Source: Oligoflexia bacterium (lineage in GTDB: Bacteria; Bdellovibrionota; UBA1018). Taken from it: a DNA stretch of 64,000 nt. Of this stretch, positions 1 to 64,000 are shown one piece after another; position 1 is the stretch's first letter; each line of letters begins with the position of its first letter. The stretch lies in NCBI GenBank assembly GCA_023701205.1, contig JAMPXJ010000014.1:1-64000 (forward strand), in the 5' to 3' direction. A program made the translations under genes and the position numbers. Under the pieces are notes generated by a model, which was given only the letters and a program-made list of their open reading frames with translations, was not told the origin of the DNA and did not search any database.

Positions 1-161
1 AAGAACTACCGACTCAGAGTGATTGCGCTGTGTGGGTGGGATGGAGTATTTGCGATCAGTAATTGATTCGATGCAAAATCGACATGCCCCTCGTAATGGG
101 GAAGAGCCTTTCCGGCGGTGCCTCGATATGGAAGCCCTGTTGTCGAGGTGCTGGAGGTCGG

Positions 162-206
162 AAAAAAAGCCCGGCTCCCTATCGAGGAGTCAGGCTCTTT
201 TTTTTT
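162..206. terminator. bidirectional intrinsic terminator
   Basis: A hairpin with about 10 pairs is flanked by an A-run (162-168) on one side and a T-run (196-206) on the other, so it can terminate in both directions. On the minus strand it lies 28 nt past the tRNA-Ala gene and is its natural terminator. On the plus strand it would end whatever transcript comes from the left edge. Positions 1-161 hold no gene I can support; a CCTCGA...TCGAGG pairing at about 120-147 hints at the end of a structured RNA but I cannot name it. Confidence 0.7.
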
Positions 207-233
207 GAATGTTGGTTCGAAGACTTTACAAAA

Positions 234-309
234 TGGTGGAGCCGATCGGGATCGAACCGACGACCTGTAGCTTGCAAAGCTACCGCTCTACCAGTTGAGC
301 TACGGCCCC
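234..309 (-). tRNA. tRNA-Ala(UGC)
   Basis: The reverse strand folds as a full 76-nt cloverleaf with encoded CCA. The acceptor stem GGGGCCG pairs with CGGCTCC and contains the G3:U70 wobble that marks alanine tRNAs. The anticodon stem-loop is GTAGC-TTTGCAA-GCTAC, giving anticodon UGC. The T-arm is GGTTCGATCC. It stands alone here rather than inside an rRNA operon, and a terminator follows it at 162-206. Confidence 0.97.
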
Positions 310-411
310 ACCTATACCGACAGTGTATCGGAAGCCTTTCTTACGGTAAAGAAAGGAGAATCGCAACCTCCCTGGCTGGCCAGGGCCGGATTTTTCTGCT
401 AGCCATGAGTT

Positions 412-822
412 ATGGAGCTGACTACCGAGAACTACACCGAAGGATTCCTGGTCGACGAGGAGCTGATGGGCGGCGTGACGGCGCATCCGGATTTTCCGGG
501 TGAATTCGCCGCCTTCGTCCTGAACCACCAAACGGGCGAGTATCTCGCCTATCAGCGTTTCCCTACGCTCCAGGAAGCGCTCGAGATCCTGGGCAAGGTC
601 CAGCGTCCCTGGAAGTTCGAGAAGACCAACGCCTGTGGCGGGGGCGGCTGTGGCGGATGCGGAGGCCATGAGCACGACCATGAACATGGGGACGACCCTG
701 GCCAGGAGCATGGGCATTCGCATGGCGGGTGTGGCGGACACGGCCAGGGCGGCGGTGGCTGCAACGGCAAAGGCGGCTGTGGCGGAAAAGGCGGCTGCGG
801 GAGCAAGCACTCCCACGACTGA
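412..822 (+). CDS. small protein with His/Cys/Gly-rich metal-binding tail
   Basis: I do not recognise a family for this 136-residue protein. Residues 1-70 look like a compact globular domain (acidic, ending in PWKFEK). Residues 74-136 are low-complexity, with CGGGGCGGCGG, HEHDHEHG and repeated GGCGGKGGCG segments, about 9 Cys and 10 His in all, which suggests Ni, Zn or Cu binding or storage. Similar His-rich tails occur in nickel chaperones, but the globular part is not a known nickel chaperone. There is no signal peptide, so it is cytosolic. No strong ribosome site is seen before this ATG. Its TGA abuts the stop of the convergent membrane-protein gene (TGATCA). Confidence 0.75.
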   Translation: MELTTENYTEGFLVDEELMGGVTAHPDFPGEFAAFVLNHQTGEYLAYQRFPTLQEALEILGKVQRPWKFEKTNACGGGGCGGCGGHEHDHEHGDDPGQEHGHSHGGCGGHGQGGGGCNGKGGCGGKGGCGSKHSHD

Positions 823-1551
823 TCATTTCTTTTCGTTCTCCCGGCCCTGCTCCAGCTCCTGAAGGATCAGCTGGGCGCAACTCAGGTAGCGCGCGAGCGA
901 AACGTGGGTTTGATTCGCCGATAGATAAAAGAGCACGAGGAAAAGACCGAGGCCCACGAACTGCGCCAGATTGCTCATCGAGGACTCGAACCAGCCCTGC
1001 AGCGTCTGATGATAGCCGGCTCCCTGCTCGGGAACCACCGAGTCAAGTCCCTGCATGAGCAGGAAGAAAACCGCCCCCGCGAGCGCCGTGAGATAGCGCG
1101 CGCGATGATGGATGCGGTCGAGATCGACCTGGAAGTTGGCGACGATCCAGCGCCAGCCCCTCACGTCGGCGTGCACCTGCGCCTTCATCTCGCCCACGAC
1201 CCGTTCGCGCCATTCGGCATCCTGCAGCGACTGCTTGAGCATGTTGGCGATCCCGCCCCAACGGAAAGCCGAGGGCATTCCGCTCAGGACTTCCGAAGCG
1301 ATGACGTAGATCGCGTAAAGGATCGGGAAGAACAGCACCAGCCACTCGATGTAGCGCCCCAGGTGCCGCGGCAGAACTCCGAGCGTGATCAGAAGCAGGA
1401 GCAGCACCGAAATGGCCGCCGGAATGATGAAGCACCAGAGGAAAACGTTGAACATCCTCCGGCTCATCAACCTCCTCTCCCCCTGCACGTCGCGCCGGAT
1501 GAAGTCCAGGAGATCACGGTAATCGGAAATTCGCCCTTGGCCGGTCTGCAT
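823..1551 (-). CDS. integral membrane protein of unknown function
   Basis: The 242-residue protein has two hydrophobic segments in its first third (around FLWCFIIPAAISVLLLLLI and WLVLFFPILYAIYVI), a soluble middle rich in charged residues, and two more near the C-terminus (ALAGAVFFLLMQGL and FVGLGLFLVLFYL), so four transmembrane helices. I do not recognise the family. The start at 1551 is preferred over the ATG at 1557 because AAAGGA lies 7 nt upstream of it and only 1 nt from the other. It is the last gene of the zapA operon, only 12 nt after ymdB. Confidence 0.8.
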   Translation of the reverse strand: MQTGQGRISDYRDLLDFIRRDVQGERRLMSRRMFNVFLWCFIIPAAISVLLLLLITLGVLPRHLGRYIEWLVLFFPILYAIYVIASEVLSGMPSAFRWGGIANMLKQSLQDAEWRERVVGEMKAQVHADVRGWRWIVANFQVDLDRIHHRARYLTALAGAVFFLLMQGLDSVVPEQGAGYHQTLQGWFESSMSNLAQFVGLGLFLVLFYLSANQTHVSLARYLSCAQLILQELEQGRENEKK

Positions 1552-1563
1552 CCGCATGTCCTT

Positions 1564-2361
1564 TCAGGTTTCGCGCAGCCGCGTGATCGTCCGGGCGCGC
1601 CCCGTGCTCCCGTCGATCTCGATCAGCACCGCGGAGTAACCCCCCGAACCCTCGGCCGGCTCGAATTTCACGGGACGCTTGGTCAGGAACTTCTGGATCG
1701 AGATCTCTTTCTTCACGCCGATCACCGAGTCGAAGCAGCCGCACATGCCAACGTCCGTGATCGCCGCCGTTCCGCCCGGGAGAATTCGCTCGTCCGCGGT
1801 CTGCACGTGCGAATGCGTTCCGATCACGGCGCTGACCTTGCCGTCCATGTAAAACGCGAAGGCCTGTTTTTCGGAGGTCGCCTCTCCGTGGAAGTCGACG
1901 ATGATCGATTCGACCCCGAGTCCCGAGAGGCGATCGGCCTCGCGCTCGGCGACGCGAAACGGGCAATCAAGCGCATCCATGAAAACGCGGCCCATGACCT
2001 GAATCACGCCGAGGCGCTGGCCCGGGCTGCGTCGCGACTCGACCACCGTCACGCCCCGGCCCGGGACCGTGTGAACGGGGTGGTCGGGATAGTTCGCCGG
2101 CCGGAGGACGCGCGTGGTACTCCCCATGAACGGGATGATCTGGCGCTGATCCCATGCATGGTTTCCCGTCGTGATGACGTCCACGCCGTTATCGAGGAAC
2201 TCCTGGGCCATCTCGGGCAGGATGCCATGGCCATGGCTGGCGTTTTCTCCGTTGATAATGACGAAATCGACCTGATGCGCCGGAACCAGGCGGGCGATCG
2301 CCTCTTTGACCGCTTCGCGGCCCGGACGGCCGAATACATCTCCGAAAAAAAGAACTTTCAT
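1564..2361 (-). CDS. ymdB: YmdB-family metallophosphoesterase (2',3'-cyclic-nucleotide phosphodiesterase)
   Basis: This 265-residue protein matches the YmdB/TIGR00282 family over its full length: N-terminal KVLFFGDVFGRPGR, then NGENASHGHG, TTGNHAWD, FHGEATSEK and GTHSHVQTADE, which together hold the metal ligands. Family members hydrolyse 2',3'-cAMP and affect RNA turnover and biofilm regulation in Bacillus. The start at MKVLFFGD (2361) leaves a 4-nt ATGA overlap with the stop of the preceding cyclo-ligase gene, so translation is probably coupled. The RNase Y gene that often sits beside ymdB in other bacteria is absent here. Confidence 0.93.
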   Translation of the reverse strand: MKVLFFGDVFGRPGREAVKEAIARLVPAHQVDFVIINGENASHGHGILPEMAQEFLDNGVDVITTGNHAWDQRQIIPFMGSTTRVLRPANYPDHPVHTVPGRGVTVVESRRSPGQRLGVIQVMGRVFMDALDCPFRVAEREADRLSGLGVESIIVDFHGEATSEKQAFAFYMDGKVSAVIGTHSHVQTADERILPGGTAAITDVGMCGCFDSVIGVKKEISIQKFLTKRPVKFEPAEGSGGYSAVLIEIDGSTGRARTITRLRET

Positions 2362-2987
2362 GAGGGGTGCCGAAGCGCCTTTCCAGCGAGCCACCTGTCG
2401 AGCCGCGGGGTCCGCGCCTCGCGGCGCTCGGTCAGGATCCAATCCACCGGCTGATCCCAGGGCTCCTGAGCCAGCCGCGGTACCAATTGAAAATCGAAGG
2501 CAGCCGCCACCCGCAGCGCCCGCGCGGCCCGGGGGAGAAAACGGTCATAATAACCTGCGCCCATCCCGATCCGCTCGCCCTGCATACCAAAGACGACGCC
2601 GGGAACAAAGAGCAGATCGAGCTGCGCCGGATCCTGGGCCGGAAGGGATGAGGGCGGCTCCTCGATGCCGAATGGTCCGGAGCTCCAGGGCAGATGCGGC
2701 ACCCCTTCGGCGAATTCCAGATCCTTCCCTTTTACGCGGGGAAAAAAAAGCACGCTCCCTCGCGAACGCAGCCATGCCTCGAGAGTCGCCAATGCGGGCT
2801 CCTCGGGGAGCGGCCGGAAAAAGCCGATCCGGGCGCCTGAGAGCAGCCGCTCGATGCCGAGCCCTGCAAAAGCGCCCATCACTCTCGCCGAGATGTGCCC
2901 GCCCAGCGTCTCAGCCTCGCTCCTCGGCTGCGCCCGCCGGCGAGCCAGCGCCTCCCGCCTCAGGGCCGCCGCCGCCTCGGAACTCAT
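2358..2987 (-). CDS. 5-formyltetrahydrofolate cyclo-ligase
   Basis: The 209-residue protein is a 5-FTHF cyclo-ligase (MTHFS, YgfA/FAU1 type), which uses ATP to convert 5-formyl-THF to 5,10-methenyl-THF in folate one-carbon metabolism. The diagnostic signatures are PLPEEPAL near residue 60, FVPGVVFGMQGERIGMGAGY with YDRFL, and the N-terminal basic helix. It overlaps zapA upstream and ymdB downstream by 4 nt each, so the three are one translation-coupled operon. In gammaproteobacteria 6S RNA separates zapA from this gene; here there is no room for it. Confidence 0.92.
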   Translation of the reverse strand: MSSEAAAALRREALARRRAQPRSEAETLGGHISARVMGAFAGLGIERLLSGARIGFFRPLPEEPALATLEAWLRSRGSVLFFPRVKGKDLEFAEGVPHLPWSSGPFGIEEPPSSLPAQDPAQLDLLFVPGVVFGMQGERIGMGAGYYDRFLPRAARALRVAAAFDFQLVPRLAQEPWDQPVDWILTERREARTPRLDRWLAGKALRHPS

Positions 2988-3289
2988 CCACCCAGCTCGG
3001 ACTCGATGATGCTCAAAAGCCGGCTCGAACGTCTTTCGATCTCTTCCTTGAAGACGGAGGTCTTCTCCCTGGCTTCGAGATACTCATCGGCCAGCTCCAG
3101 CAGCGCCAGTAGCGCCACTTGATGAGGGGAGACGAGGCCTTTGGGGGCCCGCTTTTCCGCCTTCCGCAGCTTGGCGCTGACGAATTCCACCACTTCCCGG
3201 GTCCGTACAGGGTCCGTTTGAGTCGCCTTAAGCGCAATGCGCTGTCCCAAGAGCTTGATTTCGAGTGCTTCTGATTTTGGCATCTTCAT
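2984..3289 (-). CDS. zapA: cell division protein ZapA
   Basis: This 101-residue protein has the ZapA layout: a short N-terminal beta strand segment (LEIKLLGQRIALK), then a helical region ending in a coiled coil (LLELADEYLEAREKT...IESELGG). ZapA binds FtsZ polymers and bundles them at the Z-ring. Several in-frame ATGs lie close together (3319, 3301, 3289, 3283); 3289 is chosen because the ZapA fold begins just after it, but no clear ribosome site decides. It is the first gene of the operon, and the 113-nt gap to the divergent coiled-coil gene must carry both promoters. Confidence 0.85.
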   Translation of the reverse strand: MKMPKSEALEIKLLGQRIALKATQTDPVRTREVVEFVSAKLRKAEKRAPKGLVSPHQVALLALLELADEYLEAREKTSVFKEEIERRSSRLLSIIESELGG

Positions 3290-3402
3290 AAAAGTTAACA
3301 TTTTCGGCCGAAACGTCAACGGCCCGCCGTTGACGCTGCAAAATCTGCCTCTTGGTTTTGCGGCCCTGAAGCCGTCATAATCAAAAAAGGAGTGGCAAAG
3401 GA

Positions 3403-3861
3403 ATGCCGGCCGATATCAGGAGCACCGCTTCGGAGGAACTCCGACTCCGGAACTACAGAACCCAGCTCGAACAACGCAACCAGATGGAGATCCGCGAGCT
3501 CGAGCAGAAGCACTCGGAGGATCTCCAGCGGACACTCGAGCAGCAGGCCGCGCAGCTGGACGAGCTCAAGGAAGCCTACGACGTCCAGATTTCGCGCGAG
3601 GCCGAGACGCTCGAGGATCGCCTGCACCGGGTTCGCCTGCAGAACGACGAGCGCGTCGAGGAAGAGAAGCGCAACGGCGAGGCCCAGGTATCCAAGCTCA
3701 AGTCCGCCAACCAGAACCGGATCGCCGAATACAAGAAGCAATCCGAAGCGCAGCTCGAAACGCTGCGGAAACAGCACCAGGCCACCGCGGAGTCGCTCCA
3801 CGATCAGGCCCGGAAATCGGCCAGGAAAGCCGAACGCGAGCTCCGCTCGCAAGGTACCTAG
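3403..3861 (+). CDS. coiled-coil protein
   Basis: The 152-residue protein is almost wholly helical and charged (Glu, Gln, Arg, Lys), with heptad-like Leu spacing from residue 15 to 140, so it should form a long coiled coil. It has no signal peptide or membrane segment. A good AAAGGA ribosome site lies about 14 nt upstream, with AAAGGA again at 2 nt. A second small gene follows after 15 nt, suggesting a two-gene unit. I recognise no family. Its position divergent from zapA could suggest a structural or division role, but that is only inference. Confidence 0.8.
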   Translation: MPADIRSTASEELRLRNYRTQLEQRNQMEIRELEQKHSEDLQRTLEQQAAQLDELKEAYDVQISREAETLEDRLHRVRLQNDERVEEEKRNGEAQVSKLKSANQNRIAEYKKQSEAQLETLRKQHQATAESLHDQARKSARKAERELRSQGT

Positions 3862-3876
3862 GGAAAGGGAATCGCC

Positions 3877-4089
3877 ATGCTGAACAAGAACACGTCCGCC
3901 TCTCAAGCCAACAAGGAAGCCCCCGGCGCCGCGCCGGACGCGGTGGCAATCCATGGGTTCCAGCAGGTGCTCGAGATGCTCAGGATCGCGGACCCCGCGT
4001 TCCGCGAGTCGCTCCTGCGCCGCTTGGCGGCCCGGGACGTTCAGCTCGCCAAGACGCTACGGAACGATCTGGCCGAGCTCGGCCTCTGA
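3877..4089 (+). CDS. small hypothetical protein
   Basis: This 70-residue protein has a low-complexity N-terminus (about 24 residues rich in Ala, Asn, Ser) and a helical C-terminal half with FQQVLEML, ESLLRRLA and LRNDLAELGL, which resembles a small amphipathic helical bundle. A GGGAAAGGGA ribosome site precedes the ATG. It follows the coiled-coil gene by 15 nt and probably shares its transcript. There is no signal peptide. I do not recognise the family. Confidence 0.7.
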   Translation: MLNKNTSASQANKEAPGAAPDAVAIHGFQQVLEMLRIADPAFRESLLRRLAARDVQLAKTLRNDLAELGL

Positions 4090-4095
4090 CTTTCC

Positions 4096-4416
4096 TTAAT
4101 AGGCCTGTCCGGTGACCGTCGAAGGATGAATTTCGCCGGGCGCGGGAATCCGTCCGCTGTCCTCCGCCCGCACGAGCTTGAGCTCGCCTTCATAAATCGC
4201 CTTGTCGTGGCCCACTCCGTCCGCCGCCAGCTTCACGCGGCCGTCGGGAATCGAGCTCTCGGCGAGCTCCAAAACCTTCTCCAGCAGGACGAGCTCGGTC
4301 ACGGCGGGGCCGCGCGCAAGCTCGCGCTCGGGGCTGCCCGCGCCGGCCTGAGGCGCGTAGGCCACGCTGAGGGACAGCAGACCCAGAATGGAAAAAGCTC
4401 GCGATAAAGCTTTCAT
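4096..4416 (-). CDS. small secreted protein
   Basis: The 106-residue product begins with a classic Sec signal peptide (MKALSRAF, hydrophobic ILGLLSLSVA, then AGAG near residue 27), so the mature protein is about 80 residues in the periplasm. No cysteines or known domain are visible. An AAGGAG ribosome site sits 7 nt before the ATG. It converges on the small gene ending at 4089. The function is unknown. Confidence 0.72.
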   Translation of the reverse strand: MKALSRAFSILGLLSLSVAYAPQAGAGSPERELARGPAVTELVLLEKVLELAESSIPDGRVKLAADGVGHDKAIYEGELKLVRAEDSGRIPAPGEIHPSTVTGQAY

Positions 4417-4562
4417 GGCTCACTCCTTCTTTCTAAAACTTTGCTTACCTTGAGTTAAAGCAAGCCGGATGCCGCGCTATTTCTGAGGCCCTAATCCGCT
4501 AAAAGCCCAAGCCAACCCAGCGCGGGACCGAAGCCCGCCGTCGAAGTTGACGGGTGTAAAAA

Positions 4563-5537
4563 TCATTTACAATCCGCCGCGGGCGGGCCGGGGGCCCGGG
4601 TCACGCGATTGCGGCCCCCCTCCTTGGAGCGGTAGAGCGCCTCGTCGGCGGCCTTGAGGATGTCCTCCTCGCGTAGCGCCCCTCCTCCGTATTCCGCAAC
4701 GCCGATGCTCACTGAAACGAAGCCCAAGGGCTGCTTGTCGGCGAACGCGAAGGGATAGGCCGCCACCTTCGCCCGGATCCGCTCCGCGAGCACCAGGGCG
4801 CCTTCGCCCGGAGTCGAGCGGCAGAGCACGACGAACTCCTCGCCCCCGTAACGCGCGGCGAGATCGAGATTGCGGCATTCGCTCTTGAGGATCGCGGCGA
4901 AGGAACGCAAGAGCTCGTCGCCGGCGGGATGACCGTTCTGATCGTTGTAGCGCTTGAAGTGATCCAGATCGCAGAAGACGATCGAGTAAGGCTGGCCGTA
5001 GCGCTCGGCGCGTTCATGCTCCTCGTGCAGCTCCTGCTTGAAAAAGCGGTAATTCGCGAGTTGGGTCATCTCGTCCTGGGTCGAGAGCGCCTCGAGCTTC
5101 GAGTTCAAGACGATCAGCTCCCGGAGGTAGCGTTCCTCATTGGCGCGCGCTTCGCGCTCCGCCGTGACATCGCGGCAGATCAGCTGCAGCGCTTTGCGAC
5201 CTCCCGCCAGCTCCAGCACGCAAGCGACGATCTCGAGCGAAATCCGCCGCTCGCCGCTTCCGACCCAGCTCACGCCGAACTTGCGCAGATAGTAGCGACG
5301 CTTGCTCATCCGGAGCGCCTTGGCGAACCCCTCACGATCGCTTTCCAGCAGGAAGTCGCTCAGCTGGGCACCCAAAGCCTTTTCCATGGAAAGCCCCAGC
5401 GTGAGCTCCGCGGCGGGATTCACGTCGATGACCTCGTAGGTCTCGGCGTCCACGAGAAAACCGGGATCGGGCATCCGGTCGAAAAGATCCGAGTAATTCG
5501 CGATCAGGGAGGGCCTCGGTGCCTCGCCTTCGCTCAC
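4563..5537 (-). CDS. PAS-GGDEF diguanylate cyclase
   Basis: Residues about 10-130 form a PAS domain (FDRMPDPGFLVDAETYEVIDVN and the following IEL-type core), followed by a short linker and a GGDEF domain with signature RYGGEEF, which makes c-di-GMP from two GTP. An RxxD inhibitory site (RNLD) lies five residues before GGEEF, so product inhibition is expected. No transmembrane segment is visible; the enzyme should be cytosolic. The GTG at 5537 is chosen because it overlaps the ppx stop as GTGA; the open frame extends to an ATG at 5612 inside ppx, which has no support. It is the last gene of the gatC operon. Confidence 0.9.
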   Translation of the reverse strand: MSEGEAPRPSLIANYSDLFDRMPDPGFLVDAETYEVIDVNPAAELTLGLSMEKALGAQLSDFLLESDREGFAKALRMSKRRYYLRKFGVSWVGSGERRISLEIVACVLELAGGRKALQLICRDVTAEREARANEERYLRELIVLNSKLEALSTQDEMTQLANYRFFKQELHEEHERAERYGQPYSIVFCDLDHFKRYNDQNGHPAGDELLRSFAAILKSECRNLDLAARYGGEEFVVLCRSTPGEGALVLAERIRAKVAAYPFAFADKQPLGFVSVSIGVAEYGGGALREEDILKAADEALYRSKEGGRNRVTRAPGPPAADCK

Positions 5538-6430
5538 AGCAGGGCTCCGAACCGGAGCCCCCGCGTGCTCACCCGGCACTCGGGGAAGGAAAGCAGCTCC
5601 ATGGCGCGCCAAAGAATCATCGCGCCGGCGAGCAGCACGTCGGCTCGCCCCTTCTCAACTCCGGGAAGCGCGCAGCGCTCGTCGTGGTCGCGCCACTTGA
5701 GCTCCTCGACCATGCGATGGACATCCCCGCGCGAGAGCGTGAGTCCGTCGATCCGTGCGGCGTCAAAGCGCGGCAGGCCCAGGTGCCAAGCCGCGAGCGT
5801 CGTCGCCGTGCCAGCGACCGCCACGAGCCGCGGCTCCCGCGGCTGGGCGTCTCGCCAGGCGCGGAGCGGCTCCAGGAGCGCGTCGATCGCCTCCTGACAG
5901 TCCCAGAACTCGGAATCGGTGACTGGATCGCTCTTGAGATAGCGCTCGGTGAAACGCACGCAGCCGAGATCCACGCTCTGACCTCCGCGACTCCCGATGA
6001 TTTCGGTACTGCCTCCGCCGATATCGATCACCGCTGAGCTCTCGGGATCCATCCCGGGCAGCAGGCCGCCCAGGAAAGTCATCCGAGCCTCCTCGTCGCC
6101 CGAAAGGACGCGAAAGCGGAAGCCTGTCTCTTTTTCCACGCGCGCGAAAAACTCGCCACCATTGCGCGCATCGCGCGCCTGGCTCGTGGCCACGCAGACG
6201 GTTTCCTCCGGTCGCGCGCCCGCCTGGCTCACCTTCGCGGCATAATCCGCCAGGCACGCCAGCGTCCGAGCGATCGCCTCCGGATGCAGCTCGCGCCGAT
6301 CATCGACGCCCTGCCCCAGTCTCACCACGGTCGAGTGATCGCTCACGATCCGAAGCGCTCTCGCGGAATCGGTCTCCGCGATCAGCAGCAGGCAGGTATT
6401 GGTACCCAGATCGATCGACGAGCGGATCAT
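5534..6430 (-). CDS. Ppx/GppA family exopolyphosphatase
   Basis: The 298-residue protein has the ASKHA fold marks of Ppx/GppA: SIDLGTNTCLLLI at the N-terminus, the EEARMTFLGG loop, IDIGGGSTEII, and AGTATTLAA. Members hydrolyse inorganic polyphosphate or pppGpp. It is the short form with only the two actin-like domains and no HD domain. The start overlaps the upstream lipoprotein stop by 4 nt and its stop overlaps the diguanylate cyclase start, so it is translated from the same polycistron. Whether polyP or pppGpp is the substrate cannot be told here. Confidence 0.92.
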   Translation of the reverse strand: MIRSSIDLGTNTCLLLIAETDSARALRIVSDHSTVVRLGQGVDDRRELHPEAIARTLACLADYAAKVSQAGARPEETVCVATSQARDARNGGEFFARVEKETGFRFRVLSGDEEARMTFLGGLLPGMDPESSAVIDIGGGSTEIIGSRGGQSVDLGCVRFTERYLKSDPVTDSEFWDCQEAIDALLEPLRAWRDAQPREPRLVAVAGTATTLAAWHLGLPRFDAARIDGLTLSRGDVHRMVEELKWRDHDERCALPGVEKGRADVLLAGAMILWRAMELLSFPECRVSTRGLRFGALL

Positions 6431-6843
6431 TGTTTCTTTTCATCCACGCCGAGCTTGACCTTGAGCTTGTAGTTTTCCTTCTCGAGGGCCTCGGCCTTTT
6501 CCTTCCAGTACCTGGCTTCCTGCTCGAGCTCCGCGATCTTGCGACCGCGCTCGTGCGAAAGCGAGTAGTACCCTTCGGAGAAATTCTCCGTATCCGGATT
6601 GAAGAAGCCCACGCGGGTCTCTCCATCGACGATCCCTTTTACGCGGAAGCCGCCGTCGGCGGCCTCGGCCTCGGTCACCTGGACGTCGAAGGACTTCCCG
6701 GGATATGCCTTGTCCTGCCAGTAGCGGGCGGCGGCTTCTTTCGCCTTGTTCTTGGCCTTTTCGGTGGCGCAACCGGTAGCGAATGCCCCGACCAGCGCGC
6801 ACAGGACGATCATCAATGAAATTTTTCCGTTTGCCACTTTCAT
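6427..6843 (-). CDS. lipoprotein with C-terminal coiled coil
   Basis: This 138-residue protein starts with a lipoprotein signal peptide whose lipobox is FATGC (Cys25), so it should be lipid-anchored in the periplasm. A central segment (SFDVQVTEAEAADGGFRVKG) looks like a small beta domain and the C-terminal 40 residues form a coiled coil (KIAELEQEARYWKEKAEALE). It lies between an AsmA gene (28 nt upstream) and ppx (4-nt overlap). No known family is recognised; an envelope role is inferred from the lipid anchor and the AsmA neighbour. Confidence 0.8.
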   Translation of the reverse strand: MKVANGKISLMIVLCALVGAFATGCATEKAKNKAKEAAARYWQDKAYPGKSFDVQVTEAEAADGGFRVKGIVDGETRVGFFNPDTENFSEGYYSLSHERGRKIAELEQEARYWKEKAEALEKENYKLKVKLGVDEKKQ

Positions 6844-6871
6844 CAGAATCTCCTCGAGCTCGATGTCGGCC

Positions 6872-9292
6872 TCAGCGGCCGAAAATCTTTTTACGGATGT
6901 CTTCGATCTTCTCTTTCGGCACCTTGGGCACGATCGACTCCGCTTTCTTCCGAATCTCTTGCTGCAGCTTCTCCTGAGCCTTGCCCCGGGCGCTCCGGCT
7001 CAGATTCGCGAGCGCGACCTTGGCCAGGAACTCCGGCACTTGCGTGTAAGAATAGCAGGGTGCGCTCAAGGTGCAACCGGCGTGAACCGGGAAACGTACC
7101 GGAGCGTTTCCCTCGGCCAGAATGTGCTGAACGTCCCCAACCCCCGGGACCGCGACCGAAAGATCCCGCGCCTTGGTCAAATTATGGGTATCGATGATCT
7201 CCCAGTTCGTATCGAGCGACTTGTCCTTGAGGCCGATCGCGATGTTTCCCTTGAGATCGATTCCTTTCCCCGGCTTGGCCTTCGCTTGGAAATCTGGCGC
7301 CGAGAACCGCCCCGCCGCGAAAGTGAAGCCCGAGGAGATCGCTTCGTACTCCGAGCGCCCGCCCGGAAGCCCGGGGAGCTTCTTGCCTTTGAGCGGGGGC
7401 ACTCGGCCGCTGATTCTCTCGATGCCCTGATTGATGGCCTCGGTCGCCATCCGCCCGATATCGATCGTGGCGAACGTCGCGTTCTCGACCTTGAACTTGC
7501 CTTTGGCCTTGAGCGCTTCCTTTGCCAGCGGGGGATTGAAGCTCGCGCCTTCGCCAGAAATCCCGAACTGCGCCTTGCCCAGCAAGGTGTTCTTGAAAAG
7601 CTGGAACCGCGAAGCCACCGCCTGCTGAAGCTCCAGTCCCGCGACCTCCGCCTGGAAACGATAGGTCGGGCGCTTGGGTTTCAGATCGGCCGAGCCGTTG
7701 CCCTTGGCCGTCCCACCCCAGAGCTTCAGGGTGAGAGAATCGACCGAGGCCACGAGATCCTTGAAACCGAGCAATCCCGCCAGCTCCGTCAGGGTGACGC
7801 CCTGGGCTTTCAAGGCCCGCACGTTCAGCGTCGCGTTTGCCGTCAGGTTGCGCAGCAGCTCGTTTCCGCGAACCGCCTCCAGCAACGCGTCCGGGTCGGA
7901 CTCCGCGGGAGGCGCCGAGCCCTGCGGCTGTGGCGATGGAGCGGTAGCGGCTTGCGCTGCGGCGGCGCCCGGCTCGGGGAATTCCACGAGCTGGTCGAGA
8001 TCGATTCCGCCTGAAGTCAGTTGTAACGTCGCGCGCGGCTTCGAAAAGGAAACGATCTTGCCCTGCAGCTGCAGCTCGGTTCCGGGGGACTTCATGCTTG
8101 CCGTGAGGCTCTCGACCTGATCCGTCGCGATGCGGGCCGTGACATTCACGACCGGAGCGACCTTGAGCCGCGGCGCCTTGAAGCTGACTCCCTCGACTTT
8201 CAGAATTCCTTCGTAACCCAGCTTCTCGGCCGGACCCTTGGCCGTTCCGCTGAAGCTCGCATGGCCGCCCAGCTCATAGGCCTTGAGCATGGGAACGGAA
8301 CCCGACCAAGGCTTGAGCGCGATTTCGTTGGAGGCGATCTTGAAATCCACGAGCGGCGAGGCCCCTGGCTCCGACTTGGTCACGGTACCGCTCGCGGTGA
8401 CTTCCGCGTTCAGGAAGCGCGCGACCAGCCGCTCGACCCGCGCCTCGCGATCGCCGGCCCAGGCCGAAACCTCGGCATTCGTGGGAGCTCCTCCCTCCTT
8501 GTGAAACAGCCCCGGGAGCGTGATCTCCACCTTGTCGAGATCCGCCTTGACCTGAAGCGAAAGACGCTCGAACTTTCCCCCCGAGAGCTCTGGCTTGGCC
8601 GTGCCCGCGATCCGTGCCGGTCCTCGGAGCGTGAGCGCCTCGCCCGGCTTCTTGCCGACCTGCGTATCCAGCTCCGCCCAGGCCTCGATGCCCGTCGGGC
8701 GCGAGAGGGAAACGTCCTTCAGAATGACGTTGAGATTCTTGAGCTGGGTCTCGAAACCGCTGAGAGCGTCGCGGTAAGTGACGAGGGCCTCGCGCAACTC
8801 GATCGTGAAGCGCGCCCGCGCCGCCATGGCTGGAAGCTTCAGAGGCCTTCCCTCGGCCGGGGGCTGCGCCTGCGCCGCCGGAGCCTCTGCCTCCGCGGCG
8901 GAAGGCTTCGCGAGCTCGGCCACGTTCAGCCTGCCTTCGCGGTTCTTGAGGACATTCACCTTGGGACTCCGCATCCGGAACACCAGCTCAGGCGCTCCGC
9001 TGAAGAGCGATTTGAACGGGACGTGAAAGAATGCCTCCCTGACCGCGAGTACCTGATCGCCCGCGCGATCCGTAACGCTCAGGCCACCGACTTCGATCCG
9101 GAGCTGTCCCCAGAGCGACAGCTTGAGCTGACCGAGCTCGAGCTTCCCGTTGAGGCGCTCGTTCGCCGCCTGCACGATCTCCGGCCGATACTTGTCGACG
9201 TTCACCACGAAAGGAAGAGCCGCGACCAGCATCAGCAGCAGACCTAAGAGCGTGAAAAGGACCAGGAGCGTTCTCTTGAGCGCGAGCTTCAT
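6872..9292 (-). CDS. AsmA family outer-membrane biogenesis protein
   Basis: The 806-residue protein has one N-terminal transmembrane segment (residues 7-30), followed by the AsmA N-domain with VNVDKYRPEIVQAANERLNG and VRFPVH-type repeats further on, and a long beta-rich periplasmic region. AsmA proteins are related to the bridge-like lipid transporters and take part in phospholipid traffic between inner and outer membrane. A Pro/Ala/Gln linker lies near residue 450. The ATG overlaps the gatB stop by 4 nt, so this envelope gene is tied to the gatCAB transcript. Family placement is firm, exact cargo unknown. Confidence 0.9.
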   Translation of the reverse strand: MKLALKRTLLVLFTLLGLLLMLVAALPFVVNVDKYRPEIVQAANERLNGKLELGQLKLSLWGQLRIEVGGLSVTDRAGDQVLAVREAFFHVPFKSLFSGAPELVFRMRSPKVNVLKNREGRLNVAELAKPSAAEAEAPAAQAQPPAEGRPLKLPAMAARARFTIELREALVTYRDALSGFETQLKNLNVILKDVSLSRPTGIEAWAELDTQVGKKPGEALTLRGPARIAGTAKPELSGGKFERLSLQVKADLDKVEITLPGLFHKEGGAPTNAEVSAWAGDREARVERLVARFLNAEVTASGTVTKSEPGASPLVDFKIASNEIALKPWSGSVPMLKAYELGGHASFSGTAKGPAEKLGYEGILKVEGVSFKAPRLKVAPVVNVTARIATDQVESLTASMKSPGTELQLQGKIVSFSKPRATLQLTSGGIDLDQLVEFPEPGAAAAQAATAPSPQPQGSAPPAESDPDALLEAVRGNELLRNLTANATLNVRALKAQGVTLTELAGLLGFKDLVASVDSLTLKLWGGTAKGNGSADLKPKRPTYRFQAEVAGLELQQAVASRFQLFKNTLLGKAQFGISGEGASFNPPLAKEALKAKGKFKVENATFATIDIGRMATEAINQGIERISGRVPPLKGKKLPGLPGGRSEYEAISSGFTFAAGRFSAPDFQAKAKPGKGIDLKGNIAIGLKDKSLDTNWEIIDTHNLTKARDLSVAVPGVGDVQHILAEGNAPVRFPVHAGCTLSAPCYSYTQVPEFLAKVALANLSRSARGKAQEKLQQEIRKKAESIVPKVPKEKIEDIRKKIFGR

Positions 9293-10764
9293 TTGAGTCT
9301 CTTTCTGACGAGATCACCGACAAGCGCGGGATTGGCTTTTCCTCCGGTTTCCTTCATCACCTGCCCGACGAAGAAACCCAGGAGCTTTTCCTTGCCGGCC
9401 TTGAATTCCGCCACCTGTTTCGGATTGGCCGCGATCACCTTGTCGATCGCCGGCACGAGCGCGCCGGTGTCGCTCACCTGCCGGAGGCCCTGCGCGTCGA
9501 CGATCGAGGCGATCGTCTCTCCCGTGCGCCAGGCCTCGGCGATCACTGTCTTGGCGCCTTGTCCGGAAATGACCTGCTCTTGCGTCAACCGTACCACGTC
9601 GGCCAGATGGCCCGGAGTCAGGCAGCTCTGGCTCACCTCGAGCCCCTGCTCGTTGGCCAGGCGCCGAAGCTCACCGACCAGCCAGTTGGCCGCGGGCTTG
9701 CCCGCCGCTCGGGGCTCCATGCCGCTCCTGGAAAGTTCCGCGATGGTCGCTTCGCAGAAGTCCGCGAGCTCGCGCGAACCGACCAGAATCGCCGCGTCAG
9801 CCGGGGCGATTCCGAAATCGCGGATGAAGCGCGCCTTCTTCTGCTCGGGGAGCTCGGGCAGGCCGCGTCGGATCTCCTCGATCCATGCCTCCTCGAGCAG
9901 CACCGGCAGGAGATCCGGATCGGGGAAGTAGCGATAGTCCTCCGCCTCCTCCTTGGAGCGCATCGAGAGCGTGAGATTGCGGTCGGAGTCGTAAGTCCGC
10001 GTTTCCTGCACGACCTTGCCGCCTCCTTTGACGAGCTGGATCTGGCGGGCGATCTCGTACTCGATCGCCTTCTCGACGAAGCGGAAGGAGTTGACGTTCT
10101 TGATCTCCGTGCGCGTGCCAAGCTCGCGCGCGCCTCGCGGGCGGACGCTCACGTTCGCGTCACAGCGGAAGTTGCCCTCCTGCATGTTCCCGTCGCAGAT
10201 CCCGAGGGCCGTCACGATCGCGTGCAAGGAGCGCAGGTAGGCTCCGGCCTCGGCCGGAGTGCTCAGGTCCGGCGCGCTCACGATCTCGATCAGCGGAACC
10301 CCCGCGCGATTGAGGTTCACCAGCGAGTAGCCCGGGAAATGAACGCTCTTGCCGGCGTCCTCTTCCATGTGAATGCGCTGGAGGCGCACGCGTTTGGTTT
10401 CCGTTTCGGAGACCGCCACGTCGAGATAGCCGCCCTCGCAGATCGGCTCCTCGTACTGGCTGAGCTGATAGCCTTTGGGCAGGTCGGGATAGAAATAGTT
10501 CTTCCGCGCGAAGACGTTCGTGGTGCGAATGCGGCAATTCGTCGCGAGCCCCGCGCGGAGGGCGTATTCCACCACACGGCGGTTGAGCACCGGAAGCGCC
10601 CCTGGGTGTCCCGCGCAGACGGGGCAGGTGTTGGAATTCACCGCCGCGTCGGCCACGGACGTTCCATCCGCCAGGCGCGCGCGGCAGCCGCAGAAGATCT
10701 TGGATTGGGTCGAAAGCTGCGCATGCACTTCCAGGCCGATGACGGCTTCGAATTCGGGATGCAT
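9289..10764 (-). CDS. gatB: Asp-tRNA(Asn)/Glu-tRNA(Gln) amidotransferase subunit B
   Basis: The 491-residue protein is GatB by FEAVIGLEVHAQLSTQSKIF at the N-terminus, the Cys pair CPVCAGHPGALPVLN, KNYFYPDLPKGYQLSQYE, and the C-terminal YqeY-like tail. GatB carries the kinase and tRNA-binding functions of the amidotransferase that makes Gln-tRNA(Gln) and Asn-tRNA(Asn) by amidating misacylated tRNAs. It follows gatA by 3 nt and overlaps the AsmA gene by 4 nt. The presence of gatCAB implies that the organism lacks GlnRS, AsnRS or both, which cannot be checked here. Confidence 0.97.
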   Translation of the reverse strand: MHPEFEAVIGLEVHAQLSTQSKIFCGCRARLADGTSVADAAVNSNTCPVCAGHPGALPVLNRRVVEYALRAGLATNCRIRTTNVFARKNYFYPDLPKGYQLSQYEEPICEGGYLDVAVSETETKRVRLQRIHMEEDAGKSVHFPGYSLVNLNRAGVPLIEIVSAPDLSTPAEAGAYLRSLHAIVTALGICDGNMQEGNFRCDANVSVRPRGARELGTRTEIKNVNSFRFVEKAIEYEIARQIQLVKGGGKVVQETRTYDSDRNLTLSMRSKEEAEDYRYFPDPDLLPVLLEEAWIEEIRRGLPELPEQKKARFIRDFGIAPADAAILVGSRELADFCEATIAELSRSGMEPRAAGKPAANWLVGELRRLANEQGLEVSQSCLTPGHLADVVRLTQEQVISGQGAKTVIAEAWRTGETIASIVDAQGLRQVSDTGALVPAIDKVIAANPKQVAEFKAGKEKLLGFFVGQVMKETGGKANPALVGDLVRKRLK

Positions 10765-10767
10765 TCC

Positions 10768-12213
10768 TCAGGCCCTCCCCTTCTCGAACGCGTGAGCGGC
10801 GCCCAGGAGCCGCGCCTCGCCAAACTGCGGCGCCAGAAGCTGCAAGCCGATCGGCAATCCGTGGGCGTCCTTTCCGTTGGGCACGCTCAGGGCCGGAAGC
10901 CCCGCGAGGTTCGCCGGGATCGTGAAGATGTCATTGAGGTACATGCGAAGCGGGTCGGTGAGCTTCTCGCCGAGCTTGAAGGCGGTGCCCGGCGAGACGG
11001 GGCCCGCGATCAGATCCACCTTCTCGAAGGCGCGGTCGAAATCATCCTTGATGAGCCGGCGCACCTGGCAGGCGCGCCGATAATAGGCTTCGGCGTACCC
11101 TGAGGATAACGCGAAGGTCCCGAGGATGATCCGGCGCTTGACCTCGGCACCGAAGCCCGCGCGGGCCTTGCGGTAGAAGGCCGCGAGGTCGCGCTCTTCG
11201 CCCGAGGGACGCGTGCCGTAGCGCACGCCATCGAACCGCGCAAGATTGCTCGAAGCCTCGCTCACGGCAATGAGGTAGTAAACAGCCACCGAATGTTTCG
11301 CGTGCGGGAGCCGTACGGGGACGAGCTTCGCGCCTTCTTTCTCGAACCAGCTCAAGGCCGCGCGGGTGGCGCGCTCGACCTCCGGTGCGAGCCCTTCCAC
11401 GAAGAACTCCTCGGGCACGCCGATCCGCAGGCCGCGCCAGTCCGGCTCCCCGAGCGCGTCGCGTGCAGGAGTTGCGGCGGCCACTGCCGAAGTCGAGTCG
11501 CGCGGATCATGCCCGCCCATCACTTCGAGCAGAAGCGCGGCGTCTTCGACGGAATTCGCCATCGGCCCGACCTGATCGAGCGACGAGGCAAAAGCGACCA
11601 GCCCGTAGCGACTCACGCCTCCGTAGGTCGGCTTCACGCCCACGACGCCGCAGTAGCTCGCCGGCAGCCGGATCGAGCCTCCGGTATCGGAGCCCAACGC
11701 GGCCACGCACAATCCCGCGCCAACGGCGGTGGCCGAGCCCCCGCTCGAGCCGCCCGGGACGCGATCCGGATGGGTCGGATGCAAAACCGGCCCGAACGCG
11801 GAGTTCTCGTTCGATCCGCCCATGGCAAACTCGTCGAGGCTGGTCTTGCCAAGCGTGACCGCGCCGGCGGCCTCGAGGCGCGCGACGCAGGTGGCGGTAT
11901 AAGGCGGGACGTAGTTCTCCAGAATTCTGGAAGCGCAGGTCGTGCGGATGGAATCGATGACGAGATTGTCCTTGATCGCGAGAGGCACCCCGAGCAGCGG
12001 CAGACGCTCGCGTGGAACCCTTCCTTCGCGCGCAAGGAGCGCCTCGGCAACCTTCGCTTGCCCGAGCGCGCGCTCTTCGCACACGGTCAGAAACGCGTTA
12101 TGCCGGCTTGCGCCGATGGCCCTGAGATATTCCCGGGTCAGCTCCATCGGAGAAAGTCTTTTCTGGTCGAAAGCGTCGTGGACCTCTCGAATGGTACGGA
12201 GAGTCTGAGTCAT
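10768..12213 (-). CDS. gatA: Asp-tRNA(Asn)/Glu-tRNA(Gln) amidotransferase subunit A
   Basis: This 481-residue amidase-signature protein supplies ammonia from glutamine to GatB. The catalytic triad is visible: Lys in LAIKDNLVI, and the two serines in GGSSGGSATAVGAG and SDTGGSIRLPAS. MGGSNENSAFGP is also typical of GatA. It sits 9 nt after gatC and 3 nt before gatB in a single operon; length is normal for the family. Confidence 0.97.
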   Translation of the reverse strand: MTQTLRTIREVHDAFDQKRLSPMELTREYLRAIGASRHNAFLTVCEERALGQAKVAEALLAREGRVPRERLPLLGVPLAIKDNLVIDSIRTTCASRILENYVPPYTATCVARLEAAGAVTLGKTSLDEFAMGGSNENSAFGPVLHPTHPDRVPGGSSGGSATAVGAGLCVAALGSDTGGSIRLPASYCGVVGVKPTYGGVSRYGLVAFASSLDQVGPMANSVEDAALLLEVMGGHDPRDSTSAVAAATPARDALGEPDWRGLRIGVPEEFFVEGLAPEVERATRAALSWFEKEGAKLVPVRLPHAKHSVAVYYLIAVSEASSNLARFDGVRYGTRPSGEERDLAAFYRKARAGFGAEVKRRIILGTFALSSGYAEAYYRRACQVRRLIKDDFDRAFEKVDLIAGPVSPGTAFKLGEKLTDPLRMYLNDIFTIPANLAGLPALSVPNGKDAHGLPIGLQLLAPQFGEARLLGAAHAFEKGRA

Positions 12214-12222
12214 GGGGCTTCC

Positions 12223-12534
12223 TCAAAGAACCGGCGGGACTTTATAGCCGCCATCGATGATCTCGCCTGCCGCTTCCAGAACCTTGGGCTGCCCTTCGCG
12301 CCCCGCAAGAGCGGGCAGGATCTCGTCTTCGCGAAACGCGGTCTTCGCCGCGAGTGGTGAAAGAAGCGGTTCCACACCCTGCACTTCCAGCTCCTGGATG
12401 GACTCGACGTAGCCCAGGATCTTTTCGAGCTGCGCGGTGAAGGTGGAAACCTCGGAATCCGAAAGCTCCAGGCGGGCCAGCGTGGCGACTTTACGGGTAA
12501 GGGCTTCGTCTACTGCGATCTTTGACGGGGACAT
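12223..12534 (-). CDS. gatC: Asp-tRNA(Asn)/Glu-tRNA(Gln) amidotransferase subunit C
   Basis: The 103-residue protein is GatC: VATLARLELSDSEVSTFTAQLEKILGYVESI is the family core, and the C-terminal stretch (LREDE-like FREDEILPALAG) wraps around GatA in known structures to hold the complex together. It is the first gene of a seven-gene transcript ending with the diguanylate cyclase at 4563. The 70-nt gap to the preceding phosphorylase gene leaves room for a promoter, but none is obvious. Confidence 0.95.
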   Translation of the reverse strand: MSPSKIAVDEALTRKVATLARLELSDSEVSTFTAQLEKILGYVESIQELEVQGVEPLLSPLAAKTAFREDEILPALAGREGQPKVLEAAGEIIDGGYKVPPVL

Positions 12535-12604
12535 GCGCCCAGATTAGTAAAGATACCCGGAATTTGAAACAGGAAGCTGGCCGTGATTCAATGCGTTAGC
12601 CGCG

Positions 12605-13321
12605 TTATTCGCCCACGGCGAAAAGGCTATCCACGGCTCCCGCGAAGCATCGCTCCATCGATTGGGCCAGGCGCTCCGGTCGCGGGTCGTAGCTGTCGGC
12701 GTGCGGGTCCAGAGGACTGCCGTCGAGCACCAGCGCGGCGGCGGCACGGATCCCGCGCAGCTGCGCGATCACGAAAAGCGCCGAGCATTCCATCTCGACG
12801 CCTTTCACGCCCGCCTCTTTGTAAAGCGCGGAGTCGCTCGCAAGCTTGCCCGCATAAAAAAGATCGGTCGTGAGGATGATCCCGGACTCCACCTGCCCGC
12901 TCCGGCCGATGCTCTCGACCAGCGTGCCCGCGAGCTTCAGATCCGCGACGGCCGGATACTGCGGCGGAATCATGAGCGAGGACAGCCCGTCATTGCGAAC
13001 CGCCGCGCTCGGCACCACGATGTCGCCGATCTTCGCGCCGGAGTAGAATCCGCCTGCCGTGCCGATCCGGACGATCGCCTTCGCGCCCGCATCGATCAGC
13101 TCCTGAAAGCAGATCCCCGCGCCCGCTGCGCCCACCCCATGCGAGATCACGAGGATCGGCTTGCCGCGGTGGCGCCCCAGGTAGGAATGGTACTCGCGAT
13201 TCTTGGCGAGCGCTTCGCTCCCTTCGAGCTTCGAGGCGAACCACGCCGCGCGCTCGGGCGCGCCGCAGGCAATGACGAGGGAATGGTTGGCGGAGTTGGC
13301 GAGTTGGATGTGGGTTTTCAT
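12605..13321 (-). CDS. nucleoside phosphorylase (uridine phosphorylase-like)
   Basis: This 238-residue protein belongs to the NP-I (PNP_UDP_1) family. Marks are VISHGVGAAGAGICFQEL, VRIGTAGGFYSGAKIGDIV and GVKGVEMECSALFVIAQ, the last being the nucleoside-binding Glu-Met-Glu motif. It should split a nucleoside with phosphate into base and ribose-1-phosphate; the ISHG and EME motifs lean toward uridine phosphorylase over DeoD. The start at MKTHIQ (13321) is chosen; an upstream in-frame ATG at 13342 lies in the AT-rich spacer. It is cytosolic and marks the right edge of the GC-rich block before the AT-rich island. Confidence 0.88.
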   Translation of the reverse strand: MKTHIQLANSANHSLVIACGAPERAAWFASKLEGSEALAKNREYHSYLGRHRGKPILVISHGVGAAGAGICFQELIDAGAKAIVRIGTAGGFYSGAKIGDIVVPSAAVRNDGLSSLMIPPQYPAVADLKLAGTLVESIGRSGQVESGIILTTDLFYAGKLASDSALYKEAGVKGVEMECSALFVIAQLRGIRAAAALVLDGSPLDPHADSYDPRPERLAQSMERCFAGAVDSLFAVGE

Positions 13322-13486
13322 CAGAGCCCTAGCGTAAGGCATTTTAGACTAAAATGCGAAGGCAAGTTGCATACTGCAAAAAAGATCAACGTAGGCTCAC
13401 ATTTACTCAATACTGCTTTATAAAAATAGCCCTCGCCAGTAACATTTAAGCAATTCGCCATCTCATGAATCCACAGGAATAAACCC

Positions 13487-13517
<31 letters not shown>

Positions 13518-13573
13518 CCACTCTAAGGAACTCATTAAAATTTGTAGAACCCCATTCTGAGTCGACAATACGA

Positions 13574-15706
13574 ATGACCGAAAAACATGCAAGAGATCAA
13601 TACCGAATCGCACTTGCCGGCAGAAACAAGCTGCTAACCTGGAATCCGAGGGGCGTAATCGGAACGCCTGAAAAACAAGTTTTTGCGCAAATCCACGACA
13701 CTCTTGTAACGATAGGCCCAGAGCTTGCAATTCAGCCAGCGCTAGCAAATTTCACTTACGAAAAAAAGCACAACACTTTAATTTTCTCCTGGCCAACCCG
13801 ATATTTTCATGACGAAACGAAAGTCACCGCTGCCCACGTTTCCGAAGTACTAAAGGCAAGCGCTTCAAAATTTTTTGCTTCGATTCCAAACTCAAGACAT
13901 TGGCTAATCGAAAACCAGACCCCTCTAGATGAAAACACATTAATTATAAAAGACGTTTCAAAATCAGACCTCAATTCCGTCCTACATCTCCTGAGTTTAT
14001 CCGATTTTGGCATTCACAAAACATCCGCAAATACCCCCGAAGCACCAATTGGGACTGGGCCATACAGAGTCGCTTCCGTGAATCCAGAATCAATACACCT
14101 CAAGCCATTCGCTCTCCATAATCAAGCGTCATCAACAATTGCGGAACTGATTTTCACCAACACCCCTAACAATGACTACATAACCCTAGTAGAACAAAAC
14201 GAACTTGACGAATTCCTGTCTTTTGGCTCACTGAGTAACCCCAGCCATTCCAGAAACATTCTCCAGATCCCAAGCCTGCGCGCCAATTTAGGACTTATTC
14301 TTTTCAACACCCGAAGCCCACTTTTTAAACAATTAAAACTTCGCCGCACTTTCCTCTCCACTCTATATACAGCAATACGAGATGGCGCATTTGACTCTTC
14401 CTGGACCGCACCCAGAAGCATTCTTCCACCAGGATATAGAGGTCATGGCTCGATCGATTACTTGGCTCTGTTTCGAGACGAAATCGGCATTGTAGAGTCC
14501 AAAATAAACATAGGCATTACCAATTCTCGACAGTCGGATCGTCTCAATTATATTTTCAAACACCCAATATTTCGCAACTGGTGCTTTGAATTTCACATGT
14601 TCGAAGGATATGAACAATTAAAGCTCGTACATGCAAAACAACCCGAATCTTTAGACTGCAGCTTTCTCGCAATCCGAGGCGATCGCGGCGACCCCACAGA
14701 ATTTTATGAATTTTTAGATCCGACCCATCCAGTTGCACTTTTTGAATCAATCAGTCAGACCGCAACAGAAGCGTTCAATGAATTCTCAAAAGGGAATAAG
14801 TCCAACATTTCAATATCAGTTAAAAACCTAGAACGACAGATAGCTGATGAGACCTTATGCGCTCCTGTTGGATATTACTATGACATTCGCAATATCTCTT
14901 CCCGAGCGACAAACATCGTAGGGCTCGGACATCACAACGGACCACCTCGTTACCTCAAAGTTTCCTCGAGCGAGGCGATTCGAGAATTTTATCGCGCACA
15001 ACATATGCTTAAATCATTTTGGGATCAAACCTCTCAAAGAAGAGCCGATCAAAATCTAATTCGGACAATCGCCAGAACGGCGCATGATCTCAAATCTCCT
15101 ATAGCCGTACTTAAGACCATTAGCCATGCGGCACATCTAAGCGATGATATAAAACAGTTACTGAATCAAACTATTGAGCGAATGAACCAAATAGTGAACT
15201 CGACAATAGCCGAGTCAAACTGCATATCCGAGCATCAAACTCGCGGCAAGGAAGTGATAACGCCTACACTTCTCATTCAACGAGCTATCTCAGAAATAGC
15301 GAGTTACTCGAACTGCAGCGTGCGCCTGGAAACTACAGACCTAGATACTTTTAACCGCCCCGCAGAAATTCCGGAGTGCGATCTGCTTTCAATATTAACA
15401 AATATAATTAAGAATTCATCAGAAGCGCTCGACCACGGCAATTCCGGAATCATTGTCATTGAATTAGTCAAATCAAGACCACTGATTATCGAAATTAGAG
15501 ACAATGGATCCGGATTCAGCGATCAAGCTCTCGATTGTTTTTTTCTCGGCTACGTAACAAAAAGCGCAAAAAAGCACGGCTCGGGAGTTGGATTAGCCCA
15601 ATCGAAAAGCATTCTTGAGGCAATCGGCGGATCGCTAAGCATAGGGAACCTACAGCCAAATGGGGCTATTGTTCGAGTCGAAGTACCATTATTGAACCAA
15701 GATTGA
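13574..15706 (+). CDS. soluble histidine kinase with N-terminal SBP_bac_5 (peptide-binding-type) domain
   Basis: Residues about 10-440 resemble family 5 extracellular solute-binding proteins (DppA/OppA type): ALANFTYEKKHNTLIFSWP then YFHDETKVTAAHVSEVL, and G160-TGPYRV. Residues 490-710 are a histidine kinase: H-box TAHDLKSP with His504, N-box NIIKNSSEAL (Asn614), G1 D643-NGSG, and G2 H668-GSGVGL. There is no signal peptide and no transmembrane segment, so the binding domain should be cytosolic, as in the regulator SgrR, which joins a cytosolic SBP_bac_5 domain to a DNA-binding domain. The gene is AT-rich, lacks a clear ribosome site, and is followed 13 nt later by a secreted protease gene. 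No response regulator is adjacent. Confidence 0.88.
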   Translation: MTEKHARDQYRIALAGRNKLLTWNPRGVIGTPEKQVFAQIHDTLVTIGPELAIQPALANFTYEKKHNTLIFSWPTRYFHDETKVTAAHVSEVLKASASKFFASIPNSRHWLIENQTPLDENTLIIKDVSKSDLNSVLHLLSLSDFGIHKTSANTPEAPIGTGPYRVASVNPESIHLKPFALHNQASSTIAELIFTNTPNNDYITLVEQNELDEFLSFGSLSNPSHSRNILQIPSLRANLGLILFNTRSPLFKQLKLRRTFLSTLYTAIRDGAFDSSWTAPRSILPPGYRGHGSIDYLALFRDEIGIVESKINIGITNSRQSDRLNYIFKHPIFRNWCFEFHMFEGYEQLKLVHAKQPESLDCSFLAIRGDRGDPTEFYEFLDPTHPVALFESISQTATEAFNEFSKGNKSNISISVKNLERQIADETLCAPVGYYYDIRNISSRATNIVGLGHHNGPPRYLKVSSSEAIREFYRAQHMLKSFWDQTSQRRADQNLIRTIARTAHDLKSPIAVLKTISHAAHLSDDIKQLLNQTIERMNQIVNSTIAESNCISEHQTRGKEVITPTLLIQRAISEIASYSNCSVRLETTDLDTFNRPAEIPECDLLSILTNIIKNSSEALDHGNSGIIVIELVKSRPLIIEIRDNGSGFSDQALDCFFLGYVTKSAKKHGSGVGLAQSKSILEAIGGSLSIGNLQPNGAIVRVEVPLLNQD

Positions 15707-15719
15707 AGCAAGGCAAATA

Positions 15720-16826
15720 ATGCATATTCTAATTTCTCTTCTACTCTTTGCATCATCTCCATCGACAGCGGCGGAACCTCTCCAAGGAATAGCAACAACA
15801 AACGCAGGAACGATCAGGCATTGGAAGAAGCTACCTGTCGAATTATGTAGCGCTTCAAATCTCCCGAACCACATTCAAACAGAACTTCAAAATGCTATAT
15901 CCACGTGGAACTCGGCCTTTGCCCAGCCAGTGTTTAGTTTGAAATGCAAAACAAATACGACCGACTTTCAAAAAGATAAACCAGAGGAACATACGATTTT
16001 CTGGGTAACAGGTAGGTTTGGCTCAACCGGTGACCCCCTTGCGATAGCACGAACACTATCAACTTTCGACGAAGACTCAGGGGAATTATTTGACGCCGAC
16101 ATTCTTCTGAATTCAGAATCTTTCGACTGGAGTCAGTTAAGAATTGATCCGCAATCAGTATTGATCCATGAACTTGGACACATGCTGGGATTACAGCACC
16201 TTCCAATATCTAGCCACTCCGTCATGCATCAGTACCCGTATCAATCTGGAATCATTCGTAGGAAGCTTAGCCATTACGAACTAGAAGCCATTAATCGCAA
16301 GTACTTCGGAAGCAATAAGTCGATACCTGCTCACATTGATGCCTATTTCAGGAAAGACTTCGTACGAGCGATTCAACTTCTTAAAAACAGTACAAACCGA
16401 GACGCAGAGAGCTATTACATGCAAGGCCGAATAGAACTAATTACGAATAAGACAAGTCATGCCATAGATAGCTTTAAAAAGGGGATCAAGCTAGACGGAT
16501 CCAACCCCCTAATTCAGTACGCTCTATCCGAAGCATATTCTAAAGCCAGACAACTACAACTTGCTAAGAGCACCCTGAAAGGGCTTCTCAAACAATTCCC
16601 AAACTACTATGAGGGCCATGCTGATCTCGGTGTAATTCAACTTGAGGAAGGAAATACAAGCGATGCCATCGCGTCGCTGAAGCGAGCGGTGGAAATCAAC
16701 CCCGTACACTATCCAGCCTGCATTCTCCTATTCAAGCTTACACGGCAGCAAAACTATAAAGCGTGCTACGTTAGATTCGCTCCGAAGGATCGCAGTCTTT
16801 CGGAAGCCGACACTAGTGGAACCTAA
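15720..16826 (+). CDS. secreted matrixin-like zinc metalloprotease with TPR domain
   Basis: Residues 1-18 are a signal peptide. Residues 30-190 carry a metzincin catalytic domain: H150-ELGH-MLGLQH160 gives the three zinc His and catalytic Glu, and Met169 in HSVMHQY is the Met-turn expected of matrixins. Residues about 215-350 are tetratricopeptide repeats (SYYMQGRIELITNKTSHAID; GHADLGVIQLEEGNTSDAIA). It should act in the periplasm or outside. GAAGCAAGG lies 6 nt before the ATG and the gene follows the peptide-sensor kinase by 13 nt, so the two are probably one transcript. Codon use is AT-rich like the kinase. Confidence 0.88.
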   Translation: MHILISLLLFASSPSTAAEPLQGIATTNAGTIRHWKKLPVELCSASNLPNHIQTELQNAISTWNSAFAQPVFSLKCKTNTTDFQKDKPEEHTIFWVTGRFGSTGDPLAIARTLSTFDEDSGELFDADILLNSESFDWSQLRIDPQSVLIHELGHMLGLQHLPISSHSVMHQYPYQSGIIRRKLSHYELEAINRKYFGSNKSIPAHIDAYFRKDFVRAIQLLKNSTNRDAESYYMQGRIELITNKTSHAIDSFKKGIKLDGSNPLIQYALSEAYSKARQLQLAKSTLKGLLKQFPNYYEGHADLGVIQLEEGNTSDAIASLKRAVEINPVHYPACILLFKLTRQQNYKACYVRFAPKDRSLSEADTSGT

Positions 16827-17338
16827 TGCGCACCTACATCTTTTTGACCTAACTGCTTCGTATTCCGTCCGGGAATATCTTCTATTCACGAGGACTGGAA
16901 TTCTCACAGGCCGATCGAATTCAACCATACTATCCGCCTTACAGAGCGGCTCCATCGATCGAGCCGCTCCGTGCGCGCTCTGTCAATGTCACGAACATGT
17001 CATTGAGGACATTCGGAATTTCCTGACAACATTTCCTGCCAATTTTCCGCACAGCCCCATGTCAGAATCCTAACACCTCTAAGATCCGCGCCAGATGGCA
17101 CTCTTCGGGGAGCAAAACGCGAGAGCTGGTAACGCTGTCTAAAGATTAGACACTCACCACGTTCTCCCCGTGACTGAGAAGTAGACACCATTTCATCGCA
17201 GAAGCGGTTTTCAATAACAATTTCTGCAAATTACAAATAGAAGAGAAGGACAACTCAAGTACGCCGCTTGGCATCGTTCCAGCAATAGGGTAAGACAACA
17301 ACGATTTCAAATCGGATCAGAAGATCCAGGAGGAAACC
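16827..17338. other. 512-nt non-coding spacer with several repeat motifs
   Basis: No convincing gene lies here. Visible structure: a 9-bp perfect hairpin (16944-16952 with 16961-16969, 8-nt loop) without a T-run; three TGTCA direct repeats (16981, 16987, 16998); the dyad at 17136-17152; a second TAGACAC half-site at 17182-17188; and a weak promoter-like pair TTTCAA (17209) and TACAAA (17232) with a 17-nt spacer. The right part would be the promoter and a leader of roughly 95 nt for the 38-codon peptide gene. Confidence 0.6.
17136..17152. promoter_or_regulatory. candidate operator, perfect 7-bp dyad
   Basis: TGTCTAA-AGA-TTAGACA is a perfect inverted repeat with a 3-nt centre. A further TAGACAC half-site follows at 17182-17188. 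The dyad is about 57 nt upstream of the weak -35-like element and about 200 nt upstream of the peptide gene, which fits a binding site for a dimeric regulator. The regulator is unknown. Confidence 0.4.
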
Positions 17339-17455
17339 ATGAAGAAGTTCATTTTCGCTGTGATGTTGGGTGTTCTGACGATCAGCGCCACTGTGATGAC
17401 TAGCCACTATGTTTCGGATCGGTCGGTGGCGATGGCTGAGCCCTCTGACGATTGA
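17339..17455 (+). CDS. 38-residue hydrophobic/exportable peptide
   Basis: A near-perfect ribosome site (AGGAGG, 5 nt before the ATG) precedes a 38-codon frame. The peptide has two lysines at positions 2-3, a hydrophobic stretch from 4 to about 20, and a polar tail ending AMAEPSDD. The AMA before EPSDD resembles a signal peptidase I site, although it lies unusually far from the hydrophobic core; otherwise the peptide would stay as a single-pass membrane peptide. A strong terminator follows 27 nt after the stop. Alternatives are a secreted signalling peptide, a type I toxin-like peptide, or a leader peptide for the cyclase gene. No homologue is recognised. Confidence 0.7.
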   Translation: MKKFIFAVMLGVLTISATVMTSHYVSDRSVAMAEPSDD

Positions 17456-17482
17456 TACCTTCAAGTCATCAGATTTTTAAGG

Positions 17483-17508
17483 CGCTCGGGGAACCGAGCG
17501 TTTTTTTT
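17483..17508 (+). terminator. strong intrinsic terminator after the peptide gene
   Basis: CGCTCGG, loop GGAA, CCGAGCG and eight T residues (17501-17508) form a textbook intrinsic terminator. It lies between the 38-codon peptide gene and the receptor-cyclase gene, so the latter would need read-through or its own promoter. Remarkably, the cyclase frame stays open through the hairpin back to a TTG that overlaps the peptide stop. Confidence 0.93.
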
Positions 17509-17556
17509 GCCCTGAAATTGATTTCAGAGAACACCAAAGATTGTCGATACATAAAT

Positions 17557-20500
17557 GTGCAAAGAGGATTCAAATTTTTTGGAATACTCGCATTCTTTTC
17601 TACGGCGGTATTCCTTCTAGCTATTATTCTCTTCTTCGACCGGCCCATCGTAGAGGTTGCTTTACGAACTGCTGAGCAAAACTTCCTGCACAGGATCACG
17701 TTTCCGAAAACCACTGACTTCCCCTCGACCCGCTCCTACACCCGCCTAGAACAAGAGTTCCGAACTCTCTCCACCTCAAAACCTTACTGCCTGACGAACC
17801 TGACCATCGGTCACAAGTCTGCGCCAAAGCTCAAGTTTGGTCCGCCCGTTACGATCTCGAGCCAAACCGACCTGCAAGAAGTCGTTTGGCTTCTAAAATT
17901 TCGAAACCTCACTCAAGAGACCTGCGCGCTCGCTCAGGCTTCGCCCGACCCAAACCGGATCACAAGTCTTCACGAATCCGAGCAGCGCCGCCTCCTGAAA
18001 TCCCAATGGGGCCACCTCCAGGCCATACTGAAGAATGACTACTTTCTCCTGGAAACGGACCTCCTGAATCCATCGAAGGATCACACCGTCTATCTGGCGT
18101 CTTTCGGGCTGATCAACGGCACGTCTCTGGTCCTACTAGACGGCAAGCCAGTGGCGTACTTCCCCGAACGGAGCGATTCCGACCGGCTGATCAATCTCGC
18201 CCTCACGCCAGGAACCATTCATCGCCTCAGCATCGTAGTATACGGCAAAGGCTTCAATGCTCCCGGGGTTGCGCACATTAAACCCACGCCGGTCTTCGCC
18301 TTGGGGACGCCGCCCCCCGCTCTCTTCGAGAGCTCCGAGCGGCGTGATTCGTCGACCCTCTTTTTGATCATCAGCTCTGTCATTCTCTCGGCGGTGCTCC
18401 TGGTCTTCGGGCTCTATAACAGTCACAACCGCATGGATTGGCCGATCTCCCTTGCTGTGCTTCTGATCGGGTTCTCGCTCGCGCGATCGCTCCACCTCGA
18501 CCACGTGCAGTCCAGCCTGAACTCGACCTCGATTCAAGCGGTGCGCCAATACTACTTTGCCTTGTTCATGTTCTTCACGTTTCGCATCCTGCGCCAGCTT
18601 TGTTCGAACTTGTGGCCATTCGTAGCCTCGTTCTTCAGACGAGACCCCATGCCTCTGGACAAGGCCGCATCGGTGCCGCGCTGGACGGGGTGGATCGGCC
18701 CGGTCGGAACTGCACTGCTCCTCGGCTATGTCGCTATTGGCTGGTTCATCAACACTCACGAGACCTCGGGCCTCAAGGGCCTCCTCCAATACGAACTCCT
18801 AAAACCCCTCCTCGATGTCCTGGGCGTGTTCGGCTGGTTCCTCGTGATCGGCGGCACGTTCCTCGCCGCGGCGCGGATGAACCTCAAGGAGGACGAAGAA
18901 GCCCATTCCTTCTCCGAGGCAAGCAAGCTTGCAGTCCTTTCGGGCGCCTCGATGATTTTGTACGTCTACTCCTATAACGACTTCCTCTTCAGCTGGATCC
19001 GCTCCGCGATCAACCCGACTTCGAGCTCCCTGCTCAAATCCCAATCGTTGCCGATCATGGTGTCATTCGCGATCCTCTTCTTGATGGCGGCTAAGCTGCG
19101 CGAGCAACGCGCGCTCCTCAAGGTCATCCCCGATTCGATTCAGCAGATTGTCAAGCGCAGTCGTTTTGATGCGATGACGATCGACCACACCGCGACCGAG
19201 TACAATTGGCTCATGCTCAACGACATCTCGGGGTCGAGCGCCTTCAAGCTCACTCATCTGGCGATTCTCACGCACATCCTACAGAGCATCTTCCACAAGA
19301 TTCACAAGGATTACTTCCGCGATTCAATTCACTTCATCAACTCGCTCGGCGACGCGATGCTGATCGCGATCAAGTCTCCCGCGCGCCCACGCCACGATGA
19401 TCCCATCCTCGAGAAGCTAGTACGCTCCTATAGCCTGCATGTCGATGGCATCCGGGCATTCCGCGAATCCTATAGCGTCCTCTCGGCGGTGCTGTCGCTC
19501 GAGAACAAGGAGCTGTACCTCGCGCTCCAGGCGCAGGCCGAGCGCCGCAACCGGCTTGCGCTCGATATCGCCAATATCCACTTCCGCACGATTCTCACGA
19601 TCAACTACTACTTCTACGGACTGAACCACGATCTATCGAACATCGATTCGAAATCCATCTACGTCATGGCAAAATCCGAGAAGCTGCTCGCGGGCGCCGA
19701 GGGCGGCGGCTTCATCGTCTTCCCGGACCTGATGCGCGTACTCGAGACCTGCTTCGAAGGACTGGGCTCGCACTTCGAGCGCTGCGCGATCGACAAGTCA
19801 CGCGCCGCGCCCGGGCTGCGCGATCATCTGCCGGATCATGCCTTCGCGCTCAAGGTCGGGTGCGAGGACGCCTTCGAAGCCTACCTCGAGGGCCTGTACG
19901 GAGGGCCGCTCTACCTGCGGCGCTCGGCCACAGGTGAAAACTACGTGGAGGTCTCCGCTCCAGTCCGGAAGTTCTGCGCGATGCTCCAGGCGTTTCGCGC
20001 CGATCTTCCCGCGCTGGTGAAGCATGCCGAAGGCGCCTTGCCGAAGCTTCAAAACTTTTCCGAGAAAAACCACGTGCTCAAGACGCTCTCCGAAGCGGCC
20101 TGCGCCGCGGGAATCTGGGAAGACCGCCCCGGCACGGGCGAGCTGCACGAGCGCCTCCAGGCCCTCGTTCGCGCCATCGGCGTTCCGACGCTTCCCCTCA
20201 TCCAGAACATCAAGGCGAAGGACCGCCTACTGGAGCCCGCGGCCCTGCTCCGAAGCATGGGATCCAGCGATCCCATCGAGCGAAACCGCGCCGTGCGGTT
20301 CGCGGCGCTCGCGCGCGTGAAGAACCCGTTCCGTCCCGGGGCGATGCCGCGCACCGAGTTCTATCGCGGGCTTTGCCGGGGATACCTGGAGCGCTTTGAG
20401 GTGTTCTCGGTCGAAAGCCATCTCTTCCTGCTCATTCAGCTCAAGGGCGATCCGGAGCTTACCCGCGTCTTCGCCGAGACCGCCTCCGAGCCGCGCCTGC

Positions 20501-20625
20501 GTGAGCGCACGCGTAAGCTCCAGGCCTACCTCTCGGCTTCGCCGGCTCGAAGCGTGCGAGGACTGCCGGTACTGATCCGTGAGATGCTGAGCCAGGATTC
20601 TGCCGAAGAACGAAAGGCCGGCTGA
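17557..20625 (+). CDS. 7TM receptor with degenerate class III nucleotidyl cyclase domain
   Basis: The product (about 1022 residues from this GTG) has one N-terminal transmembrane helix, a periplasmic domain of about 230 residues, seven further helices (18350-19100), and a cytosolic cyclase-homology domain. The layout is like 7TMR-DISM receptors. The two metal-binding Asp of class III cyclases are present at 19222 (NDISG) and 19351 (LGDAM), 43 residues apart as expected. The usual Asn-x3-Arg near the product site reads Tyr-x3-Lys (IYVMAKSE), so activity is doubtful. The start is uncertain: the frame is open from TTG 17452 across the terminator, no ribosome site marks any start, and GTG 17557 is the closest to the first helix. 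GC content rises along the gene. Confidence 0.8.
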   Translation: MQRGFKFFGILAFFSTAVFLLAIILFFDRPIVEVALRTAEQNFLHRITFPKTTDFPSTRSYTRLEQEFRTLSTSKPYCLTNLTIGHKSAPKLKFGPPVTISSQTDLQEVVWLLKFRNLTQETCALAQASPDPNRITSLHESEQRRLLKSQWGHLQAILKNDYFLLETDLLNPSKDHTVYLASFGLINGTSLVLLDGKPVAYFPERSDSDRLINLALTPGTIHRLSIVVYGKGFNAPGVAHIKPTPVFALGTPPPALFESSERRDSSTLFLIISSVILSAVLLVFGLYNSHNRMDWPISLAVLLIGFSLARSLHLDHVQSSLNSTSIQAVRQYYFALFMFFTFRILRQLCSNLWPFVASFFRRDPMPLDKAASVPRWTGWIGPVGTALLLGYVAIGWFINTHETSGLKGLLQYELLKPLLDVLGVFGWFLVIGGTFLAAARMNLKEDEEAHSFSEASKLAVLSGASMILYVYSYNDFLFSWIRSAINPTSSSLLKSQSLPIMVSFAILFLMAAKLREQRALLKVIPDSIQQIVKRSRFDAMTIDHTATEYNWLMLNDISGSSAFKLTHLAILTHILQSIFHKIHKDYFRDSIHFINSLGDAMLIAIKSPARPRHDDPILEKLVRSYSLHVDGIRAFRESYSVLSAVLSLENKELYLALQAQAERRNRLALDIANIHFRTILTINYYFYGLNHDLSNIDSKSIYVMAKSEKLLAGAEGGGFIVFPDLMRVLETCFEGLGSHFERCAIDKSRAAPGLRDHLPDHAFALKVGCEDAFEAYLEGLYGGPLYLRRSATGENYVEVSAPVRKFCAMLQAFRADLPALVKHAEGALPKLQNFSEKNHVLKTLSEAACAAGIWEDRPGTGELHERLQALVRAIGVPTLPLIQNIKAKDRLLEPAALLRSMGSSDPIERNRAVRFAALARVKNPFRPGAMPRTEFYRGLCRGYLERFEVFSVESHLFLLIQLKGDPELTRVFAETASEPRLRERTRKLQAYLSASPARSVRGLPVLIREMLSQDSAEERKAG

Positions 20626-21221
20626 TGTTACGCTACGCGCTGGCCTTCCTCACCGCGGGTGCCTTGCTCTTTCTCAACGACCGCTTCGCCATCGAGAGCA
20701 TCCTGGTGCCCTCGTCTTCCATGCTGCCCACGATCGAGCCTAATGAGAGGCTCTTTCTCCGGCACCGCTGGCTGGGCGGCCTCAAACGCTTCGATGTCGT
20801 GGTCGTTTCGAGCCGCCATTTCAAGCACCGGATCATCAAGCGCCTCGTCGGAATGCCGGGAGATTGCATTCAGCTCAAGGATTCGTGGCAACTCGTGCTC
20901 AACGGCAGGACCCTGGATTACCAACGCCCGGCCGACGCGGCCCCGGGCACATCCATCCTCAGCGAGGAAGGGCATCATCTGATTCAGTTCGAGAAAAACG
21001 AGAGATTCTCCTTCGAGACGAAGTTCGCCCGGGAGACGCTGTGTCTCGAACAGGACGAGTACTTCGTCCTCGGGGACAACCGCCTGGCCAGCGATGACGG
21101 GCGCTCGAGCGGCCCCATCCGGCTCGAGGAGATCGATGGTAAGGCGATCGGGATCTGGTACTCCTATGACAAGAAAGGAGCGCGGCTCCGCACGGAGCGC
21201 CTGCTCAAACCCATCCTCTGA
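20625..21221 (+). CDS. lepB: signal peptidase I
   Basis: The 198-residue protein has a short N-terminal membrane helix, then the S26 signature boxes: SSSMLPTI with the catalytic Ser, RIIKRLVGMPGD with the catalytic Lys, and YFVLGDNRLASDDGRSSGPI. It cleaves Sec signal peptides at the periplasmic face. The ATG overlaps the cyclase stop (TGATG), so both are translated together. Whether it is the general enzyme or a dedicated one for nearby exported products cannot be seen; the tight coupling to the receptor is unusual. Confidence 0.93.
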   Translation: MLRYALAFLTAGALLFLNDRFAIESILVPSSSMLPTIEPNERLFLRHRWLGGLKRFDVVVVSSRHFKHRIIKRLVGMPGDCIQLKDSWQLVLNGRTLDYQRPADAAPGTSILSEEGHHLIQFEKNERFSFETKFARETLCLEQDEYFVLGDNRLASDDGRSSGPIRLEEIDGKAIGIWYSYDKKGARLRTERLLKPIL

Positions 21222-21244
21222 GCTTCATGCTATACTGATCCCGC

Positions 21245-22009
21245 ATGCCGGACACTCGACGAACTCCTTCCTGGCTCCTGAAGACCCCTTTGGCCCACCG
21301 CGGATTGCATCAGGGTACCGCGATTCCCGAGAATTCCCGGGCCGCCTTCGAGCGCGCGATCGCGGCGGGTTATGGCATCGAGCTCGATCTACGGCTGACG
21401 CGCGACGGTGAGGTCGTGGTTTTTCATGACCGGGAGCTCTCGCGCTGCTGCGGCGTGGATGCCCGTGTCCTGGAGCTCTCGCTCGACCAGCTGCGCAACC
21501 TGCGTCTTTTCGGGAGCGGGGAGTGCATCCCCACCCTCGAGGAGTGCCTCGCGCTCGTTCGGGGTCGCGTCCCGCTTCTGATCGAGCTCAAGCGCGATGC
21601 GGGGATGCCATTTTATGAGGATCGGGTGCTCGGGATCCTCGCTCAGTACGATGGACCTTTCGCCGTTCAGTCTTTCAACCCGAGGACCATCCGCTGGTTT
21701 CGGACGGCGGCACCTGACATTCCGGCTGGACTTCTCGCCGGAAGGGCCGAAACGCCGGAGCTCTCCCGGGCGAAAAGGATCGCGCTCCGCTTTCTGCTCT
21801 CGATTCCTTACGCGAAGCCCGCGTTCATCTCCTACGAGCTCGAGGGGATGCCGGAGCGCTTTCTGCGTTGGGTCCGGGGCGTCACGGGACTTCCGTTTCT
21901 CTTCTGGACGATCCAAACCGAAGAGGCCCTGACGCGAGCGCGTGCCTTTGACGCGAACGTGATTTTCGAGGAGATCGCGCCGATGGACAACGCTCGGTCG
22001 CGTCGGTAA
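21245..22009 (+). CDS. glycerophosphodiester phosphodiesterase
   Basis: The 254-residue protein is a GDPD-family TIM barrel: AHRGLHQGTAIPENSRAAF, GIELDLRLTRDGEVVVFHD and LLIELKRD hold the catalytic His pair and metal-binding Glu/Asp residues. It splits glycerophosphodiesters from phospholipid turnover into glycerol-3-phosphate and an alcohol. There is no signal peptide, so it is the cytosolic (UgpQ-like) form. It starts 23 nt after lepB and is followed by two small genes on the same strand. Confidence 0.92.
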   Translation: MPDTRRTPSWLLKTPLAHRGLHQGTAIPENSRAAFERAIAAGYGIELDLRLTRDGEVVVFHDRELSRCCGVDARVLELSLDQLRNLRLFGSGECIPTLEECLALVRGRVPLLIELKRDAGMPFYEDRVLGILAQYDGPFAVQSFNPRTIRWFRTAAPDIPAGLLAGRAETPELSRAKRIALRFLLSIPYAKPAFISYELEGMPERFLRWVRGVTGLPFLFWTIQTEEALTRARAFDANVIFEEIAPMDNARSRR

Positions 22010-22022
22010 AGTAGGCTTTCGC

Positions 22023-22433
22023 ATGAAGACCTTCGCCTTCAGACTCACGCCCGGGCAGGACCTGAAACTCGAGATCCTCGCCTTCATTCGCGCGCGAGAG
22101 CTGCATGCCGCCACCTTGCTCACCTGCGTGGGGAGCCTGACGAGGGCTTCGCTCCGGCTCGCCGACCGGGAGGACGCAAGCCTTGTCGAGGGTCCCTTCG
22201 AGATCGTTTCCCTCGTCGGCACCGCGAGCGCCGCGGGTGGCGCGCACCTGCATCTAGCGATCTCGGATGGCGATGGCCGCACCCTGGGCGGGCATCTCAT
22301 GGAAGGCTCGCTCATCCACACGACGGCCGAGATCGTGATCGGAGAGCTGGCGGAGGTGGAATTCCGCCGCGCGCCGGATCCCGCCACCGGTTATGACGAG
22401 CTGAAGGTTATTCCCAGAAAACCCGCGAAATAA
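22023..22433 (+). CDS. DUF296 (PPC domain) protein
   Basis: This 136-residue protein is a stand-alone PPC/DUF296 domain: FRLTPGQDLKLEILAF, the TCVGSLTRASLR turn, GGAHLHLAISDGDG and GGHLMEGSLIHTTAEIVI match the family, which forms trimers. In bacteria it is sometimes proposed to bind DNA or metal through the conserved His residues; the biochemical role is unknown. It lies 13 nt after the GDPD gene and 10 nt before the DUF302 gene. Confidence 0.88.
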   Translation: MKTFAFRLTPGQDLKLEILAFIRARELHAATLLTCVGSLTRASLRLADREDASLVEGPFEIVSLVGTASAAGGAHLHLAISDGDGRTLGGHLMEGSLIHTTAEIVIGELAEVEFRRAPDPATGYDELKVIPRKPAK

Positions 22434-22443
22434 GGAGAATCCC

Positions 22444-22830
22444 ATGGCCGTGAACTGGAAGAAGGAAGTCGCCCTGAACACCGATGCCGCGATCGCGCGC
22501 CTGACCCAGGCGCTGCAAGCCGAGGGTTTCGGCATCCTGACCCGGATCGACATGCACCAGAAGGTCAAAGAGAAGCTCGGCAAAGAGATGCCGGCCACCG
22601 TGATCCTGGGCGCGTGCAACCCCGGTCTCGCCTACGAGGCCGCGATGATCAACATGGACGTGACGAGCCTCATGCCCTGCAACGTCGTCGCGCGGGATCT
22701 CGGAAACGGCAGGACGTCCGTCGAGTTCGCGCGTGCGACGCCGATCCTGGCCACGCTTCACGACTCGAAGCTCGATGGCATCGCCCGACAGGCCGACGAG
22801 AAGCTCGAGCGCGCATTCAAGGCGATCTGA
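22444..22830 (+). CDS. DUF302 protein
   Basis: The 128-residue protein matches DUF302: an N-terminal helix (DAAIARLTQALQAEGFGIL), a central ILGACNPGLAYEAAMINMDV, and ARATPILATLHDSKLDGIA. The CNP segment is conserved in the family. An AAGGAG ribosome site precedes the ATG. The family function is unsettled; some members are linked to sulfur or metal metabolism. The gene ends 15 nt before the convergent uvrD gene. Confidence 0.9.
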   Translation: MAVNWKKEVALNTDAAIARLTQALQAEGFGILTRIDMHQKVKEKLGKEMPATVILGACNPGLAYEAAMINMDVTSLMPCNVVARDLGNGRTSVEFARATPILATLHDSKLDGIARQADEKLERAFKAI

Positions 22831-22845
22831 GGGCGAGCGCCCGCC

Positions 22846-25323
22846 TCACTCCACGTAAGCCGCGACATAGCGGAACAGGAACTTCCGATGCGTCTTGCCC
22901 GGGAATTCGACGGTCACCTTGCGGTCATCGCCTGAGCCCTCGGCCGCGATGATCGTGCCGCGTCCGTACTCGGGATGCTGGAGCTTCGAGCCGATCACGC
23001 GATCTCCCGCCGAGGCGCCGTAGCCCGAACCCAAGGTCGGAGCCGCAGGCTTCCATGGAGCCGGGCCACGCGGGACGTCCTGATTGAAATCGTCGCCGCG
23101 GGAGTACTCGCGCGAGGAGCGCACCTGAGAAGCGCCGGCGGCGCTGCCGTAACCGCCGCTCCCTCCGCCGCCCAGGCCCAAAGAGCGCGCATAGTCGCGC
23201 AGCTCGATCAGGTCCGAGGGCATCTCGTCAAAAAACCGCGAAGGATCGTTGTAGTTGGGCGTGCCCCAGATCCGCCGCACCACGACGTTCATCAGATAGA
23301 GCTGCTCGCGCGCGCGGGTCATGCCGACGTAGCAGAGGCGCCGTTCCTCTTCGACGTCCTCTTCGTTCTCGCCTTCCCATTGCTTGATCGAGGGGAAAAG
23401 CCCTTCCTCCATTCCCGCCATGAACACGACGGGAAACTCCAGGCCCTTGGACGAATGCAGGGTCATCATCTTGACCGAGCTGGCGTAGCTGTCGAGCTTG
23501 TCGGTGTCGGAAGCGAGCGAGGACTGCTCGATGAAAAGCGCGAGCAGGTCGGATTTCTTCAGCTGCCGCTCCTCATCGGGGATCGAATGGAAATTCGTCT
23601 CGTCGAACTCCTGCAGGAGGGTATCGAACTCCTCGAGGTTCTCGATCCGCGCCAGGGCTTCTTCGGTTCCCTCCTCCTTGAGCGAGCGGACGTAGCCGGT
23701 CTCATCCAGGATCAGATGGTAAAGCTCGGCCAGCAGGAGCTTGGGCTGCTCGTCGATGAAACGCTGCATGAGCCGGGTGAAGCCGGCGATCTTCTTCGCG
23801 GTGCCCGCGGAGGTGATCGAGGCGTCCGATCCCGCGCGCTGGAGGAGCTCCCAGTACGAAGGCGGCGGCCCCCCGACGTTACCGGCCTGGAACGCGCTCG
23901 AAAGATGCAACTCATCGATCTTCTCGAGCGTGGTCTTGCCGATCCCTCGAGCGGGCACGTTGATGATGCGCTTCATGCTGATCGAGTCCGAAGGGTTCAG
24001 GATCGCCTTGAAATACGAAAGGACGTCCTTGATCTCCTTGCGGTCATAAAATCGCAGGCCCCCCACGATCTGATAGGGGATCTTCTCGCGCCGGAGCACG
24101 TCCTCGAACTGGCGGCTCTGGGCGTTGGTGCGGTAGAAAATCGAGAAATCCCCGAAGGAACGTCCCTCGTTCGTGGCCAGGCGCTTGATCTCCGCCACCG
24201 TCAGCTCGGCCTCGGCGCGCTCGTCGGGGAGCTGCAGCCGGACGATCTTGTTGCCGTCGGCGTTCTCGGTCCAGAGCGTCTTGTCCTTGCGCGCGGAGTT
24301 GTTGGCGATCACCCGCCCCGCGGCCTTGATGATGTTGCGGGTGGAACGGTAGTTCTGCTCGAGCTTCACGACCTGCGCGCCCGGGAAGTCGCGCTCGAAG
24401 TCCAGGATGTTGCGGATGTCCGCGCCGCGCCACTTGTAGATGGACTGGTCCTCGTCGCCCACCACGCACATGTTCTGGTGTCCGCCCGTCCCGCGGCCCG
24501 CGAGCGCCGACAGCAGGAGATACTGCGCGCGATTGGTGTCCTGGTACTCGTCCACATGGATGTAGCGGAAGCGCTGCTGGTACCTCTCGCGCAGGTCGGG
24601 ATGATCGCGGAAGAGCCGGTAGGCCATGCAGATGATCTCACCGAAATCGAGCGCGTTATTGGCGAAGAGATCCTTCTGATACTGCTCGTAAACGAGCTTG
24701 AGCTTCTTCTCGAAGACGTTATGGGCGGCCGGATCGAGCTCGTGCGGCTCGACCGCGTCGCATTTCACGCGATTGATCCCGGCCTGGATCGCCTTGGGAT
24801 TGATCGACTTCTCGTCGATCCCGAGCTTCTGGAACACGCCCTTGACCAGCGAGAGCTGATCCGAGTCGTCGTAGATCACGAAAGGCTTGGTGAAAGGCGT
24901 GCGATCGAGCTCCCGCCGGAGGATGCGCACGCACACCGCGTGGAAGGTGCCGATCTCGGGCGTGCCGTAAACGCGCGTTCCGGCCTCGCGCAGGATCTTC
25001 TCGACGCGCTCGCGCATCTCGCCGGCGGCCTTGTTGGTGAAGGTCACGGCCATGATCTGATGGCCGGGAACCGCTTTCGCATCCATCAGGTAAGCGATCC
25101 GCGAGGTGAGCATCTTCGTTTTGCCGGAACCCGCGCCCGCGAGCACGATCAGCGGCCCGTCGGTGATCAGGGCCGCCTCGCGTTGACGCTCGTTCAAGCC
25201 ATCGATATAAGGCGGAATTCCCCCTGAAGGCTTTCGTTCCTGAACCGGCTGGCCGAACTGGGGGAATTTAAAGCGGCTCGCGCCCCCGGGAGGGCCGGAC
25301 GGTGCGGATTCGAAGTCGATCAT
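22846..25323 (-). CDS. uvrD: UvrD/PcrA-type DNA helicase
   Basis: The 825-residue protein is an SF1A helicase. Walker A is LAGAGSGKTKMLTSRIA, motif II is DEYQDTN, then VVGDEDQSIYKWRGAD and QNYRSTRNI, and VKMMTLHSSKGLEFPVVFMA near the C-terminus. It unwinds DNA 3' to 5' in nucleotide-excision and mismatch repair and clears RecA or stalled polymerase. The C-terminal 60 residues (HPEYGRGTIIAAEGSG) form the Tudor-like RNA polymerase-binding domain of PcrA/UvrD. It is the last gene after glmU, glmS and the ClC gene, 39 nt downstream of the latter. Confidence 0.96.
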   Translation of the reverse strand: MIDFESAPSGPPGGASRFKFPQFGQPVQERKPSGGIPPYIDGLNERQREAALITDGPLIVLAGAGSGKTKMLTSRIAYLMDAKAVPGHQIMAVTFTNKAAGEMRERVEKILREAGTRVYGTPEIGTFHAVCVRILRRELDRTPFTKPFVIYDDSDQLSLVKGVFQKLGIDEKSINPKAIQAGINRVKCDAVEPHELDPAAHNVFEKKLKLVYEQYQKDLFANNALDFGEIICMAYRLFRDHPDLRERYQQRFRYIHVDEYQDTNRAQYLLLSALAGRGTGGHQNMCVVGDEDQSIYKWRGADIRNILDFERDFPGAQVVKLEQNYRSTRNIIKAAGRVIANNSARKDKTLWTENADGNKIVRLQLPDERAEAELTVAEIKRLATNEGRSFGDFSIFYRTNAQSRQFEDVLRREKIPYQIVGGLRFYDRKEIKDVLSYFKAILNPSDSISMKRIINVPARGIGKTTLEKIDELHLSSAFQAGNVGGPPPSYWELLQRAGSDASITSAGTAKKIAGFTRLMQRFIDEQPKLLLAELYHLILDETGYVRSLKEEGTEEALARIENLEEFDTLLQEFDETNFHSIPDEERQLKKSDLLALFIEQSSLASDTDKLDSYASSVKMMTLHSSKGLEFPVVFMAGMEEGLFPSIKQWEGENEEDVEEERRLCYVGMTRAREQLYLMNVVVRRIWGTPNYNDPSRFFDEMPSDLIELRDYARSLGLGGGGSGGYGSAAGASQVRSSREYSRGDDFNQDVPRGPAPWKPAAPTLGSGYGASAGDRVIGSKLQHPEYGRGTIIAAEGSGDDRKVTVEFPGKTHRKFLFRYVAAYVE

Positions 25324-25362
25324 CCCCTCGTCCTACACTTCGGAGGAAAGCGCTGCAAGCGG

Positions 25363-27093
25363 TTAAGAAACCGGCGGCTCCAGGGAGCGGCGCGCCACTT
25401 CTCGGTCATAGGCCAGACGGACGTTCTGAACCAGGAGCAGTCCGAGGATCTCGCCCTCATCCCCCACGACCGGGAGACAGGGAAACTGCTCCAGCTGTCG
25501 TGAAAGCTCCGATAGCTTCTGCTCCGGGCGCGCCGTAGGCACGGCTCCCGTCCGAAAGCCCGTCCGGTAAAGCAGGTCCTTCACCTCGAGCAGCTTGGAG
25601 AGCGAGGAGGGCGAGCCCACGATCTGATCGGTGTGCAATGCATCCTGAACCACATCCAAAGTCAGGAGCGCGCTATAGGTATTCCGCCCCTTCACGACCG
25701 GGAAAAACGGATAGGGCGACTTTCCAAGACGACCCGCCAGCTCCGCAACGGGCTGCTGCTCGTGAACGGCCTCGAAATCCACGACCATCGCCTCTTTCAC
25801 CATCACCTTCGAAAGGACGGCGACGGAGCGCCCTTCGGCGATGCGAAGTCCCCGGGACTCGAGATCCCGATCCGTCAGCCGCGGCGTTCCAAGGCGTCGC
25901 GCCACCTCGCGCGCCACCACTCCCGCGACCAGGCAGGGAAAGAGTATCTGCAGATGATGCGTCAGCTCGAAAGCCAGGATCGCACCCGCGACCGGAGCGC
26001 CGAAGATCGCGCCCCAGAGCGCGGAAGCCCCGATCAGCCCTGCCGCCGCGGAAAAGCCCGGAATGCCGCCGAGCAGGACTCGATTGAGCTCGAAACCCAG
26101 AAACCCCCCGATGGCGAAAAGCGGCCAGAAGATCCCCGAGGTCCCGAAAACCGAGATCACGAGCGCCAGGCTCAGGAGCCGGCCGAAAAAGAAAAGGCCC
26201 GCTTCGGTCGGGCGCCTTCCCCAAAGCACCTCCTCGAGCAGATGACTCGAAGGAACGAGTCCCTGCCGGAAAGCCAGGGCCACGGCGAAAAGCAGAAGCG
26301 CCCCGAGCAGCAGCCGGACCCTTCCGGACCATTGCTTGGTCAGCCTCAGGGAACCTCCGCCGACGAAGACCCGCTGGAGGCCCTCCTGCGTATAATGAAT
26401 GAAGCGTACGATCCCGGCACCGCCCAGGCCGCATCCGACGGCGATCACGAGCACGGCCAGCCACTCCTGCCAGCGCAGGAAGCTGAACCCGTAAAGCGAG
26501 CCGACCAGATCGAAAGTTCGAACCGAAAAAATCTCGCTGAAGTAGCGGATCCCGATGAAAGCGGCAAGCGCGCTGATCGCCGCGGAGATCGTACGGCCGC
26601 CGATCCCGAGCTCCAGCGGCAGCAGCACCGCCGCGAAAGGCGCGCCGAAGGAAGCGGAGATCGCCGCCGCCATCGCGCAAGCCGCATCGGTGCGCCGTCG
26701 GTGCTCGAACCAACGCGCGGTTCGGGAGCGGACATTGATGAAGAAGGCGTGACTCAGCTCGAGCGCCGCGCCCTCGGGCCCGGCGTAACCCCCGAACGCG
26801 GCCAGCAGCAGCGAGATCACTCCGCGCGTCAGCCAGCGAAGCGACGAATCGGGGCTCGAGGGGGCGTGAATGTGAAAAAGCAGATCTGCCAGGCCCTGGT
26901 AGATCCGCGGACCCGCGTGGCGCTCGATGACGTGACGCTGCAGGAGATAGGCAACCAACAGGATCCCGATGAGCGCATAGGGCCCGAACACGATCGAGCC
27001 AGGATGATTCATCCGAACCAGCCCGTCGAGAATGTTCGGCAGCGCCACCACTCCTGAAGCCAGCAGTCCGGCGAGCAGCGGCCTGAAGGTCAT
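25363..27093 (-). CDS. ClC family chloride channel/antiporter with CBS domains
   Basis: The 576-residue protein has about ten membrane helices with the ClC selectivity motifs: GYAGPEGAALELS (GxEGP), the SFGAPFAA loop, and GIFWPLFAIGG (GxFxP). Residues about 430-570 form a CBS pair facing the cytosol. It moves chloride, possibly in exchange for protons. The ATG overlaps the glmS stop by 4 nt. Many ClC transporters have a gating Glu in GxEGP, which is present. Confidence 0.93.
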   Translation of the reverse strand: MTFRPLLAGLLASGVVALPNILDGLVRMNHPGSIVFGPYALIGILLVAYLLQRHVIERHAGPRIYQGLADLLFHIHAPSSPDSSLRWLTRGVISLLLAAFGGYAGPEGAALELSHAFFINVRSRTARWFEHRRRTDAACAMAAAISASFGAPFAAVLLPLELGIGGRTISAAISALAAFIGIRYFSEIFSVRTFDLVGSLYGFSFLRWQEWLAVLVIAVGCGLGGAGIVRFIHYTQEGLQRVFVGGGSLRLTKQWSGRVRLLLGALLLFAVALAFRQGLVPSSHLLEEVLWGRRPTEAGLFFFGRLLSLALVISVFGTSGIFWPLFAIGGFLGFELNRVLLGGIPGFSAAAGLIGASALWGAIFGAPVAGAILAFELTHHLQILFPCLVAGVVAREVARRLGTPRLTDRDLESRGLRIAEGRSVAVLSKVMVKEAMVVDFEAVHEQQPVAELAGRLGKSPYPFFPVVKGRNTYSALLTLDVVQDALHTDQIVGSPSSLSKLLEVKDLLYRTGFRTGAVPTARPEQKLSELSRQLEQFPCLPVVGDEGEILGLLLVQNVRLAYDREVARRSLEPPVS

Positions 27094-28952
27094 TCGACGG
27101 TCACGCTCTTGGCGAGGTTACGCGGCTTGTCGACGTCGGTGCCTTTGCGGATGGCGATCTCGTAGCTGAACAGCTGAAGCAAGGGCGTGAGCAGGAAAGG
27201 CAGCAGACACTCGTCCAGGGGGCGCACGGCGGCGGGCAGCGGCACCCAGTGATCGCAGAGCGAGGCGAGCGCGTGATCGTCGGCCGCGCCGACTCCCAGG
27301 ATCCGCGCGCCGCGCGCCTTGACCTCCTCGAGATTCGATACCGTCTTGTCGCGCCAGCCATCGCGCGGCGCGAGCACCACGACTGCCATCCCCTCGTCGA
27401 TCATGGCGATAGGGCCATGCTTGAGCTCGCCCGCGGCGTAACCCTCGGCATGGATATAGGCGATCTCCTTGAGCTTGAGCGCGCCTTCGAGCGCCACGGG
27501 GAACGAGTAGCCCCGGCCGATGAAAAAGAAGCCTTTTGAAGCCGCGAGCGCGGCGGCGGCCTCGCGTGCCGACGCCATGGCCTCGGAGCCCAGGAAATCC
27601 GCAAGCAGATGCGGGACGCGCACGAGCTGCTCGAAAAGCGGCGGTATCGCACCCTGCGGATCCGCGCCCCGGCGCAGTCCGAGATAGCCCGCGAGCAGGA
27701 GCAGCACCAGCAGCTGGGCCGTGAAGGTCTTGGTCGCGGCGACACCGATCTCGGGTCCGGCCGAGGTGTAGAAAACCGCGTCTGCCTCGCGCGACAGGGT
27801 GCTACCGCGAACGTTGGTGATCCCGAGCGTGCGGATCCCCAGCGCTTTCATCTGGCGCACCACGGCCAAGGTATCGGCGGTCTCTCCCGATTGAGAGATG
27901 CCGAGCACCACGGCGCCTTGACCGAGGACCGGAGCGCGATAGCGGAATTCGCTCGCGAGATCCACGCTCACGGGGATCCTGGCCCAGCGCTCGAGCCAAT
28001 ACTTGCCGACCTGCGCGGCATGCCAGGAGGAGCCGCACGCCACGAGATGGATCTCGCGCGCGGAGTCCAGGAGCCGCGCGCCCGGCTGCTCGGCCAGCGG
28101 GAAAGGGGCCGTACTCGCCCGCTCGAGCAGGCCGTTGAGCGTATCGACGAGCGCTCCGGGCTGCTCATGGATCTCCTTGAGCATGTAATGAGGGAAACCC
28201 TGCTTGTCGAGCTTCTCGGGCGACCAGTCGAGCCGGGCGGCCTCGCGCTCGAGCTCTTTTCCCGTCTCGAGACTCACGATGCGAAGCTCCCCGGAGCTCG
28301 CGACCGCCATATCGCCCTGCTCGAGAAAGATCACCTCGCGCGTATACTCCAGCAGCGGCTGCGCATCGCTCGCCAGGATCGTGCCGCCCTTGGGATCGCG
28401 GGCGGCGACCAGGGGTGAGCCGTTGCGAACGCCGACGACGAGGCCGGGCTCCTTTTCAGACAGCACGACGACACTGCAGGCCCCTTGCACATGGCGGAAG
28501 CTCGCGCGCACCGCCTCGACGAGGCCCAGGCCCTTTTCCATCTCCTCGTACACGAGGAAGCCGAAAAGCTCGCTGTCGGTCTCGGACTTCGGATGTCCTC
28601 CGCGCCCGATGATCTCCTTCTTGAGCTCCTGGTAGTTCTCGATGATCCCGTTGTGCACGATCACCACGTGCCCCGTCTGGTGCGGATGCGCGTTCTGGGT
28701 GGTGGGCTTGCCGTGAGTGGCCCAGCGGGTATGGCCGATGCCGCAGGTCGCGTCGGCGTGCCCCTCGATGGCCCCGTTGAGGAGCCGCTCGACGTTCTCG
28801 AGCTTGCCTTCGGCCTTCCGGATCTCGATGCGCGAGTCACGGAAAAATGCGACTCCGGCGGAGTCGTACCCGCGATATTCCAGGCGACGCAGCCCCCGAA
28901 CGAGGACGTCGACCGCGGGGCGGCTTCCGATGTAACCTACGATTCCGCACAT
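27090..28952 (-). CDS. glmS: glutamine-fructose-6-phosphate aminotransferase (isomerizing)
   Basis: The 620-residue enzyme makes glucosamine-6-phosphate from fructose-6-phosphate and glutamine, the first step toward UDP-GlcNAc. The start at MCGIVGYIGSRPA (28952) gives the N-terminal catalytic Cys2 of the Ntn amidotransferase domain (residues 2-240); two SIS domains follow, and the C-terminus is KPRNLAKSVTVE as usual. The open frame extends upstream into glmU but that part is not protein. It is 23 nt after glmU and overlaps the ClC gene. No glmS ribozyme is seen. Confidence 0.97.
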   Translation of the reverse strand: MCGIVGYIGSRPAVDVLVRGLRRLEYRGYDSAGVAFFRDSRIEIRKAEGKLENVERLLNGAIEGHADATCGIGHTRWATHGKPTTQNAHPHQTGHVVIVHNGIIENYQELKKEIIGRGGHPKSETDSELFGFLVYEEMEKGLGLVEAVRASFRHVQGACSVVVLSEKEPGLVVGVRNGSPLVAARDPKGGTILASDAQPLLEYTREVIFLEQGDMAVASSGELRIVSLETGKELEREAARLDWSPEKLDKQGFPHYMLKEIHEQPGALVDTLNGLLERASTAPFPLAEQPGARLLDSAREIHLVACGSSWHAAQVGKYWLERWARIPVSVDLASEFRYRAPVLGQGAVVLGISQSGETADTLAVVRQMKALGIRTLGITNVRGSTLSREADAVFYTSAGPEIGVAATKTFTAQLLVLLLLAGYLGLRRGADPQGAIPPLFEQLVRVPHLLADFLGSEAMASAREAAAALAASKGFFFIGRGYSFPVALEGALKLKEIAYIHAEGYAAGELKHGPIAMIDEGMAVVVLAPRDGWRDKTVSNLEEVKARGARILGVGAADDHALASLCDHWVPLPAAVRPLDECLLPFLLTPLLQLFSYEIAIRKGTDVDKPRNLAKSVTVE

Positions 28953-28975
28953 ACTCTCTCCGTCCCCGGCGCCGC

Positions 28976-30418
28976 TCAGCGCCCGCGCAACCTGCGCGCG
29001 AGGCCCGGCTTGTTCTCCTGCCGGCTTCGCGCGATGGCCAGGGCATCGGGCTCCACGTCGCGAGTGACGGTCGAGCCTGAAGCCACGTAAGCGCCCCTGC
29101 CGATCCGGATCGGAGCGACCGTCTGGCAATCGCTGCCCATGAAGACATCGTCCTCGATCACGGTCCGGTGCTTGCGCTGGCCATCAATGATTCTACCGTC
29201 AAAATTGCAGGTGACAAAGCCGCAACCGATATTGACGTTCTTTCCGACCTCGGCGTCGCCCAGATAGGAGAGATGCGCCACGCTGGTCTGCTCACCGATG
29301 CGGGTTTTCTTGAGCTCCACGAAGTTGCCGATCTTCGCCCGTTCGCCCACGACCGATTCGGGCCGCAGATGGGCATAGGGGCCGACCTGGGCCTGGGCCC
29401 CGATCTCCGATGCCTCCGCGACCGTCCCGGTCTTGATCTGGGCACCGGGGCCCACGAGAACATCCGTCAGGAAGACGCGTGGTCCGATCACCACGCCCTT
29501 TCCGATGGTGGTCCTGCCGCGGAGGATCGCGCCCGGATAGATCACCGCGCCCTCTTCGATTCTGACAGAGCAGTCAATCCAGGTAGTCACAGGGTCGATG
29601 ATCTTCACTCCGGCGAGCGAAAGAGTGCGGACGCACCGTTCATTGAGAATACGGCCGGCCGCCGCCAGCTCCCAGGGATCATTCACGCCACGGAGATCTT
29701 CTGCGGTACGCCAGCGCAGCACGTCAATCCGCTTGCGCGAACCTGCGGCCGCGGCCACGAGGTCCGTGAGATAGTATTCCCCTTGCGCATTCTTGTTGTT
29801 GAGGCGCTGAAGCGCGAAGCGCAGGAACGCAGCCTGAAAGAGATAAATCGAGGCGCCGACTTCACGGATCGCCTTTTCGCGTTCGGTGGCGTCCTTCTGT
29901 TCCACGATCCGAAGCACGGGCCCGCTGTTGCCCCTCCTCACGATCCGGCCATATCCCGTGGGATCCGCCAGCTCGCAAGTCAACAGCCGCATCGTATCGG
30001 CGCGCCCCAGCGGCGCGAGCATCTGGCTGAGCAGCTCCGTGGTGAGCAGCGGAAGATCCCCGGGGAGCACCAGCACCGGGGCCTTGGCCTCGACAACCGC
30101 TTTGCCCCAGGGCGAATCGATCGCGCAGCGGGCGGCGTGCCCGGTCCCCTTCTGCTCTTCTTGGAATACGAACGAGATCTTCATCGAAGCGAATTCAGGG
30201 GCGCCGCGCACGGCCGCCTCGACCTGCTCTCGGCCATGGCCCACCACGATAGCGATCAAAGCCTCTGGCGCCACCTCGCGTACTTTACGCAGGATATGGA
30301 AGAGAAGAGGGCTGCCCCCGATCTCGTGAAGGACTTTGGGAAGCGGGGAACGCATGCGTTTTCCCATGCCCGCGGCCAGGATCAGCACGGCAGGCGAAGG
30401 CGCGATTTTTTTCGGCAT
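28976..30418 (-). CDS. glmU: bifunctional N-acetylglucosamine-1-phosphate uridyltransferase / glucosamine-1-phosphate acetyltransferase
   Basis: The 480-residue protein combines a nucleotidyltransferase domain (LILAAGMGKRMRSPLPKVLH) and a C-terminal left-handed beta helix with hexapeptide repeats, including GDAEVGKNVNIGCGFVTCNF. It makes UDP-GlcNAc for peptidoglycan and LPS. It is the first gene of the glmU-glmS-clc-uvrD transcript, so both ends of the UDP-GlcNAc route are co-transcribed. Its own promoter must lie in 30419-30650, where I see no clear element. Confidence 0.96.
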   Translation of the reverse strand: MPKKIAPSPAVLILAAGMGKRMRSPLPKVLHEIGGSPLLFHILRKVREVAPEALIAIVVGHGREQVEAAVRGAPEFASMKISFVFQEEQKGTGHAARCAIDSPWGKAVVEAKAPVLVLPGDLPLLTTELLSQMLAPLGRADTMRLLTCELADPTGYGRIVRRGNSGPVLRIVEQKDATEREKAIREVGASIYLFQAAFLRFALQRLNNKNAQGEYYLTDLVAAAAGSRKRIDVLRWRTAEDLRGVNDPWELAAAGRILNERCVRTLSLAGVKIIDPVTTWIDCSVRIEEGAVIYPGAILRGRTTIGKGVVIGPRVFLTDVLVGPGAQIKTGTVAEASEIGAQAQVGPYAHLRPESVVGERAKIGNFVELKKTRIGEQTSVAHLSYLGDAEVGKNVNIGCGFVTCNFDGRIIDGQRKHRTVIEDDVFMGSDCQTVAPIRIGRGAYVASGSTVTRDVEPDALAIARSRQENKPGLARRLRGR

Positions 30419-30650
30419 AGATGGTCTTGGATTTACGAGAAAGCCTCATCGGGATCAACGGAAATGACAAAAAAGCCTGGCGTGGCCGCTCGGCAAAACC
30501 TGCCCGCTCCCTCGCCGCATCGGTCTTCGAACTGTCAAAACTCCATACAGTTCGCGAAAAGCACCGTGACTAACCGGATGGGACGACGAAAGAAAATCAA
30601 AACCCAAATTCTTTTGATTGACCAACCTTAGAAGTCCTTATAAAACTTCG

Positions 30651-30678
30651 TTGTCAACACGCAGGATAGCGTTAGAAT
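30651..30678 (+). promoter_or_regulatory. sigma70-type promoter for the DksA/TraR gene
   Basis: TTGTCA (30651-30656) and TAGAAT (30673-30678) are separated by 16 nt and lie 58 nt before the start codon. A second, weaker pair (TTGATT at 30614 and TATAAA at 30639, 19-nt spacer) overlaps just upstream. The remaining spacer from 30419 shows no gene. Confidence 0.45.
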
Positions 30679-30735
30679 AGGTTAACTGGCGCGGCCATTA
30701 TGAAAGCGCCGGTTACCGAGAGCGGGGGAGATCAC

Positions 30736-31098
30736 ATGGACGCGAAGACTTTGACCAAGTACCGGAAGCTTCTTCTTGAGGAAAGGCAACGAATCCTGAA
30801 CAACTCGAAGAACGCCCTCAAGAACGAGCTGGCGATGTCGCCCGACGATCTGGCGGATGAGACGGATCTGGCGGCGAGCGAAATCAACCAGAACCTCGTT
30901 TTCAAGCTTCGCGATCGCGAGCGTCAGCTGCTCTCGAAGATCGACGAGGCGCTGGGCCGCATCGATGAAGGCTCCTTCGGGACCTGCGCCGAGTGCGAGG
31001 AGCCGATCGAGACGCGGCGTCTCGAGGCCCGGCCCGTTTCCACTCTTTGCATCGCCTGCAAGGAGAAGGAAGAGCATCGCGAAAAGATTTACGCCTGA
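30736..31098 (+). CDS. DksA/TraR family zinc-finger regulator
   Basis: This 120-residue protein has a coiled-coil N-terminal half whose tip carries DETDLA, matching the DxxDxA motif with which DksA acts in the RNA polymerase secondary channel, and a C-terminal four-Cys zinc finger (CAEC...CIAC, residues 85-112). It should tune transcription with ppGpp. The start at MDAKTLTK (30736) has GGGGGAG upstream; an in-frame ATG at 30700 has none. It is a single-gene unit between a promoter and a terminator. Confidence 0.92.
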   Translation: MDAKTLTKYRKLLLEERQRILNNSKNALKNELAMSPDDLADETDLAASEINQNLVFKLRDRERQLLSKIDEALGRIDEGSFGTCAECEEPIETRRLEARPVSTLCIACKEKEEHREKIYA

Positions 31099-31120
31099 AC
31101 ATTCCGTCTTGAATTGAAGA

Positions 31121-31154
31121 AACGGGCTGTCGCTTGACCGCGACGGCCCGTTTT
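31121..31154 (+). terminator. intrinsic terminator after DksA/TraR gene
   Basis: ACGGGC(T)GTCGC pairs with GCGACGGCCCGT around a short loop (TTGACC), with one bulge, followed by TTTT at 31151-31154. It lies 22 nt after the stop codon. The 230 nt between it and lon hold no gene; no heat-shock promoter or CIRCE element could be recognised there. Confidence 0.8.
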
Positions 31155-31385
31155 CGTCTCCGATGACCCGAACGCCCCCGCGCCCCTCCCTTTCATCTCC
31201 TTCACCGTCATTTCCCTGGCGCCTCATCGAAACCCGCCGATACCTCCCAGGTACTACCTGAGCGCTTTACGCCGTCATAGGCGTGGCAAATCACAAAAGA
31301 CTCAAGGCACTTAGTTTTCCCGCCGAATCGGTACCTGAGAGTCAATTCAACAGAGGCTTCCTGAGAGGCCCAAGGAGACACGGGA

Positions 31386-33833
31386 ATGGTGACCAACTAC
31401 GACGGCGAGCAAGTGGAAATCCCAGAGACTCTTCCGATGCTGCCGGTCAGAGACATCGTTGTTTTTCCTTACATGATCATCCCCTTGTTCGTAGGCCGAG
31501 ATTCCTCGATCAAGAGCGTGGAAGAAGCGCTTTCCCGGTCGGACAGGCTCATTCTCCTCGCCTCGCAGAAGGACATCAGCGACGAGCATCCCGCCCCGGA
31601 CGCCATCTACAAGATCGGCACCGTGGCCATGATCATGAGGATGCGCAAACTCCCTGACGGCCGGATCAAGATCCTGACTCAGGGCCTGTGCAAGGCGAAT
31701 ATCCGCGAGTTCACCCACACGCAGCCGTTCTTCGAGGTGAAGATCGACCGCGTCTCTGATACGAATCAGGGCCTCAATCCCGAGATCGAAGCCGTCATGC
31801 GCAACGTGCGCGAGCAGCTCGAGAAGGTCATTTCGCTGGGCAAGGTGCTCTCGCCGGATATCCTCATGGTGCTCGAGGACATCAACGACCCCGGCCGCCT
31901 CGCGGACCTGGTCGCCTCGAACCTGGGGCTCAAGGTCAGCGATGCCCAAGGCATCCTCGAGACGCTGGACGCCGCCGAGCGCCTGCGCAAGGTGCATGAC
32001 ATCCTCTCGAAGGAGATCGAGGTGCTCTCGATCCAGGCCAAGATCCGCTCCCAGGCCAAGGACGAGATGACCAAGACGCAGAAGGAGTACTTCCTCCGCG
32101 AGCAGATCCGCGCGATCAAGAACGAGCTCGGGGACACCGACTCCAAAGGCGAGGAAATGCAGGAGCTTCGCGACAAGGTCGCCGCCTGCAAGATGCCGCC
32201 CGAGGTCGAGCAGGAAGCCCTCAAGCAGCTGGGCCGCCTCGAACGCATGCATCCGGACGCCTCGGAGGCGTCAATGCTGCGGACCTACATCGACTGGCTC
32301 ATCGAGACTCCCTGGAGCAAGATGACCGTGGACAACCTCGACCTCGCCCGCGCCAAGGCGATCCTCGACGAGGACCACCACAACCTCCAGAAGATCAAGG
32401 AGCGCGTGCTGGAGTACCTCGCCGTCCGCAAGCTGAAAGACAAGATGAAAGGCCCGATCCTCTGCTTCGCCGGCCCTCCGGGCGTCGGCAAGACGAGCCT
32501 CGGCCGCTCGATCGCGCGCGCCCTCGGCCGCGAGTTCGTCCGGGTCAGCCTGGGCGGCGTGAAGGACGAGGCGGAGATCCGCGGGCATCGCCGCACCTAC
32601 GTCGGCGCGCTCCCGGGCCGCATCGTGCAGGGCCTCAAGCAGGCCGGCACGAACAACCCCGTCTTCGTGCTCGACGAGATCGACAAGCTCGGCAGCGACT
32701 TCCGGGGCGACCCCTCGGCGGCGCTCCTGGAGGTGCTCGACCCGGAGCAGAACTTCTCGTTCCGCGATCACTACCTCAACGTGCCGTTCGACCTCACGAA
32801 CGTGATGTTCGTCGCCACGTGCAACATGCTCGACACCATCCCTTCGGCCCTGCGCGACCGCATGGAGGTGATCCAGCTCCCCGGTTACACGGAAGAGGAG
32901 AAGTATTTCATCTCGAAGCGCTACCTGATCCCGAAGCAGATGACGGAGAACGGGATCAAGGAGCAGCACATCGACTTCACCGACGATGCCGTGAAAACGG
33001 TGGTCAGCAGCTATACGCGTGAAGCGGGGCTCCGCAACCTCGAGCGCAACATCGCGAACGTCTGCCGCAAGACGGCTCGCCTCGTGGCCGAGGGCCGCAA
33101 GGAGAAGACCGTCATCACGCCGGAGCAGATCGCCAAGTTCCTCGGCCCCGCGCCTTTCGTCCGCGAGGACGAGCAGGAGCGGGACGAGATCGGGATCGCG
33201 ACGGGCCTGGCCTGGACCTCGGTGGGTGGCGAGATCCTCTACGTCGAGACCTCGATGATGAAAGGCAAGGGCGCCATGATCCTCACGGGGCAGCTCGGCG
33301 AGGTGATGCGAGAGTCCGGGCAGGCCGCCATGGGCCTGATCCGCTCCCGAGCGAAGGACTTCGGGCTCGATGAGGACATGTTCGCCAACATCGACATCCA
33401 CGTTCACTTCCCGCAAGGCGCCATCCCCAAGGACGGTCCCTCCGCCGGAATCACCATGGCGACGGCCCTGGTATCGCGCCTCACGGGGATCCCCATCCGC
33501 CGCGACGTGGCCATGACCGGCGAGATCACGCTCACCGGCCGCGTCCTGCCGATCGGCGGCCTGAAGGAGAAGGCGCTCGCGGCGATGCGGCACGGGATCA
33601 AGACGATCATCATCCCGGAGAAAAACAAGAAGGACCTGGATGACATTCCCGAGGAGTACCGCAATACGCTGACGTTCGTCCCGGTGAAAACCTTCGACGA
33701 CGTCCTCGACGTGGTGCTCACGGAAAAGGTCCTGGCCACGCGCGCGAAGAAGAGCACTCCCGACAAGGAGCCCCGCTCCGCCCGGCGGAAGCACTCGCAC
33801 CCGCACGGCCCGGGCTACGACAAGGCCGCCTGA
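31386..33833 (+). CDS. lon: ATP-dependent protease Lon
   Basis: The 815-residue protein has the LonA layout: N-domain ([20 protein letters not shown]), a coiled region, the AAA+ module with [12 protein letters not shown] and [11 protein letters not shown], and the S16 protease domain with PKDGPSAG (catalytic Ser) and [14 protein letters not shown] (catalytic Lys). It degrades misfolded and regulatory proteins in the cytosol. The tail ends [13 protein letters not shown], a small His-rich extension. AAGGAG precedes the ATG. A GC-rich hairpin follows at 33887. Confidence 0.98.
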
Positions 33834-33886
33834 GGCGGGCTTGACATCCGACCGGGGATTGGCCAGTTTGATTCGGAATAGGAAAA

Positions 33887-33906
33887 GGGCGCCCTTCGGG
33901 GCGCCC
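33887..33906. terminator. GC-rich hairpin after lon, terminator-like
   Basis: GGGCGCCC, a TTC or TTCG loop, and GGGCGCCC form an 8-bp perfect stem 54 nt after the lon stop and 17 nt before the next start. There is no T-run, so it could be a weak terminator, an RNA-end stabiliser, or a block at the next gene's leader. Confidence 0.45.
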
Positions 33907-33923
33907 TCCGGTTCCAACTTTCA

Positions 33924-35000
33924 ATGACCTCCTTCGAGCTCCTGACCTGCCTTGCGCTGATCTCTTTTTCCGGCTTTCTGTCCGCCTCGGAGACCGCGCT
34001 CTTCAGCCTCTCGCGGTTCCAGCTTCGCGAGCTCAAGGAGCACCTCCGCCCCGCGCTCCACAAGAAGATCAAGAAGCTCCTGGGTGACCCGGGCGGCCTG
34101 CTCATCACGATCCTGGTCATGAACGAGCTGGTGAACATCTCGCTCTCGGCGCTGCTGACCGGGGTCATCTCGCGCGCGAACCTGCCGGACTCCCCGATCC
34201 TGGGCGCGATCCCGGGCTGGAGAAGCGTGCCTTCCTGGATCATCAACATGGTCGCCGGAACCCTGCTGACCATGCCGATCGTGCTTTTTTTCTGCGAGGT
34301 CACGCCGAAGGCGATCGGCGCCCGCGCGAACCAGCTCATCGGCACGCTCAGCGGGACCCCTCTCACGCTGATTTACCGGGTCATGCGCCCCGCGCGCTTC
34401 CTGCTGAACAAGGTCGTCTTCCTGGCCGCTCGCCTGGCCACGCGCGGAAAGGACGCTCCCGCGACGCCCCACCCCGGTGAATCGCCTCCCGAGGTACTCA
34501 AAGAATCGGACTTCCTTTTCATGCTCGAGGAAGGTCACCGGGAAGGAGCGATCCACGACAGCGAGCTGGGCCTGATCCGCAACGTCTTCGAGCTCGATGA
34601 CACCACCGTGGCTGACATCTTCAAGCCGCTCTCGCAGGCGCACACCGTCCCTCACCAGACAACGCTCAGGAGCGCGCTGTCCGCCTTTCGCGGCCAGCGC
34701 TATTCCCGCATCCCCGTCCTGGGCACCGGGCGCAAGGTGGTGGGCATCCTGTACTCCAAAGACCTGCTCCGGGCGAAGCTCGATCCCGAGCTCCTGAACC
34801 TGCAGGTGACCGCCGTGATGCGCAAGCCCCTCTTCGTGCAGTCCTCGCTGCGCCTGAACTCCCTGTTCCGCAAGTTCAAGCAGGAACGCACCCACATGGC
34901 CATCGTCCAGGGCCCCGCCGGCGAGCCTCTCGGCGTGGTCACGATGAATGACGTGCTCGAGGCGCTCTTCGAGGACCTGCTCAAGGAAGGCTCCGAATGA
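33924..35000 (+). CDS. DUF21-CBS domain membrane protein (CNNM/HlyC-CorC family)
   Basis: The 358-residue protein has a DUF21 (CNNM) domain with about four helices (FSGFLSASETALFSLSR is the signature) at residues 1-190, then a CBS pair (IFKPLSQAHTVPHQTTL; YSRIPVLG; VVTMNDVLEALFEDL) to the end. Relatives take part in Mg or Co homeostasis. It lacks the C-terminal transporter-associated domain that the next gene has. Its stop overlaps that gene's ATG by 4 nt, so the two are likely made together, perhaps as a heteromer. Confidence 0.9.
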   Translation: MTSFELLTCLALISFSGFLSASETALFSLSRFQLRELKEHLRPALHKKIKKLLGDPGGLLITILVMNELVNISLSALLTGVISRANLPDSPILGAIPGWRSVPSWIINMVAGTLLTMPIVLFFCEVTPKAIGARANQLIGTLSGTPLTLIYRVMRPARFLLNKVVFLAARLATRGKDAPATPHPGESPPEVLKESDFLFMLEEGHREGAIHDSELGLIRNVFELDDTTVADIFKPLSQAHTVPHQTTLRSALSAFRGQRYSRIPVLGTGRKVVGILYSKDLLRAKLDPELLNLQVTAVMRKPLFVQSSLRLNSLFRKFKQERTHMAIVQGPAGEPLGVVTMNDVLEALFEDLLKEGSE

Positions 35001-36283
35001 ACGGCCTCACCCTCCTGCACCTGCTGCTGATCGTCCCGCCGCTCCTGCTCATCGAAGGTTTCTTCTCCGGCGCGGAGATCGCGCTGCTTTCGGCCGACCG
35101 GCTCGCCCTCAAGAAGCAGGCGCGCCTGAACCTGCGCGGGGCGAAGCTGGCGCTGGAGCTCGCGAGCCATCCGGAGCGGATCTTCTCGGCCACCCTGCTG
35201 ATGACGAGCTTCTGCGTGATCGGGACCTCGGCGTTCATGGAGCTGTATTTCATGGGGCTCGCCGAGACCATCCCCTCGCTCCGCGGCCGCACCGAGATCC
35301 TCGCCGTGCTCACGATCTCGCCGATCATCGTCATTCTGGGCGAGCTCATACCCAAGACGGTTTATCAGCGAAACGCCACCGCGCTCGCCCGTTGGGTCGC
35401 CTACCCGATTCACCTGACTTATCTCGCCTTTTACCCGTTGACGCGCTTTCTGTCGGCCTATACTGCGCGCATCTCGCGCGTGGTCGGACCGATCCAGGAG
35501 CTGATCACCGGCAAGCGAAAGACCACGCGGGAGGAGCTTCGCTCGCTTCTGAGCTACAACCGCAAGGAAACCGAGATCAAATCCAGCGAAAAAATGATGA
35601 TCAAGCGGATCTTCGACTTCAAGAACAGCGAGGCCAAGCACGCGCTGATCCCCTTGGTGCGCGTCGAGGCCATCGAGGAGACGGCCACTTTGCGCGAGGC
35701 GCTCGAGCGGTTCGAGTCCCACCGCCATTCGCGGATGCCCGTGTACTCCGAGCGCATCGACAACATCACCGGGATCCTCGAGGCCGCCGATCTGGCCGGC
35801 GCGACCGACCTCTCGCTGCCGATCCGCAACTACGTGACCTCCGCGCATTACGTGGCCGAGACCCAGCTGCTCGAAGCCCTGCTCGGCGAGATGCGCAGCG
35901 AGGACAACGAGATGGTGGTCGTCGTGGACGAGCACGGCGGAGCGGTTGGGGTCCTCACCTTCGAGGACATCGTCGAGGAGATCGTCGGCGAGATCAGCGA
36001 CGAGTACGACTCGGACAGCTCGCCTTACCGCGCGCTAGCGGATGGCAGCTGGCTCGTGCAGGCCCGCATGGAAGTGCACCAGATCAACGACATCCTGAAA
36101 CTCGAGCTGCCCCACGGTGACTACGAGACCCTCAGCGGCTTCCTGCTCCAGCAGTTCGGGCGGATCCCCGAGAGCCGCGACGAGCTCTTTTTCAACACGC
36201 CGGCCGGATCCTTCAAGTTCACCATCCGGAATGCCACCCAGCGGCACATCGAGACGGTCCTCATCGAAAAGCTGGACGAATAG
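34997..36283 (+). CDS. DUF21-CBS-CorC_HlyC membrane protein
   Basis: This 428-residue paralogue of the preceding gene has DUF21 helices (LIEGFFSGAEIALLSADRL, residues 1-190), a CBS pair (HSRMPVYSERIDNITGILE; VVVDEHGGAVGVLTFEDIVEEI) and a C-terminal CorC_HlyC domain (residues 345-428, GDYETLSGFLLQQFGRIPE). The family is implicated in Mg/Co efflux. Translation is coupled to the partner by ATGA. Paired unequal copies are common in proteobacteria. Confidence 0.92.
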   Translation: MNGLTLLHLLLIVPPLLLIEGFFSGAEIALLSADRLALKKQARLNLRGAKLALELASHPERIFSATLLMTSFCVIGTSAFMELYFMGLAETIPSLRGRTEILAVLTISPIIVILGELIPKTVYQRNATALARWVAYPIHLTYLAFYPLTRFLSAYTARISRVVGPIQELITGKRKTTREELRSLLSYNRKETEIKSSEKMMIKRIFDFKNSEAKHALIPLVRVEAIEETATLREALERFESHRHSRMPVYSERIDNITGILEAADLAGATDLSLPIRNYVTSAHYVAETQLLEALLGEMRSEDNEMVVVVDEHGGAVGVLTFEDIVEEIVGEISDEYDSDSSPYRALADGSWLVQARMEVHQINDILKLELPHGDYETLSGFLLQQFGRIPESRDELFFNTPAGSFKFTIRNATQRHIETVLIEKLDE

Positions 36284-36394
36284 AGCCGTCAAATTCCCGC
36301 CACCCGGGCATTCCGCGCGGCCGCTTCCCTTTTTCCGTGAAGCCTCGGTACAATAGAACCACGGGGCCACTGATGGCCCGACGAGGTGGCGAAG

Positions 36395-36808
36395 ATGCCC
36401 AAGACCGTACTGATCGTCGATGACGTGGCTTTTGTCCGCAAGACCCTCAACGAGGTCCTCACGGAGGCCCATTACCAGGTGATCGGCGAGGCCGCCGATG
36501 GCGCGGAAGCCGTGAACCTCTACATGAAGCTCCGCCCGGACGTCGTCACGATGGATGTCGTGATGCCGCAGATGAGCGGGATCGACGCCACCCGGAAGAT
36601 CCTCAAGTACGACAAGGACGCCAAGGTCGTGATCATTTCGGCCATGGGTCAGGAAAATCTCGTGATGGAAGCGATCAACGTCGGCGCCAAGGACTACCTG
36701 CTGAAGCCTTTCAGCGGCGCCGAGGTGGTCAAGACCATCGAGCGCGCGCTGGCCGACGACAGCGGCAAGCCGTCCCGTCCCAGCCCGCGCGAGCACAAGA
36801 TCGGGTGA
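36395..36808 (+). CDS. CheY-like single-domain response regulator
   Basis: The 137-residue protein is one receiver domain: acidic pair in VLIVDDVAF, phospho-acceptor Asp in VVTMDVVMPQMSG, Ser in VVIISAMGQ, and Lys in DYLLKPF. There is no output domain, so it works by protein contact as CheY does. GAGGTG lies 6 nt before this ATG; a GTG nine bases upstream in frame is less well placed. Eleven nt later comes a CheC-like phosphatase, the natural enzyme for removing its phosphate. No kinase lies nearby. Confidence 0.9.
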   Translation: MPKTVLIVDDVAFVRKTLNEVLTEAHYQVIGEAADGAEAVNLYMKLRPDVVTMDVVMPQMSGIDATRKILKYDKDAKVVIISAMGQENLVMEAINVGAKDYLLKPFSGAEVVKTIERALADDSGKPSRPSPREHKIG

Positions 36809-36819
36809 CAGGAGGTCCT

Positions 36820-37293
36820 ATGAACATGACGAAAAACGTGCAGGAAGCGCTCCCTGAAGGCTTCGCCTTCTACTCGCTCGGAAACCTCGAGGTCGCCCCG
36901 GCGGGCGTCCGGCCCGAAGCGGGACCGGAGCTTGCGGAGCTTTCCGAAGAGGCGCTCGGTGAGCTCGCGCTCGTCGCGTTCCGCTACTCAGGGGACGCGC
37001 GCGGGGTCGTGATCACCGCCTTCGACCGCGGCCTGGACCTCTCGATTTACACGGAACTCGGTAACATCCTGGCAAGCCGCTTCGCCGATCGCCTGGCGGC
37101 GCTCGAAGACGGCGTGGGCATCAGCATCTCGCCGCCCATCGAGCTCCCGCCGGAGCGCTTCGCGAAGATGCTCAAGGGAACGAGCCAGCGCCGCGTCGAG
37201 CGGATCTATCACCACATCGCGGGCCAAAGCAGGATCCCGGTCAGGATGGTGGTCCTGCCGGACATCTCCCGCAAGGGGGCCCTGCATGTTTAA
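36820..37293 (+). CDS. CheC/CheX-like phosphatase domain protein
   Basis: The 157-residue protein carries SIYTELGN followed by exactly 22 residues and a Pro (SISPP), which fits the CheC/FliY/CheX active-site pattern S/D-x3-E-x2-N-x22-P that dephosphorylates CheY-P. Only one such motif is visible, as in CheX. A perfect GGAGG ribosome site precedes the ATG. Its end overlaps a small membrane-protein gene by 8 nt. The pairing with CheY directly upstream supports the call; overall similarity outside the motif could not be tested. Confidence 0.7.
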   Translation: MNMTKNVQEALPEGFAFYSLGNLEVAPAGVRPEAGPELAELSEEALGELALVAFRYSGDARGVVITAFDRGLDLSIYTELGNILASRFADRLAALEDGVGISISPPIELPPERFAKMLKGTSQRRVERIYHHIAGQSRIPVRMVVLPDISRKGALHV

Positions 37294-37585
37294 GTTCATC
37301 GGCCTTCTATTCAAAGGGGCGATCTTCGCGCTGATCGTGCTCGCCCTGGGCCACAAGCTGCACTGGGGCGAGCGGACGATCTCCGATCAGGTGAAGGTGC
37401 AGCTCTCCCACGCGGAGCGCTCCGAAATCGCGGGCAAGGTCCGCGGCTGGGCCGGCGAGGTCTCCCGGGAAGTCCAGGAGAAGTCCGCCAAGCTGAAGCC
37501 GGCCGCCGACGAGCTGATCCCGGCGACGGAGCGCCAGAAGCTCAAAGCCCTGATCCGCGAGCTCAACAGCTCGAGCCGGAATTAG
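37286..37585 (+). CDS. small membrane-anchored helical protein
   Basis: The 99-residue protein has one transmembrane segment at residues 3-22 (FIGLLFKGAIFALIVLALG) and a helical, charged remainder (VSREVQEKSAKLKPAADEL) that should form a periplasmic or cytosolic coiled coil. It overlaps the CheC-like gene by 8 nt, so it is translated with it. I recognise no family. It may tether the CheY/CheC pair to the membrane, which is only inference. Confidence 0.72.
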   Translation: MFKFIGLLFKGAIFALIVLALGHKLHWGERTISDQVKVQLSHAERSEIAGKVRGWAGEVSREVQEKSAKLKPAADELIPATERQKLKALIRELNSSSRN

Positions 37586-37806
37586 TTCGCGCGGGTCGCG
37601 CCCTGCGATTTTTCGTGGCCGTGCTCGACGCTCTTGCCCGAAGCTTCGCTCGGAAGATTCTTGAGCGTATCGCGCATCCCGCAGAACGCCTGCGGGGGCA
37701 GCTCGCTCATCCGAGCCTCCCCGTTACGGGGACCCAGCCCCTCGGCGAAAACCGCGGGCGAGAACGTGACGCCGAACACCAGCAACAGAAGTAATCTCTT
37801 TTTCAT
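37582..37806 (-). CDS. small secreted protein
   Basis: The 74-residue protein starts MKKRLLLLLVFGVTFSPAVFA, a clear signal peptide with cleavage after AVFA, leaving a mature peptide of about 53 residues with a single Cys. GAGAGG lies 6 nt before this ATG. A longer reading from 37932 has no support. Its stop codon overlaps the end of the convergent membrane-protein gene by 4 nt. The 230 nt upstream (37807-38036) carry its promoter and nothing else that I can see. Function unknown. Confidence 0.7.
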   Translation of the reverse strand: MKKRLLLLLVFGVTFSPAVFAEGLGPRNGEARMSELPPQAFCGMRDTLKNLPSEASGKSVEHGHEKSQGATRAN

Positions 37807-38036
37807 AGCAACCTCTCTCAACTCAGCTCTACTCTCATTTGCCCTTCTGGATCTTCCATCAGGAGCAGATGTCTCACTGATGACATAGTGCAACCGAGGT
37901 GCCACATGGGTCCGGAGAGACATGCAATGCATGTAGTTGAACTTAAAGGACTATTTATTCTAGCGGGTCGCCTGGGGCGGAACTGGGAGGAGGAAAGGGA
38001 GTTACAGGTGTCAACGCATTAGACGGGAACGCGGAA

Positions 38037-38070
38037 ACAAAAAAGCCCGTGGCTCAAGAAAGCCACGGGC
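38037..38070 (-). terminator. intrinsic terminator of the HU gene
   Basis: GCCCGTGGCT (38045-38054) pairs perfectly with AGCCACGGGC (38061-38070) over a 6-nt loop. On the minus strand the hairpin is followed by a T-run (A-run 38037-38044 on plus). It lies 24 nt past the HU stop. Confidence 0.93.
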
Positions 38071-38093
38071 CGTAAAAGCTGACGCCGGGGGAA

Positions 38094-38366
38094 TTACTTC
38101 AGGGCGTCCTTGAACTCGCGGCCGGCGCGGAACTTCGGAACCGTCATGGCCGGGATCTTGATCTCTTTGCCCGTCTGCGGATTGCGGCCGCTGCGAGCCT
38201 TGCGCTTGGTCTTCGTGAAGGTGCCGAAGCCGATGAGGGTGACGTCTTCACCTTTCTTCACGGACTTCTTGATCGCGTCGAGAGCAGAGTTGAGGACCAT
38301 CTCAGCGTCCACTTTGGTCACTTTCGTCGTCTTCGCCACTGCTTCGATCAACTGCGCCTTGTTCAT
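38094..38366 (-). CDS. HU family DNA-binding protein
   Basis: The 90-residue protein is a normal-length HU: MNKAQLIEAVAKTTKVTKVDAE helices, then GFGTFTKTKRKARSGRNPQTG with the beta-arm GRNPQTGKEIKIPA that inserts in the DNA minor groove, and VPKFRAGREFKDALK. It bends and compacts the nucleoid. AAGGAG precedes the ATG, a good promoter lies at 38425-38453, and a strong terminator follows, so it is a single-gene, probably highly expressed unit. Confidence 0.97.
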   Translation of the reverse strand: MNKAQLIEAVAKTTKVTKVDAEMVLNSALDAIKKSVKKGEDVTLIGFGTFTKTKRKARSGRNPQTGKEIKIPAMTVPKFRAGREFKDALK

Positions 38367-38424
38367 CTCGAATCTCCTTAAGATTTGTTTAAAAAAACAC
38401 TTCCTGAAACCAGACTGAAGCGAT

Positions 38425-38453
38425 GATCTACAATCCCCGGGCCGCTGTCAACA
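38425..38453 (-). promoter_or_regulatory. candidate sigma70 promoter of the HU gene
   Basis: On the minus strand a perfect TTGACA (38453-38448) is followed after 17 nt by GATCAT (38430-38425), which matches four of six -10 positions. This places the RNA start about 50 nt before the HU ATG. Confidence 0.45.
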
Positions 38454-38474
38454 GTTCTCGCCCGGAGAGGCGAA

Positions 38475-39035
38475 TCATTTTTCGCGCGCGATGCGGAGCT
38501 TGCGGATCCCGACTTCCTGCCGCGGGCGATCCATCGAGCCCGTGGGGACCTCGCCGAGCTTCATCAGCACGTCCTGACCCTTCACGATCTCGCCGAAAAC
38601 CGAGTGCTTGCCATCGAGCCAGGGCGTGGGCACGAGCGTGATGAAGAACTGGCTGCCGTTGGTATTCGGCCCGGCATTTGCCATGGAAAGGATCCCCGGA
38701 CCCTTGTGCTTGAGCGAAGGGTGAAATTCGTCCTTGAAGCGGTAGCCAGGCCCGCCGGTCCCCTGCCCGAGACGATCGCCGCCCTGAACCATGAAGTTCT
38801 TGATGATGCGGTGGAAGATCGTGCCGTCATAGAAGGGCTCGGTCGACTTCTGGTTGGTGCGGGGATCGGTGTACTCTTTCTGCCCCGTGGCGAGGCCGAC
38901 GAAGTTCTTCACGGTCTCAGGAGTCTTGTCTTCCTCGAGACGGCAGACGATCTCGCCCAGGGTCGTGTCAAAAATCGCGTAAAGGCCTTTACCCAGGCCG
39001 AGGCTCACTTCTTCGATTTCACGTGCCGGTACCAT
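38475..39035 (-). CDS. cyclophilin-type peptidyl-prolyl isomerase
   Basis: The 186-residue protein is a cyclophilin: [32 protein letters not shown] and [15 protein letters not shown] are the catalytic and cyclosporin-site motifs. It speeds proline cis-trans isomerisation in folding. No signal peptide is seen, so it is the cytosolic type; an N-terminal extension of about 20 residues precedes the barrel. AAAGGAG lies before the ATG. It is 23 nt after the Nudix gene. Confidence 0.95.
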
Positions 39036-39058
39036 TTTCAGCTCCTTTGGAAAGTTGA

Positions 39059-39505
39059 TCAGGATTCAGTAACCCGCGCCTTGCTCCGAAGCAAGGTTTC
39101 GAGCATGCGGACGTTCGAGTCGTAACGCAGCATTCCGAGCGCCCGCTTGGCACCCACCCAGCGAAACGCCTGATGCTCGCGGGCGTCGAGCGTGATTCCC
39201 TCGCCCTGACCCGGCGCGCGGATCGCGTAACAGAACTCCTCGACCCAGCCCACGAATCGGCTCTCGAAGGTGAAGCTCCCCAGCTTTTCGAGCTCGCCCT
39301 CGATGGCGAGCCCGGTCTCCTCGCGCGCTTCGCGAAAGGCGCCCTGCTCGGGCGTTTCCCCGGATTCCACATGACCCGTCACCGGCTGCCAGAACCCCCC
39401 GCGCTCGGGCTGGGTCTGCAGCAGCAAAACCTCAAGGACCTGCTCCTGCTCCCGCAGCCCATCCTCGTTCCAGCGATAAATCCAAACCTGCACCTTCGAC
39501 CGCAT
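39059..39505 (-). CDS. Nudix hydrolase
   Basis: The 148-residue protein has a full Nudix box: [20 protein letters not shown] then TGL (Gx5Ex7REUxEExGU). The flanking WQPVTGHVE and the C-terminal [20 protein letters not shown] resemble dihydroneopterin triphosphate pyrophosphatase (NudB), so a folate role is possible, but substrate cannot be fixed from sequence alone. It is cytosolic and lies upstream of the cyclophilin gene. Confidence 0.9.
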
Positions 39506-39625
39506 CGCGCAAAGCTAACCCTGTTCGGGCCGGGCGGCAAGACGTGGGCTGCCCGACCTGGGCCCCCGGATTTCGAGTGGACGCCGCTTTAAGGAGCTGC
39601 TATTAAATTCGGACTCACAATTGGC

Positions 39626-39701
39626 GCCGATGTAGCTCAGTCGGTAGAGCAACGCTTTCGTAAAGCGTAGGTCTCCGGTTCGAATCCGGACATCGGCTCC
39701 A
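39626..39701 (+). tRNA. tRNA-Thr(CGU)
   Basis: A complete 76-nt cloverleaf with encoded CCA: acceptor GCCGATG with CATCGGC, D-arm GCTCAGTCGGTAGAGC, anticodon stem-loop ACGCT-TTCGTAA-AGCGT giving CGU, and T-arm CCGGTTCGAATCCGG. A strong terminator begins 12 nt after it, so it is a stand-alone transcription unit. Remnants of other DNA lie directly downstream. Confidence 0.97.
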
Positions 39702-39712
39702 TAAAATAAAAA

Positions 39713-39748
39713 GGGTGCCCACGAAAGTGGGTACCCTTTTTATTTTAT
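39713..39748 (+). terminator. intrinsic terminator after tRNA-Thr
   Basis: GGGTGCCCAC, loop GAAA, GTGGGTACCC form a 10-bp stem with one G-U pair, flanked by A-rich and T-rich arms (ATAAAATAAAAA and TTTTTATTTTAT), so it works on either strand. Confidence 0.95.
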
Positions 39749-39798
39749 GGATCGCCAGAGGTCCGGTTCGAACCCCGCATTCGCGAAGAAGCAAATTC

Positions 39799-40023
39799 TC
39801 AGCGTGAGCTCGCGAACACCGCACGGACAAAAGCCTTCCCGCGAATATTGCCGACGAACTCGCGACGAAACACCACGCAGATCCGATCGACGACCGAGGG
39901 CGAGCCCGGCAGTGCCTCGATCTCCTCTTCCCGGATTGCCATGATCACCCGCTCCGGGAGCACCGCCACCCCGGCCCCCGAAACCAGGAGCTGGCACAGT
40001 ACCTCGAGGCAACCATTCCACAT
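39799..40023 (-). pseudogene. remnant of a LysR-type regulator (C-terminal end)
   Basis: The reading frame gives about 74 residues that look like the end of a LysR substrate-binding domain: MWNGCLEVLCQLLVSGAGVA, VLPERVI, VDRICVVFRRE and FVRAVFASSR. Upstream of 40023 the frame continues but no longer resembles LysR, and the DNA there is occupied on the plus strand by a well-marked secreted-protein gene. No DNA-binding HTH domain is present. It is best read as a decayed 3' fragment next to a tRNA gene. Confidence 0.6.
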
Positions 40024-40086
40024 GCGGTGAGCTCCGAATGTGCCAAACGCATCGAACCTTGAACCCAGAATCTTCCAGGAGGAACC

Positions 40087-40554
40087 ATGAAATTCTACGC
40101 AGCCTTCACGATGCCCATGATCGCCGGTCTGATGTCCGTAACCTTCGTGCACGCCAGCGGAACGGTGATCTCGATGAGGGAGGTCCTGCTCCCCATAGAT
40201 ATCTCGACGACGCGGATAAAGCTTTCCAGGGCCGACTACATGGCTCCGGTGGTCAAAGTGCTGGTACCCGAACTCGCTGACGTCACATTGCTCGATCACC
40301 GCAACACGGGCGAAGGGGCCCCCTGCCTGGCGACCTATGAGGCCACGGCACCAGAGGAGGTGATCCAGGGCCGTCCTGCCATAGAAGAGGCGAGATTCAC
40401 CGTCACGCTGAAAAAGCAAGCGGAACTCGAACCGAGAACTTCCACCTGCTCGATCCATCTGATCGAGGAGATCCATGGAAAGATCCGGGGCTTCGCCTTC
40501 GAGCATTCACGCACCGCTCGCATCGGGTCCCGCCACCCCGACGACTGCAACTAA
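40087..40554 (+). CDS. secreted protein of unknown function
   Basis: The 155-residue protein opens with a signal peptide (MKFYAAFTMPMIAGLMSVTF, cleavage near VHA). The mature part is beta-rich, with two Cys residues in the second half (GAPCLATYEA and STCSIHLIEE) and a third at the end. An AGGAGG site 5 nt before the ATG is nearly perfect. It converges on the CUB lipoprotein gene, 34 nt apart. No family is recognised. Confidence 0.75.
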   Translation: MKFYAAFTMPMIAGLMSVTFVHASGTVISMREVLLPIDISTTRIKLSRADYMAPVVKVLVPELADVTLLDHRNTGEGAPCLATYEATAPEEVIQGRPAIEEARFTVTLKKQAELEPRTSTCSIHLIEEIHGKIRGFAFEHSRTARIGSRHPDDCN

Positions 40555-40588
40555 GGTCGGTTGCCCGCGCCACGGGGTCCCCGCAATT

Positions 40589-43213
40589 TCACTGCGAGGT
40601 CCACAACGCGCGGAACCCCTGGCGATTGAGGCTACCGTCAGTGGTCATGCGGACGTAAAGCGCGCCGGAATTTCCGGTGACCGCGGCCGGAAGCGCGCCA
40701 CCCGTGAAGCCGCTTCCCGTATGCAGCGGGGTTCCCGAGGCGTCGGTCCCGTCATAGACGAGTACCCGGTCGAAGCCGTTCTCGACTCCCATTTCATCGA
40801 ATCTCAACGTGACCGAAGCCGCTCCCGGGGGCTGGATTACGAAGCCGCAATTCTCGGACTCCGAGTAGTCGCCCGAGGGCCCGCCCGAGTCGGTGAGGAC
40901 CCCGCGCGAGGCCGTGCTCGAGGCGCTTTGGCAGAGGGGGAATACCTCGTCGATCTGCACGGTCTTCGAGGTGGCGCCCGAGCCACCCGCATTGGAAGCG
41001 ATGAGGCTCACAGTCAGTGCGCCGGAGGATGAGAAAACGTAGGCGGGGTTCTGTTGCGTCACATCGGGAGTGCCATCGTTGTCAAAATCCCATGCCCACG
41101 AAGTCGGGGTATTGCCCGAGAGGTCCCGGAACTGCAGCGCCTCCCCGACGATCCCGCTCAGATCCTCGGAGATGAAATCCGCGACCGGCGCCCCGGTACC
41201 CACGTAATTCGCCTGCCAGCTCGCGACGAATCCCTGGTAATTCGAGCTCAAGTCGCTCGAGAACCGAAGATACATCGCCGGCCCGGTCGTGGTTACGGTA
41301 GCGGGCAGACTCGCTCCGGAGAGCGCCGCCAGAAGCGGCGCGGAGGCGTTCACTCCGTCGTAGATCCGAAGGAAGTCAAAACCGGATTCCGTCGTGAATG
41401 CCGAGAAGCTCAAGCTGATGGACGCGGCGCCGGCGGATTGGATGAGAAAACCGCAGCTCTCCCCATTGCCGTATGCTCCGCCGGAAGCGCCGCTATCGAG
41501 GAGAGTGCCGCTCGGCATTCCGCTCGAGATCGCCGAAGCGCAGAACTTGTGGCGATTCACGGATATGTTGCGGAGACGCGCCCGGCTTCCATAGGCATTG
41601 GCGACCTGCTGGCGGACTCCGAAGATCCCGCCGCCCACGGACCAGGTCGGGTTGGCCCCGGTGCTGTCGATGCTCCCATTGATGAGAAAGTCCCAGGTGC
41701 GGCTCAGGATCCCTCCGACACTCAGGTCGGTGAATTGAACATGACTGTCGCTGGAGGCGAAGATCTCCGAGGCCGAAAAATCCGGCATCGGCAGCGGCCC
41801 CGTGCCAAGGGAATACGAAGTGGTCCAGTTGGCCGTGAATCCCGTTCCTATTACGCTGCCGTCGGAAGTGAAGCGGATGAACAGCGCCCCTGACTGGGAC
41901 TGGACCGTCGGAGGCAGGGTGCTTCCCGATCCCTGCCACAGAAGCGGTGCCGCGGCATTGGTTCCGTCATAGATTCTCAGGATGTCATACCCGGACTCTG
42001 TCGCGAAAGACGAGAAGGAAACGGAGAGCGGGACTCCTCCGGAAGGCTGGATTAACAAGCTGCAGTCCTGGCTGTTATTATACGCGCCGCCCGGTCCGCC
42101 AGAGTCATGGAACGTCCCCACGGTAGCCGAAGTCACCGTGGTAGCGCACATATTCAGGTTCACCGGTGCGGAATCCACCCCGAACGCGACATCGCTGGTC
42201 TGGCCGATCGCATCCGTCACGCGCAACTTGGCGATCTCTTCCGAACCGGGCGCGGTATAGAGTCCGGAGGCATCGATCGAGCCCGCGCCCGCGACGACCG
42301 AATAGGAATAGGGAGTGGCACCCCCGCTCGCGCTGAAGGCGATCGTGCCGCCGACATTGACGGACGGACTCGCGGGACTGATCGCCAGCGCCGTCACGAA
42401 ATCAGCGGCAACGCTCAGGCTCCCGAGCCCCGCCGGGCTTGAGAGCGTGACCGTCTTGCTCTCGGCGACACTCGACTGCAGGGTGGCCATGGCCTCGCCC
42501 GCACCCGAGGTCGCACTGAAGGCCGACAGCGTGTTACCGCTTCCGCTGACACTACCCACGGGAGTGACCCCGCTCAGCGGATTCCCGTACTCGTCTTTCA
42601 ATACGGCCGTGATCGTGAGGGTTCCGCTGCTCACAGCTGCCGACGCGGGACTCACGCTCAGGGTCGACGCGAGAGCCGAGGCTGCCCCGGCGGTCGCCGA
42701 GCCCGAGAAGGTGATCGTCGCCGGTGAGCCCGGGAGCGCCGTTCCCGCGCGGCGAGCCACCACGCTTTGCGCTGCGGCGGCGGTTCCAGCCGTGAAGATC
42801 GTCGCGAAATATCCCGAAGCATCCGAGACCCCGCTTGCGGGACTGACGCTTCCGCCGCCGGAGAGCACGGAGAATTCAAGCGGAACTCCGCTCAGGGGTT
42901 GGTTCAAGGCATTCAGAACCTGAACTTTGAGCGCAGTCGCGAAGGCCGTGCCCACGGTCTCGCTCTGCCCATCTCCTTCAACGAGGACCAGGTGATCGGC
43001 GGGTTCAGGCGTTGGGGAAGGGGTCGGTGAAGGAGTAGGAGAAATGGTTGGCTCTGCTGAAGGCGACGGCGTGGGAGAAAAAGAAGCCAGGCTCTCCGGG
43101 AACTGCTCCCCTTCGAGCACCTTGACTGCGCAGCCGGTACTCGAAAGTACGGCCAGCGTGGCCACGACAAAAAGGGGCAGGAATTCCGGAGGTCTGGAAA
43201 AGACGTACCGCAT
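40589..43213 (-). CDS. lipoprotein with Ig-like, PKD and three CUB domains
   Basis: The 874-residue product has a lipobox LSSTGC (Cys28), a Pro/Ser/Thr linker (residues 44-72), two bacterial Ig-like (Big_1-type) domains at about 75-270, a third Ig-like unit to about 345, then CUB domains at about 354-468, 558-667 and 760-874 (each with DSGG..G.Y or DSGA..GAYGN, and a GFD or GYD..RIYDG core), separated by PKD-like units. This is a cell-surface adhesion or ligand-binding architecture. CUB domains are mostly animal and scattered in bacteria. GGAG lies 6 nt before the ATG. It is 85 nt downstream of a deacetylase gene. Confidence 0.85.
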   Translation of the reverse strand: MRYVFSRPPEFLPLFVVATLAVLSSTGCAVKVLEGEQFPESLASFSPTPSPSAEPTISPTPSPTPSPTPEPADHLVLVEGDGQSETVGTAFATALKVQVLNALNQPLSGVPLEFSVLSGGGSVSPASGVSDASGYFATIFTAGTAAAAQSVVARRAGTALPGSPATITFSGSATAGAASALASTLSVSPASAAVSSGTLTITAVLKDEYGNPLSGVTPVGSVSGSGNTLSAFSATSGAGEAMATLQSSVAESKTVTLSSPAGLGSLSVAADFVTALAISPASPSVNVGGTIAFSASGGATPYSYSVVAGAGSIDASGLYTAPGSEEIAKLRVTDAIGQTSDVAFGVDSAPVNLNMCATTVTSATVGTFHDSGGPGGAYNNSQDCSLLIQPSGGVPLSVSFSSFATESGYDILRIYDGTNAAAPLLWQGSGSTLPPTVQSQSGALFIRFTSDGSVIGTGFTANWTTSYSLGTGPLPMPDFSASEIFASSDSHVQFTDLSVGGILSRTWDFLINGSIDSTGANPTWSVGGGIFGVRQQVANAYGSRARLRNISVNRHKFCASAISSGMPSGTLLDSGASGGAYGNGESCGFLIQSAGAASISLSFSAFTTESGFDFLRIYDGVNASAPLLAALSGASLPATVTTTGPAMYLRFSSDLSSNYQGFVASWQANYVGTGAPVADFISEDLSGIVGEALQFRDLSGNTPTSWAWDFDNDGTPDVTQQNPAYVFSSSGALTVSLIASNAGGSGATSKTVQIDEVFPLCQSASSTASRGVLTDSGGPSGDYSESENCGFVIQPPGAASVTLRFDEMGVENGFDRVLVYDGTDASGTPLHTGSGFTGGALPAAVTGNSGALYVRMTTDGSLNRQGFRALWTSQ

Positions 43214-43298
43214 GAGATCTCCGGTTCCATTATCTCAGAGTTTTGCGAAGAAACTGTTAACCGAGCCGAAGGACCGTGAATCCGCGAAAAGCTGAAGC

Positions 43299-44738
43299 TT
43301 AATTCGTAACAGGCGGCTCAATCGAGTTGATCAGATCAAGCGCCTCCCGCATCGTAACCCAGCGGAAACCCTGAGACTGCGACCACTCCATCAGCATCCG
43401 CGAAGCCTCCACCGACTGGGAATGGATGTCGTGAAAGAGCACGACCCCACTCCCTTGTACGGCCATCTGCTTTTTCACGCGCTCAAAGACGCTCGCTGCG
43501 TTCTTGTCCTGCCAATCCAGGCTATCGACGTTCCAGAATACGTGGATCATCTCCTGCTCGGCGATGAGTTCCCGGACGCGCGGCACGTTCAGCCCCGCTC
43601 CGTAGGGGCAGCGGAAGAACCGCGGCCGATCTCCGTAGAGCTCCGCAAGCTTCGAGGTCGAGTCCACGATCTCGTGCTTGAGCGCCTCCGCGCCGAGCTT
43701 CGGGAGATTAGGGTGAGTCCAGGAATGATTCTCCCGCGCCATGCCCTCGGCTCCGGCACCTTGAACCACGTCCCCGAGCGCGTGCCGCGAGACGTTCTCC
43801 ACCAGCCAGAAGAAGGTCGCCTTCATGTTGTTGTTCTTGAGGTTCTGCAGGATCACGGGCGTATGGCGAAGCGACGGTCCGTCGTCGTAGGTCAAGGCCC
43901 ACGTCCCCTGGGGCAGGCTTCCTCCCGTGATATTCCCCTCCTTGCCCGGACTCGGGAAAACCCGGTCGGACTGGGGCGTGCGCCCCTCGCCCTCTCCGGC
44001 AGCCATTTCAGTGGCAAGGCTTTCAGCCTCCTGGTTCAGCTCGATGTTTCGCGCGCGCTCTTGATCCGCGCGGCGGGCGATCTCCTTGCGGAAGTTCCTG
44101 AGCAGATTCCTGAGCTCGCGCGGCTCGGCGATGCGATGGGGGCGCAGTCCCAGCTCCATACGAATCTCGTTGAACGCGACCATCAGGTCATGAAGCGCGA
44201 TCCGTTCGGAGCCGGACTTGCGGAAAAGATAATTATCCAGCTCCACGCGGACGCGGCGGGCCGTCGCCTTTTCCCTTTCGCTCCCGGAGCGCTCCGCCTG
44301 GAGCAGCCGACGATAGAGATAGTCCAGTTTCTTCCGCTCGCGCATCGTAAGAAGCCACATCGCCTGCGCCTTGCGGTAGCTTTCCATCTTCAACAGCGGA
44401 ACTTTCTTTTTCTCCGCGCCCAAGGCCTCGAGCTCGCGATCGAAGTCGCGGACCACCGATTCCGCGACGAAATAGATGCTCAGCACGCGCCCCAGATAAC
44501 CCTGGAATCGCGCCAAAGGGGCGGCGTCTTTCAGCAGCATCTGGAAAGTCGCTTCGAGCCGGTCGGGGTCCTCCGAGGACGCCGGCTTCGGGGCCGGATC
44601 CTGCGCGGTCTCCGTCCTGACCGCCGCCCCGTTCGCCGCCAGATCGCGCTTCGCCGGCGCGCCCGCGCAGGACAGGACCGCGACCGCCAATCCGATGCTC
44701 ATGCCCGCTCTCAACGCCTGCGTCCATCCAAAGTCCAT
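43299..44738 (-). CDS. polysaccharide deacetylase lipoprotein
   Basis: The 479-residue protein has a lipobox VLSCAG (Cys24), a helical N-terminal half (residues 50-250) of unknown fold, and a C-terminal NodB-type carbohydrate esterase 4 domain: TYDDGPSLRHTP, NHSWTHPNLPKLG, RPRFFRCPYGAG, VDSLDW and LFHDIHSQ. These hold the metal-binding Asp-His-His and the catalytic Asp/His. It should deacetylate peptidoglycan or an exopolysaccharide from the periplasmic or surface side. The long helical pre-domain is unusual. The 269-nt spacer upstream to 45007 shows no gene. Confidence 0.9.
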   Translation of the reverse strand: MDFGWTQALRAGMSIGLAVAVLSCAGAPAKRDLAANGAAVRTETAQDPAPKPASSEDPDRLEATFQMLLKDAAPLARFQGYLGRVLSIYFVAESVVRDFDRELEALGAEKKKVPLLKMESYRKAQAMWLLTMRERKKLDYLYRRLLQAERSGSEREKATARRVRVELDNYLFRKSGSERIALHDLMVAFNEIRMELGLRPHRIAEPRELRNLLRNFRKEIARRADQERARNIELNQEAESLATEMAAGEGEGRTPQSDRVFPSPGKEGNITGGSLPQGTWALTYDDGPSLRHTPVILQNLKNNNMKATFFWLVENVSRHALGDVVQGAGAEGMARENHSWTHPNLPKLGAEALKHEIVDSTSKLAELYGDRPRFFRCPYGAGLNVPRVRELIAEQEMIHVFWNVDSLDWQDKNAASVFERVKKQMAVQGSGVVLFHDIHSQSVEASRMLMEWSQSQGFRWVTMREALDLINSIEPPVTN

Positions 44739-45007
44739 TCCTCGCCCTCCACGTGCTTTCTTGAAGTTAACCTGCTTTCGCCTCGTACTAAATCGGCAGA
44801 AAATGCCGCCCTCCGAATGTGAGCCGCCTTGTGCACCCCGACCCTCGAACCTGGTTTGAGGCCTCCTGAATCAGCCCAAAATCCCGCTATTTTGGACAGG
44901 GCCATGCTCTCGAAGCGCTCGCTGGAACGCGAGTTGCCGCGAGACAAAGCAAGCGATAGTCTGCGCCTACCTCAGCTTTTCCCTTGGCTTCGCCTTTTGA
45001 GAAAGCC

Positions 45008-45622
45008 TCAGCTCCTGAGCAGATGACCCACGGCCATCGCCGACAGCTCGTCGATCAGCTCCTCGGGAGAAATTTCACGCTCAGCCGAAAGCACGGCGGC
45101 GAAAATCGCGCCCAGCACCCCATTGAGGACGCAAAACAGCGACAGGCCCGGATCCGGGCGAGGAGCCAGGAGCGGCGCATGATGTTTCCGGAGAAAATCC
45201 CCGATCAGCCGGCAGGCGCGCTCCCGAGCTTCCAGCACCGCCGGCGCGAGCTCCAGCGAAACACCGCGCTGATAAAGCGTTCGCATGAAGGTCCGCTGCG
45301 CCAGGCTGTCCCGCGCGATCAAGCCGATGATCTGGCGGATCAGCTGCTCGCAGGGAACCGCAGCCGAAGCCCCGAGCAGCGCCTCGAGCTCCTCGAGCTG
45401 CTGCCGGACCCGCTTCTCGATGATCACCCCGACCAGCGCGTCCTTGTTCGGAAAGTACTGGTAGAGCGAGCCGATGCTCACGCCGGCGACTTCCGCGATC
45501 CGGTTGGTGGAAGCCTTGACGAAATCGGTGTTTTTGAAAACCCGCGTGGCGGCCGTGACAATGGTGTCGGCGAGCTGCCTGGCCCTGGCCTGTTTCGGAG
45601 TCTTCATGAATCGCTTGCCCAT
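45008..45622 (-). CDS. TetR family transcriptional regulator
   Basis: The 204-residue protein has a TetR HTH at residues 15-60 (IVTAATRVF, TNRIAEVAGVSIGSLYQYFP, NKDALVGVI) and a helical ligand-binding half. The ATG at 45622 lies 8 nt after a TATCAT -10-like element (45635-45630) and has no ribosome site, so the message may be leaderless; a second ATG is at 45607. Its 5' end overlaps the divergent phosphoesterase gene by 17 nt, so it may repress that gene or itself. Confidence 0.88.
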   Translation of the reverse strand: MGKRFMKTPKQARARQLADTIVTAATRVFKNTDFVKASTNRIAEVAGVSIGSLYQYFPNKDALVGVIIEKRVRQQLEELEALLGASAAVPCEQLIRQIIGLIARDSLAQRTFMRTLYQRGVSLELAPAVLEARERACRLIGDFLRKHHAPLLAPRPDPGLSLFCVLNGVLGAIFAAVLSAEREISPEELIDELSAMAVGHLLRS

Positions 45623-46592
45623 GATTGAGATGATAGTCGCTTTTTTGGGACTTGCCCTGCCCATTTTTTCCTCCGCCGGCGGAGCTGCCGACGGAACGGA
45701 AGAGCGCTGCCGAACCCGGCTGACGCCAAAGGCCGCATCTCCTTCGATCGCCTTCGTCAGCGACACGCAGGAGCCCATCTGGATTGAGACGCTTTGGCTT
45801 GCTTCCAATGACAACCGCAAAACCACCCGCGCGCTCTTCGACGCGCTCGCGCAGGACGAGCTCGATGGCGTGTTCCACGGCGGAGACCTCGTCTCGCAAG
45901 GCAGCTCGCAGTCCGCCTGGAGGCGCTTTCGGCAGACCGCCTCGCCCCTGACCCGGAAAGGCATCCCGTTTTTCGCGGTTCCCGGGAATCACGAGTACCT
46001 GTTTCAAGCCCGGCGCGGCCGGCGTCTTTTCGAGAAGGAGTTCCCCTCGTTCTCGCATTGCCCATGGCAGACGATTGAGCTCGGGAGCTTGGCTGTCGTG
46101 CTGCTCAACAGCAATTTCAAACAGCTCGAGGCCGAGTCCATCGTCGAGCAGGACCGCTGGCTTGCCGCGGAGCTCGCCCGGCTGGACCAGGACGCGCGGA
46201 TCAGCGCCGTCATCGTTCTGGCTCATCACTCCCCTTACACCAACGGCAAGGTGGTCGGGCCTTCCGCCGAGGTTCAGGAGCACTTCGTCCCGCGCTTCCT
46301 CGCCTCGGCAAAAACCCGGCTGCTGCTGACGGGCCATTCCCATGTCTACGAGCACTTTCGCCAAGGCGACAAGGATTTCATGGTGATCGGAGGAGGTGGC
46401 GGGCTCCTGCATCCGCTCGAGACGGGCGCAGATCGAAGCTATGAAGACCTTTACCCGCAACCGCGCGAGAAGGGCTTCTTTCATTATCTCAAGGTCACGG
46501 CGGAGGGACGCGCGCTCCCCGCGACCGTAATGAGATACGATTCCGGCCGGCGGCTCTTCCTGCCCGATTACAGAGTGCGCATACCGAAATGA
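45606..46592 (+). CDS. secreted metallophosphoesterase
   Basis: The 328-residue protein has a signal peptide (MIVAFLGLALPIFSSAGGAA) and a calcineurin-like phosphoesterase core: FVSDTQE, VFHGGDLVSQG, AVPGNHEYLF, LAHHSPYTNG and LTGHSHVYEHF, which carry the two-metal ligands. It resembles purple-acid-type or 3',5'-cyclic nucleotide esterases; substrate unknown. GGAG 5 nt before the ATG supports the start at 45606, which lies inside the opposing TetR gene. Confidence 0.88.
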   Translation: MNRLPMIEMIVAFLGLALPIFSSAGGAADGTEERCRTRLTPKAASPSIAFVSDTQEPIWIETLWLASNDNRKTTRALFDALAQDELDGVFHGGDLVSQGSSQSAWRRFRQTASPLTRKGIPFFAVPGNHEYLFQARRGRRLFEKEFPSFSHCPWQTIELGSLAVVLLNSNFKQLEAESIVEQDRWLAAELARLDQDARISAVIVLAHHSPYTNGKVVGPSAEVQEHFVPRFLASAKTRLLLTGHSHVYEHFRQGDKDFMVIGGGGGLLHPLETGADRSYEDLYPQPREKGFFHYLKVTAEGRALPATVMRYDSGRRLFLPDYRVRIPK

Positions 46593-46598
46593 GCCGCC

Positions 46599-46883
46599 TC
46601 AGAGAATCACCTGCACGTCCTCGATGAGCGCGATTCGCCTCATGATCGCGACGATCTCATCCGCGTTCCGGGCCAGCATGCGGTAAGTCAGCGCGAGGTG
46701 CTTCCCGGCGCTGCTCTCCCGTCGGGACTCGAGACGAAGCCCGGGATGCTCGCTTTCAAAAACGGCCACCGCCGCGGTGAATCGCGCGGAATTCCTTCCG
46801 ATGAACTTCAGGGTGAAATCGAGCGGAAACGTTTCCTGTTCCTCGAGCAGCGTTTTCAGCTTGCCGTGATCACGTGCCATCAT
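46599..46883 (-). CDS. DUF493 (YbeD-like) protein
   Basis: The protein has about 94 residues from this start and matches DUF493: FPLDFTLKFIGRNSARFTAAV, ESRRESSAGKHLALTYRM and a C-terminal LIEDVQVIL, an ACT-like fold. The family is linked to lipoyl/octanoyl-transfer gene neighbourhoods in E. coli but lacks a clear role. The ATG overlaps the stop of the giant prepilin gene by 4 nt, so the two are translated together, an unexpected pairing. Confidence 0.85.
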   Translation of the reverse strand: MMARDHGKLKTLLEEQETFPLDFTLKFIGRNSARFTAAVAVFESEHPGLRLESRRESSAGKHLALTYRMLARNADEIVAIMRRIALIEDVQVIL

Positions 46884-48847
46884 TTCGCCCGTATTCCCGC
46901 CGTACCCGTGATCCCGTTGCAAAGGCCCGGTGCATTGCAAAGCTTGCAGGGGACCCCGGGAATGGGCGCCGGCGTGCCGCTCTTCTTCATGATCGAGTCG
47001 CTGGTGCCGGTGTCGATCTTGTAAGTCGGCGTGCCGCTATAGACGTTCTTGAAGCGGTCCTTCAGGTAGACCCAACCCGTGTAACTGTAAGCGCCCTGTT
47101 CGTAGCCTTTGATCTTGGCATTCGTGAAATGCCAGCACGATCCTTTCGGGAATTGATCCTCGAGGTCATCCCAGTTCGAATTGAGGTAAAGATCCGTGAT
47201 GTTCGAATAGGTGAAATCGTCCTCGCAGGTGAAGATCATCGATCGCGTGAGCGGCTTGCCCGCGGGTTCCGCGGGATCGGGCAGGGCCTCATGCACGCAC
47301 TCCACCACCGCGCGGGGATGCTTGTAGTTCGAGCTCGCGGAATCGAGATACGAGGTCCCTGTCAGGGCGGTCGGCGCGCCTGTGCTCGCCGCCGAATAGG
47401 GACCCGTCACCTCGCCCGCGATATTGACCTCGACCTGGAAGCAGGGCGTTCCCCGGGCCTCGCGGATCCGACCTGTCAGGGTCCCATCGGTGTACGCCTT
47501 TCGGGGAAAGTCCGACGAGACATAAATCCAACCCGTGTAGTCGTTGGCGTTGATGCAGGTCAATCCGTTCCCGTCCGGTGCCGTACTCGTCGCGCCGCAG
47601 CTCGTGTTGCCATTGTTGTTGTTCGCGTTATAAGAGCTCACGAGGGCTCCCACGTCGGTGCCGGCGAGCTTGATACCCTTGACGTAAATGCAGTGCCCGG
47701 CCTTGCCCTGTTTCGAACCCGTCACGTCCTTGGAGTTCTGGCAGTCTCTCCACGAATCCTTGGTCGGATGATAATTGCACCGGGACACCGTCGCCAGATA
47801 ATCGCTCTTCTTCGCGAAGCTGTCCCCCGCGCCCAGGGAAAAGGCCGAGATCGAATCCAGGTTCTCGTAATATTCGAGCAGCGTGCTACCCTCGGACAAG
47901 GTCGAGACCTGAACGCCTTTGTGGCAGATCTTCCGGACCGTCGATGTGGGACCCGTGGCGCTGTAATAGATCACCTCCCATCGGTGGGTCGAGGGATTCC
48001 ATGCGCAGCGGTCGCCCGCCTGCTTTCCGGTATAGGTCCGGCAGCGGTAAGTCGAAATGAGCTGAGAAGCCTTGGCCTGGTAGTAGCATTCCGACACGCG
48101 ATATCCGTCGATGTACGCGGTTTCGCCTGAGCCGGAGGCCAGCGTGCCGTCAGTCGGAATATTGTCGGGATTCTCGTTGGCAGCAAGCATGATGTCCTGA
48201 GTCATGTTGCAACGAGGAGACGGCATCTGCCTGCCCGACTGGGTGGCCTCGAGCCAGATACCTCCGAGATCCGTGCAAACGCCTTTGGGATCACCCGTGC
48301 CGGACTTCTCCCAGCAGTCGACCATTTCCTTCTTGGTCGCGTCCGAGGCATCCGGGCCGACACGAAAGTAGAGAGGAATATTTTCAGTCAGGATCGGCGA
48401 GCCGATCCCGGCGCCAGTGCGCTTGAAGGTGATCCGCAAGGTCGCCAGATACTCATCCGTCTGCACGGGCGGTTTCACGAGCAGCTTCAACGAATCGACT
48501 TTCAGGCCGGGCACCACCGTCGAACCCGGCGAGAGCGTGCTCCCCAACGTATCGGTCACGACAGAAGTCAGGGGAAACTCCACCGGCGCGGTCGCCGTGC
48601 TCGTCGGCAGATCGCCACTCGGGAAATCCGGAGCCGACGCGGAGCCGACCGAGAACACCTTCTTGCAGCCGGTCGAAGCGCTCATCATCAGGCGGACCTG
48701 AGAGGCCGCGCTCTGCGCTTCGCTCTTGAGCGAGATTCCTTTCTGAGCATTCATGTTGTGGGTCATGAGCGAGGAAGTGCCCAGAGCCACGATGCTCATC
48801 AGGCCGATAACGACCAGAAGCTCGACCAGACTAAAGCCATTTCTCAT
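46880..48847 (-). CDS. giant type IV prepilin-like protein
   Basis: The 655-residue protein starts MRNGFSLVELLVVIGLMSIV, a class III prepilin sequence with the processing site G4-F5 and the Glu at +5, followed by a hydrophobic helix. Ordinary pilins are 130-200 residues; here about 600 residues of Cys-rich (around 24 Cys), Tyr/Trp/Ser-rich sequence follow, with repeated GW[IV]Y[VL][SK].DF/DRF units. It should be inserted by the type IV pilus or type II secretion assembly as a tip adhesin or minor pilin. GAGG precedes the ATG closely. Confidence 0.85.
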   Translation of the reverse strand: MRNGFSLVELLVVIGLMSIVALGTSSLMTHNMNAQKGISLKSEAQSAASQVRLMMSASTGCKKVFSVGSASAPDFPSGDLPTSTATAPVEFPLTSVVTDTLGSTLSPGSTVVPGLKVDSLKLLVKPPVQTDEYLATLRITFKRTGAGIGSPILTENIPLYFRVGPDASDATKKEMVDCWEKSGTGDPKGVCTDLGGIWLEATQSGRQMPSPRCNMTQDIMLAANENPDNIPTDGTLASGSGETAYIDGYRVSECYYQAKASQLISTYRCRTYTGKQAGDRCAWNPSTHRWEVIYYSATGPTSTVRKICHKGVQVSTLSEGSTLLEYYENLDSISAFSLGAGDSFAKKSDYLATVSRCNYHPTKDSWRDCQNSKDVTGSKQGKAGHCIYVKGIKLAGTDVGALVSSYNANNNNGNTSCGATSTAPDGNGLTCINANDYTGWIYVSSDFPRKAYTDGTLTGRIREARGTPCFQVEVNIAGEVTGPYSAASTGAPTALTGTSYLDSASSNYKHPRAVVECVHEALPDPAEPAGKPLTRSMIFTCEDDFTYSNITDLYLNSNWDDLEDQFPKGSCWHFTNAKIKGYEQGAYSYTGWVYLKDRFKNVYSGTPTYKIDTGTSDSIMKKSGTPAPIPGVPCKLCNAPGLCNGITGTAGIRAK

Positions 48848-48980
48848 TACCTCATTGTCTCACAATCGGCCTGAAACTTCCTGGTCACTGGCGTGGGGCG
48901 CCCCTGACGCAGGTCACGGTCTCATCTCATAGGCCACACGCTCTTGACCGGACCCGAATTGCGGCGCTATCGTGTCTCCG

Positions 48981-50477
48981 ATGACACGGTCAAGGAACGG
49001 GACCTGGGGCGTTTTGGCAGGATTGGCTCTACTGTGGACGGCATTGCCTTGCGATGCCGCCATCCTGGCGGAGAAGCTCGCGCGGCAATGGGAGAGGTAC
49101 GAGGCCGCCCAGGAGCTGCTGGTCCGCCGGGCCGTAGCGGAGCGACCTTTCCTGGAGAACCCCGTTTCGCGCCAGGAATGGGAGAGCCTGCTCGCGCTCG
49201 ATGGCGAGCTCGCGTTCACGGAATCGGATCTTCGGGAGCTCCGGTCCCGGCAGCGGGCCAGAATCGAGGCGGCGCGCGCGAAGGCGCTGCGCGAATCCGT
49301 GATCGATCTCGCGGCGATCCGCACGCGTGGCGAGGTCAGCCGGTTTTGCGAACGGCTGCCCAAAGGAGCGATGCTTCACGTCCATCCTTCGGGCACTTTG
49401 AACCGCGTCACGGCCGAGAGCCTCGTCCGCCGGAACGACCCGCTCCTGGAGATTCCCGAGCTCATTGCCGACACCGAAGGCGGGCTTTATCCCGATGAGG
49501 AAGCCTGGCTGGGCGCGCTTGGCGGCCAGGCACGCTTCTCAGCGCTTTCCGCGGGCGACCAGGAACGCTTTCTGAGCTTCTTCTTCCTCCCTCCGGGCAC
49601 CCACCCGTTCACCCGATTCGACGCGGTCTTCAGCTTCATCGGCTTCGCGGCCGATGACGCCGAAGATCGTTTTCAGATCTTTCGGGACTTCGCCGAACGA
49701 GCTGTAAGAGAAGGCGTGAGCTATGTCGAGTTCACGACGGGAGTTCGCAAAGAGAGCCTTCCGCAATTCGAGCTCATCGCGCAAAGACTCGAGGCCGAGC
49801 TGGGCCTCGTCGTGCGCTTCAACTCCTCCTTCTCCCGTCGAAGCCCGCCCGACAAGCACGCGAAGCAGGTGGAAAGCCTCCTGGAGCTGCAGTCCCCCTT
49901 CCTCGTGGGCATCGACCTGCTCGGCAACGAGACGGAGGCTCCCGCCCTCGAGACCGCGCAGCTCGCGTATGGCACCGTCCTGAGCGCCGTGCGAAGCGGC
50001 CGAAGCCGTCTTCATCGCACTCAGCACGCGGGCGAGCTCGGGGATCCCCGCAACCCGCGCGACGCGCTTCTGCTCGGCGCGGAACGCCTGGGCCATGGCG
50101 TGAAGCTCGAGGACGATCCCGTGACCCTCGAGTACGCGGCCTTGCGCGCCACCCCAATCGAGATCAACCTCATCAGCAATCTCCGGCTGCGCGCGGTCGA
50201 GGACATGAGGAATCATCCCTTCCTGCGTTATCTGAGACTGGGGCTGCCGGTCAGCCTCAGCACCGACGACGAGGGCATCTTCGAATCCGACATCAACCGA
50301 GAGTGCGAAACCGCGATCACCTCAAGCGACGTGACCTACGCCGAGCTGAAGCGGATGGCCCTGAACAGCATCGACACCTCTTTCGCCGAGTCCACCGACA
50401 AGGCGCGGCTGCGCGAGAAAGTGCTTGAGCAGTTCAGGCGCTTTGAGAGCGAGTATGCCGCATCAGCGCGGAACTGA
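48981..50477 (+). CDS. secreted adenosine deaminase-family protein
   Basis: The protein (498 residues from this ATG; a GTG at 48972 is also possible) begins with a signal peptide (VLAGLALLWTALPCDA) and an N-terminal helical region, then an amidohydrolase barrel of the adenosine deaminase type: MLHVHPSGTL (HxH), HRTQHAGELG, ERLGHGVKL and LSTDDEGIF supply zinc ligands and catalytic His, Glu and Asp. Exported forms resemble ADGF/CECR1-type secreted deaminases and could act on nucleosides outside the cell. It converges on the small secreted gene at 50497. Confidence 0.88.
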   Translation: MTRSRNGTWGVLAGLALLWTALPCDAAILAEKLARQWERYEAAQELLVRRAVAERPFLENPVSRQEWESLLALDGELAFTESDLRELRSRQRARIEAARAKALRESVIDLAAIRTRGEVSRFCERLPKGAMLHVHPSGTLNRVTAESLVRRNDPLLEIPELIADTEGGLYPDEEAWLGALGGQARFSALSAGDQERFLSFFFLPPGTHPFTRFDAVFSFIGFAADDAEDRFQIFRDFAERAVREGVSYVEFTTGVRKESLPQFELIAQRLEAELGLVVRFNSSFSRRSPPDKHAKQVESLLELQSPFLVGIDLLGNETEAPALETAQLAYGTVLSAVRSGRSRLHRTQHAGELGDPRNPRDALLLGAERLGHGVKLEDDPVTLEYAALRATPIEINLISNLRLRAVEDMRNHPFLRYLRLGLPVSLSTDDEGIFESDINRECETAITSSDVTYAELKRMALNSIDTSFAESTDKARLREKVLEQFRRFESEYAASARN

Positions 50478-50496
50478 CCGACTACACTAGGCTATA

Positions 50497-50850
50497 CTAG
50501 ATGTGAAGGCAGCGCCGGATCAGCTCCTCGAGCACGCGATTGGCGCCCCGCTCATAACAGGCGCTCTCTGCACCCCAGCGGATCACGCGCTCGCAATGCG
50601 CCGTCGAGACCGCGGGCTGAAACGGCGGATTCAACCCTTTCAAGCCGACCACCTTCACCTCGTGCGTGGGCACGGCCTCGGTCCCGCAGGTCAGCACCGC
50701 GCCTGTTTGAGTGAGGAAAAGGCGGAGCGCCGAGCCGTGGGAAACGCCTCGCGGGGCCGAGATGCTGACTTCGACCGCCTTTCGGGCCGGCTTCCCCTCC
50801 GCGCCCGCGAGAGAGGAAACCGCCAGCAGAATGATCGCGGCTGATCTCAT
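50497..50850 (-). CDS. small secreted Cys-containing protein
   Basis: The 117-residue protein starts MRSAAIILLAVSSLAGAEG, a signal peptide. The mature part has four Cys (VLTCGTE, AHCERV, SACYERG, RRCLHI), so two disulfides are possible. It is coupled to the preceding metallopeptidase gene by ATGA overlap (50850-50847), which suggests a partner: inhibitor, chaperone or substrate. No known family is recognised. Confidence 0.75.
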   Translation of the reverse strand: MRSAAIILLAVSSLAGAEGKPARKAVEVSISAPRGVSHGSALRLFLTQTGAVLTCGTEAVPTHEVKVVGLKGLNPPFQPAVSTAHCERVIRWGAESACYERGANRVLEELIRRCLHI

Positions 50851-52307
50851 AACGCGCACTCCTTGGCTTCGAAGTCCTTCGCGCAGCCCAGCGCCTCGCG
50901 CACGGGAGCGGTCAACCCTTCGAGGCGTCGCTGCTTGCCCGCGGAATGGGGTTCCAGCGAAAACTCCTTCTCCGCCTGCGCCTCCTCCGGGTAGGTGTTT
51001 TCCATCGAGGGCCGGGAGCAAGTCCAGGCGATGGAGGAATAGTAGAGGTTCCGGCGTCCCTCGAGCTCAGGCACCTGCTTGAGAATGCGGGCGAAGACCC
51101 GGCTCCCCAGCGCGTCCGAGAAGCGCTCTTCGGAATCCTCCGAAAATCCCCCCGAAACCATCGTCTCCGAAGGCGCGAGGTCTCCTCCTCGCGGGATCAG
51201 CTTCGCGGCCAGCTCGGGGAAGCGCTCCTTCACGCCCGCCCATTCCTTGGGGCAGGCGCCCACGGTGGCCTGATCACAGACCGCGCTCGCCAGGCTCCGC
51301 AGCCGCGTCGCGAGCTCCGTATTCTTCTCCTGGAGGTAAAGCGAGCGATGGATCCCGAGCGCGTGCGAAAACTCGTGCGCGATCGTGAAGAGCTCGTTGC
51401 CCGAGTTGAAGTCTCCCGCGCAGATCGTGATGCGATCCTTCAGCCAGTTATAGTAGGCGTTGCGGGTCGTAGTGGCACAGCCATGATCGAGGTTGTCAGG
51501 ATCGGAGCCCGGAAGCTCCAGCGTCACCGACTTGATCCGGGCGATCCAATCGGATTTGAGCGCGGGGTCAAGCTCCTTCGACTCCTCCAGGAACCGGAGG
51601 TACTCCGAGCGGACGGTCGCGAAGTCCTTTTCGACCTGCTTCCAGCGCGCGCTGCCGCTCCAGATCGAACGATAGATCTCGGCGTGAAGCTCCCGCTCCA
51701 GGCCGTCATACTCGCGGGAAATTTCCGGGGAAAAGCTCTCCAGCTTCAGATACCCCGGATGGCGCTGGACCATCTTTTCCTGAAGCACCTCGTTCACCGA
51801 GTCATTCCAGATGGAGCTGAGCTCCCCGCCCAGGCGGGAGTTCGCCTGGACTTCCCGGAGCGAGGCGCTCCTCGGCGGCTTCGCCCTCAGATAGCGTGCC
51901 ATCTTACCGAAGTAATCCCGTTTCTCGAGCTTCCTTGCGAATTCCTTGGGAAGCCTGTTTCGGGAAGCGAGCTTCGCTCTTTCCAGCTCGGCGAAGACCT
52001 GGGAGAAGCCCTGTGGATTTCTCCCCAGGAGCACCTTCTCGGTGCGTCCGCCCCACGGCAGCTCGATATTCCCCCGATGCCTGGGAGAATGGAGCTTCTC
52101 GCAAAACTCCTCGATCTTTTCCGAGCATCCCGGCAGGAGCCCCGGAACGGAAGGATCGCAGTCGCCCCGGCCGGAGCGATCCAGGAGCCCCTTCACCTTG
52201 CCCAGGTCCGCGCTGACCGACTCGATCGCACGGACGACGCCCGGGTCGCCCGCCCAAGCGCCGGCGATCCCCGTAGCGCTGCAAATACCCAAGCCGACCG
52301 CCGTCAA
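50847..52307 (-). CDS. secreted zinc metallopeptidase
   Basis: The 486-residue protein has a short N-terminal signal-like segment (GLGICSATGIAGAWA) and a metallopeptidase site H311-EFSH-ALGIH preceded by ITICAGDFNSGNELFTIA; a Glu-containing SEERFSDALGSRVFA further down is a fair third ligand region as in gluzincins. There is a long helical pro-like region before it and several Cys. The TTG start at 52307 has GGAG 4 nt upstream and TAG just before it. It sits divergent from the GIDE-LemA pair. Family not settled; M13-like is one possibility. Confidence 0.78.
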   Translation of the reverse strand: MTAVGLGICSATGIAGAWAGDPGVVRAIESVSADLGKVKGLLDRSGRGDCDPSVPGLLPGCSEKIEEFCEKLHSPRHRGNIELPWGGRTEKVLLGRNPQGFSQVFAELERAKLASRNRLPKEFARKLEKRDYFGKMARYLRAKPPRSASLREVQANSRLGGELSSIWNDSVNEVLQEKMVQRHPGYLKLESFSPEISREYDGLERELHAEIYRSIWSGSARWKQVEKDFATVRSEYLRFLEESKELDPALKSDWIARIKSVTLELPGSDPDNLDHGCATTTRNAYYNWLKDRITICAGDFNSGNELFTIAHEFSHALGIHRSLYLQEKNTELATRLRSLASAVCDQATVGACPKEWAGVKERFPELAAKLIPRGGDLAPSETMVSGGFSEDSEERFSDALGSRVFARILKQVPELEGRRNLYYSSIAWTCSRPSMENTYPEEAQAEKEFSLEPHSAGKQRRLEGLTAPVREALGCAKDFEAKECAL

Positions 52308-52390
52308 CTAGCTCCGATTCCCCATCCGGTCCCCCGATAAAGTATATCCTGGGACTTCAAGACCACCAAGCGGCACGCTATCATTCCCCT

Positions 52391-53362
52391 ATGCTCGAAT
52401 CCCGCTCCCTCAGGTTCATCCTGCTGATCTCCTGCTCTTTCCTGGCGCTTTACGCCCGGAACCTAAGCACGATGAACGCCCCCCAAAACCTCACCCCGGG
52501 GGTCATCGCGTTCCTGGTCCTGGGCGCGGGGCTCTTTTTCCACGGCTTCCGGGCATTGCAGCGGAAGCGCCTGATCGAGAACCTCCCGACTTCAAAGATC
52601 CGCTCCATGCCGCTCGGGCCGGTCGAGCTTGCGGGCACCGCGGTACGGTCCAGCGCGCTTTTCTCCCCTTTCACCGCGACCCCTTGCGCGTTTTTCACTT
52701 ATCGGATCGAGGAATACCGCTCCGACGGAAAACGAAGCCGATGGGTGACGATCCGCCAGGGCGATAGCCGCGGGGAGGAATTCGCCATCGAGGATGAAAC
52801 CGGCCGGGTGCGCGTCGCGCCCGAAGGCGCGGAGGTGTTCCTGCTGCCTAGGCACGTCTTCGAGAATAACAGCGATCTTCCCGGCGCGGCGGCCTCCTTC
52901 CTGACCGGCGAAGGGATCACTCCCTCCGGGCTCTTCGGGCTCGGGCCGCGGCTCCGCCTCACCGAGTCCTATCTCGAGCCCGGCGATCGCATCTATCTGC
53001 TGGGCAACGCGCTCCCGCTTTCGCAGGTCCGGCCCCGCGAAGCGAAGCAGGGGCTGCTGCAGAAGCTTCGGGCGATTCGCCAGGACCCTGAAGCGATGGC
53101 GCGAATCGATACGGATCGCGACGGGCAGGTGAGTGCGGAGGAATGGGAGGCCGCGCGCAAGGCGACCGCGGGCGAACTCGTCGAGGAGCTCTCCCCCGAA
53201 AAACGCTCGATCATCGCGCGCGGCCACTTCCCGTTAGTCATCTCCGACAAGAGCGAGATGGATCTCCTCGCCCGCCTGAAATGGCGGATCGCGGGCGGGA
53301 TTTTCGGCGGCGGCCTCCTGATGGCGGTTGCGGGCGCGGCCTACCTGGCTCAGAATCAATGA
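52391..53362 (+). CDS. GIDE-domain membrane protein with an EF-hand
   Basis: The 323-residue protein has transmembrane helices at residues about 8-22, 38-56 and 295-318, with a GIDE domain between (RSMPLGPVELAGTAV, FFTYRIEEY, EFAIEDETGRVRVAPEGAE), the module found in the mitochondrial ligase MULAN and in bacterial partners of LemA. Residues about 239-251 (DTDRDGQVSAEEW) form one EF-hand calcium loop, unusual in this family. It is followed 27 nt later by lemA. Confidence 0.85.
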   Translation: MLESRSLRFILLISCSFLALYARNLSTMNAPQNLTPGVIAFLVLGAGLFFHGFRALQRKRLIENLPTSKIRSMPLGPVELAGTAVRSSALFSPFTATPCAFFTYRIEEYRSDGKRSRWVTIRQGDSRGEEFAIEDETGRVRVAPEGAEVFLLPRHVFENNSDLPGAAASFLTGEGITPSGLFGLGPRLRLTESYLEPGDRIYLLGNALPLSQVRPREAKQGLLQKLRAIRQDPEAMARIDTDRDGQVSAEEWEAARKATAGELVEELSPEKRSIIARGHFPLVISDKSEMDLLARLKWRIAGGIFGGGLLMAVAGAAYLAQNQ

Positions 53363-53389
53363 GAAGAATCCCAAGAGAGGAAACCTGCC

Positions 53390-53959
53390 ATGATGACCGT
53401 ACTCGGTTTGCTGCTGCTCGTGCCCGCCGTGGGAGCGCTTCTCTACGGCATCACTCTCTACAACGGCCTCGTGCAGCTCAAGCACGAGATCGACCGAGCC
53501 TGGGCGAACATCGATGTCCTGCTCAAGCAGCGTTTCGATGAGATCCCCAAGCTCCTCTCCGTCGTCGAAGGCGCCATGCAGTACGAGCGCGACACCCTGA
53601 CCCGCGTGATCGACGCTCGCATCCGTTATCTCGGCGCGCAGTCGCTCCCCGAGAAGCTCGAGACGAGCAATGCGCTCAGCGGCGCGCTCCACGGGCTTTT
53701 CGCCGTCGCCGAGAACTATCCGGACCTCAAGGCCAACCAGAGCTTCGCGCACCTGCAGCAGCGGATCAGCGGGCTCGAGGAAAGCCTCGCGGATCGCCGC
53801 GAGTATTACAACGCGGCCGTGAACGGCTTCAACGTCCGCATCGAGCAGATCCCCGATGTCTTCGTCGCGCGGTTTCTGGGCTACGCGCGGCGGGAGCTCT
53901 TCCACGTCCCCGCGACCGAGCGCAAAGACGTGCCGATCGCCCTCAAGATGCCGAAGTAG
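53390..53959 (+). CDS. lemA: LemA family protein
   Basis: The 189-residue protein has an N-terminal membrane helix and the LemA helical core: YNGLVQLKHEIDRAWANIDV, LKQRFDEIPKLLSVVEG, ENYPDLKANQSFAHLQQRIS and the NAAVNGFNVRIEQIPDVFVA end. It is membrane-bound with most of it outside the cytosol. Association with a GIDE gene is a known bacterial gene pair. Biochemical role unknown. It converges on the lipoprotein gene ending at 53966. Confidence 0.93.
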   Translation: MMTVLGLLLLVPAVGALLYGITLYNGLVQLKHEIDRAWANIDVLLKQRFDEIPKLLSVVEGAMQYERDTLTRVIDARIRYLGAQSLPEKLETSNALSGALHGLFAVAENYPDLKANQSFAHLQQRISGLEESLADRREYYNAAVNGFNVRIEQIPDVFVARFLGYARRELFHVPATERKDVPIALKMPK

Positions 53960-53965
53960 GAGTTC

Positions 53966-54490
53966 TCAGAACCCCAGCTGGACGCCGCAAGCCGCGCCGT
54001 CCCGTCGCGCGATCAGGACCGGACTCCAGTCCCTGCGCGAGGATTTCTCGCCCGAGGCACTCCCGAAGCTGCCATTGAAAGCATCGACGCCCGCCCCCAG
54101 CTCCCGGCTCGCGAGTGCGCCAAAAACGATTCCGACCGCGGCCACCCCGCCGCCGATGTAAGCGGTATTCCAGTTGGGCGTGCCGTCCGAGGCGGCCAGG
54201 CCCAGCTGCCAGCCGATCATCGCGCCACCTATGCTGCCCAGAATCAGGCCCAGCGTGTTGTAGGTCCGGAAGCCCGGCATCTTCTCTTTTGATGCGGGAT
54301 GCGCTGAGAGCTGATCGCCCAGGTCGATCTGGTCGACGACCTTTCCGTCCTGACGATAGGTATCGCCCAGGAACGATTCATGCCGCTCGACGCGTCGGCT
54401 CGGATCGAACTTCGGGATGGCGCAACCCCAAAGACCCAGGACGAACGCGGTGAGCAGGACGCGGGATACGGCTCCGAGGGATCTCTTCAT
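53966..54490 (-). CDS. lipoprotein with glycine-rich transmembrane-like segment
   Basis: From the ATG at 54490 the product is 174 residues with a lipobox LGLWGC, a polar middle and a hydrophobic Gly-rich stretch (LILGSIGGAMIGWQLGLAA and AYIGGGVAAVGIVFGALASR), the GxxxG pattern of glycine-zipper envelope proteins. Three in-frame ATGs (54517, 54505, 54490) lie in a short tandem repeat, the latter two each preceded by GGAG..TGTC, so the true start is uncertain. Function unknown. Confidence 0.72.
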   Translation of the reverse strand: MKRSLGAVSRVLLTAFVLGLWGCAIPKFDPSRRVERHESFLGDTYRQDGKVVDQIDLGDQLSAHPASKEKMPGFRTYNTLGLILGSIGGAMIGWQLGLAASDGTPNWNTAYIGGGVAAVGIVFGALASRELGAGVDAFNGSFGSASGEKSSRRDWSPVLIARRDGAACGVQLGF

Positions 54491-54594
54491 GACATTCTCC
54501 TTCATGACACTCTCCATGAAGAGAGGATACCAGACGCCTCGTGCGGCGCAAGATCCGGAATCGCGGCGATCCCCGCCGGGACTCCGCGTTGATC

Positions 54595-54631
54595 ATAGTC
54601 TACCTCTATCGTTATGACAGCATTAATCGAT
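54595..54631. promoter_or_regulatory. OxyR-like binding site upstream of ahpCF
   Basis: Four tetrads ATAG, CTAT, ACAG and CGAT are each separated by exactly 7 nt (54595, 54606, 54617, 54628), matching the OxyR arrangement ATAG-N7-CTAT-N7-ATAG-N7-CTAT at 14 of 16 tetrad bases. It ends 81 nt before the ahpC start, where an OxyR-activated promoter would lie. The internal bases of the consensus match only partly. No oxyR gene is in the window. Confidence 0.6.
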
Positions 54632-54712
54632 TTTAAATTTCACTCCGGACAGCATAACCTGTTCCTCAGAGAGCGCAGTAAAACCAGAAACCTTTTCCAA
54701 GGAGAATCGATA

Positions 54713-55279
54713 ATGACCACGCTCATCAACAGCAAGCTTCCCGAGTTCAAAGTACAGGCCTATCACCGCGACGAGTTCAAGACCGTCACCCAGAACGACC
54801 TCAAGGGGAAATGGTCCGTCCTGTTCTTCTATCCGGCCGACTTCACCTTCGTCTGCCCGACGGAGCTCGGCGACATGGCCGACAGATACGATCAGTTCCA
54901 GAAGCTCGGCGTGGAAATCTACTCGGTCAGCACTGACACGCATTTCGTCCACAAGGCCTGGCATGACGCCTCGGAGACCATCAAGAAGATCAAGTTCCCG
55001 ATGCTCGCCGATCCCACCGGCGTCCTGACCCACGCCTTCGGCGTGCATATCGAGGAGGCGGGCCTCTCCTATCGCGGGACCTTCCTGATCGACCCCGAAG
55101 GCAAGATCAAACTGGCCGAGGTCAACGACAACAGCATCGGCCGCAACGCCTCGGAGCTGCTGCGCAAGGTACAGGCCGCGCAGTTCGTAGCGAGCCATCC
55201 CAACGAGGTCTGCCCTGCCAAATGGCAGCCGGGCGAACAGACCCTCAAGCCGGGCCTGAATCTCGTCGGCAAGATCTGA
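54713..55279 (+). CDS. ahpC: alkyl hydroperoxide reductase C (peroxiredoxin)
   Basis: The 188-residue protein is a typical 2-Cys peroxiredoxin of the AhpC type: peroxidatic Cys in FTFVCPTELGDMADRY and resolving Cys in NEVCPAKWQPG. It reduces peroxides and is recycled by AhpF. The start at MTTLINSKLP has AAGGAG upstream; an in-frame ATG at 54614 lies inside the OxyR-like site. A hairpin separates it from ahpF. Confidence 0.97.
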   Translation: MTTLINSKLPEFKVQAYHRDEFKTVTQNDLKGKWSVLFFYPADFTFVCPTELGDMADRYDQFQKLGVEIYSVSTDTHFVHKAWHDASETIKKIKFPMLADPTGVLTHAFGVHIEEAGLSYRGTFLIDPEGKIKLAEVNDNSIGRNASELLRKVQAAQFVASHPNEVCPAKWQPGEQTLKPGLNLVGKI

Positions 55280-55290
55280 ACACCCCCCAC

Positions 55291-55318
55291 GCCCGGAAGG
55301 CGACCACGCCTTCCGGGC
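55291..55318 (+). terminator. hairpin between ahpC and ahpF
   Basis: GCCCGGAAGGC and GCCTTCCGGGC form an 11-bp perfect stem with loop GACCAC. No T-run follows, so it likely acts as a partial terminator or RNA-stabilising hairpin that keeps ahpC expression above ahpF. Confidence 0.6.
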
Positions 55319-55349
55319 GACTTCAAACGGCATTGCCCCAGGAGGCCCC

Positions 55350-56909
55350 ATGCTCGACACTCAGCTTCAGGAACAGCTTCAGGGAATCTTCGCTTCGCTC
55401 GAGACTCGCATCACCCTCCTGCACGACGAGAGCGATCACGCGAATCAGGGCGAGCTTCTGGCGATGCTTCACGGGCTCGCCGCGGTTTCGAGCCGCATCG
55501 GGGTCGCCTCGTCCGGAAAACGCAGCGGCTTTCCCCGCTTCGAGCTCCTGCGCGGCGACAGCGCCGCGCGCGTCCATTTCAAAGGAGTTCCCGGCGGCCA
55601 CGAGTTCAGCTCGCTGGTCCTGGCGATCCTCAACGCGGATGGCAAGGGCAAGCTACCCGACGCGAGTCTCACCGATCGCATTCGGCGGCTGCAGGGCCCG
55701 ATCCGGCTTCGCACCTTCGTCTCGCTCTCCTGCGAGAACTGCCCGGACGTGGTGCAATCACTGAATCTCATGGCGCTGCTCCATGAGGACTTCGTGCACG
55801 AGATGGTCGATGGGGCTTATGCGCAGGACGAGCTCAGCTTGCTCGGCATCCAGGGCGTCCCGGCCGTCGTCGCCGGATCGAAGCTCCTGCACTCGGGTCG
55901 CGGCACGCTTCTCGAGCTGCTCGAGAGACTGGAGAAGAGCTTCGGTTCGGACGGCGCCCGGCAGTCGCCCCCCCAGGCGCTCGACGACTGCGATGTCGCG
56001 ATCATCGGCGGAGGACCCGCCGGGGCATCGGCCGCGATCTACAGCGCGCGCAAAGGGCTCAAGACCGTGCTCCTCGCCGAGAGAATGGGCGGGCAGGTCC
56101 AGGACACCAAAGGCATCGAGAACCTGATCTCCGTGACCTATACCGAGGGCCCCCGCGTGAGCGCGCAGCTTCGTGAGCATCTCGCGGCTTATCCGGTCAG
56201 TACCTACGAGCAGCGCCGTGTCTCCCGGATCGAGCCCGACGGTGGCCGCAATCGAATCCTGCTCGAGGGAGGGGAATTCCTGAGCGCCCGGCAGGTGATC
56301 ATCGCCACGGGCGCGAAATGGCGGGAGCTCGACGTTCCGGGCGAAAAGGAATACCTGGGCCGCGGCGTGGCCTTTTGCCCACATTGCGACGGTCCCTTCT
56401 ATAAAGGAAAACGCGTCGCGGTCATCGGCGGAGGCAACTCCGGCGTCGAGGCCGCCATCGACCTCGCTGGGATCGTCCGCGAAGTCGTGCTTTTCGAGTT
56501 CCAGGAAGAGCTCAAGGCCGACCAGATCCTCGTGGATAAGCTCAAGTCCCTTCCGAATGCCTCGATCGTGACGGGCGCCCGGACAACCCAGGTCCTCGGC
56601 GACGGCCAGAGGGTCATCGCGCTGGAGTACGAGCAGCGCGCCTCGGCGGAGCTCAAGCGCATCGACCTGGACGGGGTCTTCGTGCAGATCGGACTGCTTC
56701 CCAACAGCGGCTTCCTCAAAGGCACCGTGGAGCTCACCAGAACCGGCGAGATCATCGTGGATGCCAAGGGACGAACCTCAGCGCCGGGTATTTACGCGGC
56801 CGGGGACGTGACGACGACCCCCTACAAGCAGATCGTCATCGCCATGGGCGAGGGGGCGAAGGCGGCGCTCGCGGCTTTCGAGGACCGCATGCGCGCGAAC
56901 GGCGCGTAA
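55350..56909 (+). CDS. ahpF: alkyl hydroperoxide reductase subunit F
   Basis: The 519-residue flavoprotein has the AhpF layout: an N-terminal thioredoxin-like double domain with LSCENCPDVV (CxxC, residues 126-133), a FAD motif AIIGGGPAGASAAIYSARKG, NAD motif AVIGGGNSGVEAAIDLAG, and the reductase CxxC in AFCPHCDGPFY. It passes electrons from NADH to AhpC. GGAGG precedes the ATG closely. It is the second gene of the ahpCF operon. Confidence 0.97.
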   Translation: MLDTQLQEQLQGIFASLETRITLLHDESDHANQGELLAMLHGLAAVSSRIGVASSGKRSGFPRFELLRGDSAARVHFKGVPGGHEFSSLVLAILNADGKGKLPDASLTDRIRRLQGPIRLRTFVSLSCENCPDVVQSLNLMALLHEDFVHEMVDGAYAQDELSLLGIQGVPAVVAGSKLLHSGRGTLLELLERLEKSFGSDGARQSPPQALDDCDVAIIGGGPAGASAAIYSARKGLKTVLLAERMGGQVQDTKGIENLISVTYTEGPRVSAQLREHLAAYPVSTYEQRRVSRIEPDGGRNRILLEGGEFLSARQVIIATGAKWRELDVPGEKEYLGRGVAFCPHCDGPFYKGKRVAVIGGGNSGVEAAIDLAGIVREVVLFEFQEELKADQILVDKLKSLPNASIVTGARTTQVLGDGQRVIALEYEQRASAELKRIDLDGVFVQIGLLPNSGFLKGTVELTRTGEIIVDAKGRTSAPGIYAAGDVTTTPYKQIVIAMGEGAKAALAAFEDRMRANGA

Positions 56910-56962
56910 GACATCCCGTGCCCCGTCTCATGACAAGGACGGGCGGCTGTGATAGCCGTGGC

Positions 56963-57723
56963 ATGCGCTTTCGGCCCAAAGCAGTCCTCGTTCCGGCCCT
57001 GACTTTACCCGCGATCGCATTGGCGGATGCCTTCGGCGGCGATGCCGGCCTGCGGCGCGCACGGCTTCGATCCTTTCGAGATCACGGACGAGAATGGCAC
57101 CCAGCGCGACCCGGTCTGCGAGGGCCTCTGGGGAGGCTCGCGGAACTTCCTGCTCGAGCAATGGGGGTTTTCACGGTTCGAGCTTCCCTATCTGCGCGTG
57201 CTTCGCACCGAAGGTCCGGACGATTACCTCGGACACGGCGAGCTCTGGAACTATTTCATCGACGCTTCGGACCGGATCATCGAAATCCAGAAGCTCCACT
57301 TCACCAAAGCATCGGAGCTGGTCTCGTTCAGCATCGCCTCGACGGACGCGGCGGGCGGCCTTTCGTTCCTGTTTTCTGATTCGTTACCCGCAGGAAACCA
57401 TCTGAGGACCGCGTATGTACCGGCCGACGGTTCGGCTGCGGGAGGGTTTTTCCGCGAGAAGCTGGGCGAATATCAGATGCTGCGACTCGAGCGAGCGGAT
57501 CACTGCGACACTCCACCGCATTCCCATCGCGCTCGGCCGGATCTATTTCGAGTACGACGGGAGCTTCTTCAGCTCCGACGGCAAGCCTGCATCGAAGAGC
57601 GTGCTGACGTTGAAGTTTCAAGGCTCCGCCGAAGTCTGCGCGCTGGGAGAAGTTCAAGTTGACGGAAACTCCACGCGCTTTCCCGAGGACGCCTTGTCCT
57701 ACCAGGCTTGCGCTCAGAAGTGA
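56963..57723 (+). pseudogene. secreted-protein gene with two frameshifts
   Basis: A signal peptide (MRFRPKAVLVPALTLPAIAL, then ADAFGG) runs in one frame to about 57035; the next frame continues CGAHGFDPFEITDENGTQRD to about 57500; a third frame then reads IPIALGRIYFEYDGSFFSS to the TGA at 57723. Joined, these make one exported protein of about 250 residues. Both changes are +1 in sense. They may be real inactivation or assembly errors; coding bias looks intact in each part. No domain is recognised. Confidence 0.6.
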
Positions 57724-57820
57724 CAATTTGACTCACCGAATAATACCGGGGGTCTGCCGATGCGGCGTTTGCCTTTGCATTATCTGAATGCTAGGTTGCG
57801 CCCACAAGCGAGAAGTTCAC

Positions 57821-59032
57821 ATGATTTCCCGGTATTTCGGGCTTGGGATCGCCATCCTGAGTCTCCTTTGTTCTGCACCCGAAGGGCATGCCCTTCTTAC
57901 GACCCGCACGACGCTCTCGACCGGTTTTTATCGCGATGTCGAGCAACGCGGGCGCGTGCCGGCGCTCTTCTACTGGACACTCAATCACACCAGTCCGGAT
58001 CGCATCGAGACCAACGTCGATCTCGGCGTGAACAATGACGTACACCCGCAAGGGGCCTGGCGCGTTTACCTTTATGAGGCGCGCGTGGATGTGCCCTTCG
58101 GGAAGTCGCGCCTCTCGCTCGGACGACAGCTCCTCACCGAAGGCTTCGAGCTTTCCACCTTCGACGGGGTGATGATTCCGCTGAGAATCGCCTCCTGGCT
58201 GGAGCTGCTTCCCCTCGCTGGCATCAGCTCCACGGTCGACAACCTGGAGCCCGAGGAACGTTCCCGCAGCGCCGGCCTCACGGCCTTCGGGTCAGCCGGG
58301 TCTCTGAGCTGGAAAGCGGGGTACCTCCGCAAATCCAAACCCGGGATCTCGGGCGAGGATCTGGCCCACGTCTCGGCACTCCATGATTTTTCGGATATGC
58401 CCCTGACGCCGGCGCTGCTGGGCAAAGCCCAGTGGGACCTGACCCGCGCCTCTTTTGACCAGGGTCTCGCCGAGCTGCAGCTCACACCGCATCGCGATCT
58501 CCAGCTCGCGCTCACCTACTCGGATCGCAAGCCGAGCGTCGCGGACACGGCCAGCCGCGACTGGATTTACCGTCTTTTCTCGATATCGAGTCGCAAGGAG
58601 TACGGCGCCTCCGCGGCGTGGCGCCTCACCTCCGCTCTCACCGCGCTGGTCACCGTCCAGGATTACCGCTTCGACTCGGTGGTCAAGCGCGAGAGCGCCA
58701 ACGAGCAGCAGATCTCACTTCTTTACCGCCGCGGCAACTCGAGCCTCGAACCGTTCTTCGCGCGCATCTCGTCGCATGGCGGAGAGGTTTTCCAGACAGG
58801 TCTGCGGGCTTATGCGCCGATCTCGGATCGCTTCGACGCGAGGGGACTGGTCGATCTCACGAAGATCGAGAAGCTCAACGGGATCTCGGGCTGGGCCCAT
58901 CACCTTCGGGCCGGGATGGGCTATCAACTGAGCTCCCGCTTCCTGGCCCAGGCCGTGGCCGAGCTGGAGCGCAACCATCGTTTTGAACTTGAAGCAAGGG
59001 CGATCGCGTATGTCTCGCATTTTTACTATTAA
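57821..59032 (+). CDS. outer-membrane beta-barrel protein of the cytochrome cluster
   Basis: From MISRYFG the product has 403 residues with a signal peptide (ISRYFGLGIAILSLLCSAPE), then alternating hydrophobic/polar strands with many Tyr/Trp/Arg (YLYEARVDVPFGKSRLSLGR, LELNHRFELEA-type end) and an aromatic C-terminal residue (HFYY), the usual outer-membrane barrel pattern. No heme motif is present. It leads a run of cytochrome genes and the next gene starts inside its last 23 nt, so it is a good candidate for the porin of a porin-cytochrome conduit. Confidence 0.8.
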   Translation: MISRYFGLGIAILSLLCSAPEGHALLTTRTTLSTGFYRDVEQRGRVPALFYWTLNHTSPDRIETNVDLGVNNDVHPQGAWRVYLYEARVDVPFGKSRLSLGRQLLTEGFELSTFDGVMIPLRIASWLELLPLAGISSTVDNLEPEERSRSAGLTAFGSAGSLSWKAGYLRKSKPGISGEDLAHVSALHDFSDMPLTPALLGKAQWDLTRASFDQGLAELQLTPHRDLQLALTYSDRKPSVADTASRDWIYRLFSISSRKEYGASAAWRLTSALTALVTVQDYRFDSVVKRESANEQQISLLYRRGNSSLEPFFARISSHGGEVFQTGLRAYAPISDRFDARGLVDLTKIEKLNGISGWAHHLRAGMGYQLSSRFLAQAVAELERNHRFELEARAIAYVSHFYY

Positions 59033-59636
59033 GACGCTCGTCCTTCTCATTCTCGCGACAGCGCGCCCGGCGCCGGCGCAGGGCCAGCCTTCGCTCGAGC
59101 AGCCCACGGCCGTTCTTCCCCCGATCACTCATCCGATGAAAGAGCTTTTCTCCCATCCGGCCCACGCGAAGAGCTTCCGGGAGATGGGAGTGGCCTGTAC
59201 GGACTGCCACGACTTCTCGATCAAGCCCGCGGCACCAGGGCCTTTGGCCTCCTCGCTCCCGACGGGCCTGCTCAAGCCCCAGAAGGGCGTCTGCCATCAG
59301 TGCCATCTCGGGAAGATCGCCCTGCCGACGCCCAACCAGTGCACGCTGTGCCACCTGAGCACCGCCGCCATCCAGCCGCGCGACCATGCGGTGGACTGGA
59401 AAGCGCGTCATGGCCGTTTCGCGCAGTTCAACCGCGAGTCCTGCGCTTCCTGCCATTCGCAGCAGTCCTGCAACCAGTGTCACTCGCGCCTGGACCGGAT
59501 GAACCCGATGGTTCATCCCGGAAGCTTCCGGCTGTTCCATTCGGTGCGCGCGCGCGCCAATCCGCAGTCCTGCGTGCAGTGCCACAAGACGCGCGCCTTC
59601 TGCACGGACTGCCATTCGGGGAGGAGGTCGCAATGA
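59010..59636 (+). CDS. periplasmic heptaheme c-type cytochrome
   Basis: The 208-residue protein has a signal peptide (SRIFTIKTLVLLILATARPAPA) and seven CxxCH heme motifs (CTDCH, CHQCH, CTLCH, CASCH, CNQCH, CVQCH, CTDCH) with HxxxHxxC-type spacing typical of MtrA/OmcA-like periplasmic chains. It should carry electrons across the periplasm. Its ATG lies within the end of the barrel gene and its stop overlaps the next gene by 4 nt, so all are translated together. Confidence 0.9.
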   Translation: MSRIFTIKTLVLLILATARPAPAQGQPSLEQPTAVLPPITHPMKELFSHPAHAKSFREMGVACTDCHDFSIKPAAPGPLASSLPTGLLKPQKGVCHQCHLGKIALPTPNQCTLCHLSTAAIQPRDHAVDWKARHGRFAQFNRESCASCHSQQSCNQCHSRLDRMNPMVHPGSFRLFHSVRARANPQSCVQCHKTRAFCTDCHSGRRSQ

Positions 59637-59920
59637 GAGCGTCTTTCGCCATCCTGCTTGGACTTTGCCTTCTCTCGGCCTGCACCGAGCGCCAATACGA
59701 GGATTATGGCCTGAGCTCGGACGCGGAGCTTCAGCTCACGCCGGTGAGCCATCCGCGCGGCTACGGCTTCGCCGACTGCTTCGCCTGCCATGTGCATTCG
59801 AACATCCATCAGGTCGACGGCTTCAATCCGGTCGCGACCGAAGGCGCGCGCCGCGCTACCGCGAATGGCGGCATCGAGAGCTGTCGCGGCTGCCATGGCA
59901 GCAACGGGGTGAGCGAATGA
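59633..59920 (+). CDS. diheme cytochrome lipoprotein
   Basis: The 95-residue product has a lipoprotein signal (ILLGLCLLSAC, lipobox LSAC) and two CxxCH motifs (CFACH, CRGCH), so a small diheme protein anchored to a membrane. GGAGG precedes the ATG, which overlaps the previous stop by 4 nt. In some conduits such small proteins link the periplasmic and outer-membrane cytochromes; the role here is inferred. Confidence 0.85.
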   Translation: MRASFAILLGLCLLSACTERQYEDYGLSSDAELQLTPVSHPRGYGFADCFACHVHSNIHQVDGFNPVATEGARRATANGGIESCRGCHGSNGVSE

Positions 59921-60381
59921 GAGCCCTTCAGCAGCTACTTGGGATCTTCGGAATCGTCGGCACGTTCCTGGGCCTCGCTCCCGCCAGCGCCGAGCTGACC
60001 CGCCTGGACCCGCATGGGACGCGCTCGGCCGCGCTGGCCGCCATCGCGCCCGGTTCCCTCAACGAATGCAAGGTCTGCCACGTCGGAACCTCCGGCTGGA
60101 AGACGCTCAAGCCCGAGGTTTCCGGCTCCTGCAGCTCCTGCCATGGCCGGACGCCCCACAGCGGCGTGGCCGAGCATGTCGGGCGCGATTACCGGGGAGC
60201 GAAGCTGGATTGCCTGAGCTGCCATTCGCCCCATCGTGCCGACGGACACGAGGCGCCCGCTTCGGGCGGCTCCCTCGTATCACCGGAACGGAAGGACCTC
60301 GATCCTGCCCAGATGGTTCAGAAGCCGGCTTCCTTCGCCATGCTTCGCCGGAATTGCCAGGAGTGCCATTCATGGAAGTGA
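59917..60381 (+). CDS. periplasmic tetraheme c-type cytochrome
   Basis: The 154-residue protein has a signal peptide (LLGIFGIVGTFLGLAPASA) and four CxxCH motifs (CKVCH, CSSCH, CLSCH, CQECH), like small tetraheme carriers such as cytochrome c3-type proteins. The ATG overlaps the previous gene by 4 nt and the next gene begins 2 nt after its stop. Confidence 0.88.
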   Translation: MRALQQLLGIFGIVGTFLGLAPASAELTRLDPHGTRSAALAAIAPGSLNECKVCHVGTSGWKTLKPEVSGSCSSCHGRTPHSGVAEHVGRDYRGAKLDCLSCHSPHRADGHEAPASGGSLVSPERKDLDPAQMVQKPASFAMLRRNCQECHSWK

Positions 60382-60383
60382 AC

Positions 60384-62390
60384 ATGGAAGTGAAGCGTTC
60401 TCTCGCGTCTGTCGCGCTCGGGGTCGCGGCCCTTCTTTCGATGCCGGCCCTCGCTGCCCAGCATGTGCCCGCGGCCCTGAAATTCGAAAGGCCCATTCCC
60501 GGGCCCTCGAGGCTGGTCGCCTGCGCCGACTCGCTTTGGGTCCACAGCGCGGGCGCGGACTCGCTCGTACGCCTGAGCGCCCAGGACGGCCGCGAGCTTG
60601 GCCGGTTCTCGCCTTACTCCCGCGGACCGGGAGAGCGCGTCGCGCTCACCGCCTTGGGCTGCAAAGGTGCGGAACTATTTTACGCCTTGGAGAGAAAAGC
60701 CGGCGGGAAGAAGGCAACTCAGCTGTTTTCGCGAACCGACGGATCCCAGGCCCCCACCGAACTGCCCTCGCCGGGCACGGGTACGATCAGCGGGATTTCG
60801 TGCGGCCGCAAAAGCTGTTACCTGCTCCAGGGCAAGGACCTGTTCGTGTCCGAGGCCGCCGGACGCTGGCGCAGGGTCGCGCTTCCCGCGCTCGACCAGG
60901 TCCCCTACGCCCGCCCCGGCGAGAGCGAGAATCCGTTCCGCAACTGGCAGGAACGCTTCACTATCGCGCAAAACGCCTTCATCCGCGCGGTGCCCGCGCC
61001 CGCGACCGAGGAACCGGTCCTGCTCGACTCCGGCCGTTCCCAGGTCATCTCCCTCGCTAAGAGCGGGGCTTACCGCTGGGGCGCCTGGGGCGTCTGGGAG
61101 GGCCGCTTCATGCGCGCGCGCGGCCTGGCTCCGATCGCGGGGTCGAGTTGGGCGATCTCGGACGTGGGCCTGAAGAAGGTCTTCTTCTTTTCCGAACGCG
61201 GCGACTACGCGGGGATGTTGACGCTTCCCAAGGAGAAGGACGCTTACGAGTTCCAATACCCGCTCGATCTGGCCGCCTCCGGAAATCTCCTGTACGTCGC
61301 CGATTTCCGCGCCCACAAGGTCCTCGCCTTCGAGATTCCGGCCAAAGACGGCAAGCTCGAGGCAACCGAGACCGAGACCGATCTCGCCCGCACGAACCTC
61401 CTGCGCAACCCGGTCGCGTTCGACCGTTACGATGAGGATCGCTGCCTGAGCTGTCATGACGGGACGCAGGTCCAAAGCCTCTTCAACTTCGCGGGCAGCG
61501 GGACGCACCATCCGGTGCAGCCGCGGCGCAAGGAAGGCGACATCCCGGTCCGCTGCAGCAGCTGCCATACGCCCCATCACGATTCCATCGAGAAGATGAA
61601 GCCGGTCGGCAACTCCCTCTGCAGGGAGTGCCATCGGGAAAAAACCGCCACCTCGAGCAATCACATCGGGCTCAAGCAGGGCGGCAACCCCAAGGTGAAG
61701 ACCCTGCGCGCGTCGCTTTCGGGTCGCTCGGGAAAGGCCTTCGAGATCACCAACTGCCTGCAGTGCCACGCGATGCACCAGGGGGAGCAGGAGCTCCTGC
61801 GGGCGGACTCGGCGAAAATCTGCTTCCAATGCCATGGCGATGCCCAGAAGCCCGTGAACCACCCCTACGGTGAGGTCGCCTCCGCGAAGGACCCGCTCTC
61901 CTGCCTCTCCTGCCATCAGCTCCACGGCGGGCACAAGGACCAGTCCTTCGCCAAAGCCGTTCGCGGCGAGGCGACCTGCCTGAGCTGCCACCGTGAGCTC
62001 CGGCCGCAGTCCCCGGACTCGTCCGCGGCCGTGCACCTCGTGAAGGTGAAAGCGAAGATGAAGAAGCTGCCGCCCTGGCGCGCGGAGGAGCAGGTCTGCA
62101 TCGAATGCCACAACCCGCATGAGAAGCTCGCGCAGCGCAACGACCTCTGTGCCTCGTGCCACACGGATCGAAAACAGCTCCATACGCAGCTGATCTACGT
62201 CGCCGGCACGTCCCGCGCCGAGGGGATCCGCCTGAAGAATGAGCAGATCACCTGCCTTACCTGCCACAGCGCCCACGGCAGGACCCCCGAGCCGGGTGCC
62301 CTGCTGACCTTCTGCGCGAGCTGCCACGACAAGGATGCGGACCTTCTGCGCAAGGAGTTCCACAAGAGATTCTCAAGGAGCAAGAAATGA
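60384..62390 (+). CDS. beta-propeller-type multiheme (11-heme) cytochrome
   Basis: The 668-residue protein has a signal peptide (LASVALGVAALLSMPALA), then about 330 residues without hemes that look like a beta-propeller (repeated LFVSEAAGRWRRVAL, FFFSERGDYAGMLTL and NLLYVADFRAHKVLAFEIPA segments, NHL-like), then eleven CxxCH motifs to the end (CLSCH, CSSCH, CRECH, CLQCH, CFQCH, CLSCH, CLSCH, CIECH, CASCH, CLTCH, CASCH). A propeller followed by many hemes suggests a large exported redox protein, perhaps on the cell surface. Start at MEVKRSLAS has GGAAGTG upstream. Confidence 0.88.
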   Translation: MEVKRSLASVALGVAALLSMPALAAQHVPAALKFERPIPGPSRLVACADSLWVHSAGADSLVRLSAQDGRELGRFSPYSRGPGERVALTALGCKGAELFYALERKAGGKKATQLFSRTDGSQAPTELPSPGTGTISGISCGRKSCYLLQGKDLFVSEAAGRWRRVALPALDQVPYARPGESENPFRNWQERFTIAQNAFIRAVPAPATEEPVLLDSGRSQVISLAKSGAYRWGAWGVWEGRFMRARGLAPIAGSSWAISDVGLKKVFFFSERGDYAGMLTLPKEKDAYEFQYPLDLAASGNLLYVADFRAHKVLAFEIPAKDGKLEATETETDLARTNLLRNPVAFDRYDEDRCLSCHDGTQVQSLFNFAGSGTHHPVQPRRKEGDIPVRCSSCHTPHHDSIEKMKPVGNSLCRECHREKTATSSNHIGLKQGGNPKVKTLRASLSGRSGKAFEITNCLQCHAMHQGEQELLRADSAKICFQCHGDAQKPVNHPYGEVASAKDPLSCLSCHQLHGGHKDQSFAKAVRGEATCLSCHRELRPQSPDSSAAVHLVKVKAKMKKLPPWRAEEQVCIECHNPHEKLAQRNDLCASCHTDRKQLHTQLIYVAGTSRAEGIRLKNEQITCLTCHSAHGRTPEPGALLTFCASCHDKDADLLRKEFHKRFSRSKK

Positions 62391-62545
62391 AGCGGCTCAT
62401 CGCGATGCTCGAGAGCGCCCTGGCGAGCGAAAAAGGCAGGAAACGGCTGAAGGCCGTGGGCTTCCTCATCGGTTTTTTCGTGGGCCTGATGACGGTCTTC
62501 CAGGTCCTGTTCCTCTATCGGGTCCTTCCCCATGGAGGTTTCTGA
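62387..62545 (+). CDS. 52-residue single-pass membrane protein in the cytochrome operon
   Basis: A small frame overlaps the previous stop by 4 nt. The peptide has a basic amphipathic N-terminus (MKRLIAMLESALASEKGRKR) and one membrane helix (VGFLIGFFVGLMTVFQVLFLY), ending VLPHGGF. The next gene begins 3 nt after its stop. Being wedged inside a tightly coupled operon supports that it is real; it could be an assembly factor or a small subunit of the quinol-oxidising cytochrome. No homologue is recognised. Confidence 0.75.
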   Translation: MKRLIAMLESALASEKGRKRLKAVGFLIGFFVGLMTVFQVLFLYRVLPHGGF

Positions 62546-62548
62546 GAG

Positions 62549-63304
62549 ATGAGCACCCTCAAGCGCCTTTTCTTCGTGCTCGCCCCCTCCATCGCGCTCG
62601 GTTCGCTGCTGGGAGCCTATCCGGGCTACGAAGTTTACCGTTACATCTGGAACGACGCGCGTTTCTGCAATACCTGCCACGTCCACGACTATGCCTACGA
62701 AAGCTGGAGAGAGAGCATCCATGGCAAGCTCACCACCTGCCATGATTGCCACCATCAGCCGCTGCGCCAGTACATCCTCGAGCCGATCACGCTCATCATG
62801 CACCAGCCCAAGTTCCCCAAGGACCTGAAGCACATGCCCAACGTCGCGCGGGATCTTTGCGAAAGCTGCCATGTCAGCGATCCGAAGTTCACGGACAACA
62901 TCACCGGGCCCCTCCCGAAGGAGAAGATCGAACAGGTCCCCAAGGTGGATCGCCTCTGGCTGCATGAGCTGCACCTGAACAAGAAAGTGAGACTCGCGGC
63001 GCCCAATGCCTACCACATCTCGGATACCGAGGAGTTCGGAAAGGGCAAGCGCCCCCTCGGACCGGAGCGGGCGATTGTCTGCATGGATTGCCATGGAGCG
63101 CCGCCCAACCGGGCACACAACTTCACCGCGACGGACCGCTCCTGCACGTATTGCCACGAGAAGACTCATGTCACGGACGCCATCAGGATTTCCGGGTGCC
63201 GTAATTGCCATTTCCAGGACTTCATGGTTCCTTCCGGGTTCGGAAAGAGCTTCGTGAACGAGGCCCGGGAAAAATCGGCCGGAACAAGCCAAAACGAACA
63301 CTGA
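62549..63304 (+). CDS. NapC/NrfH-type membrane-anchored multiheme cytochrome
   Basis: The 251-residue protein has an N-terminal membrane helix (RLFFVLAPSIALGSLLGAYPG) followed by six CxxCH motifs (CNTCH, CHDCH, CESCH, CMDCH, CTYCH, CRNCH) in NapC/NirT/NrfH fashion (FCNTCHVHDYAYESWRESIH is the family signature). Such proteins take electrons from membrane quinols and hand them to periplasmic cytochromes. With six hemes rather than four it is an extended form. It is the likely entry point of the electron chain. Confidence 0.9.
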   Translation: MSTLKRLFFVLAPSIALGSLLGAYPGYEVYRYIWNDARFCNTCHVHDYAYESWRESIHGKLTTCHDCHHQPLRQYILEPITLIMHQPKFPKDLKHMPNVARDLCESCHVSDPKFTDNITGPLPKEKIEQVPKVDRLWLHELHLNKKVRLAAPNAYHISDTEEFGKGKRPLGPERAIVCMDCHGAPPNRAHNFTATDRSCTYCHEKTHVTDAIRISGCRNCHFQDFMVPSGFGKSFVNEAREKSAGTSQNEH

Positions 63305-63319
63305 GAAGCAGGTGAACTC

Positions 63320-64000
63320 ATGCGCGAATCGATTTCTGATAAGTGGGTGATGACGGGCCTGGCCCTGGCGCTTTCGGCGGCGGGTGCCTCGTGCACGCGC
63401 CTGATGGATCCTCCGGCCGACAAGGTCCGCTTCCCGCTGAACGAGCCGAACCTGAGCTATCCCCACTCCGACGAGTTCAAGCGCACGGCGCAGCACGGCC
63501 AGGAGTTCCTGCGCGATTCGGAGGGCTGCCTTTCCTGCCACTCGGAAAAGCCCACCAACACGGTGGCGAAATCGCGCACCTGCAAATCCTGCCACGAGAG
63601 CTATCCCCATACCGAGCGCTTCAAGCTGACGGCCCTGCACGGCAAGCAGTACTCGGCCGATCCGAACGCCTGCACCAGCTGTCACGGAAAGACCTTGGAT
63701 GGAGGAGACTCGAAACTTCCTTCCTGCGCCCAGTGCCACTCGACCGCCTATCCGCACAGCGAGGAGTTCAAGAACTCCGCCATGCACGGACAGCTCTATC
63801 AGGCGGATCGCGAGACCTGCCTGACCTGCCACGGCTCCCGGAAATCCGGGCGCCGCGACTGCAACAGCTGCCATGAAGCTTACCCGCACACGGCGGGCTT
63901 CAAGAACCACGGCAAGGAATACAAGAAAGCGCCGCAGCGCTGCACGACCTGCCATATCGACTCGCCGGTCACGCCGGGCGCGACGCTTCCGGCGTATGCG
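63320..64000 (+). CDS. multiheme cytochrome, 3' end beyond the window
   Basis: The visible 227 residues begin with a signal peptide with a lipobox-like GASC and hold seven CxxCH motifs (CLSCH, CKSCH, CTSCH, CAQCH, CLTCH, CNSCH, CTTCH). The heme part is a tandem repeat of YPH[ST]..FK..A.HG..Y.AD...C..CH units, four copies to the edge, which suggests a repetitive heme wire. A ribosome-like AGCAGG precedes the ATG. The gene continues past 64000. Confidence 0.88.
   Translation, partial: MRESISDKWVMTGLALALSAAGASCTRLMDPPADKVRFPLNEPNLSYPHSDEFKRTAQHGQEFLRDSEGCLSCHSEKPTNTVAKSRTCKSCHESYPHTERFKLTALHGKQYSADPNACTSCHGKTLDGGDSKLPSCAQCHSTAYPHSEEFKNSAMHGQLYQADRETCLTCHGSRKSGRRDCNSCHEAYPHTAGFKNHGKEYKKAPQRCTTCHIDSPVTPGATLPAYA

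Follow-up and report, generated by a model that had tools for sequence, protein, structure and literature searches.

The 64-kb window, by which we mean the whole stretch of DNA that was analysed, carries a very short open reading frame with its own upstream and downstream signals, immediately ahead of a gene with a cyclase-like motif. The features are, in order:

17136–17152, no strand assigned: palindrome TGTCTAAAGATTAGACA, a member of a class-wide TGTCTAAN3TTAGACA family
17269–17284, plus strand: sigma-54-like −24/−12 element TGGCATCGTTCCAGCA, with GG at 17270–17271 and GC at 17282–17283
17328–17333, plus strand: Shine-Dalgarno sequence AGGAGG, 5 nt 5' of the ATG
17339–17455, plus strand: micropeptide gene, with ATG at 17339, 38 sense codons and TGA at 17453–17455
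17429–17437, plus strand: codons for A-M-A, conserved across the four-member family as A[MY]A
17479–17508, plus strand: intrinsic terminator, a 7-bp, extendable GC stem with eight T
17557–20625, plus strand: partner gene for a multi-TM protein carrying a cyclase-like motif of class III (LMLNDISGSS ... SLGDAML); the start is probably GTG 17557
20625–21221, plus strand: signal peptidase I gene, directly after the cyclase gene, in the same order in genome G001

An earlier note had described an AGGAGG, an ATG, 38 codons, a stop, a 7-bp hairpin and eight Ts, all of which are present at this locus, the AGGAGG falling just ahead of the start that the note had placed at 17339. The 38-residue translation, MKKFIFAVMLGVLTISATVMTSHYVSDRSVAMAEPSDD, begins with Lys-Lys, continues with a hydrophobic stretch (residues 4–20) and a polar linker, and ends with AMA (residues 31–33) and the tail EPSDD; a single-sequence AF2 model gives one confident helix (residues 2–33) and a loose tail. 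Only eight ATG starts in the 64 kb lie 3–9 nt behind an AGGAGG, namely that of the micropeptide, those of six ORFs of at least 95 codons and that of one 10-codon frame. With a strict terminator defined as a 7-bp GC-rich stem plus at least 7 T of 9, the one behind the micropeptide ORF is the sole example in the window, and the ORF is the sole short one in 504 kb of the same genome to combine a strong Shine-Dalgarno sequence, a signal-type N-terminus and a strict terminator. Its codon-position GC values (0.46/0.41/0.67) are coding-like and resemble those of the following gene, unlike those of the AT-rich genes before it, and its frame score exceeds that of stop-free shuffles (P = 0.008). In all likelihood 17339–17455 is a genuine gene, and its product a tiny peptide that would be exported, the export signal being judged from hydropathy.

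The AT-rich genes upstream form a two-gene island (13574–16826; 43–46% GC in a 63% GC genome), which encodes a kinase, in which an SBP_bac_5-type domain is joined to HATPase_c and no TM start is evident, and a secreted-type M10/TPR protein. A single full-length relative of the kinase was found in the phylum (G302), beside dnaE. We rejected a grouping of the peptide with this pair on account of its GC3 (0.67 versus 0.41–0.43) and because the G302 kinase stands without the companions seen here. Downstream, the order cyclase-lepB-GDPD-PCC-uvrD (17557–25323) is largely kept in G001, of the same genus (L023), where the contig stops inside the cyclase gene, so that the peptide position lies outside its coverage.

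The palindrome was encountered as an exact 21-bp match between the intergenic region and two other genera. Across the class, GTCTAAN3TTAGAC is commoner than its reversed control, and bases flanking the palindrome outside the search pattern are conserved as well. A sigma-54-like element scoring at least 13 occurs within 220 nt of 55 of the 74 sites (74%) versus 41 of 765 controls (5.4%; P = 2e-43), mostly at a distance of 40–100 nt, and signal-type ORFs lie within 260 nt of 54 of the 74 distinct sites compared with 66 of 196 control gene starts. Class-wide, the extended form CTGTCTAAN3TTAGACAG (loci L040–L089 and L125–L149; 58 genomes) is followed by sigma-54-like promoters 40–100 nt on and, for the most part, by genes whose starts are of signal type. 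In the window, the −24/−12 element begins 117 nt after the palindrome, contains the GG-N10-GC of such promoters, and scores 13.0 of 15.1, a value equalled by 0.6% of shuffles. Palindromic enhancer sites have been reported to lie mostly within 100 nt of −24/−12 promoters (PMC4641369); judged by this spacing, the layout here resembles that of enhancer sites before sigma-54 promoters in regulons governed by enhancer-binding proteins, whereas TGTCTAAN3TTAGACA itself is absent from the text of that paper and from the literature searched. The palindrome at 17136–17152 is thus probably the enhancer site of a sigma-54 activator, and the class-wide combination apparently represents an undescribed regulon of exported proteins.

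As to relatives, the micropeptide has no paralogues in its own genome, phage records gave no match, and Rfam returned sub-threshold matches only, around the terminator. The small-ORF homology search that the earlier note had proposed yielded no believable match by direct tblastn against 58 genomes of the class, but the upstream-site class led to relatives in three other genera:

L074:2696, genome G002: 40 codons, MKKAIVLVLFGIALLAGSFVVSTTSNSKASAAYACSTNPC, behind a site of the palindrome class
L156:1501, genome G003: MRKYILSLAIALLVAAASVGVSYALSSSGNSAYACATERCN, from a two-sequence profile search
L177:717, genome G022: MKAKKMVVAVIVLTLALTAVLTATHVVTGKPAAMACSCQPC, also from the two-sequence profile search

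The family was assembled stepwise with a permissive profile, starting from the window and G002 peptides, and other weak profile matches were left out on sequence grounds. It comprises four peptides of 38–41 aa from four genera, with a common build in which an M[KR]K-type start leads into a hydrophobic helix and a polar linker, followed by A[MY]A and then a tail of 5–7 residues, namely EPSDD in the window and CSTNPC, CATERCN and CSCQPC among the relatives; the window tail thus lacks the cysteines carried by the other three. A[MY]A and the short variable tail are held in register while the helix varies freely. The window and G022 peptides resemble each other better than any of 2000 region-wise shuffles (tail alone, P = 0.0025), and those of G002 and G003 are also related (P = 0.001); taken singly, the likeness of the window peptide to those of G002 and G003 is weak (P = 0.03 and 0.005), with non-significant tails. 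The significance of the family rests on its promoters and its cyclase adjacency, neither of which was a search criterion for G003 and G022. Sigma-54-like elements precede all three relatives (scores 13.6–13.9), including 13.9 in G003 and 13.8 in G022, although both of these loci had been chosen by peptide sequence. At these two loci the enhancer-like sites are degenerate, with a palindrome copy bearing two mismatches 116 nt upstream in G003 and, in G022, a candidate site, GTCTTAAACTTCGAC, about 166 nt upstream, which was recognised by eye. The identical 187-nt spacing from operator to ATG in the window and G002 was discarded as evidence, the likeness of the two DNA leaders being non-significant (P 0.06–0.10). 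In G002, a hairpin resembling a terminator, with seven T, and another, degenerate copy of the palindrome, GTGTCTAAAGTTTTGTCAC, lie in the stretch between palindrome and sigma-54 element (L074:2545–2612). A 43-aa exported-type ORF in G030 (L082:2281–2412; MRKLTIVGSLVVMIVTLASELLVSADTGVAEGQTYIQVDTQSE) stands behind a palindrome and a sigma-54-like element as well; it has no adjoining cyclase gene and was rejected as a family member.

All four micropeptide genes directly adjoin a gene whose product carries the motif D-hydrophobic-x-x-[STHEQ] ... GD[AGS], of class III type, co-directionally in the window and tail-to-tail, a few nucleotides apart, in G002, G003 and G022. Such a neighbour was found at none of 137 control loci (64 other profile-match and 73 other operator loci), where two regex matches appear, on reading, to be unrelated proteins; sampled DNA of G000 and G002 contained no further multi-TM ORFs with the motif. 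Because the linkage persists across this change of orientation, a functional link between peptide and cyclase-like protein is favoured. At least three TM segments are predicted for the neighbours in the window, G002 and G003, and none for G022 within the 235 aa covered. In the BLASTP comparisons made among them, the four neighbours showed no likeness to one another. The C-terminal part of the window protein is 61% identical to a G001 protein. The G002 neighbour weakly matches solved adenylate cyclases in the PDB (E = 0.017), for which those of G003 and G022 gave no match. Where the earlier note had spoken of a cyclase gene downstream, class III-type motifs do follow a TM domain, but no Pfam or NCBIfam model matched any of the neighbours scanned; from motif and layout, we regard a cyclase as plausible. 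An AF2 model of the cyclase segment was uninformative, and pattern scans of whole genomes for the cyclase and for the kinase returned no relatives. In G002 (L074:2824–3083), the cyclase-like frame seems to be broken near L074:3083, and its C-terminal portion runs on to the peptide gene in a different frame, as an assembly error or decay would produce. A G054 fragment related to the window cyclase has no such small ORF in the 3.6 kb covered.

The consecutive, co-directional order of ORF, terminator and cyclase gene in the window had invited the idea of a leader peptide in an attenuator that controls the cyclase gene. In the terminator, the hairpin CGCTCGG-GGAA-CCGAGCG (17483–17500) is followed by eight T (17501–17508), its stem can be extended to 11 pairs using the A/G and T tracts, and its folding energy of −17.4 kcal/mol (z −4.6) was equalled by none of 200 shuffles. 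However, the longest upstream complement to a terminator arm measures 6 nt, leaving no candidate antiterminator, and the peptide has no run of one amino acid. Above all, the peptide gene cannot be a cyclase leader because the two genes are convergent in the three other genera. We have rejected the attenuator, to which we grant next to no probability.

We propose instead, at roughly even chances, that the locus encodes an exported micropeptide that works with the adjoining cyclase-like protein; the gene anatomy, the peptide family, the sigma-54-type promoter, the upstream-site class and the cyclase adjacency are read from sequence, and transcription, export, cleavage, cyclase activity and a physical or regulatory link are inferred. 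An enhancer-binding protein on TGTCTAAAGATTAGACA would activate sigma-54 RNA polymerase at 17269–17284, and a short transcript would stop at the intrinsic terminator. The Lys-Lys/hydrophobic start would take the micropeptide into the Sec pathway with its tail facing the periplasm, where a cut after A[MY]A, a possible signal-peptidase site, might release the tail of 5–7 residues. The signal peptidase I encoded behind the cyclase gene is, by its position, a possible processing enzyme. The tail, or the anchored peptide, could then act as ligand or accessory partner of a receptor-type cyclase and tune a cyclic-nucleotide signal. Only tentatively do we go further and suggest that the variable tails serve as pheromones or as modulators, with the adjoining receptor-type membrane cyclase as their direct sensor. 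The notion of a signalling peptide precursor, voiced in the earlier note, has gained ground through the conserved A[MY]A before a short variable tail, the constant cyclase linkage and membership in a sigma-54 regulon whose products are exported.

The main rival, which we consider somewhat unlikely, is an uncleaved single-helix membrane micropeptide that packs as a small subunit on the TM part of the cyclase-like protein or on another membrane complex, rather than a released signal. It would fit the genetic linkage equally well, and it would accommodate both the confident AF2 helix (residues 2–33) and the position of A[MY]A, which, present in all four peptides, lies 10–12 residues past the hydrophobic core and thus far for signal peptidase I. 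Against it stands the fact that A[MY]A stays in register, together with a short tail that is variable and partly Cys-rich, despite the varying helix. We regard as less probable still an exported small protein of some other function, for instance in the envelope or in stress, for which the cyclase neighbourhood would reflect regulation or history: genes behind the upstream site do mostly encode assorted exported proteins, yet the adjacency in four of four members and in two orientations, against 0 of 137 controls, speaks for a closer connection. A type I toxin-like peptide under antisense RNA control, likewise raised in the earlier note, would match the size and hydrophobicity of the micropeptide but is highly improbable in view of its acidic tail, the lack of paralogues in the genome, its place in the sigma-54 regulon and the conserved cyclase linkage; nor did the minus strand over and near the ORF show an antisense feature in the form of a promoter of the consensus type, the one type sought.

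The peptide signals known from bacteria are sensed by either histidine kinases or receptors in the cytosol. To our knowledge, no peptide ligand or micropeptide partner has been established for a bacterial receptor-type cyclase, and we found no precedent for a peptide-cyclase pair in the literature searched; the sequence evidence assembled here suggests a bacterial peptide-plus-receptor pair that is undescribed as far as checked. If true, this would be a bacterial pair for peptide-to-cyclic-nucleotide signalling, and the conserved arrangement would lend itself to direct testing, with a single short gene, a single candidate receptor and a single small-molecule readout. The upstream-site/sigma-54 class, in turn, sketches a regulon of exported proteins throughout a bacterial class.

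Among known systems, AgrD/AgrC and ComC/ComD are Gram-positive peptide systems with membrane receptors whose output is a histidine kinase. The micropeptide locus shares with them a short precursor gene adjoining a membrane-receptor gene, and would differ in having a cyclase-like output domain; no dedicated processing transporter or AgrB was seen. RRNPP systems are defined by a propeptide of 10–100 aa with a Sec-type export signal and an adjoining cytosolic TPR receptor of 250–500 aa at a distance of −60 to 400 bp (PMC10075063). With 38 aa, the micropeptide falls within this length range and resembles propeptides such as Phr and PapR in its basic start, hydrophobic core and putative cleavage region, and in having its last 4–10 residues as candidate signal. 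Unlike there, its neighbour is a membrane cyclase-like protein with no TPR receptor in range, the tails of its relatives carry cysteines, and no test made here places its host in a Gram-positive lineage; the nearest TPR protein (15720–16826) was rejected as receptor, being 512 bp away, with a signal-type start and an M10 peptidase match. Compared with receptor-type class III cyclases and 7TMR-DISM proteins (PMC1592074), the neighbours differ in that no part of them matches Pfam, but they have in common a TM bundle followed by a domain with the D...GD motif, and those in the window and G002 also carry an extracytoplasmic stretch after TM1.
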